A stretch of 34,656 nt of DNA. Source: Spirochaetota bacterium. Lineage in GTDB: Bacteria; Spirochaetota; UBA4802; UBA5368. Shown here one piece after another: positions 1 to 34,656 of the stretch. The translations under genes were made by a program, and so were the position numbers. The notes below the pieces were generated by a model that saw only the letters and a list, made by a program, of their open reading frames with translations, was not told the DNA's origin and made no database searches. The stretch lies in contig JALOTJ010000056.1 of NCBI GenBank assembly GCA_025457965.1, positions 1-34,656 on the forward strand, written 5' to 3'. Numbering within the stretch: the stretch's first letter is position 1; each line of letters begins with the position of its first letter.

Positions 1-159
1 AATCCACGGGGGCCGGCCGCCGGCACGGAGCGCGTGATGCGGGGGGGCGCGTGGTCAAGCGGCGCCGACGACCTGCGCTCGGCGACGCGATCGAGCGAAT
101 CGCCCGCCAGCCGCTACAGCAGCATCGGCTTTCGTGTCGTCATCGAACAGCGCAGATAA
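1..159 (+). CDS. C-terminal end of a formylglycine-generating-enzyme (FGE/SUMF1) family protein, partial
   Basis: The window opens inside this gene. Reading from base 1 gives 52 residues and a TAA stop. The sequence has the usual end of an FGE-sulfatase domain: RVMRGGAW, then a DDLRSATR-type segment, then SSIGFRVV a few residues before the stop. In this family the R-GGSW and GFR motifs form the core near the C-terminus. Members either oxidise a cysteine in sulfatases to formylglycine or act as related iron enzymes, lectin-like or kinase-associated proteins, and the missing N-terminus prevents choosing among these. The stop lies 17 bases before the glycosylase start, so the two may be co-transcribed. 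The family call is firm; the function is not. Confidence 0.75.
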   Translation, partial: NPRGPAAGTERVMRGGAWSSGADDLRSATRSSESPASRYSSIGFRVVIEQRR

Positions 160-176
160 TCCGTACCACCGTGGCC

Positions 177-836
177 ATGCATCGTCATCAGCAAGAAGTG
201 CTCGCCGAACTCCGCGCAATCCACCGCGCAATCCGCTTCGACATCGAGCGCCAGCTCGCGCACTTCAAGACCGTCTGGCGCGACGGCACCGACGAGGACA
301 TCTTCTGCGAGCTGGTCTTCTGCCTTTTCACACCGCAGTCGTCGGCCCATCGCTGCTGGAGCGCCGTGGAAATACTGAAGGCGAACGACCTGGTCTTCCG
401 CGGCCGTTGCGAGGAGATCAGCGGACGGATCAACATGGTGCGCTTCAGGAACAACAAGGCTTCATACCTGGTAAAAGCCCGCGAACAATTCAGCGACAAC
501 GGAAAAATGAGGATCAAAAGCATCCTCGACTCACAGCCCGACGTCTTCCAGCGCAGGAATTTCCTTGCCTCTAAGGTCAAGGGGATGGGCTGGAAAGAAG
601 CGAGCCACTTCCTGCGCAACACGGGTTTCGGGGCGAATCTCGCCATCCTCGACCGTCACGTTTTGAAAAATCTTGTTTTACTGGACGTTATTCCCGGAAT
701 CCCCCGCTCGCTTACATCCCGGCGATACTTCGAAATTGAGGACCGAATGCGCGCCTTCGCGAAGGAAATCCGCATCCCGCTCGCTCATCTCGATTTCGTT
801 CTGTGGTACAGGGAAGCGGGAGACGTCTTTAAATGA
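177..836 (+). CDS. ogg: N-glycosylase/DNA lyase (Ogg2-type 8-oxoguanine DNA glycosylase)
   Basis: 219 residues, the usual size for the compact archaeal/bacterial Ogg2 family, which removes 8-oxoguanine from DNA and nicks the backbone by beta-elimination in base excision repair. The helix-hairpin-helix segment is at about residues 131-150 (KVKGMGWKEASHFLRN), and the following ILDRH supplies the conserved aspartate. By analogy with the M. jannaschii enzyme, Lys140 is the Schiff-base lysine and Asp159 the catalytic acid; both are present. The open frame extends upstream to base 51, but that stretch overlaps the end of the FGE-family gene in another frame. ATG 177, just after that gene's stop at 159, is therefore the better start. 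No clear Shine-Dalgarno is seen, which suits readthrough from the upstream gene. Cytoplasmic. Confidence 0.9.
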   Translation: MHRHQQEVLAELRAIHRAIRFDIERQLAHFKTVWRDGTDEDIFCELVFCLFTPQSSAHRCWSAVEILKANDLVFRGRCEEISGRINMVRFRNNKASYLVKAREQFSDNGKMRIKSILDSQPDVFQRRNFLASKVKGMGWKEASHFLRNTGFGANLAILDRHVLKNLVLLDVIPGIPRSLTSRRYFEIEDRMRAFAKEIRIPLAHLDFVLWYREAGDVFK

Positions 837-908
837 ACCGGTCGGACCGTTCGGCCTGACCACATCCTTCAAGGATTTTATTTTTTAGGCCCGTTCTCAA
901 TATTTTTG

Positions 909-936
909 TTTACACTCGAATCGACAAAAGTATACT
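909..936 (+). promoter_or_regulatory. Sigma-70-type promoter of the tRNA-Pro gene
   Basis: TTTACA (909-914) and TATACT (931-936) each match the consensus at five of six positions and are separated by 16 bases. The predicted transcription start is near 943, about a dozen bases before the tRNA at 955. This is the expected arrangement for a singly transcribed tRNA. Prediction by motif only. Confidence 0.55.
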
Positions 937-954
937 TTGGTCGCTTTCAAAGCA

Positions 955-1029
955 CGGGGCGTAGCGCAGTCCGGTTAGCGCACATGACTGGGGGTCATGG
1001 GGTCGGAGGTTCAAATCCTCTCGCCCCGA
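955..1029 (+). tRNA. tRNA-Pro (anticodon GGG)
   Basis: A complete cloverleaf can be drawn. The acceptor stem is CGGGGCG (955-961) with CGCCCCG (1022-1028), with discriminator A1029. The D arm is GCGC/GCGC. The anticodon arm is CATGA/TCATG with loop CTGGGGG, giving anticodon GGG. The five-base variable loop is GGGTC, and the T arm is GGAGG/CCTCT with loop TTCAAAT. The 3' CCA is not encoded. GGG reads proline codons CCC and CCU. No integrase gene or duplicated tRNA end is visible next to it. Confidence 0.95.
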
Positions 1030-1375
1030 AGCTTGGAGTTTAATTTTCGCATCGCAAGGGAGAGCGTCTCTCTGATGGAGAGTGACTGTAATATACCACT
1101 GCCGTCGTTGACCGGAAGAGAGAAATCCCGCCATACCAGCGCCGTGCCGCGGTTTTTGCACAGACCTTCCGCAGTCATCGCGACCACGGCCGCGTCATCG
1201 TGTCTACGTGTCGCGTTCAAGGAAACCTTGGAAGTTGGAATCCGCCGTCATATCCGGAAATGAAGGTACGGTTCGCCGTGCCCGGCGGATTTCCGGGCGC
1301 CGATTATTACGGCCTGAATGAGAATATTTCTCTTTTTGTGATAGACTGAGTTCATCGGGGGAGGCAATCGGACAA
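1030..1375. other. Intergenic region between tRNA-Pro and the PtsN-like gene
   Basis: No convincing gene. It holds a short inverted repeat just after the tRNA (GAGAG/CTCTC near 1059-1073) and a hairpin GCCCGG (1280-1285) / CCGGGC (1293-1298) without a T-run. A Shine-Dalgarno GGGGGAGG at about 1357-1364 serves the next gene. Short open frames on both strands (longest about 80 codons) show no recognisable protein sequence and overlap the tRNA. No strong sigma-70 promoter was found here for the downstream gene. Confidence 0.5.
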
Positions 1376-2194
1376 ATGATTTTAGAAAACTATCTTGATA
1401 AAACGCAGGTTTTCTTCCTGAAGAACACTGAAAAGCAGATGGTCATCAAAGAGATGCTCCAGCGCCTTGAAAAGCTGGGGCGCATCGAGCATTCGGACCG
1501 TTATTACGCGCAGGTGATCCACCGCGAATCGCTCGAGAACACCGGCATCGGGGGCGGGCTCGCCATTCCGCACGCCCGGACCGATTCGGTGCACAACTTC
1601 ATCTCCATACTCGGCGTTTCGACGGAGGGGATCGATTACCAGTCGATCGACAACGCCCCGGTGCGCTACGTTCTGCTCAGCATTTTCCCCACCGACATGA
1701 GCACCAAGTATCTCTACCTGGTCGGAATGATGGCGCGGATATTCTCGAACGCGGAAAAACGAAAGGAGCTCGACGAGGCGACGACCCCGGCCAGGGTCTA
1801 TTCGAAGCTAACGAAAGACGCCAAGCAGTATTTCGAGAGCATTTCGCAGAAGGAGGAGCCGGGCCCCGAAGGAACCGTGAACCTCTCCGGTGTCCCCTCC
1901 TCCGATCTCGACCTTCTCATCCGCCTCGACAGCCTTTACCACCTCTACGACGAAGACAAAAGCATCGATTCAACCGGCAGAAAGATCGAAGGCCTGCGCA
2001 AGCTCATCGACAACCGCTCGCTTACCTATTACGAGCGCATGCGAAAGAAGTGCCAGAACCCGTTCGCCATCGTCGACAAAAGCAGCTGCAGCGGCTGTCA
2101 TCTCGAGATCCCGCCCATCTACCTCAAACAGATCAGGGACTCCAAGGGAATCTCGGTATGCACGCACTGCGGAAGATTTTTGATCATCCTCTGA
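1376..2194 (+). CDS. PTS EIIA (PtsN/fructose-type) domain fused to a C4 zinc-ribbon domain
   Basis: 272 residues. Residues 1-150 are a PTS IIA domain of the fructose/nitrogen type. The phospho-accepting histidine is His66 in GGGLAIPHARTD, and a VRYVLLSIFP strand follows. Residues about 175-272 match the helical-hairpin plus C4 zinc-ribbon family (zf-RING_7/CdsZ-like): a predicted helical stretch, then Cys238-x2-Cys241, an LEIPP turn, and Cys262-x2-Cys265 followed by GRFL. PtsN proteins regulate by phosphorylation-dependent protein contacts rather than sugar uptake, and no EIIB/EIIC transport gene is nearby. The zinc ribbon suggests binding to nucleic acid, ribosome or another protein (inference). 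ATG 1376 is preceded by GGAGG about 11 bases upstream. The gene stands alone and ends at a strong terminator. Confidence 0.85.
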   Translation: MILENYLDKTQVFFLKNTEKQMVIKEMLQRLEKLGRIEHSDRYYAQVIHRESLENTGIGGGLAIPHARTDSVHNFISILGVSTEGIDYQSIDNAPVRYVLLSIFPTDMSTKYLYLVGMMARIFSNAEKRKELDEATTPARVYSKLTKDAKQYFESISQKEEPGPEGTVNLSGVPSSDLDLLIRLDSLYHLYDEDKSIDSTGRKIEGLRKLIDNRSLTYYERMRKKCQNPFAIVDKSSCSGCHLEIPPIYLKQIRDSKGISVCTHCGRFLIIL

Positions 2195-2202
2195 TGAGCA
2201 GC

Positions 2203-2227
2203 GGCGCCCGGGAAACCGGGCGCCTTT
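2203..2227 (+). terminator. Rho-independent terminator of the PtsN-like gene
   Basis: A perfect 9-bp stem GGCGCCCGG (2203-2211) / CCGGGCGCC (2216-2224) closes a GAAA tetraloop. It is followed by a short TTT and lies 9 bases after the stop codon. The stem also separates this gene from the convergent cardiolipin synthase gene. Confidence 0.8.
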
Positions 2228-2236
2228 CGGTTGGCC

Positions 2237-3511
2237 TTAAAACAAGTTCCTGAAGCGGTAGAAAAACCATTCCAGCAGGAAGTTCAACACCGACCGCTTT
2301 TTCCAGTTCCCGAGCCGCAGCTCCACGCTCTTCTTCAAGTCCGCGAAAAAAACCCGCTCCATTTTATCGCCGAACGGCTGGTCGAGAATGATGGCGTTGA
2401 TCTCGAGATTGCGCGAAAAGCTCCGGCGATCGATGTTCGAGGAGCCCACGGTCGACCAGATGCCGTCGATCACCGCGGTCTTGGCGTGCAGCACGGAGCG
2501 CGTGTACTCGTACACGCGTATGCCGTGTCTCAAATATCGCTTGTACAGGTAGCGGCTTGCATGCTGCACGATCGCCAGGTCGCTTTTCCCCGGTAAAAGC
2601 AATCGCACGTCGACGCCGCGCTTTGCCGCGCGCACCAGCGCCCGGTAAATCCTCGCATCGGGAATGAAATAGGCGTTGGTGATGTAAATGGACTGCTTGG
2701 CGAAATTGATGGCTGAGACATAGGACTCCTGTATCGGCTTCACCTGTCTGCGCGACTTGCTGCAGAGCACCATCAGGAGCTTCCTGCCCGGTTCGTCCAT
2801 GTTGGGAAAATGCCGTGAAATGTCGACGACCGCGCCGCCGTAGCGATACCAGTTCTCGAAGAAAAAGAACTGGAGATCGCGGACCGCCGGCCCTTCTATA
2901 CGCAGATGGGTGTCGCGCCAGTCAGCGCCCCGGTACCTGCGCCCCGCGTATTCGTTGCCGATGTTCATCCCGCCTACGAACGCGGTCCGTCCGTCAACCA
3001 CCAGAAGCTTGCGATGATCGCGCATGTCGATGTTGAAGTATTTCCTCCAGGGGATGACCGGATGAAACTCGATGACCTCGACGCCGCCCGAACGCATGAA
3101 GGCGAAAATCGCCGGGGACGTGCCGATACAGCCTACGGCATCGTAGATGACGTTGACCTCGACGCCCTTTTTCGCCTTCTTTACCAGAAGCTCGGCGATC
3201 ATCCAGCCGACCGCGTCGCTGTTGAAGATATAGGTTTCGAGATTGACGCTCAGGCGCGCGGAGTTGATTGCGTTTACGAATTCATCGAAACAGGCGTCGC
3301 CCGTGGCCAGCAGCTTCACGCGGTTTCCGCCCGAAAGCCCCCCTATACGCAGGCGCCTCATCTCGCTTAAAAAGCCGGGAAGGAAGAACCTGTTTTTAAG
3401 CCGGGAGAGCGCCTCCCTTGCCTGCCTGCCTGCCTTGAGCGCCCGCGGCAAAGCGCCATTCGCCCCGCGTTTTTCTTCCCGGGACCGGTTGTTTCGGTTT
3501 TTAGTTCGCAT
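2237..3511 (-). CDS. Cardiolipin synthase-like phospholipase D family protein (ClsB-type)
   Basis: 424 residues with two HKD catalytic motifs of the phospholipase D superfamily: His166-x-Lys168-x4-Asp173 (DHRKLLVVDG) and His342-x-Lys344-x4-Asp349 (LHAKTAVIDG). Each is followed by the GG/SSN element. The family joins phosphatidylglycerol with a second phospholipid or glycerol donor to make cardiolipin at the inner membrane. It lacks the two N-terminal membrane helices of ClsA and starts instead with about 50 residues rich in Arg/Lys, so it resembles ClsB, which binds the membrane peripherally. The ATG at 3509-3511 has no clear ribosome site; a start a little downstream is possible. It lies 46 bases beyond clpC on the same strand and may be read through from the mcsA operon. 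Substrate choice cannot be read from sequence. Confidence 0.85.
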   Translation of the reverse strand: MRTKNRNNRSREEKRGANGALPRALKAGRQAREALSRLKNRFFLPGFLSEMRRLRIGGLSGGNRVKLLATGDACFDEFVNAINSARLSVNLETYIFNSDAVGWMIAELLVKKAKKGVEVNVIYDAVGCIGTSPAIFAFMRSGGVEVIEFHPVIPWRKYFNIDMRDHRKLLVVDGRTAFVGGMNIGNEYAGRRYRGADWRDTHLRIEGPAVRDLQFFFFENWYRYGGAVVDISRHFPNMDEPGRKLLMVLCSKSRRQVKPIQESYVSAINFAKQSIYITNAYFIPDARIYRALVRAAKRGVDVRLLLPGKSDLAIVQHASRYLYKRYLRHGIRVYEYTRSVLHAKTAVIDGIWSTVGSSNIDRRSFSRNLEINAIILDQPFGDKMERVFFADLKKSVELRLGNWKKRSVLNFLLEWFFYRFRNLF

Positions 3512-3557
3512 GGTTTGGAGGCATACCGCGATCGCTCGGTGGGCTGCCGGTTAAGCT

Positions 3558-6035
3558 TCAGGAGACCCCGGCCGGCTCCCTGGAGGGCTTCTCCGGCTTG
3601 GATGGGCCGTCCTCGATGGGCTTGAAACTGATCGAACGGGCTTTTACCGACACTCGTATCCTGGTGCTGTCGCCGAGGCTTCCCCGTAAAAGCTCCATCG
3701 CCAGCGCGTCCTCGACCTCGCCCTGCACGACCCTGCGCAGGTAGCGGGCGCCGAACTTCTCATCGAAGCCTTTTTCGGCGAGATGGCGCTTTGCCGCGGG
3801 TGAAAAGACGAGCTCGAGGCCACGTTCCCTGAGACGATCGTTCAACTCGCGGAGCATGAGATCCACGATTTTACGTATATGCTTCTGGTCAAGCCGGTGA
3901 AAATAAACGACTTCGTCGATACGGTTGAGAAACTCCGGACTGAAGAGATGTTTGAGCTCGTCGTATACCTTTTCGCGCCCGTCCTCCGCGGCCGTCCGAT
4001 CCCCGGAGAACCCCATTTTACCCATCCTCTGAAATTCGCGGTTGCCCACGTTGGAGGTCATGATAATGACCGCGTCCCTGAAGCTGATTGAAGCGCCGAA
4101 ACTGTCCGTAAGCTCGCCCTCCTCGAGCACTTGAAGGAGGATGTTGAACACATCCGGGTGGGCCTTCTCTATCTCATCGAAAAGCACGACCGAATACGGT
4201 TTACGCTTGATCTTTTCGGTAAGCTGGCCGCCGTCGTCATAGCCCACGTACCCGGGGGGGGCTCCTATGATGCGCGATACCGAGTGCTTTTCCATATATT
4301 CGGACATGTCGAGCCTGATGAGGGCGTTTTCGTCCTCGAAGAGGAATTCGGCGAGCGCCCGTGCGAGCTCCGACTTCCCGACGCCCGTCGGCCCCAGGAA
4401 TATGAACGAGCCAATAGGCCTCCTGCCGCTTCGCAGCCCGGTTCGCGAGCGCCGTATCGCTTTACTTATCACCTTTATCGCCGCGTCCTGGCCGATTATA
4501 CGCCGGTGGAGCTCCTCTTCCATTCGTAAAAGCCGCCGCGTTTCGGTCTCCTCGAGACGTTCCACCGGTATGCCCGTCCATTGCATGACGATATCCGCTA
4601 TCTGTTCGGAATCCACCACGATCGCGTACTCGTTCGCCTTGCGCTGCCAGTCGCCGGTTTTCGCCGTCAGGACGTTCTTCTTTTCCCTGATCACGTCGCG
4701 AAGCGCGGCCGCATCCTCGTACTCCTGTGACTTTACCAGATCGTTCTTCCTGTCGTTAAGCGTGCTGATCTCTTCTTCGAGTTCCTTGATAGTGGTGGGT
4801 TTGTCGCAGTTTTCCAGCCGCGCCTTGGAACCCGCCTCGTCGATGAGGTCGATCGCCTTGTCGGGAAGAAAGCGGTCGTGAATGTACCGGCTGGCCAGGT
4901 GCACGGCCTTGCGGAGCGATTCGTCGGTGAACCTCACCATGTGATGGGTCTCGTAGCGCGCACGAAGCCCCTTGAGTATCTCGATCGTCTCGTCGATCGT
5001 CGGCTCCTTCACCATCACGGTCTGGAACCGGCGCTCGAGGGCGGCGTCTTTTTCTATATGCATCTTATACTCGTTCAGCGTCGTCGCCCCCACGCACTGA
5101 AGCTCGCCGCGCGCCAGCGCGGGTTTCAGGATATTGGCGGCGTCGATCGCTCCCTCGGCCGCGCCGGCGCCGATGATCGTGTGCAATTCGTCGATGAAGA
5201 TGATGACGTTTTCGGATGAGCGGATCTCCTTCATTATGCGTTTGAGGCGTTCCTCGAACTCGCCGCGGTACTTGGTGCCCGCCACCACCGCCGCGATATC
5301 GAGCGCAAGCACCCGCTTGTTCTGAAGCGGCTCGGGCACCTGCCTGGTGATTATGCGCTGGGCGAGCCCCTCCACGATGGCGGTCTTGCCGACGCCCGCC
5401 TCGCCGATGAGCACGGGATTGTTCTTCGTCTTGCGCGAAAGTATGCGGATTACCCGGTCGATTTCCTTGGCGCGACCCACCACGGGATCGAGCCTGTCTT
5501 CCGTGGCGAGCTGGGTGAGGTTCTGGGCGAACTCGTCCAGCGTCGGGGTCTTGGTCTTCTCGGGTAATTTCTCGCCGGTGACCGAAACGGACTGTATGCC
5601 GAGAAGCTTCAGTATCTCGGCGCGCAGCACGCCGTACTCGATCCCCGATTTCACCAGATCGTCGATCCCGGCGCAGGTACCGTCCTTGAAGATCGCCATA
5701 AGGAGGTGCTCGGTGCCGATGTAATTATTTTTAAGCCTGCGGGCCTCTTCGCGCGCCGTCTCGATGATCTTGTTATAGCGGGAGCTGATGGGCACGTTAC
5801 CGAGGATTATGGTGGTTCCCGATTTGCGTATCGACTGCTCTATGTTTTTCCTCAGCATGTCGAAGTTGACTCCGAGGCTTTTAAGTATCCGGGCTGCCAC
5901 CGAGTCGTCGTCTTTCAGCAGCGCGAGGAAGATGTGCTCCGGCCCCAGGGAATCGGAGTTCAGGCGCCGCCCCTCGGACTGGGCGTACACTTCGAGAACC
6001 TTCTTCGATCGCTTGGTAAAATCGTATATTCCCAT
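3558..6035 (-). CDS. clpC: AAA+ unfoldase ClpC
   Basis: 825 residues, full length for ClpC. Order: double Clp-N repeat (about 1-150); first AAA module with Walker A GEAGVGKT (211-218) and Walker B IIFIDE (near 278-283); middle domain containing a UVR-like helix pair (about 425-455, [16 protein letters not shown]); second AAA module with Walker A GPTGVGKS (548-555) and [10 protein letters not shown]. The ClpP-docking loop reads KMGFSGDR (Met-Gly-Phe at about 674-676). ClpC unfolds substrates, including arginine-phosphorylated proteins docked on its N-domain, and feeds them to ClpP, which is not in this window. ATG 6035 follows GGAG with good spacing, 9 bases after the mcsB stop, so it is the third gene of the mcsA-mcsB-clpC operon. 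The C-terminal tail is rich in Pro, Lys and Glu. Confidence 0.97.
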
Positions 6036-6044
6036 TGACTCCGC

Positions 6045-7085
6045 CTATCTGAACCTATCGCGCAGTAAGTCGGCACGGTAACTGTCGCAGTCGAATGCGC
6101 TTCCGAACAGCTTTCGCGCGCTCTTCTGCAGATGTGACCACTGCACGGTAACCATTAAATCATTTATTCTGTGCAAATCAATATTTTTTATGATCGATAA
6201 TATCACACCGAGCCGGACGTTCGAAAGGTGCTCCATGGCATCGGGGTAGCTGAGGATGCGGGAATGCTGCAGCACCCCGTATGAACGCCAGATCCTGTCC
6301 TCCATCTGACGGGAATACTGCATTAGATAGTCGTCCCGCGCCTCGTTCTCCATATCGATAACCATGGCGACCACCTCGTCCAGCTCCTCCAGGATGTCCA
6401 CCTCCGATTTGCCGAGCGATACGCGGTTTGAAATCTGGTACATGCAGGCGACGGTCTTGCCCCCGTCACCGGCCGAGCCGCGCATTTCGGCCCCGTAATC
6501 GCGGACCACACGGGTGACGTCCGCGATGGAGCGCATGAAGGTGAGCGTGGGAAGGTGCATCATCGCAGAAATCCGAAGGCCTGTTCCCAGGTTCGAGGGG
6601 CACGCGGTCAGGTAGCCGTACTCGTCAGAATACGCGTATGCGGCGAGGCGGTTGAGCTCGTCATCGAGCCTGTCGGCGAACCTGAAGGTCTCCATCACCT
6701 GAAAGCCCGGGTTGATGACCTGGATACGAAAATGGTCCTCCTCGTTGACCATTATCACGAAATTTCGTTTTTCCCCGAGGACCACGGAACAGTTCGGGGC
6801 CGTTTCCATTTCACCGGTGATGATGTTTCTCTCTCGAAGGAACCGCTTTTCGTCGGGGTCCATGCCGTCGAGCCTGAGGAGCCGTGCGCCATCATGCAGG
6901 GAAGTATCGGCGGCAAACCGCTCTATCACCGAATTTATTAACCGGAGATCGCCGTCGTCCTGCCGCCGGGGAAAGCTTACCGCGGCAAGGTTTCTGGCCA
7001 GTCGCACCCTGGTCGACAACACGACATCGCCGCTCGGCCCCTGACCGGTCCAGAAGCCCGGTTTATCGAAAATATCCTCGAACAT
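6045..7085 (-). CDS. mcsB: Protein arginine kinase McsB
   Basis: 346 residues with the phosphagen-kinase fold. Conserved motifs are present: STRVRLARN for nucleotide binding, NEEDHFRIQ with the catalytic acidic residues, and CPSNLGTGLR. McsB phosphorylates arginine side chains, which tags proteins for ClpC/ClpP. In Bacillus McsB an RDxxRA motif near the C-terminus binds phosphoarginine and activates the enzyme; here the aligned segment reads CDSYRA (333-338), so its first arginine is a cysteine. The catalytic core looks intact. It sits 12 bases after mcsA and 9 before clpC. The GGAG of the ribosome site directly abuts the ATG, an unusually short spacing, so initiation may depend on coupling to mcsA. 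Confidence 0.95.
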   Translation of the reverse strand: MFEDIFDKPGFWTGQGPSGDVVLSTRVRLARNLAAVSFPRRQDDGDLRLINSVIERFAADTSLHDGARLLRLDGMDPDEKRFLRERNIITGEMETAPNCSVVLGEKRNFVIMVNEEDHFRIQVINPGFQVMETFRFADRLDDELNRLAAYAYSDEYGYLTACPSNLGTGLRISAMMHLPTLTFMRSIADVTRVVRDYGAEMRGSAGDGGKTVACMYQISNRVSLGKSEVDILEELDEVVAMVIDMENEARDDYLMQYSRQMEDRIWRSYGVLQHSRILSYPDAMEHLSNVRLGVILSIIKNIDLHRINDLMVTVQWSHLQKSARKLFGSAFDCDSYRADLLRDRFR

Positions 7086-7097
7086 CTCCGGGCCCCG

Positions 7098-7631
7098 TTA
7101 CCCGGCGGTCTCGCCGTTGCGTATCATGTCCCGGAGCAAAGCCGCCTCCTCGTACCGCTCCTCCTCGACCGCCTTATCCAGCTTCTTCATTAAATCCGAA
7201 AGGGTGTCCGTCTTTTCGGCGACTTTTACGCTTTTATCGAACAGGGCCCTGGCGGGCGTCTTCATCTCTATATAATTGAGCGGTATCTTTCCGACGTGGC
7301 GTTTCTCCCCGTGATAATTGACCACCACTGAATCGAGAGAAGAACGCAGATAGCGGTAGCACTCCGGACAGCCGAGTTTGCCGGTCTTCTTGTAGTCAAG
7401 AAAGGTAAATCCGCATCCGCGGCAGCGGTTGGGGTCTACGACGTCTCCCGCCTCCTCGACGTCGAGGAAGGAAAGCATGTCCGGAACCGTAAGATTAAAA
7501 TTGGCGAGTTTGGAGTTGAGCCCGATCTCACGCGCGCAGGATTCGCACAGATGCACCTCGGATTTAACGTTCTTGATGATTTCCGTAAGATGCACCGTGG
7601 CTTCATTATGTTTGCATTTTTCGCAGAACAT
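7098..7631 (-). CDS. mcsA: McsA, zinc-finger/UVR activator of McsB
   Basis: 177 residues. Four CxxC pairs (Cys3/6, 29/32, 70/73, 88/91) form two zinc-binding modules, and a UVR domain lies at about 144-172 (EERYEEAALLRDMI). This is the standard McsA layout; McsA binds and activates McsB and links it to ClpC. The start ATG is preceded by GGGAGAGG. It is the first gene of the operon. In Firmicutes ctsR usually lies upstream, but no ctsR is found here and no CtsR heptad repeat or CIRCE element was recognised in the upstream spacer, so stress control must differ from Bacillus (inference). Confidence 0.93.
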   Translation of the reverse strand: MFCEKCKHNEATVHLTEIIKNVKSEVHLCESCAREIGLNSKLANFNLTVPDMLSFLDVEEAGDVVDPNRCRGCGFTFLDYKKTGKLGCPECYRYLRSSLDSVVVNYHGEKRHVGKIPLNYIEMKTPARALFDKSVKVAEKTDTLSDLMKKLDKAVEEERYEEAALLRDMIRNGETAG

Positions 7632-7683
7632 GCGACCTCTCCCGCGGGCCGTTCATCCGTCCGAAAAGCCCGCACCCCGATTA

Positions 7684-7712
7684 AGTGTACAATAGATCGA
7701 ATATCTTGTCCA
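7684..7712 (-). promoter_or_regulatory. Candidate promoter of the mcsA-mcsB-clpC operon
   Basis: Read on the minus strand, TGGACA (7712-7707) and TACACT (7689-7684) are separated by 17 bases, matching the consensus at five and four of six positions. Transcription would begin near 7677, about 45 bases before the mcsA start. Motif-based only. Confidence 0.35.
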
Positions 7713-7723
7713 CCAAAAATATT

Positions 7724-7831
7724 GACCTGGATACGGCCGGCGAACAGCGACCGCCCCTGGTCCGTTATTAAAACAACCCCATATTCAGATTTAAATACCG
7801 CCGCCACACGGGCGCCAATCCACGGGTTCAG
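7724..7831 (-). pseudogene. Possible relic resembling the N-terminal OB segment of RsgA-type GTPase
   Basis: On the minus strand an open frame contains about 36 residues that resemble the RsgA N-terminus by eye: IGARVAAVFKSEYGVV followed by LITDQGR and LFAGRIQV. The pattern ARV-x(4)-K-x2-Y-x-V...G...GR is typical of that OB-fold start. Nothing of the GTPase domain (no GxxGxGKS, no zinc site) follows; the frame runs on into the mcsA gene in another frame. It could be a decayed gene fragment or chance similarity. Weak call. Confidence 0.22.
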
Positions 7832-8076
7832 TGTAGATTCGTCAGGCCTGCTGCAAATCCGATGATGATCGGGCGATCCCTGCGTCCGGGATGACCGCCG
7901 CGGAACCCGATTGTAGAACAACTTTATTGACATTTTGCCATACTTTCGACAACGTTTGCCGATATAGTAACCTGTTACTTGACATGATACGATAAAGTCG
8001 CGCGCGGTGTCCCGGGTTTATGCCGGCTCATGATCTCGCAGGGGTACCTGGAAGCCCGCGAAAAGGAGACGACGAC

Positions 8077-8424
8077 ATGGCACACCTGCTTATACGATGG
8101 TGCGTGATTACCACCGGAATCTGCGTTGCATCGTACCTGCTCCCCGGATTCGTCGTTTCCTCGGTCTCGATGATGATAATCGGGGCGGCGGTCCTGGGGC
8201 TTCTCAATGTTACGCTTAAACCCCTGCTCATCCTGCTCACCCTGCCGCTGAACGTGCTTACCCTCGGACTCTTCACCCTGGTGATCAACGGGATAATCAT
8301 TTACATCACCGGCGGACTCATCAAAGGATGGCATATCGGCTCTTTCTGGACGGCCCTGGCAGCCTCGCTGATCATCAGCGGCATATCGCTCGTCGCGAAT
8401 GCGGCTCTGCGGTTCGAGCGATAG
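8077..8424 (+). CDS. Small four-helix membrane protein (phage-holin-family/YvlD-like)
   Basis: 115 residues, nearly all hydrophobic, with four predicted membrane helices: about 5-22, 27-48, 55-80 and 88-108. Conserved features of the YvlD-type family include GLLNVTLKPLL and a TLGLFTLVINGI segment. Despite the family name these proteins are common chromosomal inner-membrane proteins of unknown role, and there is no phage gene around it. ATG 8077 is preceded by AAAAGGAG; the frame is open further upstream, but that part lacks a ribosome site. It ends three bases before the ATP-grasp gene, so it is probably first in that operon. Confidence 0.8.
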   Translation: MAHLLIRWCVITTGICVASYLLPGFVVSSVSMMIIGAAVLGLLNVTLKPLLILLTLPLNVLTLGLFTLVINGIIIYITGGLIKGWHIGSFWTALAASLIISGISLVANAALRFER

Positions 8425-8427
8425 CCC

Positions 8428-9645
8428 ATGTACTTTAAAAAACGCAAAAACGCCGCGGCGGCGCACTTCGTTTCGATAGGGGCCGGAGAAAACCAGGTCC
8501 CCCTTATCGCGGAGGCGGTCGGGCTCGGCTACCAGATCATCGCCGTGGACCGCAATCCTCTCGCCCCGGGCGCGTCTCTCAGCAATTTGAAAATAATCGA
8601 ATCCGTGGAGAACCATGTCGAGATATTTCGCCACCTCCAGGAACCCCTCATTTACGGGGAAATCGCTGGTGTCCTCACGAAGTCCTACGGCAACGCCGTT
8701 AAAACGGCATGTTACATCGCCGAACGCATCAACAAACCGCTCGTTCCCTTCAGGCGAATAGACGACTTCATCAATAAAAAGAAGATGAAGGCGGTGCTTG
8801 GTCGTGCCGGCATCGCCACTCCGAAATTCCTGGCGGTTGAACAGGGTACCTCGCGGAAAAGGATCGCCCGGCTCGGCTTTCCCCTCGTCGTCAAGCCGGT
8901 CACGGGGCACGCCAAAAAGGACGTTCGCCTGGTCGCGAACCAGCACGAGCTCGAGCAGGCGCTGGCGGGACGGAAATCGAAGGGGAACCGTTTTATCGTG
9001 GAGCGCTTTTCCGAGGGAAGCGAGATCATCGCCGCGGGAATCGTATTCCGCGGCAGGTTTCACCTCGCCTCGCTATCCGATAAAACGCTTTCGCCCGCGC
9101 CCTATTTCGTCGACGTCATGCACATGTCGCCCTCCCGTTTCGAACATCTCCGCGACAGGATCACGGCGCTGGGACAGCGCATAGCCGAGGAATTCGAGAT
9201 CGCCGTTTCCCCTCTTATAATGGAAATCATCGTGGGCGCCGACGGCGGGCTCTGCCTGATCGAAGCGGTCCCCGAGTTCGGCGGCGAGTTCATTCCCGAA
9301 CTTCTCATACCGGAAAGTACGGGGTACCGGTTCATACGGGAGACCATTAAAGCGGCCACAAATACCGGTTTCACGCCGCCCTCGTGGCGCGTGAAAAAGG
9401 CCGTCGTTGTCCGCTATATAACAGGCGGCCCGGGCAGGCTTGTTTCGTTCGAGCACAGCCCCCGAAGGGTGCACGGACTGGTGGCATGGAAGATGTTCAA
9501 GCGCGAGGGGGCCGAGATCCGCGGCCTCGCCGCCACCAACCACGACCGCGTGGGGGTCGTCGTCACCCGCGGGCGCTCGCACCAGGCCGCGCTTGACGCC
9601 GCCGGCCGCGCCGTCGCTGCGCTCAAAATCACGATAGAGGGATGA
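8428..9645 (+). CDS. ATP-grasp ligase-like protein of unknown substrate
   Basis: 405 residues. An N-terminal Rossmann-like domain (FVSIGAGENQVPLIAEA) precedes an ATP-grasp domain: central lysine in FPLVVKPVTG (Lys156), FIVERFSEGSE, and the final metal-binding strand GLCLIEAVPEFGGEFIP (Glu279). Such enzymes form an acyl-phosphate with ATP and join a carboxylate to an amine or thiol. The usual E-x-N-P-R pattern in the last strand reads E-A-V-P-E here, so the metal-binding asparagine and following arginine are replaced; activity may be altered. A C-terminal domain of about 90 residues (VKKAVVVRYITG onward) resembles the C-terminal domain of PurK- or biotin-carboxylase-like ligases. No enzyme name is justified. 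The stop overlaps the next start (ATGA). Confidence 0.8.
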   Translation: MYFKKRKNAAAAHFVSIGAGENQVPLIAEAVGLGYQIIAVDRNPLAPGASLSNLKIIESVENHVEIFRHLQEPLIYGEIAGVLTKSYGNAVKTACYIAERINKPLVPFRRIDDFINKKKMKAVLGRAGIATPKFLAVEQGTSRKRIARLGFPLVVKPVTGHAKKDVRLVANQHELEQALAGRKSKGNRFIVERFSEGSEIIAAGIVFRGRFHLASLSDKTLSPAPYFVDVMHMSPSRFEHLRDRITALGQRIAEEFEIAVSPLIMEIIVGADGGLCLIEAVPEFGGEFIPELLIPESTGYRFIRETIKAATNTGFTPPSWRVKKAVVVRYITGGPGRLVSFEHSPRRVHGLVAWKMFKREGAEIRGLAATNHDRVGVVVTRGRSHQAALDAAGRAVAALKITIEG

Positions 9646-10298
9646 CCGGCCATATGGATTCCGAACGGGCATGGGAGCGGCATTACACCAGGGACAGGTC
9701 GGTGCTCCGCTACCCGGACGAAAACCTCGTACGCATGCTCGCCCCGTTCCTCAAAGAGCGCGGGGCCCGTACGCTCCGCGCACTCGACCTTGGCTGCGGT
9801 ACGGGCAGGCACGTGGGCCTTCTCCTCGAGATGGGGCTCGAGCGGCCACTGGGGCTCGACACCAGTTTCAACGCACTCTCCCTGTGCGCGGGGCTCTACG
9901 ACGCCCCGTTCGTGCAGGCCGATGCCCGCTCGCTTCCGGTAAGCTCGGACTCGCTCGACATCGTGGTGGCGTGGGGTTCGCTGCACTACACGGTCAAGGG
10001 GGATCTCGCCCCGATGCTCGCCGGGGTGCTTCGCGTACTCGGAAAGGGCGGCAGGCTCTTCGGCACGCTGCGCAACACGCGCGATACTTTTTTGAAAAAA
10101 GGCCTCCACCTCGGCAACGACGTCTGGAAAACCGGCCTCGACGATATAGAAAGCTCCACCGTTGCCTTCTACTCCGAGGATGAGCTCCGCGCGGCCCTGT
10201 CGCCGTTTTCATCCTTCCAATACGGTTTCATGGAGCGCAGCCCGCTTGGAAAACCGGATTCGGTCATATCACACTGGTACTTCTGGGCGGAGAAATGA
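9642..10298 (+). CDS. Class I SAM-dependent methyltransferase
   Basis: 218 residues with a Rossmann methyltransferase core (Methyltransf_11-like). SAM-binding motif I is RALDLGCGTGRHVG (about 46-58), an acidic residue ends strand 2 (GLDTS), and motif IV is DIVVAWGSLHYTV. Substrate unknown. The ATG at 9642 overlaps the ATP-grasp stop by four bases, giving translational coupling; an in-frame ATG at 9654 is an alternative. The C-terminus in turn overlaps the second methyltransferase by four bases. The tight stoichiometric linkage suggests that both act in the same pathway as the ATP-grasp enzyme (inference). Confidence 0.85.
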   Translation: MTGHMDSERAWERHYTRDRSVLRYPDENLVRMLAPFLKERGARTLRALDLGCGTGRHVGLLLEMGLERPLGLDTSFNALSLCAGLYDAPFVQADARSLPVSSDSLDIVVAWGSLHYTVKGDLAPMLAGVLRVLGKGGRLFGTLRNTRDTFLKKGLHLGNDVWKTGLDDIESSTVAFYSEDELRAALSPFSSFQYGFMERSPLGKPDSVISHWYFWAEK

Positions 10299-11212
10299 GC
10301 GCCATGTTTCACGATCCCGCGATTTACGAACAGCCCCGGTCGGTCTGCGCGCTGTGCGGAAGCGGCCGGATCGCACGACTCTATGAAATTCGGCGCTACA
10401 CCCCTCCTTTCCGGGTCGATCGCTGCGACGCGTGCGGCTTCATCTTCATGAACCCGCGTTTTACCGAAACGGTGGTCCATGGCTTTTACGGCGAGGACTA
10501 TTACCGGGGCTCCGCGGAATACGCGTATTACGACGAGCGTGAGGCGGAGCGCTTCGCCCTCCACGTCTGGAAGGCGCGCCTGCGCGTGATCGCCCGCTAC
10601 GCGAACGGAGGCAACTTTCTCGATGTGGGTGCCGCCTTCGGCGGACTCATCAAGGCGGCCTCGGCGCTCTACGACGTCTACGGCATCGAACCGTCCGACT
10701 ATTCCGGCCGCGAGGCGCGAAAAACCTTCGGTGACCGCGTGCATATAGGCACGCTCGACGATCATCCCTTTAAAAGCGGTTTTTTTTCGGCGATCACCAT
10801 GATCGAGGTAATCGAGCACCTCGCCGACCCGGCCCGCGCCCTGCGCGAGTGCCATCGCCTGCTCCGTGACGGCGGCGTGCTCGTGGTACAGACGGCCAAC
10901 ATGGCGGGGATCCAGTCCCGCCTGCGGGGCGAACGGTATGCCTATTTTATGCCGGGACATCTTTCGTATTTCACCAGAAGAAACCTGACCGACCTGCTCC
11001 TGAAATCGGGGTTCGCGCGCGTTGTCGCCCATATTCCGGTTGAATTCGGCCTGCTTCCCAAATTACTGAAATCGCGTTCTTCCTTCAAATCGGCATGGGA
11101 CTACCGGCGCTGGATCCGGATCGCCTGGTACCATCTCATCAGCAAACTTCATCTGGGCGATTTCGCCCTCACCAGCTCGATGGTGCTCTACGCGGTCAAA
11201 CGAACGAAATAG
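10295..11212 (+). CDS. Zinc-ribbon class I SAM methyltransferase (Methyltransf_23-like)
   Basis: 305 residues. An N-terminal zinc ribbon has Cys18-x2-Cys21 and Cys44-x2-Cys47, followed by FIFMNPRF, as in methyltransferases of surface-sugar and natural-product clusters. Motif I is FLDVGAAFGGLIKAA (about 109-123), and ITMIEVIEHLADP gives the motif IV/post region. The C-terminal part (SYFTRRNLTDLLLKSGF) is typical of the Methyltransf_23 group. Start ATG 10295 overlaps the previous stop (ATGA). Last gene of the operon; an imperfect hairpin (CCGGAGC 11255-11261 / GCTCCGG 11282-11288) follows without a T-run. Substrate not identifiable. Confidence 0.85.
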   Translation: MSAMFHDPAIYEQPRSVCALCGSGRIARLYEIRRYTPPFRVDRCDACGFIFMNPRFTETVVHGFYGEDYYRGSAEYAYYDEREAERFALHVWKARLRVIARYANGGNFLDVGAAFGGLIKAASALYDVYGIEPSDYSGREARKTFGDRVHIGTLDDHPFKSGFFSAITMIEVIEHLADPARALRECHRLLRDGGVLVVQTANMAGIQSRLRGERYAYFMPGHLSYFTRRNLTDLLLKSGFARVVAHIPVEFGLLPKLLKSRSSFKSAWDYRRWIRIAWYHLISKLHLGDFALTSSMVLYAVKRTK

Positions 11213-11412
11213 TGTTGACTTTTGTAACTGAATGGGGTTCAGTTTGTCCGGTGGCCGGAGCGTGTTCCGCACGTCAGCGCGGCTCCGGTCATCATCGTGT
11301 TATTTGTACGGGAATTGCCGCGGCCCTCACATCATCGTCGCAGGCATGGGATGCGCGGTAGTTTACGGGTTTTTCGGCAGTTCATCATCATTCGCCAAGA
11401 GGAGATACAGGT

Positions 11413-12720
11413 ATGAAAAAATGTCTGGTTGTTTGTCTGGCGCTGTTCATGGCGCTGGCGTTCCTCCCGCTCGGCGCCCAGGCGGCGAAGCTGAGCGAGG
11501 ACACGCTGGCAAAGAAGAAGGAAGGCTGGTATCCGACGGGACTCCCGCTGGTCAATTTTTCCAGCGACGACGGGTTCGGCTACGGCGTAAGAGGCTATGT
11601 ATATTACAACGGGTCGAAGGACGATCCCTACTTTGACAGCACCCCGTATTTCATGCAGCTCTACGCGCAGTTCTTCGCGACGACGGGCGGCGTCTACTAC
11701 CACGAGCTTAACCTCGACATGCCCTACTTCATGGGGACCAAGTTCCGCATCCTGTCGGCGGCCGTGCTGAACAAGGACAAGAACGCCAACTTCTTCGGCC
11801 TGGGCGCGGACAACGCCAAGCGGAATTTTTATGACAATACCGACAAGGAATACAGCAAATACTCCGATTTTCAGGAAGACTTCCTTGACCTTCCCGGCAA
11901 CGAAAAATGGCACAAGTACTCCATCAGCAAGCCCAAGTTCTATTTTTATCTGTTCCGCGACATCACCGAGGGACTGAAGCTCATGCTGGGCGCCGAGTTC
12001 AAGAAGATTGAAATCAGCCCCTGGGATAATAAGGAATTCGACAACCACGTGCAAAATGAAACACTTCTAACGAAGTGGAACAACGAAAAAGGTGTTCCCG
12101 GATTTGACGGAGGCTGGACGAACTTCGGCCGCATCGGCATCGGCTATGACACGCGCGACTTTGAACCCGATCCCAAGAAAGGCTATTACGCTGAATACTG
12201 CTTCGAGGTGGCGACCGAGGTTCTCGGCTCGGAATACGATTTCACGAAGCACAACGTACAGCTCATGTATTTCCTGACGCCGTTTAATCCCCTCACCTTC
12301 GGCTTGAGGGCGGGCTATACCACCTCCGCGAACGAGATTCCGTTCTACGAGATGGACTACTTCGGTTTCGCGCTCAACCGCCGGCAGGGCCTCGGCGGCA
12401 ACCGCACGCTGCTCGGTTACAAGAAGAGCCGCTTTGTCGGCAAGACGATGACCGTTGCCAACGCCGACGCGCGGTTCCAGTTCTGGGAAATCGCCGGGGG
12501 CGGACAGCGTTTCGTGTTCAAGCTCATAGGATTTTTCGACACCGGAAATGTGTATGACGAAGCGGCCAATCCCTTCGACAGCCCGCGGTGGGGCGATTAT
12601 CATCATTCCTACGGCGGCGGACTCGCCATCGCCTGGAACCTTTCGACGATCGTCCACTTTCTCTACGGTATGAGCGAGGAAGACTCGGCCATATCGATCG
12701 ACTTCAACTACAAATTCTAA
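11413..12720 (+). CDS. Omp85/BamA-TamA-like outer-membrane beta-barrel protein without POTRA domains
   Basis: 435 residues. A signal peptide is clear (MKKCLVVCLALFMALAF, cleavage probably after AQA near residue 24). The remainder alternates aromatic and polar residues as in amphipathic beta-strands and ends in NYKF, with a terminal phenylalanine as expected for barrel insertion. The segment GLGGNRTLLGYKKSRFVG resembles the Omp85 RGY/F loop motif, and GIGYDTRDFEPDPKKGYYAE is the usual bacterial surface-antigen strand pair. There is no room for POTRA domains between signal peptide and barrel, so it is not BamA itself; such short members are of unknown function. The ribosome site is GAGGAG. A strong terminator follows. 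Confidence 0.82.
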   Translation: MKKCLVVCLALFMALAFLPLGAQAAKLSEDTLAKKKEGWYPTGLPLVNFSSDDGFGYGVRGYVYYNGSKDDPYFDSTPYFMQLYAQFFATTGGVYYHELNLDMPYFMGTKFRILSAAVLNKDKNANFFGLGADNAKRNFYDNTDKEYSKYSDFQEDFLDLPGNEKWHKYSISKPKFYFYLFRDITEGLKLMLGAEFKKIEISPWDNKEFDNHVQNETLLTKWNNEKGVPGFDGGWTNFGRIGIGYDTRDFEPDPKKGYYAEYCFEVATEVLGSEYDFTKHNVQLMYFLTPFNPLTFGLRAGYTTSANEIPFYEMDYFGFALNRRQGLGGNRTLLGYKKSRFVGKTMTVANADARFQFWEIAGGGQRFVFKLIGFFDTGNVYDEAANPFDSPRWGDYHHSYGGGLAIAWNLSTIVHFLYGMSEEDSAISIDFNYKF

Positions 12721-12733
12721 GTTATCGAACAAT

Positions 12734-12769
12734 AAAAAAAGAGGCGCCCGGCGGCGCCTCTTTTTTTTT
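12734..12769. terminator. Bidirectional terminator between the Omp85-like gene and nnr
   Basis: Stem GAGGCGCC (12741-12748) / GGCGCCTC (12753-12760) with a CGGC loop, preceded by seven A and followed by nine T. It can end transcription of the rightward Omp85-like gene and of the leftward nnr gene, whose stop is at 12786. Confidence 0.92.
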
Positions 12770-12785
12770 GCGTTTCCGCGATTTC

Positions 12786-14336
12786 TTACGCAAGCTCCGC
12801 CATCGCCTTCCTCAGATACGCCACCGTATCGGTCGCCTTGAGCACCATAATGCCCGAGGCTTCGACCGCCAGGTCCGCCGCGCGCCCGTGAAGATACGCG
12901 CCGATCCCCGCCGCCTCGAGCGGCCCGATTCCGCGCAACAGAAGCGATCCGACAAGCCCCGCAAGCACGTCGCCGCTTCCCGCGGTGGCGAGCGCCCGGT
13001 TGCCGGTGGTGTTGATAAGCGAGCGCTTTCCGTCCGAAACGATCGTCGCGGGCCCCTTGAGGACCGCGACCGCACCGGTGCGCGATCCAAGACGAAGCGC
13101 CGCGGCGAAGCGGTTCTTTTTAATCGCGTCGACCGGTTCGCCGAGGAGCCGCGAGGCCTCGCCGAAGTGGGGCGTTATGACGAAGGACACGCCCTCCGGC
13201 AGTGACGTTTCTTCGAGGTAGCGCGCGAGATGATAGAGCCCGTCGCCGTCCACGAGCGCGAATCTGATGCCACTCTTCGGAAGCGAACCCATTACCGTCG
13301 CAAAGACGGCCCGCGATTCGTCGGTGCGCCCCATGCCGGGACCGATGACGAGCGCGTCGTAACGCCCCTCTCCCTCGAGAAATGCCCGAACCTCCGATTC
13401 GACCACCTGCGTCCCGCCGTTTGCCGGAAACGACCGCGTCATGAGCTCGGGGATCTTCCCCGCTATGACGGTGCGCGCCGTGTCGGTGGTCATTAGCGTC
13501 GCGAGTCCGATTCCCGCCTCGAAGGCCGCCATCGCGCTCATCATGATGGCGCCTTCCATGCAGTCGAAGCCGCCGACAAGCAGCAGGTGGCCCGCGTCGC
13601 CCTTGTACGAGTCGGCGTCATGCTCGACGGAGAGCCGCGCGCGTGCATGGTCGGCATCGAGAAGGTCGGTGGTCAGCTCGTCGCCCTCAAGGAGACTGCG
13701 GGGAAATCCGATATCGGCGACATGGACCTCGCCCGCGTATTCGCGGCCCGGCCATGTTACGAGCGAGATCTTGGGCAGGCCGATCGTGACGGTATACGCG
13801 GCGCGGACGACGGATCCCTCCGGACCGGCGCCGCCCGATGGCAGGCCGCTCGGCATGTCCACGGAGAGCACCGTTTTCCCCGAGGCGTTGATGGCATCGA
13901 TGATCTCCGCCATCGCCGCGCGCACGGCGCCTTCAAAGCCCGTTCCAAGCAATGCGTCGATTATGAGGCCGTACCGGCCGAAATCGATGCGCCCCGCGGC
14001 GTCCGGTCCGAGCAGCTCGGTGATCGGAAGGCCGCCGTTCTGGCACACGCGCATAAAGGTCGCCGAAAGCGGCGCCACGCCCTTCTTCGCTCCCGCGAGG
14101 AATATCTCGACCGGGATGCCGCGGCCGGCGAGATGAAAGGCGGCGACGAAACCGTCTCCGCCGTTATTGCCGCTTCCACAGAACACCGCGACGGCGCCCT
14201 CTTCGTGGCACAGGGATTCGGCGAACTCCGCGGCCGCCCTTCCCGCCTCGGCCATGAGGGTCTCGCCGGGGATTCCCATCACGTCGATCGTCTCACTGTC
14301 GATGCGGCGCATTTCTTCGGCGGTCACCGCTTTCAT
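12786..14336 (-). CDS. nnr: Bifunctional NAD(P)H-hydrate epimerase / ADP-dependent NAD(P)H-hydrate dehydratase
   Basis: 516 residues, the usual length for the fused enzyme that repairs hydrated NADH and NADPH. Residues 1-210 are the YjeF_N epimerase domain (CGSGNNGGDGFVAA at about 53-66). Residues about 230-516 are the ribokinase-like dehydratase domain, with VIGPGMGR, VLKGPATIVSDG and the catalytic-base motif TAGSGDVLAG (Asp456). The ATG directly follows the TAG stop of the exported protein gene upstream with no gap, so translation is probably coupled. Cytoplasmic housekeeping enzyme; no defects seen. Confidence 0.95.
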   Translation of the reverse strand: MKAVTAEEMRRIDSETIDVMGIPGETLMAEAGRAAAEFAESLCHEEGAVAVFCGSGNNGGDGFVAAFHLAGRGIPVEIFLAGAKKGVAPLSATFMRVCQNGGLPITELLGPDAAGRIDFGRYGLIIDALLGTGFEGAVRAAMAEIIDAINASGKTVLSVDMPSGLPSGGAGPEGSVVRAAYTVTIGLPKISLVTWPGREYAGEVHVADIGFPRSLLEGDELTTDLLDADHARARLSVEHDADSYKGDAGHLLLVGGFDCMEGAIMMSAMAAFEAGIGLATLMTTDTARTVIAGKIPELMTRSFPANGGTQVVESEVRAFLEGEGRYDALVIGPGMGRTDESRAVFATVMGSLPKSGIRFALVDGDGLYHLARYLEETSLPEGVSFVITPHFGEASRLLGEPVDAIKKNRFAAALRLGSRTGAVAVLKGPATIVSDGKRSLINTTGNRALATAGSGDVLAGLVGSLLLRGIGPLEAAGIGAYLHGRAADLAVEASGIMVLKATDTVAYLRKAMAELA

Positions 14337-15413
14337 CTATTTCCACTCCATCACTTCGACGTCTTTCCTGCTTACGTGCGCGCTGTAGAGCTGGCCGTTC
14401 TCGTCGGCGAAGATGTCCTCGTAGAATTTATTGTCCTGCATCTGGACAAGGACGTTGTTGATGACGTTGCCGTCGAGGTTCAGTATGGCGAACTTTATCT
14501 TGCGGCCCTCGACGTTCCATAACAGCAGGTGCTTGTCATCGACGAGGTTGAAGAGCTCGTTTTTGGGGTCCGGAATGGTGATTGCCGTACGTTCTTCCTT
14601 TCGCCCCTTTTCGACGGAGTAATCGTAGATCTTTCTGTATTTGAAGCGCGAACCGTGGTAATAGGCGACCGAAACGAGGAAGTCCTCGCCGCTCGAGAAC
14701 GTCCGGACGCTCTCGACCCGGCCCGTGTACGTTTCGTCCTTTTCGGTTTCCCTGAATTCCGCGGCCCCGAGGTTGATATAGAAGTCCCTCTTGCGGTTGT
14801 CGAAGCGGTACACGCTCCAGGTATCGAACGACCTCGACACGACGAAAAGCCGGTCGTGGCGGTCTATCTGAATATCCTCAATGTAATAAAACGGAATATC
14901 GGGGCTACCCTTCTGTCCGATGGTATGCAAGAGGCCGCCCGATTTGTCGAATACGAGTATATAGCTCGGTGAAAAATCGATTTCCTCGCTGCGCTCCGAG
15001 CGCATGGCGCCGCCCGAGGGCATGAGCCGATTCTGCACGTAAATCGACCCGCGCGAATCGACCGCCATAGCGCCGATAACGCTGAAATTGAACGATGACT
15101 GTTTTACGTCGCCGGCGTCCTCGCGCGACACCCTCGGACCGATCACCAGGAGCGGTTCGCCGCCAGCGTCGAGCACCTGCAGCCGCTTGAGCATGTTGTC
15201 GGCGGTATAGATTTTACCGTCGAACACCCGAACGGTGAATGACTGGTTGAACACCCCGCTTTCGTTGAAATCCATCATGACGCCGCCGGGGGCGCTGGCG
15301 TTCGGTATCGAGCAGAGTTTTTTGCCCTTCAGGGCGCTCACTTTCCATTGCCCGCAGTAAACAGAGCCGATCGCGAGGGCAATGACGATCGCCATGGATA
15401 ACGCTTTTTTCAT
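14337..15413 (-). CDS. Exported NHL-like beta-propeller protein, possible lipoprotein
   Basis: 358 residues from the ATG at 15413, which has a GAGG ribosome site and begins a signal peptide (MKKALSMAIVIALAIG). Cys20 in SVYC could be lipidated, but Tyr at -1 and Ser at -3 depart from the normal lipobox, so plain export is also possible. The body holds repeated strand motifs of NHL/six-bladed propellers: GKIYTADNMLKRLQVLD, AVDSRGSIYVQNR, ILVFDKSGGLLHTIG, IDRHDRLFVVSRS. Such proteins bind partners or ligands at the cell envelope; no function is assigned. The open frame extends 15 codons upstream, without a ribosome site. First gene of a two-gene unit with nnr, an odd pairing of an envelope protein with a metabolite-repair enzyme. 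Confidence 0.7.
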   Translation of the reverse strand: MKKALSMAIVIALAIGSVYCGQWKVSALKGKKLCSIPNASAPGGVMMDFNESGVFNQSFTVRVFDGKIYTADNMLKRLQVLDAGGEPLLVIGPRVSREDAGDVKQSSFNFSVIGAMAVDSRGSIYVQNRLMPSGGAMRSERSEEIDFSPSYILVFDKSGGLLHTIGQKGSPDIPFYYIEDIQIDRHDRLFVVSRSFDTWSVYRFDNRKRDFYINLGAAEFRETEKDETYTGRVESVRTFSSGEDFLVSVAYYHGSRFKYRKIYDYSVEKGRKEERTAITIPDPKNELFNLVDDKHLLLWNVEGRKIKFAILNLDGNVINNVLVQMQDNKFYEDIFADENGQLYSAHVSRKDVEVMEWK

Positions 15414-15770
15414 AAAACCTCGCAGTAAACGGGACGGATGTCCATCTGCACACTGCATAATTTACCTTCGGCTATAATTCAAGAGAAAAACTCCTGCGTG
15501 CCGTCGGCATCCCGCCCCGGGCATGCCGCGCAATCCGGAAAGCGGGGCGGCCTGCGCGGGTGGTGCGGGACGAATAAAAATCATTTTGCGTTGTAAAATA
15601 ATGGAATTTTGATTGCATTGATATGGACAAAGCTCATCCTGTGTTCATATACACGTCAGGGTTGATTCGAAACCAGAAACGTCATAGTCGCGCCCGCCGC
15701 AACCCGGGGGCGCGAGTGGTGCGTTTGCCGGTTACGAGACCAGCCTATTACCGCATGCGAGGAGAATCAT
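15414..15770. other. Divergent intergenic region before the acyl-CoA dehydrogenase gene
   Basis: A 357-base spacer with no recognisable gene. For the leftward unit there is a weak pair TTGAAT (15482-15477) / TATGCA (15459-15454) spaced by 17. For the rightward gene there is TGGACA / TATACA (listed separately) and a ribosome site GAGGAG just before ATG 15771. The middle is a G+C-rich stretch (about 15495-15570) followed by an A+T-rich one (about 15575-15625). A 61-codon open frame from 15623 is not convincing. Confidence 0.4.
15624..15653 (+). promoter_or_regulatory. Candidate promoter of the acyl-CoA dehydrogenase gene
   Basis: TGGACA (15624-15629) and TATACA (15648-15653) are spaced by 18 bases, with five and four consensus matches. 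They lie downstream of an A+T-rich stretch and would give a leader of about 110 bases. Prediction only. Confidence 0.3.
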
Positions 15771-16922
15771 ATGGATTTCATGCTATCAGACGAGCAGCAG
15801 ATGGTTAAGGACATGTGCCGCAAGTTCGCCGATAACGAACTTGCCCCCAGGGCGGCCGAATACGACAGGACGCACGAGTTCCCGTGGGAGCCGGTTAAAA
15901 AACTGGGAGAGATGGGAATGCTCGGCGTGGTCTACCCCGAGGAATACAACGGCGCCGGTATGGATTACGTCTGTTACGCAATCGCCGTCGAGGAGATCTC
16001 GCGGGGATGCGCCTCCAACGGCGTGATCGTTTCCGCGCACAACTCCCTCTGTCTCTCTCCCATATACTATTACGGTACCGACGAGCAAAAGAAGAAATAC
16101 CTGTCGAAACTTACCACCGGCGAATGGATAGGCTGCTTCGGCATCACCGAACCGGGCGCCGGCTCCGACGCCGCGGGCACCAAGACCACCGCCGAGCTTA
16201 AAAACGGCAAATGGGTGCTCAACGGCACCAAGAATTTCATCACCAACGGCGGCGTCGCGCATGTCGCGGTCGTGATGGCCGTCACCGAGAAGGGCGTGGG
16301 CCACAAGGGCCTCTCGATGTTCATAGTCGAGAAGGGAACGCCGGGCTTTTCTGTCGGAAAGGTCGAGGACAAGCTGGGCATCTGCGCATCGTCCACGACC
16401 GAGCTGGTCTTTGACAACTGCGAGATCCCCGAGACGAACCTCCTGGGTAAGAAAGGGGAGGGCTTCGCCATCGCGATGCATACGCTCGACGGGGGCAGGG
16501 TCGGCATCGCGGCACAGGCCGTCGGAATCGCCCAGGCGGCGCTCGACGCGGCCGCTAAATACGCCAAGGAGCGCGTGCAGTTCAACCAGCCGATAGCCAG
16601 GCTCCAGGCGATCCAGTGGATGATCGCCGACATGGCCACCGATATCGACGCATCGCGGCTGCTCACCTACCGGGCGGCGCAGCTCATCGGCACCGGCGAC
16701 CGCAGAAAGTATTCCCGTTACGCGGCAATGGCAAAGCTTTTCGCCTCCGAGGCCTCGCACCGCGTAACCCACAAGGCGATACAGGTATTCGGCGGGTACG
16801 GCTTCATCAAGGAATACCCCGTCGAGCGTCACTACCGCGACTCGCGCATCACCGAACTGTACGAAGGCACCTCGGAGATTCAGCGCCTGGTCATCTCGTC
16901 GAACGTGCTGAACGATTACTGA
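15771..16922 (+). CDS. Short-chain (butyryl-type) acyl-CoA dehydrogenase
   Basis: 383 residues, standard length. The enzyme introduces a trans-2,3 double bond into an acyl-CoA and passes electrons via FAD to electron-transfer flavoprotein. Signature regions: CFGITEPGAGSDAAGTKT (FAD/substrate, about 122-139), the C-terminal QVFGGYGFIKEYPVERHYRD, and ELYEGTSEIQR with the catalytic base Glu365. The sequence is close to bacterial short-chain/butyryl-CoA dehydrogenases, but chain-length preference cannot be fixed by eye. ATG 15771 has GAGGAG upstream. It appears monocistronic: a strong hairpin follows the stop. No etfAB or thiolase gene is nearby. Confidence 0.93.
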   Translation: MDFMLSDEQQMVKDMCRKFADNELAPRAAEYDRTHEFPWEPVKKLGEMGMLGVVYPEEYNGAGMDYVCYAIAVEEISRGCASNGVIVSAHNSLCLSPIYYYGTDEQKKKYLSKLTTGEWIGCFGITEPGAGSDAAGTKTTAELKNGKWVLNGTKNFITNGGVAHVAVVMAVTEKGVGHKGLSMFIVEKGTPGFSVGKVEDKLGICASSTTELVFDNCEIPETNLLGKKGEGFAIAMHTLDGGRVGIAAQAVGIAQAALDAAAKYAKERVQFNQPIARLQAIQWMIADMATDIDASRLLTYRAAQLIGTGDRRKYSRYAAMAKLFASEASHRVTHKAIQVFGGYGFIKEYPVERHYRDSRITELYEGTSEIQRLVISSNVLNDY

Positions 16923-16928
16923 CCGATG

Positions 16929-16956
16929 GGTCTCCCCGCCTGAAAGCGGGGAGACC
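16929..16956 (+). terminator. Strong hairpin after the acyl-CoA dehydrogenase gene
   Basis: An 11-bp perfect stem GGTCTCCCCGC (16929-16939) / GCGGGGAGACC (16946-16956) with loop CTGAAA starts six bases after the stop codon. No T-run follows, so it may act as a U-less terminator or a 3' stability element rather than a canonical intrinsic terminator. Confidence 0.5.
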
Positions 16957-17113
16957 GTACGCCTGCCATAAGATTCCTGCCCGGCTGACGTACATCCGGT
17001 CCCGGCGGGTGCGGAAGAATCCGTAAAATAGTATTGCTTTTATCGCGTCCCGCCCCATTCATCGATAACATCGCCGGCGTAGCATCTCTGACGTATCGAA
17101 TAACGGGACGATA

Positions 17114-17151
17114 CGGGGAGTACCTGGGCCCGCGGCGCGGGGGACTCCCCG
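17114..17151 (+). promoter_or_regulatory. Two-tier hairpin in the region upstream of argJ
   Basis: The 282-base gap between the dehydrogenase and argJ holds no gene. About 53 bases before the argJ start lies an outer stem CGGGGAGT (17114-17121) / ACTCCCCG (17144-17151). It encloses an inner hairpin CCCGC-GGC-GCGGG (17129-17141). It could be part of an argJ leader controlling transcription or translation. No T-run follows and no riboswitch class was recognised. Confidence 0.35.
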
Positions 17152-17204
17152 ATAATCCGTAGTTTCGCACCAGGTCTGTCAATCAGCATAACGTGGAGAA
17201 CAAA

Positions 17205-18302
17205 ATGGAGATCCTGACGGGTGGCCTCGAAAACGTCCCAGGCTATGTTTTTTCCGCCGTTGAGTGCGGCATCAAATACCAGAACAGGCTCGACCTGTCA
17301 TTGATCGCTTCTGAAAAACCATGCCATGCCGCCGGAGTATTCACCACCAACCGTGTCTACGCGGCCCCGGTGAGGCTCTGCCGCGAGCGGACCGGCCTGC
17401 CCGTGCGCGGGATACTGGTCAACGCGACGAACGCCAACGCCTGCACGGGCGATGAGGGATACGCAAACGCCCGAAGATTGACACGGGAGACGGCGCGCCT
17501 TCTCGGTGCGCCCGAGGATTCAATCCTCATGGCGTCCACCGGCGTCATCGGCGTACAGCTCCCCGCCGAAAAGATGCAAAAGAGCCTGCCGGCACTCGTG
17601 GAGGCCGCGTCGCCTTCGAAGGGGGGAATGATCGCGAAAGCGATAATGACGACCGACACCTTCGCCAAGGAATATGCCGTGCGCTTCGATTGCGATGGGG
17701 CCGCCTACATCGTCGCCGGCACGGCGAAGGGCGCGGGCATGATGGCCCCCAACATGGCCACCCTGCTCGCCTTCCTGCTCACCGACATGCCGCTGGCCAA
17801 AAACGATCTCGACGCGGCATTCCGGCGCTGTACGTCATCAGCAGCGCTTGCGTCATTCGAGGAGGCGCTTCTGGCAATATTAAAGAAGCTTGCCGAGCTC
17901 CTGGTTCGCGATGGCGAGGGGGCCACCAAGTTTGTGCGGGTGGTCGTAAAGCGCGCCGCCGATGAGGCCGACGCCCGTCTTGCCGCCAGGGCGGTCGCCC
18001 AGTCGCTGCTGGTGAAGACCGCGCTTTTCGGCAACGATCCCAACTGGGGGCGCATCGCCTGCGCGGCCGGCTACTCGGGTGCGCGGATCGACGAGAAGAG
18101 GCTTTCTATACTGATCGACGACGCCATGCTGCTCTCCAATGGAACACCGGTCCCCTTCGAGCGCGCCGAGATACAAAAGCGGCTCGCGAAAAAGGACCTG
18201 GAGGTAACGGTCGACCTCGGCATGGGCGATGCCGGCGCTGAATGCCTGACCACGGACCTGTCGTATGACTATGTGAAGATAAACGCCGAATATACGACGT
18301 GA
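17205..18302 (+). CDS. argJ: ArgJ, glutamate N-acetyltransferase / ornithine acetyltransferase, lacking a conserved internal block
   Basis: 365 residues. ArgJ moves acetyl groups between ornithine and glutamate in arginine synthesis and cleaves itself before a threonine. Here the site is KGAGMMAPNMATLLAF, cut before Thr186, and STG (111-113) is the expected oxyanion region. DGEGATKF, LVKTALFGNDPNWGRI and the end DYVKINAEY are all conserved. Between FRRCTSS (206-212) and FEEAL (218-222) the family normally has about 30-40 more residues including SFNRITVDGDTSTNDT; these are absent, in frame, and not found in another frame. The protein is correspondingly shorter than the usual 390-410. Function is therefore doubtful. 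ATG 17205 follows GGAG with good spacing and is preferred over GTG 17193. Confidence 0.88.
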   Translation: MEILTGGLENVPGYVFSAVECGIKYQNRLDLSLIASEKPCHAAGVFTTNRVYAAPVRLCRERTGLPVRGILVNATNANACTGDEGYANARRLTRETARLLGAPEDSILMASTGVIGVQLPAEKMQKSLPALVEAASPSKGGMIAKAIMTTDTFAKEYAVRFDCDGAAYIVAGTAKGAGMMAPNMATLLAFLLTDMPLAKNDLDAAFRRCTSSAALASFEEALLAILKKLAELLVRDGEGATKFVRVVVKRAADEADARLAARAVAQSLLVKTALFGNDPNWGRIACAAGYSGARIDEKRLSILIDDAMLLSNGTPVPFERAEIQKRLAKKDLEVTVDLGMGDAGAECLTTDLSYDYVKINAEYTT

Positions 18303-18374
18303 ACCGCATTTCATTCTTGACGAAATGAGCTTTTTGGACGACAATAACGGCATACAGGAGTCAGGAAACAGGCC

Positions 18375-19520
18375 ATGCCTATCACATCGCGATTAAGGCG
18401 CGGAGCTTCGTGCCCGCCGCGCAGCGCTGCGGTCTTCGCCGCCATTGCGCTCTGTTTCAGCGCCGTTCTGGCGGCAATGCCGGCGGCGGCCGAAACCAGG
18501 GCCCCGGTATATCCCGAGGGAAAAGTAATACTGTATAATTTCCAGAACACCGGCAAGGCAATCGAGTATGGCTATTATTCATACATCATACCCGATTCAA
18601 TCACGACCGAGCTCAAGCGATCGAAGAGGTACGAGGTACGGTCCTTCCCCGTTATTTTCGAATATGTGGAGCCTTCGGCTCCCGAAGAGGTGAAAAAAAA
18701 CCGGATCCGCCTTCTCGCCGACCGGGGAAAGGAATTCAGCGTGGACTTCGTCGTGACCGGCTCCTATTACGTGGAGAACCGCACGATCTTCATCAAGACG
18801 CAGATCTTCGACGTCCATGAACAGAAGATCATGGATATCCATGAGACGAGCGAGGAACTGGGCGCGATGCTTCTGGTTATCATCGACCGGCTGTCGGAGA
18901 AGATCAACACGGAGCTTCAGAAGAGCGTGGCGGTCAAGGTGGCGAAAACGGCCTCCTCACCGTACGCTCCGTTCTACAACGCCCTCAGCGGGTTCAGCTT
19001 CGGCGCCTCCACCGGATTGGTCAGCATACACGGCCCGTGGGGTGACATTTACGACAAAACCACATCGGCCTCGCTTTACATCGCCTATGACCTCGCCGCT
19101 TCCGATTCCGCTAAAAACGTTCCCGTGCTTCGCGATATGGCGGTCTCGCTGCACTACGACTACATGTCGGCCGAAACCGGTGACACCGGTCAGCCGATAC
19201 GGTCGATTTTCACCCTCAGGTCCTTTTCCCTTAACGGAACGTACCTGTACCGCATGGAAAGCTTTTTCGCCCTCACCGCGGGAGCGGGCGCCGGCCTGGC
19301 CATCTCGCTTGTTGAAATCCCCGGCGCCGACGTGAACGGCCCGCCGGAGATACTCGACTCGCGCAGGTCGTACGACCCCTGCCTGAACCTTTCAGCGGGT
19401 GCGCGGTTCATTTTCTCGCAGATCGAGTTCGGTGCGGGACTGGCCTACCATCGAATTTTCTACGCCGACCGGGGCATGGATTACACCCTCACCTACTTCA
19501 GCGTCGGCTACCGCCTGTAG
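18375..19520 (+). CDS. Exported protein with CsgG/LpoB-like N-domain and probable C-terminal beta-barrel
   Basis: 381 residues, not assigned to a named family. A signal peptide spans about residues 15-40 (alanine-rich, cleavage near AAAETR). Residues 45-185 alternate strands and helices with features like those of envelope assembly proteins of the CsgG/LpoB/TolB-N type: KVILYNFQNTGKAIEYGYYS, a region giving VDFVVTGSYYVENR, and IFIKTQIFDVHEQKI. From about 200 to the end, amphipathic strands (FGASTGLVS, ASLYIAYDL, FALTAGAGAGLAI, FGAGLAYHRIF) finish with YFSVGYRL, suggesting an outer-membrane barrel. It interrupts argJ and argD. The ribosome site is AGGA about eight bases before ATG 18375. Confidence 0.65.
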   Translation: MPITSRLRRGASCPPRSAAVFAAIALCFSAVLAAMPAAAETRAPVYPEGKVILYNFQNTGKAIEYGYYSYIIPDSITTELKRSKRYEVRSFPVIFEYVEPSAPEEVKKNRIRLLADRGKEFSVDFVVTGSYYVENRTIFIKTQIFDVHEQKIMDIHETSEELGAMLLVIIDRLSEKINTELQKSVAVKVAKTASSPYAPFYNALSGFSFGASTGLVSIHGPWGDIYDKTTSASLYIAYDLAASDSAKNVPVLRDMAVSLHYDYMSAETGDTGQPIRSIFTLRSFSLNGTYLYRMESFFALTAGAGAGLAISLVEIPGADVNGPPEILDSRRSYDPCLNLSAGARFIFSQIEFGAGLAYHRIFYADRGMDYTLTYFSVGYRL

Positions 19521-19582
19521 CCGTCGCCCGATCGTTTTTTTAATTGACATAAAGGAAGATTGTCCGATTCTGATGCACACGA

Positions 19583-19607
19583 TCGGGGTTTTCTCCCCGA
19601 CGTTTTT
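19583..19607 (+). terminator. Terminator or attenuator hairpin just before argD
   Basis: Stem TCGGGG (19583-19588) / CCCCGA (19595-19600), loop TTTTCT, then CG and TTTTTA. This is a typical intrinsic terminator. It stands 63 bases after the stop of the exported protein and only 27 bases before the preferred argD start, so it either ends the upstream transcript or attenuates argD expression. An earlier hairpin over the preceding stop codon (CGGCTAC 19505-19511 / GTAGCCG 19517-19523) is followed, 11 bases on, by seven T. Confidence 0.6.
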
Positions 19608-19633
19608 ATTTTATGCCGTCTCAGGATAATACC

Positions 19634-20848
19634 ATGACTTCTAAAAGGCTCAGGAAAATAATGGAGAGCGACCGGCAGTACCTCTTTCAGAATTACGGCG
19701 ACCGTCTTCCGGTCTGCTTTACCGGAGGCGATGGATCGTTTCTGTACGACCAGGACGGCAGGCGCTATATCGATTTTTTCGCCGGAATAGCGGTGAGCAC
19801 CCTCGGACATGCGCATCCGGGATTCGTTAAAAGGCTCCAGGCGCAGCTTGAACGGCCGATACACTCCTCCAACTGGTTTTACAACAGGGAACAGGCCGCC
19901 GCGGGCAAACTGGTGGGAGAGCTCTCCTTTCCGGGGAAGACCCTCTTCGTCAACAGCGGGACCGAGGCGAACGAGGCCGCGTTAAAGCTCGCTCGCGCCC
20001 ACGGGCAGTCGATCTCGCCGGACAGATACGAGATCATTTCCTTCGAGGGCTCGTTCCATGGCCGCACTTTCGGCGGCATGTCGGCCACGGCGCAGGAAAA
20101 AATACGCAGGGGATTCGGCCCACTGGTTCCGGGCTTCACCTACCTGCCCTTCAACGACCTTTCGGCGGCCGGGCGTGAAATCGAGCGAAACGGCCGAGTG
20201 TGCGCGGTCATCACCGAGCTCATCCAGGGCGAGGGCGGCATTCGTATCACCGACAGGGATTTCATCAAAAAGCTCTCCGCGATGTGCGCTAAACGCAATA
20301 TCCTGGTTATCATCGACGAAGTGCAGACCGGCGTCGGTCGGACCGGCCGGGCCTTCGCCTACCAGCATTTCGGCATCCGGCCGGATATCATCACCCTGGC
20401 CAAGGGGCTGGGCGGCGGCGTACCGGTCGGGGCGATGCACGCGCGTAATGAACTCTCACCGCTGTTCGGCAGGGGCGTCCACGGCACCACATTCGGCGGC
20501 AACCATCTGGCATGCGCCGCGGTTGAGTATATCCTGAAAGAGCTGAAAAAACCATCGCTGTCCAAGAACGTCTCCATCGTCTCGGACTTCATATTCGAGC
20601 GATTGCGGGTCATGAAGGCGAAGTATCCTCTGATAAACGAAGTACGCGGCATGGGTCTGCATATCGGCATCGAGCTTTCGGTACCGGGAATGGACATTGT
20701 CAAAAAGGCGCTCCTGTCGGGCCTCATCATCAATTGCACGGCGGAAAAGGTGATCCGGATAATGCCCCCGCTCACCATTTCCATGAAGACCGCCAGGGAG
20801 GGCATGAATATCCTCGAAACAATTCTAGCGAGCGAGGCCACAGCGTGA
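19634..20848 (+). CDS. argD: Acetylornithine aminotransferase
   Basis: 404 residues, class III PLP aminotransferase. It converts N-acetylglutamate semialdehyde to N-acetylornithine with glutamate as amino donor. Signatures: VNSGTEANEAALKLAR (PLP phosphate binding), SFEGSFHGRTFGGMSAT, VIIDEVQTGVGRTG with the PLP-ring aspartate, and the Schiff-base Lys257 in ITLAKGLGGGVPVGA. ATG 19634 has AGGA seven to eight bases upstream; an earlier in-frame ATG at 19613 directly follows a terminator T-run and lacks a ribosome site. The stop overlaps the argF GTG start (GTGA), so argD and argF are coupled. Related ornithine or succinylornithine transaminases are possible by sequence, but the arg cluster supports ArgD. 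Confidence 0.93.
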   Translation: MTSKRLRKIMESDRQYLFQNYGDRLPVCFTGGDGSFLYDQDGRRYIDFFAGIAVSTLGHAHPGFVKRLQAQLERPIHSSNWFYNREQAAAGKLVGELSFPGKTLFVNSGTEANEAALKLARAHGQSISPDRYEIISFEGSFHGRTFGGMSATAQEKIRRGFGPLVPGFTYLPFNDLSAAGREIERNGRVCAVITELIQGEGGIRITDRDFIKKLSAMCAKRNILVIIDEVQTGVGRTGRAFAYQHFGIRPDIITLAKGLGGGVPVGAMHARNELSPLFGRGVHGTTFGGNHLACAAVEYILKELKKPSLSKNVSIVSDFIFERLRVMKAKYPLINEVRGMGLHIGIELSVPGMDIVKKALLSGLIINCTAEKVIRIMPPLTISMKTAREGMNILETILASEATA

Positions 20849-21783
20849 AAATCCCGAAACTCGCATCAAAAGACCTGGTCACCCTCACCGATCTCTCCGT
20901 ACGTGAAATGCTGAATATCTTCGATCTCTCGTCGCGGCTTAAAAAGGAGCTCGCGGCCGGAAAACGCACGCCGGCGCTCGAAGGGAAGACGCTGGCGATG
21001 ATCTTTGAAAAGAATTCCACCCGTACCCGCGTCTCGTTCGAGGCGGGGATGTTCCAGCTCGGCGGCTGCGCCCTCTTTTTGAGCAGGGATGACATACAGC
21101 TCGGCCGCGGCGAGACCGTCGCGGACACCGCGCGAGTCCTCTCGCGGTATGTCGACGGCATCATGATACGGACCGACCTGCATTCCAAGGTGGTGGAACT
21201 CGCCAAAACCGCGACCGTTCCGGTCATCAACGGCCTGAGCGACCTCTACCACCCGTGCCAGGCGCTGGCGGATTTCTTTACAATGTACGAACGCGAGAAG
21301 AAACTGGAGAAAGTCAAGCTCGCCTACGTCGGGGACGGCAACAACATGGTCCATTCGCTGCTCATCGGCGCGGCCATGCTGGGAATGGACATCGCGGTCG
21401 CGTGCCCTAAAGGCTACCAGCCCGACAGCCAGGTAAGCGCCCGGGCCTTCCAGATTTCGTCACAGACCGGCTCCAAGGTAACGGTTACGACCGACATCAA
21501 TCTCGCCGTTGAAGGGGCCCACTACCTTTACACGGACGTGTGGACCAGTATGGGAATGGAAAAAGAGGCCTCCCGGCGCCGCAGGGCCTTCGCGGATTAT
21601 AAAATCACCCGGAAGGTTTTGAGAAAATGCGCCGACCGGTGCTCCGTGATGCACTGCCTGCCCGCCCACCGCGGGGAGGAAATCGACGACGACGTCATCG
21701 ATTCCGACTGCTCGATCGTTTTCGACCAGGCCGAGAACAGGCTCCACGTGCAGAAGGCGCTGCTCTGCGCGTTGATGAATTGA
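20845..21783 (+). CDS. argF: Ornithine carbamoyltransferase
   Basis: 312 residues from a GTG start that overlaps the argD stop by four bases, with GAGG eight bases upstream; this gives the standard length. The enzyme makes citrulline from ornithine and carbamoyl phosphate. Conserved sites: STRTR (58-62) and HPCQ (136-139) for carbamoyl phosphate, DVWTSMG (231-237) for the ornithine-binding SMG loop, and HCLPAHRG (270-277) with the catalytic cysteine. The SMG loop supports OTC rather than aspartate, acetylornithine or putrescine carbamoyltransferase. The open frame extends upstream within argD, but that part is not family sequence. Confidence 0.95.
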   Translation: MKIPKLASKDLVTLTDLSVREMLNIFDLSSRLKKELAAGKRTPALEGKTLAMIFEKNSTRTRVSFEAGMFQLGGCALFLSRDDIQLGRGETVADTARVLSRYVDGIMIRTDLHSKVVELAKTATVPVINGLSDLYHPCQALADFFTMYEREKKLEKVKLAYVGDGNNMVHSLLIGAAMLGMDIAVACPKGYQPDSQVSARAFQISSQTGSKVTVTTDINLAVEGAHYLYTDVWTSMGMEKEASRRRRAFADYKITRKVLRKCADRCSVMHCLPAHRGEEIDDDVIDSDCSIVFDQAENRLHVQKALLCALMN

Positions 21784-21859
21784 CGCAACCGCGTACCCGG
21801 AACCGACAACGGCGGGAGTACCCGCGGGCGGCCCGGACCAGATATAAAGGGAGAACGCC

Positions 21860-23071
21860 ATGAACGTAAAGAAGGTCGTGCTTGCATATTCGGGGGGATT
21901 GGACACCTCCGTAATAGTGCGCTGGCTGATCGAAACCTACGGATGCGAGGTGGTCTGTTTCGCCGCGGACGTCGGACAGGAGGAAGAGCTCGACGGCCTC
22001 GAGGCGAAGGCAATTAAGACCGGCGCCAGCAAATGCTACATAGAGGACCTGCGCGAGGAATTCGTGCGCGATTACGTCTTCCGCGCCATCCGCGCGAACG
22101 CAATATATGAAAACCGGTACCTGCTTGGCACATCGCTGGCGCGGCCCCTTATCGCGCAGAAGCAGGTCGAGATCGCGCTCAAAGAGGGGGCCGACGCCGT
22201 CTGCCACGGCGCCACCGGAAAGGGCAACGACCAGGTGCGTTTCGAGCTCACCTTCAAGGCGCTGGCGCCCGAGCTGTCCATCATCGCGCCGTGGAGGATA
22301 TGGGACCTGGATTCACGCTCGCTGCTATTCGATTACGCCGAGAAGCACGGCATTCCCGTTCCGGTGAGCAAGGACAAGCCCTACAGCATGGACCGCAACA
22401 TCATGCACATCTCCTACGAGGGGGGCATCCTGGAAGATCCCTACAGGGAGCCTGATGAGAGCATGTTCATCCTGACCAGATCGCCCGAGAAGGCCCCGGA
22501 CAAACCGACCTATCTCGAAATCGACTTCGAGCGCGGTATACCCGTCGCCATAAACGGCGAGCGGCCCGGCGCCGTCGAGCTTATGCGCCGGCTGAACAAA
22601 ATTGCGGGCGAAAACGGCGTGGGCCGCATCGACATCGTGGAGAACCGGCTGGTCGGCATTAAATCGCGCGGCGTCTACGAAACCCCGGCCGGCACGGTGC
22701 TGCACATCGCGCACCGCGACCTCGAATCGATCACGCTCGACCGCGACACCCAGCACCTGAAAGACGAGCTGTCGCTTGAATACGCCAGGCTGATATACTA
22801 CGGACTCTGGTTCGCCCGCAAGCGCGAGTCGCTGGACGCGTTCATCGAGGAGACCCAGAAAAACGTAACCGGCACGGTGCGACTCAAACTCTACAAGGGA
22901 AGCTGCATGGCCGTCGGCCGGAAATCCGCGGTGACGCTCTACGAGCCCGACATCGCCAGCTTCGACCACAGCGTGCTCTACGACCAGCGCGATGCGACCG
23001 GATTTCTGAACATCTACGGACTGCCTCTTAAAGTTGAAGCGCTGCTTTCGAAAAAGCAGGGCCGTGGATGA
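21860..23071 (+). CDS. argG: Argininosuccinate synthase
   Basis: 403 residues, full length. It joins citrulline and aspartate using ATP. The N-terminal P-loop of the ATP-pyrophosphatase family is [11 protein letters not shown] (about 9-19). [31 protein letters not shown] and the C-terminal multimerisation region are all in place. ATG 21860 follows AAAGGGAG. The 76-base gap after argF contains no obvious terminator, so argDFG is likely one transcript. The last 8 bases overlap the next gene. The argH gene for the final step is not in the window. Confidence 0.97.
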
Positions 23072-23996
23072 TTTTTTAAAGCGTCTCAAATCCGGCTATT
23101 CCGCGCGCTGCGGCGACAGCGCTCTGCGCGCGGCGGCCTGGAGCGAGCTTTGCGGGCGCTACCCTCCCTCCATCGAGGCCTGCGCCGTTGCCGGGAAAAG
23201 TCCGCCCTCCACCCTCTTCGCGCGCGATGCCGGCGACCTGGGAATCGCCCTCCTCTGGATAGTCCAGGCCGCGCTGGTGCGTCCCATCGCCACCGAAACC
23301 GGTTTATACGAATTACGGGCCCCCTCCCCGTCCTCAATCGGAGCGCTCGCGCACTCGGAGGACACGGGACGCCCCATGCGCGCGCTGCTCGAAGACCGTT
23401 CGCTCCGCCTTTCGGGTGAGAAAAAATATATTACCGGTGGACTGGACGCCGATTTTCTTCTCATTACCGCGCTCGAAGAAACCGGCGGGACACGGCGCAT
23501 CATTTACCTGCCGATGGGCCTTCTGCCGGCCGGCGCACTGGCGGAACTCGAACTGGGGATGCTGCGAACCACGAGTCATGCGCGGCTTTCCCTTGTGGAT
23601 TTCACCCTGGATGACGTCTCTCTGCTTCCGGCCGACGGCCGTACGGTGAACCGGGCGATCAAGCGCTGGGGGATGGTGGAGCGCGCCCTGATACTCGAGG
23701 CGTACATCGGGCTGTGCATATACCTGGCGCGGCTACCGGTGGTTTCAGAGACGCTCGAACCGGACATAGCGGAACGCCTTGATCGGCTGGTTGATGCGCA
23801 GGCGAAATCGCGCCACGACCGGGTCGATGCGGCGATGAGCGGCGAACGGATCGACCCCCGTGACACCGAAATCGTCGAAGTCGCCGAGCTATCTAAATAT
23901 ATTTCCAGAAGAGCCGACCCCGCAGGCCTCCCGGCCGAGGAACTTTCGCGCATTGACGACCTCGACCTGGCCAGGCTGTTCTCTCCCCGATCGTAA
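23064..23996 (+). CDS. Degenerate acyl-CoA-dehydrogenase-like protein coupled to argG
   Basis: 310 residues from a GTG at 23064 inside the end of argG (CAGG just upstream). Weak but ordered likeness to acyl-CoA dehydrogenases: [12 protein letters not shown] where the family has the TEP.GS FAD motif, [20 protein letters not shown] like the dG-x-lnG-x-K-x-yit segment, and [13 protein letters not shown] like the F-x-V-P-x-N segment. The C-terminal helical domain is shortened, the YEGTSEI catalytic glutamate region is missing, and no R-x-QF motif is seen. It may be a non-catalytic derivative with a binding or scaffolding role, or a decaying gene. No codon disruption is visible. Its coupling to arginine genes is unexplained. 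Confidence 0.65.
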
Positions 23997-24107
23997 GACT
24001 GATAATTATGAGTCCCGCACCGGTAAATTACTTGCATTTGAGGCTCCGTTTCTCCTACTGGAATTGACACAAATGAAATCTCACTGTTTTACACCGGACA
24101 ACCGATC

Positions 24108-25016
24108 ATGTTTAAAGATGTCGAATCGACCATTAAGGCCCTCGAAACCCAGCAGTACATCTGCTCCAAGGAGATCGCCACGACCGTTTTCCTTGCGATG
24201 AAGATGGAAAAGCCCGTGCTGGTGGAAGGTCCCGCCGGCGTGGGGAAGACCGAGCTCGGAAAATGCATGGCGTCGGCGCTCGGAATGGACCTCATTCGCC
24301 TCCAGTGCTACGAGGGACTCGACGAGGCAAAAGCACTCTACGAGTGGGAATACGCCAAGCAGCTCCTTTACACACAGATCCTCAAGGACAAGCTCTCTGC
24401 GCTCCTGGAAGGCGAAAAGACGCTTTCCGACGCGGTTGCAAGGCTCACCTCGGAGGAAGATGTTTTCTTTTCCGAGAAGTTTCTCATCCCCCGGCCTATT
24501 CTAAAATCGGTCATGGCGAAAAAACCGACCCTCCTGCTCATCGACGAAATCGACAAGTCCGATTCCGAATTCGAGGCGTTTCTGCTCGAGGTGCTCTCCG
24601 ACTTCCAGGTTTCCATTCCCGAAATCGGCACGATCAGGGCCGAACGCAAGCCGTTCGTGCTGCTCACGTCCAACAACGCACGCGAGATGTCCGACGCGTT
24701 GAAACGGCGCTGCCTGCACCTGTACATCGATTTTCCCTCACAAAAGCTCGAGGAAAAGATCGTCACCATAAAGGTACCGGAATGCGGCGCACGGCTGGTG
24801 GGCGAACTCGTCGCGGCGATTCACCGCATCAGGGAGCTTCCTCTTAAAAAGGAGCCCAGCATCAGCGAAACCCTTGACTGGGCGAAAGCCCTGACGCTTC
24901 TGGGATGCGACGTGCTGCGCCGCGACCTCGCCGTCGACACGCTCAACTTCATCTTGAAGTACGAAAAGGACATCGAGCTGGTTAAAAAGCACTCCGCCGA
25001 GGTGTTCGTACATTAA
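24108..25016 (+). CDS. MoxR-family AAA+ ATPase
   Basis: 302 residues. Walker A is GPAGVGKT (41-48), Walker B LLLIDEIDK (142-150), sensor 1 LLTSNNAREM, followed by the arginine-finger region (LKRRCLHLYI). QCYEGLDEAKALYEW matches the CbbQ/NorQ/MoxR subgroup, whose members remodel or insert cofactors into partner complexes with a VWA protein. The partner follows 49 bases downstream. No metal enzyme or dehydrogenase large subunit sits beside the pair, so the client is unknown. ATG 24108 has only a weak ribosome site. A TTGACA at 24064 is too close to the start to form a normal promoter. Confidence 0.9.
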   Translation: MFKDVESTIKALETQQYICSKEIATTVFLAMKMEKPVLVEGPAGVGKTELGKCMASALGMDLIRLQCYEGLDEAKALYEWEYAKQLLYTQILKDKLSALLEGEKTLSDAVARLTSEEDVFFSEKFLIPRPILKSVMAKKPTLLLIDEIDKSDSEFEAFLLEVLSDFQVSIPEIGTIRAERKPFVLLTSNNAREMSDALKRRCLHLYIDFPSQKLEEKIVTIKVPECGARLVGELVAAIHRIRELPLKKEPSISETLDWAKALTLLGCDVLRRDLAVDTLNFILKYEKDIELVKKHSAEVFVH

Positions 25017-25065
25017 ATCAGCCAGGCCCTACGGGCGGGCAGTCAAAGCACGGCAATCGACTGTT

Positions 25066-26412
25066 ATGCACTATGCCACCGAAGAACAGCGCCGCGGAAC
25101 GCAAAAGATCCTCGAGTTCGTCAGGATACTCAAGGAGGCGGACGTGCGCGTCTCTCCGTCCGAGGCGATAGACGTCTTCGGCGCCCTGGGGTATGTGGAT
25201 TATACCGACAGATCCCTCTTCAAGCAGGCGCTCTCGACCACCCTGATCAAGGACTATACCGATATCCCCATATTCGAACGCTGTTTCAGCGAATTCTTCG
25301 ACCGGCGGCCTGCCGACGAGACGGACTGCCCGCTTACGGCCCTCCGTGGCGCCGGTACGGACGCAAACGGCCCCTCCGCCGAGGACATCCGCGAGGCGGG
25401 TGACACCATCGACGATTTTCTCGAAAGCCTGCCCGAAGAGACCCTGTCGACACGCTCCGTGCATGATATCGCAAACATCATTCTCGACGATGAATCGCTC
25501 GCGTCCTCGTCCGGAGCGCTCGGCATGATGATAATGAACGCACGCACGCGCCGGGGGCGTTCCGAAAACGCCGGGGATGATGAGGAAGACAACGACACGG
25601 TCAGGTTCATCATCGGCCGTGTTCGCCGAAGGATAAGGGAAAGGAACATCGGAAGGTCAATACGCAGGCGCGAGGAATACCTTCTCAACAAATTCATTTA
25701 CCAGCTCAAGCCCGCCGAGGTCCAGGAGATGCGGGAGCTTGTCAGGCGCTTCGGCCAGAAGCTCAAGAACAGGATATCCCTGCGCAAGAAACGGGTGAAA
25801 CACGGAGGGCTCGATGTAAAGCGGACCTTCCGCAGCAACCTGGCCCATGGCGGAATCCCGTTCAGACTGTATTTCCGCGACAAGAAGATAGACCGGCCCC
25901 AGCTCGTGGTGCTGTGCGATATATCGAGCTCGGTCAACCAGTATTCCCGATTCATGCTGCTGCTCACCTACACACTGCAGGGGCTGTTCTCGAAGGTGCG
26001 GACCTTCGCCTTTATCAGCAACATGGTGGAGATAACGCCGCTGTTCATGGAGATGGACCCCGAGCGGGCGCTTAATTCCATCTTCACCGACACCAGCTTC
26101 ACCTATGGCTTCGGCAGCAACTATGGCCGATGTTTCGACCAGTTCGTCGACGGTTACAGCGACTCGCTGGGGAGAAAGACCACGGTGCTGGTGCTCGGCG
26201 ACGCGCGTAACAACAACCAGGACCCGGGGATCGACTCTTTTATGCGAATAAAGGAGTCCTCTCGAAACATCTTCTGGCTCAACCCGGACAGGCGCCATCT
26301 CTGGGACTGGAGCGACAGCATCGCGGGCCTCTACGCCGCGCACTGTACCGAGATGAAGGAAGTGAATAATTTTCTGGACTTATCTGAATTCATCGATAAA
26401 CTGTTCAAGTGA
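25066..26412 (+). CDS. CoxE-like VWA-domain protein, partner of the MoxR ATPase
   Basis: 448 residues. The N-terminal half is helical and acidic; a basic linker (about 180-265, RVRRRIRERNIGRSIRRRE) follows. The C-terminal VWA domain starts with VVLCDISSSV, whose MIDAS motif DISSS begins at Asp285, and includes TFAFISNMVEI and a later VLVLGDARNN. CoxE/YeaD-type VWA proteins work with MoxR ATPases to mature metal centres or remodel membrane complexes. No signal peptide or membrane helix, so cytoplasmic. It ends one base before the histidine-kinase start, implying co-transcription. No clear Shine-Dalgarno was seen before ATG 25066. Confidence 0.87.
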   Translation: MHYATEEQRRGTQKILEFVRILKEADVRVSPSEAIDVFGALGYVDYTDRSLFKQALSTTLIKDYTDIPIFERCFSEFFDRRPADETDCPLTALRGAGTDANGPSAEDIREAGDTIDDFLESLPEETLSTRSVHDIANIILDDESLASSSGALGMMIMNARTRRGRSENAGDDEEDNDTVRFIIGRVRRRIRERNIGRSIRRREEYLLNKFIYQLKPAEVQEMRELVRRFGQKLKNRISLRKKRVKHGGLDVKRTFRSNLAHGGIPFRLYFRDKKIDRPQLVVLCDISSSVNQYSRFMLLLTYTLQGLFSKVRTFAFISNMVEITPLFMEMDPERALNSIFTDTSFTYGFGSNYGRCFDQFVDGYSDSLGRKTTVLVLGDARNNNQDPGIDSFMRIKESSRNIFWLNPDRRHLWDWSDSIAGLYAAHCTEMKEVNNFLDLSEFIDKLFK

Positions 26413-26413
26413 T

Positions 26414-28345
26414 ATGAATACCAGGATACAGGCGAGCCTTCGCGTAAAACTGATCTTCAGCCTCGTTTCGGTGGTGCTTATCATCGGCTCCGCCTCAATT
26501 ACCATCGGCCTGAGAATCATCAACAATAACATCGTGGGACAGGCCTATGAGCAGGTCCAGAACGACCTCAAGACCGCGCGCTACATTTACGAAGACAAAA
26601 TTCAAATAATCCATCACTTCATGCGCCACCTTTCCCTGCTCCCCTATCTCCACGACGCCGTGGAGCAAAACGACCGGAGGCTCCTCGTCAACAAGCTCCA
26701 GGAGGTCAAACGGGAGCTCAATCTCGACATACTGAACATCGTCGATCCCGCCGGCAGGGTGATCGTTCGGGCGCGCAATCCCTTTAAATCGGGGGACAGC
26801 GTTTCCGACGACAGGTACATCAGCTACGTCCAGACCAATCTCAAATCGTGTTACGGCTCGGACATAATGTCCCACGATCACCTCCTCAGGGAGGGGCGTG
26901 ACCTCGCCGAAAGGGCGTTCATAACGCTCGTCCCCACGCCGATGGCCCGTAAAACCGACAACACTTACGAGGACAGGGGACTGGTTCTTAAAGCCGCATC
27001 CCCCATGATTCGCGACGGCAGGTTGATCGGAATCATCTACGGTGCGAAGCTGATCAACCGCAATTACGACATGGTCGACCAGATCAAGAGCCTTGTTTTC
27101 AAGGACCAGAAATACGGCGGTTTCGAATACGGGACGGCAACGATATTCCTCGAAGACCTGCGTGTCTCGACCAATGTTCTCCGTGAAGACGGGGTGCGCG
27201 CCATCGGCACGCGTATTTCGGAGGAGGTCTACAAGAAGGTGTTCGAGCGCGGGGAACTGTGGCTCGACAAGGCCTTCGTGGTCAATAACTGGTATATTTC
27301 CGCCTACAGCCCTATCTATGACCTGCACCGCAAGGTGATCGGAATGATTTATGTGGGCATTATCGAAAACAAGTTCAACGACATCAAAAAGGAAACCACG
27401 ATCCTTTTCCTTGTCATCATCATCGTGACCCTGCTCATAGCCATCGGGCTTTCTATTTACCTCATCCAGAACTTCCTTCATCCCGTCAACATTCTGGTCA
27501 ACGCGTCCAAGGAAATCGCCGAGGGCAACTACACCATCAAGATCCCGGTCGACTCCAAGGACGAACTGGGCTATCTCTGCAAGACCTTCAATTCCATGGT
27601 CGCCGCCATTGTTGAGCGGGACAATCTCCTGAAGGAGGACACGCAGAAACAGATTATACAGTCTGAAAAGCTGGCCTCGCTGGGAAAGCTCGCCGCGGGA
27701 ATCGCCCACGAGATCAACAATCCACTCACCGGAGTGCTCACCTACAGCTCCATCCTTCTGGAGGAGCTCAAGGATACCGAGCATAAAGACGACCTCGAGG
27801 TGATCGTCAACGAGACACTGCGCTGCCGCAAGATAGTCCGGGAGATCCTCAACTTTGCCAGGGAAACGCGCATCGAGAAGGAGCACTCGAACATCAACAA
27901 GGTCATCAACGAAACGCTATCGATACTCGAGAAGCACGTCAACTTCCAGAACATCAGCATCGTCAAGGAATTCGACTCCGCCGTCCCCGACATGGAGATC
28001 GACATCAATCAAATTAAATCGGTCATCAACAATCTGTCCCTCAACGCCTCGGACGCGATGCCGGAGGGCGGCACGCTGACAATCCGGACCGTTTACGACT
28101 CTGCACCGAACGCCGTGATCGTCGAGTTTATCGATACCGGGCTCGGCATCAGCGAGGAAATCATTGGTAAAATATTCGATCCCTTCTTTACGACCAAGCA
28201 GACCGGGAAGGGCACCGGACTGGGCCTTGCCGTCACCTATGGGATTATCAAGCGACATAACGGCACCATTACCGTAAAAAGCTCGACGGGAGAAGGGACA
28301 ACTTTTACCATCGTTTTACCCGTGGCGCAGGGAGTGGCCCAGTGA
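26414..28345 (+). CDS. Membrane sensor histidine kinase (Cache-HAMP-HisKA-HATPase)
   Basis: 643 residues. TM1 is at about 12-35. A periplasmic region of some 290 residues has Cache features (LNLDILNIVDPAGRVIVRA, then GLVLKAASPMIRDGRLIGIIYGA). TM2 is at about 329-351 and HAMP at 352-405. The DHp domain has His432 in AGIAHEINNPLTG. The ATPase domain has the N box NNLSLNASDAMPEGG, G1 DTGLGIS and G2 GKGTGLGLAVTYG. It should bind a small ligand outside and autophosphorylate on His432. There is no receiver domain in the protein; the REC-kinase hybrid 182 bases downstream is the likeliest partner (inference). The ATG follows the VWA stop by one base with no obvious ribosome site. Confidence 0.93.
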   Translation: MNTRIQASLRVKLIFSLVSVVLIIGSASITIGLRIINNNIVGQAYEQVQNDLKTARYIYEDKIQIIHHFMRHLSLLPYLHDAVEQNDRRLLVNKLQEVKRELNLDILNIVDPAGRVIVRARNPFKSGDSVSDDRYISYVQTNLKSCYGSDIMSHDHLLREGRDLAERAFITLVPTPMARKTDNTYEDRGLVLKAASPMIRDGRLIGIIYGAKLINRNYDMVDQIKSLVFKDQKYGGFEYGTATIFLEDLRVSTNVLREDGVRAIGTRISEEVYKKVFERGELWLDKAFVVNNWYISAYSPIYDLHRKVIGMIYVGIIENKFNDIKKETTILFLVIIIVTLLIAIGLSIYLIQNFLHPVNILVNASKEIAEGNYTIKIPVDSKDELGYLCKTFNSMVAAIVERDNLLKEDTQKQIIQSEKLASLGKLAAGIAHEINNPLTGVLTYSSILLEELKDTEHKDDLEVIVNETLRCRKIVREILNFARETRIEKEHSNINKVINETLSILEKHVNFQNISIVKEFDSAVPDMEIDINQIKSVINNLSLNASDAMPEGGTLTIRTVYDSAPNAVIVEFIDTGLGISEEIIGKIFDPFFTTKQTGKGTGLGLAVTYGIIKRHNGTITVKSSTGEGTTFTIVLPVAQGVAQ

Positions 28346-28527
28346 GACGGGGCGCGAAATCGCCGATGGCGGGCTTTTTGACAATAAGTGCTTGAAATTC
28401 ATCGCGCCATATCGCAGTTTATTCACGAATGCGGTGCGCCATCTCCCGGACCGGCGGGCGACGACAATCGTGTACCGCAAGCCGAATGCGTGATCGCGTT
28501 GATTCCGTTTCCAAAAAAGGGCATAAA

Positions 28528-29604
28528 ATGGCCATAGTAAAGATTCTTATCATTGACGATGAAGAAGTGGTTCTCAAGAGTTCATTGCGCATTCTCAAGA
28601 ACGAAGACTACGAGATCGACACGGCCCCGGCCGGCATCGAGGGTCTCGAGATGGCGAAGAGTAAAAAATATGATATCGTCATCACCGACCTCATGATGCC
28701 CAAACTCGGAGGAATGGAAATACTCAAAACCCTCCAGAAGGAACAGCCGGACGTCACCGTCATCATCTTCACCGGGTACGCCACCGTGGAAACGGCCCGC
28801 GAGGCCCTTAAAAACGGCGCCTTCGACTATATACCGAAACCCTTCACCCCCGAGGAACTGAGGGACATCGTCAAAAACGCGATCGCCTCTCGACAGGACA
28901 GCTCCCAGACCCGCATGCTCGATCTCATGTCCATCGTATCGCACGAGTTGAAAAGCCCCATTTCCGTGGTGCACACCACCGCCGAGACGCTCTACAAGGG
29001 CTACTTCGGCAAGCTCGACCCCGGCCAGGAAAAGACGATAGAGACCATATTGCGCAACTGCCAGTATCTCGAGGACATCATCCGCAACTACCTCGACCTT
29101 TCGAAAATGGAGCTCGACAACATTCAGGCCTTCGCACAGCCGATCGACCTGGTGGAAGAGGTCGTAAAGCCGGTTGTTGAACTCCCCGAGCACGTTGCGA
29201 ACATGAAAAAGATGCCAATTACCGCCGACCTCAAGCTACGGCCCACAATCAACGGCGATCCGAATTTACTGAAAATACTGGTCACCAATCTTGTCAACAA
29301 CGCCATTAAATACGGCAAACCCGAAACCGAGATCAGGCTGACGCTCGAGGAGAAGGGCGGCGCCATAGCTCTTTCCGTCTACAACGAGGGTGTTGGAATA
29401 TCAAGAGAAGACATAGAGGCAAGGCTGTTCCAGCGCTTCTCCCGCCTCAAACAAAAGGGAACCGAAGGGGTAAAGGGAACGGGACTGGGTCTTTATATAT
29501 GCAAAACCATAGCCGAAAAGCACAATGGCACCATTGCCGTTGAATCGGAACAGGGGAACTGGGTGAAATTTACCGTAACCCTTCCCGTTTCGAAGAATGA
29601 ATAG
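28528..29604 (+). CDS. Response-regulator/histidine-kinase hybrid (REC-HisKA-HATPase), soluble
   Basis: 358 residues from ATG 28528, preceded by AAAAAAGGG. A receiver domain (1-120) has acidic residues Asp10-Asp11, phospho-acceptor Asp54 in VITDLMMPKLGG, Thr82 and Lys104. It is followed directly by a kinase: His139 in MSIVSHELKSPIS, an N box near NLVNNAIKYG, and GVKGTGLGLYICK. No membrane segment. REC before kinase is the arrangement of phosphorelay intermediates or receiver-gated kinases rather than of a final regulator; no DNA-binding output domain is present. The frame is open upstream to 28429, but that part is not family sequence. The long gap from the preceding kinase gene has no terminator. 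Confidence 0.92.
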   Translation: MAIVKILIIDDEEVVLKSSLRILKNEDYEIDTAPAGIEGLEMAKSKKYDIVITDLMMPKLGGMEILKTLQKEQPDVTVIIFTGYATVETAREALKNGAFDYIPKPFTPEELRDIVKNAIASRQDSSQTRMLDLMSIVSHELKSPISVVHTTAETLYKGYFGKLDPGQEKTIETILRNCQYLEDIIRNYLDLSKMELDNIQAFAQPIDLVEEVVKPVVELPEHVANMKKMPITADLKLRPTINGDPNLLKILVTNLVNNAIKYGKPETEIRLTLEEKGGAIALSVYNEGVGISREDIEARLFQRFSRLKQKGTEGVKGTGLGLYICKTIAEKHNGTIAVESEQGNWVKFTVTLPVSKNE

Positions 29605-29622
29605 CGGGTCGATTTTTTATTC

Positions 29623-29653
29623 TTTACATGACGCCGCACGGATCTGTTATATT
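29623..29653 (+). promoter_or_regulatory. Candidate promoter of the STAS gene (extended -10)
   Basis: TTTACA (29623-29628) and TATATT (29648-29653), with TG one base before the -10 box (29645-29646), an extended -10. The 19-base spacing is long but tolerated with an extended -10. This would give a leader of about 135 bases before the STAS start. Confidence 0.45.
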
Positions 29654-29670
29654 GTCCTGAAGCCAGTTTG

Positions 29671-29712
29671 ACCGGGAGAATGACCGTGGCTGACACTGAT
29701 GCGATTCCCGGT
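29671..29712 (+). promoter_or_regulatory. Inverted repeat in the STAS leader
   Basis: ACCGGGA (29671-29677) pairs with TCCCGGT (29706-29712) across a 28-base loop, downstream of the candidate promoter and upstream of the STAS ribosome site. It may fold in the RNA or be an operator-like site; no protein can be named. Confidence 0.2.
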
Positions 29713-29793
29713 CTGCAGACGCGCGCCTACTGAATGCGGTCTTACCGTGAAATAAAGTGAATCATCTTCAGATGGAGCGACTTGGAGGGGCTG

Positions 29794-30117
29794 ATGGAAA
29801 TAGAATTCAAAGACCTGGGGGAGCACAAAATTGTAGAGGTGAGCGGTGAAGTGGACCTCTACAACGTCAGCGAGTTGAAAAAGGCGCTATTTAGCATAAC
29901 GGACGGCAAGCATTCCAGCGTAATAGTCGACCTCAAGAACGTCAACTACATGGACTCTTCAGGGATAGGCGCCCTTGTGGCGGGCCAGAAAAAGATGAAA
30001 GCCCACAGCGGTAGATTCGCTCTCGTTAACATACACGACGATGTCCTGAACATCCTCAAACTCGCCACGCTCGACAAGTTTTTTAAAATATACGAAAGCG
30101 AGGATGAGCTTCTGTAG
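29794..30117 (+). CDS. Anti-sigma-factor antagonist (STAS domain, SpoIIAA/RsbV-like)
   Basis: 107 residues, a single STAS domain. The phosphorylation loop YMDSSGIGALV (52-62) has the conserved D-S-S-G, and Ser56 matches the serine phosphorylated in SpoIIAA. Such proteins, when unphosphorylated, bind an anti-sigma kinase and free its partner; a PP2C phosphatase reactivates them. A phosphatase of that type is encoded just 6 bases away on the opposite strand. ATG 29794 has GGAGGGG at good spacing and is preferred to the TTG at 29782. The cognate kinase (RsbW/SpoIIAB type) and sigma factor are not in the window. Confidence 0.92.
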   Translation: MEIEFKDLGEHKIVEVSGEVDLYNVSELKKALFSITDGKHSSVIVDLKNVNYMDSSGIGALVAGQKKMKAHSGRFALVNIHDDVLNILKLATLDKFFKIYESEDELL

Positions 30118-30123
30118 TTCCCG

Positions 30124-31764
30124 TCAGGAGACCCTCTTCATTACCAGCATCGTCATGTCGTCATGTGGCGGCGCCGCCCCCTGGAAGGTTGAAACGTCGT
30201 CGATTATCCTTTCGACTATCTCCTGCGCGTTGAGCTGGTGGCTGTTAATTATCAGCTGCTGAAGGCGCGGGCTGCCGTATTCCTCTCTTTTCTCGTTGCG
30301 CATTTCGGAAACGCCGTCCGTATACAACACCACGATGTCACCCGGATCAAGCCTGACCTTGGCATGCAAATACTCAACGTCTTCCGTAATTCCGATGGGC
30401 ATGCCCTCCAGATTCGTGGCCGTGCACCTGCCCAGCGACGCCCGGTAGCAAAACAGCGGTCCGTGCCCGGCGTTCGAAAAAGACAGCTCTCCCGTTTCAC
30501 GATTGTAAATCATGAAGAAAAGCGTGGCGAACTTGTCTACGGCGAAGTCGGCGCTCAGGGCGTCGTTGATCGACCGGACGATCGTCGCGCAGTCCACCCG
30601 TTTATTGGTCTTTACCGAGTTGGTGAACACGGTGCGTATCATGACCATCACGAGCGAGGCCGGCACCCCCTTGCCCGAAACGTCGCTGATGAGCGCCCCG
30701 ACCCTGGTATCGCTGATATCGATATAATCGAAGTAATCGCCACCCACACCTTTGGCGGCCTTGGTGAATCCCTTTATCTGGATGCCCCTCTTTTCGTAGA
30801 AACCCATGGGATTGAGCCCCTCCTGGATTTCCTTCGCCAGCTCGAGCTGCTCCTCCATGATCCTGGATTCGATCTCCTTATCCTTTGCTTTCTTTAGTTT
30901 CTCCGTCATAATGTTAAAATCGTTGGCGAGAAGCCCCAGCTCATCGGACCTGTTGATGTCGATTTTATGCTCCAGATCGCCCGTTGAGATGATCGCGGCC
31001 CCCTCGGAGAGTTTTTTGATCGGTTTTATCGTCACGCTGGCAAGAATAAAGGATCCTAGAATCGCCACGGCGAGGAAAAATACGGCGATTACCATGATGT
31101 TCATCGTGACCTCGGCAATCTGGTCACGGATAATCCGGTCCGAAAACCCCATGCGGACCGTGGCGATCCTGTTTTTGAACAAAGTATGGAGCACCGGCCT
31201 GGAAAAATCATAGATAATGCCCCCCCTTTCGACCGGGTCCGGAAAGTCGAGCATGAGAGGGCGCTCGGTCTCGGCGTATTCCCGGGCTTTCCGCGTTATC
31301 TCGTCGTCTTCCATTTCACTGCCGTTTTTCTCGGGATCGAAGTTCTGTATGATTCTTCCATTAGGGTCGAAAATAAAGACATAGCGGATCGAGGTGATCT
31401 TCTGCACATTACGCACGGCGGCGATCAGCGCGAGCTCGTCTTTTGCGCTGATCGATTCCTGTGCCGTATTGGTGAGGTGTTCGATCTCGCGCTCGGCGAA
31501 TTTAATGATTTCTGACTTCAGAAGCGCGCTTTCCGTGCGGATGAAATAGAGCGTCATGATGGCGATGACCACCGATACGAGCGTGATGATCGCCAGGGAG
31601 AACTTCATCCTGAGACCGAACCTCACCTTCGGTCCCTCCACGCGCGCGGCCGCGCCCTTCCCGGCCCCGCCTTTTCCTTCCCCTTTTTTCGCGACGGTCC
31701 CGTCCTTATCCTTCCCGGACCGGGTTTCGACGGTTTTTTTCTTTCTGTCCCCTGCGCCCATCAT
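30124..31764 (-). CDS. Membrane sensor PP2C-type serine phosphatase (HAMP-SpoIIE/RsbU family)
   Basis: 546 residues. The N-terminus (about 1-48) is a Lys/Gly/Glu-rich low-complexity tail facing the cytoplasm. TM1 is at about 55-75, a periplasmic sensor of about 140 residues follows, TM2 is at about 220-242, then HAMP (KPIKKLSEGAAIISTGDLEHKI). The SpoIIE phosphatase domain shows GVGGDYFDYI, ISDVSGKGVPASLVM and VLYTDGVSEMRN with the metal-binding aspartates. It likely dephosphorylates a STAS protein, and the STAS gene lies end-to-end with it. The start ATG overlaps the TPR gene stop (TGATG) with AGGAAGG upstream; GTG 31767 or ATG 31761 are alternatives. Confidence 0.92.
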   Translation of the reverse strand: MMGAGDRKKKTVETRSGKDKDGTVAKKGEGKGGAGKGAAARVEGPKVRFGLRMKFSLAIITLVSVVIAIMTLYFIRTESALLKSEIIKFAEREIEHLTNTAQESISAKDELALIAAVRNVQKITSIRYVFIFDPNGRIIQNFDPEKNGSEMEDDEITRKAREYAETERPLMLDFPDPVERGGIIYDFSRPVLHTLFKNRIATVRMGFSDRIIRDQIAEVTMNIMVIAVFFLAVAILGSFILASVTIKPIKKLSEGAAIISTGDLEHKIDINRSDELGLLANDFNIMTEKLKKAKDKEIESRIMEEQLELAKEIQEGLNPMGFYEKRGIQIKGFTKAAKGVGGDYFDYIDISDTRVGALISDVSGKGVPASLVMVMIRTVFTNSVKTNKRVDCATIVRSINDALSADFAVDKFATLFFMIYNRETGELSFSNAGHGPLFCYRASLGRCTATNLEGMPIGITEDVEYLHAKVRLDPGDIVVLYTDGVSEMRNEKREEYGSPRLQQLIINSHQLNAQEIVERIIDDVSTFQGAAPPHDDMTMLVMKRVS

Positions 31765-33683
31765 CACCTTCCTAATAGTACCAGGCTTTTGCGTATGTTA
31801 TTCCTCGCCTTTTCGTGGGTCGGATCGATTACCAGCACCTTGCGCCATTCCTCAATGGCCTTGTCGAAATTGTTGTTCGTATAATAGTTGATTCCGTTGT
31901 AATAATACGTACGGACGAGCGCTTTCTGCTTATCGGTAAGCCCCCCACGTTCCCGTACGACCTCCCCGCCACCGAAGCGAAGCTGTGATTCGATCCTGTT
32001 CATCGCGATGAGTGAGCGGGTATGATTCGGGTCACGCGCGACGATCCAGCGGAAATTGCCGAGTGCCGCCTCGATATTATCCTTGCCTCCTCGCTGGTAG
32101 AGCTCCATGCCCTGCGCGTAACGCGCCTCGACCTCCTGCGGATTGAGCCCCGCCGGAGTGGTTCGCTCCGTGCCGCGTTTAGCCGCGCCGATAAGGTCTT
32201 TGATTTCGGGATAGTCGGCGGATATCGACCGTATCAACTCGAATTTGCTCAGCGCCTGCGTGAATTTTCGCCCTGCGAGCAGTTCCTTTCCCTCGTCGAC
32301 GATTTTCCGGGCAAAATCCTGAAAGGCGGCCGGGTTCAGCGCCAGCTCGCATTTCAGAAGGAATTCGAGAGCAATGCGGTTCTTGGGGAACAGGCGGAGG
32401 ATCTCATCCCACCGCCTTCTCGACTCGATGTAGTTACCCCTGTCATAGAGCTGCTTACCGGAAATAATAAGAGGGTTTACTATGCTGTAATAGGGTGAAT
32501 CAACATCGACCACCTCTTCCTCTATGTCGCGGATGGCCTCCTTCACCATAACGATGTACTTTTTTGCAAGTTCATTGCCGGCGTCGAGGACCAGGGTTCT
32601 TTCGAGATGGGAAAGCGCTTCCTTATAGCGGCCTTCCGCATATGCCAGGAGTCCGTTCTGAAACTCGCGGTCGATGTTCCGAAGCCTGAGCAGGCGCTGT
32701 TCCTCGGCGTATTCCTTGCGGAGCCGGTCCAGGTCTTTTAGCCGCGCGCGTGCGTCTTTATAGTTCTTGATCAGCGAAAGGGCGGTCTCAAAATCATCGG
32801 CCGCCTGATCGAAGTTCTTTTTGCGTATATTTTCGATGCCCGACAGATAGAACTGCTCGGCCTGGATGCGCGTGAGCTCGAGGTTTCTGTTCGATTCGAG
32901 GATATCGTCAATCTGGTCAATGTATTTCTTCGCCTCGCGGTTCTTTATATCGAGCGAAAGGACCTCCTCAAAATCGTTTCGCGCGTCCTTATACTTCTTC
33001 TCACCGAAAAGCACTATCCCGGCGGCCAGGAGGAGCTGAATCTTTTCGTATTTAAGGCGGTTGGAAATCGCCATTTCAGCGTTGCGCAACCCCTCCAGCG
33101 CCGCGGTATCATTCGGAACGAACTCGAGCACTTCCCTGTAGTTCTCAAGTGCACCCTCAAATTCCATGGACTTCATCTTCCCCGCGGCGTCCTCCATCAG
33201 GACGATGTAACGCTTTTTAAGCTCTTCGGAAAGGCGCTTCTTGGCAAGCTCGATCCGTACCTCCTCCTGGAGTTTGCGCATGTCCTCGCGCATTATCTGC
33301 AAATCCGGATCCGCCGGGTCGATCCTGTACGCGGCCACGAAATTCGCTATCGCCAGGTCCGAGTCGTCACTTGCCTTTTGAACATCCACCGGAAGCTCCT
33401 GGCGGGCCAGCCGGTAATGAAACCGGGCCTTCTGATAGGCGAGGTCCTTGCGGTGTTTTTCCTCGTAGAGCACCTCGATCTTTTTCTGGATGTTTTCGTT
33501 GTCGGGCTCGATTTCGAGGATGCGCAGCCATTCTCCCAGCGCCCGGGTAAATTCCTTGTTCTTGTAGAACTCGCTTGCACGGCGGTCCAGCTCCGCAACG
33601 CTTTGGGGTTGCGCAACTGACGACATCATCATAACCGCGATGAGCACAAGGCCCGGTGTTTTTTTTCCGATCACGGATTTCAT
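31764..33683 (-). CDS. Exported tetratricopeptide-repeat protein
   Basis: 639 residues from ATG 33683 (AGGAT upstream), beginning a signal peptide (MKSVIGKKTPGLVLIAVMM) with cleavage probably near SVAQPQS. The rest is helical with many TPR units, for example FYKNKEFTRALGEWLRILE, MEFEGALENYREVLEFVPND, KYKDARNDFEEVLSLDI, GRYKEALSHLERTLVLD and a final NFDKAIEEWRKVLVIDP. TPR arrays mediate protein contacts; this one should sit in the periplasm. Translational coupling to the membrane phosphatase suggests that it feeds that sensor domain (inference). The frame is open 27 codons further upstream, with no ribosome site. Confidence 0.88.
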   Translation of the reverse strand: MKSVIGKKTPGLVLIAVMMMSSVAQPQSVAELDRRASEFYKNKEFTRALGEWLRILEIEPDNENIQKKIEVLYEEKHRKDLAYQKARFHYRLARQELPVDVQKASDDSDLAIANFVAAYRIDPADPDLQIMREDMRKLQEEVRIELAKKRLSEELKKRYIVLMEDAAGKMKSMEFEGALENYREVLEFVPNDTAALEGLRNAEMAISNRLKYEKIQLLLAAGIVLFGEKKYKDARNDFEEVLSLDIKNREAKKYIDQIDDILESNRNLELTRIQAEQFYLSGIENIRKKNFDQAADDFETALSLIKNYKDARARLKDLDRLRKEYAEEQRLLRLRNIDREFQNGLLAYAEGRYKEALSHLERTLVLDAGNELAKKYIVMVKEAIRDIEEEVVDVDSPYYSIVNPLIISGKQLYDRGNYIESRRRWDEILRLFPKNRIALEFLLKCELALNPAAFQDFARKIVDEGKELLAGRKFTQALSKFELIRSISADYPEIKDLIGAAKRGTERTTPAGLNPQEVEARYAQGMELYQRGGKDNIEAALGNFRWIVARDPNHTRSLIAMNRIESQLRFGGGEVVRERGGLTDKQKALVRTYYYNGINYYTNNNFDKAIEEWRKVLVIDPTHEKARNNIRKSLVLLGR

Positions 33684-33775
33684 TATATCCTGCGGCCTAT
33701 GCGGCCGCGTTCTCCATGGGTATCCCCTGTCACCGGCACGTTGTGGACCGTACCGCAACAGCACAATTACTCATA

Positions 33776-33804
33776 ATTATACTGAATTTTCCCAGGGGCA
33801 GCAA
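33776..33804 (-). promoter_or_regulatory. Sigma-70-type promoter of the TPR-phosphatase operon
   Basis: On the minus strand TTGCTG (33804-33799) and a perfect TATAAT (33781-33776) are exactly 17 bases apart. Start of transcription would be near 33769, leaving a leader of about 85 bases before the TPR start. Confidence 0.6.
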
Positions 33805-33927
33805 CAGGGTTTTCGCCTGCTCCGCCCGTTCGCGCTCCGGCCGATACCCCAATTTAAGCCCTTGTACTTTCAGTGAACATATACGTTCTCCCGATTCCTC
33901 CGGTTCTGTAATCATTCCGGGGGCAGG

Positions 33928-34371
33928 TCACCGGTTTATAGTGACAAAGGTCCTGTTGGACATAAGCCACCCCTGTGCGGCCATTTTACCTTCGGTAAAT
34001 TTAATGAAAACGGCATCTCCGCGAACCACCTGATACGGACGACCGGTCGCCCTCTTTACGGCGCTCGCTTCAAAAGTGAGCGATCGATGTATGAAGGGAT
34101 TGCCGTCCTGGTCTTTGCGGACATCTTTCTCGTTCGCGTCCTCCACCGATGTTACCATCAGATCGGCCAGGTAGTAGTCCCGGTACATGTCCCTGAATAC
34201 GGCTTCGCTTTTGGGATACGCCTCGCATCGGGAATAGTTCTGGTAATTCATATCCTGGATCGCACGCGCCCATTTCGTGATTACATAGGCCGGCTCCGGG
34301 GTTTTGTCCGTTTTCTTACAGCCCACCGCCACCAGGGCGATGACAATGAAAGCAAAAATTGTCCTTTTCAT
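33928..34371 (-). CDS. Small lipoprotein of unknown function
   Basis: 147 residues. Type II signal peptide MKRTIFAFIVIALVAVGCKK with lipobox VAVGC and lipidated Cys18. The mature part (VITKWARAIQDMNYQNYSRC, then MYRDYYLADLMVTSV) has the alpha-beta pattern of small NTF2-like or DUF envelope proteins, but no family is recognised with certainty. Strong GGAGG ribosome site before ATG 34371. It lies 68 bases after the AMMECR1-family gene on the same strand, so the two may be co-transcribed. Confidence 0.8.
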   Translation of the reverse strand: MKRTIFAFIVIALVAVGCKKTDKTPEPAYVITKWARAIQDMNYQNYSRCEAYPKSEAVFRDMYRDYYLADLMVTSVEDANEKDVRKDQDGNPFIHRSLTFEASAVKRATGRPYQVVRGDAVFIKFTEGKMAAQGWLMSNRTFVTINR

Positions 34372-34439
34372 ACTCTACCTCCTCATCCGGTGCCGTACAT
34401 TAAATTATCGTGCGCCGCGGAGCCGCGCTTTACGGAAAG

Positions 34440-34656
34440 TTACTTGAGGCCGAGCGCCTTTTCGCCGAAAACCTGGGCCGAGAATTTTTCTATTTTTGTG
34501 CCCTTCGCACGCCAGGCATCCCCGGGCAGCCCCGCCTTGTAACACGTATGCTCGAGGAAGGTGTTCCTGTCCCAGCCGTATTCGGTGGCCACCTGGGGAA
34601 GAAGCAGCCCGGTTCGGTACCCGGCGCCGATAATGAGCCCGTCGCGACCTACGATG
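34440..34656 (-). CDS. C-terminal part of an AMMECR1-domain protein (partial)
   Basis: 71 residues before a TAA stop; the N-terminus lies beyond the window. GRDGLIIGAGYRTGLLLPQV, then ATEYGWD, FLEHTCYKAGLPGDAW and a final FSAQVF are diagnostic of the AMMECR1 family, including the conserved LLLPQVA-x-E-x-GWD and C-x-KAGL motifs. In many bacteria the domain is part of the AmmeMemoRadiSam set with a Memo-like protein and a radical SAM enzyme, whose function is not settled. Whether those partners lie upstream here cannot be seen. Confidence 0.88.
   Translation of the reverse strand, partial: IVGRDGLIIGAGYRTGLLLPQVATEYGWDRNTFLEHTCYKAGLPGDAWRAKGTKIEKFSAQVFGEKALGLK

Follow-up and report, generated by a model that had tools for sequence, protein, structure and literature searches.

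The locus and its gene order

The window, meaning here the whole stretch of 34,656 nucleotides that was analysed, belongs to a Spirochaetota genome of 3.23 Mb that is 78% complete and divided into 174 contigs. Its named relatives are uncultured Spirochaetes or Spirochaetota assemblies and, farther off, Leptospiraceae and Turneriella. The window carries three consecutive genes, referred to below as the trio, which encode an ATP-grasp ligase (ATPg) and two class I S-adenosylmethionine (SAM) methyltransferases (MT1 and MT2), and which are preceded by a gene for a small membrane protein:

8077-8424, + strand: small membrane protein, 115 aa, PF04020
8428-9645, + strand: ATPg, ATP-grasp ligase, 405 aa, PF13535 (ATP-grasp_4) and PF18603 (LAL_C2)
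9642-10298, + strand: MT1, compact class I SAM methyltransferase, 218 aa, PF13649/PF08241
10295-11212, + strand: MT2, class I SAM methyltransferase with an N-terminal set of four cysteines (Cys4), 305 aa, PF13489

A 4-base ATGA overlap joins ATPg to MT1 and MT1 to MT2, so that the coupling of three enzymes claimed in an earlier, sequence-only reading of this DNA, made without database searches, is confirmed to the base. The same reading placed a membrane protein three bases upstream. The PF04020 gene, most likely starting at the ATG at 8077 (the list of open reading frames has an upstream ATG at 8020), does end 3 bases before the start of ATPg, at 8424, but it falls outside the conserved core because only 10 of the 40 relative loci have it as a neighbour. 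It adjoins ATPg in just two families, one of them the window's own.

Conservation and co-inheritance of the trio

The arrangement of the trio is more than chance, because most relatives keep the orthologues in the same order with near-zero spacing. Orthologues of ATPg are present throughout the window's order, in which MT1 lies on the same stretch as ATPg in 36 of 39 loci and MT2 in 24 of 39. The genes mostly overlap or are separated by a few bases, MT2 being about 5 kb away in two of the 24 loci. Where MT2 or ATPg has been relocated, the remaining two genes stay paired; in family f5, MT1 and MT2 are still together and ATPg is located elsewhere, and of 20 cases outside the window's order, 19 have MT1 and MT2 at one locus. 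The three genes are therefore neighbours in related genomes too, and the earlier proposal that a ligase and two methyltransferases form a small joint pathway is supported by both their conservation and their co-occurrence.

Among 296 spirochaete genomes, 84 have MT1, 81 have ATPg and 101 have MT2, and 75 have all three genes. MT1 and ATPg occur together in 78 genomes (Fisher 4e-60, a p-value that ignores relatedness), and MT2 is present without ATPg and MT1 in 19. The counts for ATPg omit an ATP-grasp paralogue of the whole phylum, which was separated by the length of its open frame. This protein of about 760 aa, with about 25% identity to ATPg, is encoded in nearly all spirochaete genomes searched (for example, G000:C120:18834-19730). 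In some genomes of family f34 (L153:9109-11175, L158 and L165), a protein of about 690 aa is inserted between MT1 and MT2; judged by eye, it has a metallo-beta-lactamase-like start, a phosphatase-like middle and a TPR-like end.

The ligase and its active-site loop

ATPg consists of an N-terminal domain of its own, an ATP-grasp core and a C-terminal LAL_C2 domain, and both PF13535 and PF18603 match above cut-off, the combination of core and LAL_C2 that places a protein in the L-amino-acid ligase (LAL) family. A RimK-type Pfam match reaches the cut-off level only. The predicted structure (pLDDT 91.9, pTM 0.90) has as its best solved match in a Foldseek search the L-amino-acid ligase 3vot (TM 0.80), followed by 4dim, BacD and RizA. 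The L-amino-acid ligases BL00235 (3vot), BacD and RizA share with ATPg their fold (TM 0.71-0.81) and domain order, while the identity over the structural alignment is 14-21%. Residues K117, K156, E192, E266 and E279 of ATPg are invariant in the orthologue alignment A1.

The catalytic loop differs from that of the family. In ATPg it reads E279-x-x-P-E283-x-G-G-E287, invariant in A1, whereas most relatives have E-x-x-x-R-x-G-G. The arginine expected of an LAL enzyme is thus replaced by the invariant Glu283; all the aligned spirochaete orthologues have Glu or Gln at its position, and Arg is kept in the Firmicutes proteins of loci L237 and L238 and in most other relatives. ATPg is predicted to be an ATP-dependent amide-forming ligase, an activity that is not assured because the spirochaete enzymes have Glu or Gln in place of this ATP-grasp arginine. 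The loss of an asparagine in the same loop was also considered as a special trait and set aside, since other LAL-like enzymes vary there too, and only the change of the arginine is claimed as distinctive. In spirochaete ATPg, an acidic residue follows GG (or PG), and Asp stands there in the four Firmicutes enzymes from flagellin islands (described below), while a small sample of other LAL-like relatives has Asn, Ser, His or similar; an acidic residue here would suit the recognition of an amine-bearing substrate.

The two methyltransferases

Both MT1 and MT2 have the Rossmann motif of class I SAM methyltransferases (LDLGCGTGRH and LDVGAAFGG, respectively), with Pfam matches above cut-off. MT1 also has an N-terminal YPDENLVR motif that is specific to its family. 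The N terminus of MT2 has a CPLC...CxxC pattern, in which Cys18, Cys44 and Cys47 do not vary across 17 orthologues and Cys21 hardly does. The earlier description of MT2 as a zinc-ribbon methyltransferase is borne out as far as the conserved Cys4 set goes, which is a probable zinc ribbon; none of the Pfam zinc models matches MT2 above its cut-off, including that of the zinc-binding domain of TcaB9/MtmC-type NDP-sugar C-methyltransferases. A fold search with the MT2 model (pLDDT 89.1) returned MtmC first and matched the C-3'-methyltransferase 3ndi over about 320 columns (TMq 0.58). These matches are modest (TM 0.55-0.58, rmsd 5.5-11) and are compatible with a sugar acceptor, without being proof of one. 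A role in anti-phage defence was rejected, the similarity to mad2 being weak and of a generic methyltransferase kind.

Flagellar genes beside the trio in spirochaetes

All loci were searched with flagellar proteins of Escherichia coli (NC_000913) and with five from spirochaetes, for which Pfam confirmed the families (FlgC, FliE, FliF, FliG and a rod protein of the FlgE/F/G type). Of 37 genomes outside the window's order, 25 have flgG or fliG at a distance of 0-657 bases from ATPg, and these 25 belong to five families (6/8 in f11, 14/15 in f34, 3/10 in f22 and 1/1 in each of f41 and f46). This adjacency holds also in genomes in which MT1 and MT2 are located elsewhere, and in three of the 12 genomes that do not have it, a contig end leaves only short flanks. 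MT2 adjoins flgB-flgC-fliE-fliF-fliG in four genomes (L127, L129, L134 and L135) of family f7, which belongs to the window's order, and in family f38 (L163/L241) the MT1-MT2 pair lies about 4 kb from the same five genes. The same search found no flagellar gene in 20 control regions of 16 kb each from the same group of genomes, hand-picked with their content disregarded.

The adjacency to flgG probably goes back to one or two arrangements that were inherited, so that the 25 genomes are not independent. The adjacencies being partly inherited, three arrangements were counted instead of 25 events: flgG with ATPg, fliG with ATPg, and flgBC/fliEFG with MT2 or with MT1 and MT2. One contig titled 'Caldithrix sp.' (L108, DYKF01000017.1) has ATPg and flgG arranged as in family f22; its title is probably wrong.

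The window itself holds no flagellar gene detectable by the same search, and no flagellar context for ATPg was seen within its order. In the window, as across most of the order, the genes next to ATPg and MT1 are mcsA-mcsB-clpC or unrelated ones.

MT1 homologues in flagellin islands of Firmicutes

Relatives of MT1 are also found in another phylum, where a profile search gave one strong match in a Clostridiales assembly and, of 105 Paenibacillus-family genomes, only 3 have MT1. At all four Firmicutes loci (L116/L239, with Pfam domains assigned for L116; L123/L240; L237; and L238), MT1 clusters with an LAL-like ATP-grasp, the nonulosonic-acid synthase NeuB and a DegT aminotransferase. Flagellar genes stand on the same strand at each of them, namely fliC at L239, flgK-flgL-fliC at L240 and L238, and fliS at L237. 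MT1 immediately adjoins the ATP-grasp gene at L116/L239 and L240, and about 7 kb lie between the two at L238. The Firmicutes MT1 proteins retain Y/WPDE or YPxE near the N terminus and a CGAGRH-like SAM motif, and those of L116 and L240 also keep WGL(x)HY, LRSxxDTR and HW.

These islands resemble the trio in that an MT1 member has an LAL-like ATP-grasp next to it or close by, and flagellin or flagellar genes adjoin them. They differ from it in having no MT2, in containing genes for amino-sugar synthesis and in the order of MT1 followed by the ATP-grasp, which is itself distant from ATPg (about 24-28% identity). The Firmicutes ATP-grasp is no closer to ATPg than other LAL-like enzymes are, so the link across phyla rests on MT1. 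Flagellar co-location, a mark of flagellin-glycosylation islands, is absent from the window and present for orthologues of the trio in families f11, f22, f34, f41, f46 and f7 and for the Firmicutes MT1 homologues.

Two other functions of the trio can be weighed against these neighbourhoods. The trio might constitute a small-molecule pathway, yielding a dipeptide-like or methylated metabolite unrelated to flagella, with the context reflecting shared ancestry of genome order. The closest solved structures (3vot and BacD) indeed make dipeptides, and ATPg occurs without flagellar context in the window's own order; three flagellar arrangements, the flagellin islands of another phylum and the empty control regions make this reading improbable. 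It is just as hard to credit that the trio ligates an amino acid directly to a flagellar protein (a rod, hook or flagellin side chain) and methylates it, with no sugar involved. ATPg does lie beside flgG (rod) and fliG (motor) and not beside flagellin genes, and protein-modifying ATP-grasp ligases of the RimK type are known, the family that ATPg matches at cut-off. Yet the fold and C-terminal domain of ATPg are of the type of small-molecule L-amino-acid ligases, and the Firmicutes homologues co-occur with genes for amino-sugar synthesis.

Lineage-specific neighbours

The window contains a clpC-mcsB-mcsA cluster (3558-7631, - strand), which encodes a protein-arginine kinase system and is transcribed divergently from the trio; no ctsR was seen between the two. 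The divergent arrangement beside the trio recurs in about 17 loci and in the window's order only. It is taken as local synteny because of this restricted distribution and the divergent transcription, and a functional coupling of the trio to arginine phosphorylation was rejected on the same grounds. Downstream, the trio is followed by an Omp85-family outer-membrane protein with DUF5982 (11413-12720, + strand), a succession seen apart from the window only in families f1 and f6. A sulfatase-type protein (PF00884) with an N-terminal membrane segment is encoded directly 3' of MT2 in many f7 genomes (L107:8863-10920, c6 loci). In family f4 (L040:1183-3800, L049, L138 and L144), an ATPgrasp_ST gene stands by one for a 7TM-transglutaminase protein, close to MT2. 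The Omp85, PF04020 and sulfatase-type proteins, citrate synthase and others were rejected as pathway members, being lineage-specific and outside the core.

Some of these neighbours would accord with a trio that tailors the lipopolysaccharide core, another surface glycan or a lipid, the flagellar genes being incidental or regulatory. The Omp85 protein after MT2 in the window and the sulfatase-type membrane protein after MT2 in the c6 loci fit such a role, as do a GT2 gene (a weak sugar-transferase match) and an M23 peptidase gene upstream of MT1 and MT2 in Turneriella (L154) and the presence of NeuB-like genes in all relatives. The envelope neighbours are lineage-specific, however, whereas the adjacency to flgG or fliG spans five families; the MT1 homologues of Firmicutes are found within flagellin islands, and no trio gene was seen within an O-antigen-type cluster at the spirochaete loci. 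Envelope tailoring is accordingly an unlikely function, although a less remote one than the two considered above.

Comparison with known flagellin-modification systems

The exact trio matches no known pathway, as the sequence-only reading had stated, but this does not extend to pairs of a ligase and a methyltransferase, which are already known in flagellin-modification clusters (PMC3765264; compare PMC5207246 and PMC13317340). In Shewanella oneidensis, the operon with sfmD (methyltransferase) and sfmE (ATP-grasp_4) is required for nonulosonic-acid modification of flagellin, whose substituent (236, 250 and 264 Da) bears additional methyl groups (PMC3765264). The sfmABCDE genes and the trio have in common a methyltransferase and an ATP-grasp_4 ligase encoded side by side, the Shewanella substituent being methylated and carried on a flagellin nonulosonic acid (PMC3765264). 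The likeness drawn here is one of gene content, and there are differences: SfmD, of 395 aa, is a single methyltransferase with no second one beside it, and SfmA-C have no counterpart in the trio.

The type B flagellin of Clostridioides difficile requires an ATP-grasp protein (CDR20291_0245) for its peptidylamido-sugar (PMC5207246, PMC5207245). Like ATPg, this enzyme is a PF13535 ATP-grasp; it is required for capping a flagellin glycan through an amide link, and methylated rhamnose is present. Unlike the trio, this system has FemAB-type and other partner genes, methylation ascribed to a glycosyltransferase fusion and a different sugar. In another clostridium, a PtmH-orthologous methyltransferase has been proposed for Leg5GluNMe7Ac, a glutamyl, N-methyl product of the kind predicted here, formed in a flagellin nonulosonic-acid pathway (PMC13317340). 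PtmH is likened to MT1 by its putative role.

A proposed role in flagellin-glycan tailoring

The genes of the trio are conserved, coupled and co-inherited, their products keep intact SAM-binding and ATP-grasp folds, and in other spirochaete families and in Firmicutes their orthologues and homologues have a flagellar or flagellin-island context. A link to the flagellum is likely. Because the genes are co-inherited, adjoin flagellar genes in many relatives and are similar to pairs in flagellin-sugar islands of other bacteria, the trio probably decorates the internal flagella with an unusual methylated sugar. The sequence-only reading had left the substrate as a small molecule, lipid or surface sugar, a range that the neighbourhoods narrow to a flagellum-associated amino-sugar glycan.

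As a full statement including its chemistry, the reading of the trio as a flagellum-associated glycan-tailoring module is favoured with somewhat less confidence. ATPg would activate a carboxylate, perhaps that of an amino acid, with ATP and form an amide with an amino sugar, which is most likely nonulosonic-acid-like and bound for serine or threonine residues of the flagellin FlaB. MT1 would then add an N- or O-methyl to the attached group, comparable with the PtmH step towards Leg5GluNMe7Ac, and MT2, given its partial structural resemblance to sugar methyltransferases, may methylate the sugar or the cap. We infer this exact chemistry from Shewanella sfmD/sfmE and the clostridial legionaminic-acid derivatives; the flagellin target, the nonulosonic-acid sugar, the order of the reactions and the assignment of each enzyme to a group are putative.

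No genes for amino-sugar or nonulosonic-acid synthesis were recognised near the trio in the window, such co-clustering being seen only in Firmicutes, and the source genome has a NeuB-like gene elsewhere, outside any nonulosonic-acid cluster. NeuB is uninformative as a phylogenetic marker, with PF03102 matches in all 59 relatives. Maf-type PF01973 proteins, of which every listed genome has 2-5, are uninformative as well, and matches to LipL32, tried as a Leptospira marker, are scattered over the sample and do not single out the genus.

The glycans of spirochaete flagellins matter for the assembly of periplasmic flagella and for motility, and the literature searched names no tailoring genes for them in this part of the phylum. 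If the proposed role is correct, the trio provides directly testable candidate genes in non-pathogenic, culturable relatives, and the ligase-and-methyltransferase logic of flagellin modification reaches a further phylum, in which the active-site loop of the ATP-grasp is unusual. In Leptospira, putative glycans on FlaB1 have been observed by cryo-EM at the interface of core and sheath (PMC13144727). A more specific and only tentative proposal is that the trio of Leptospiraceae/Turneriella-type and related spirochaetes makes an undescribed glycan of the periplasmic flagella, amide-capped and doubly methylated, by way of an ATP-grasp enzyme with Glu or Gln in place of Arg, and that this glycan perhaps helps to attach sheath proteins to the FlaB core.
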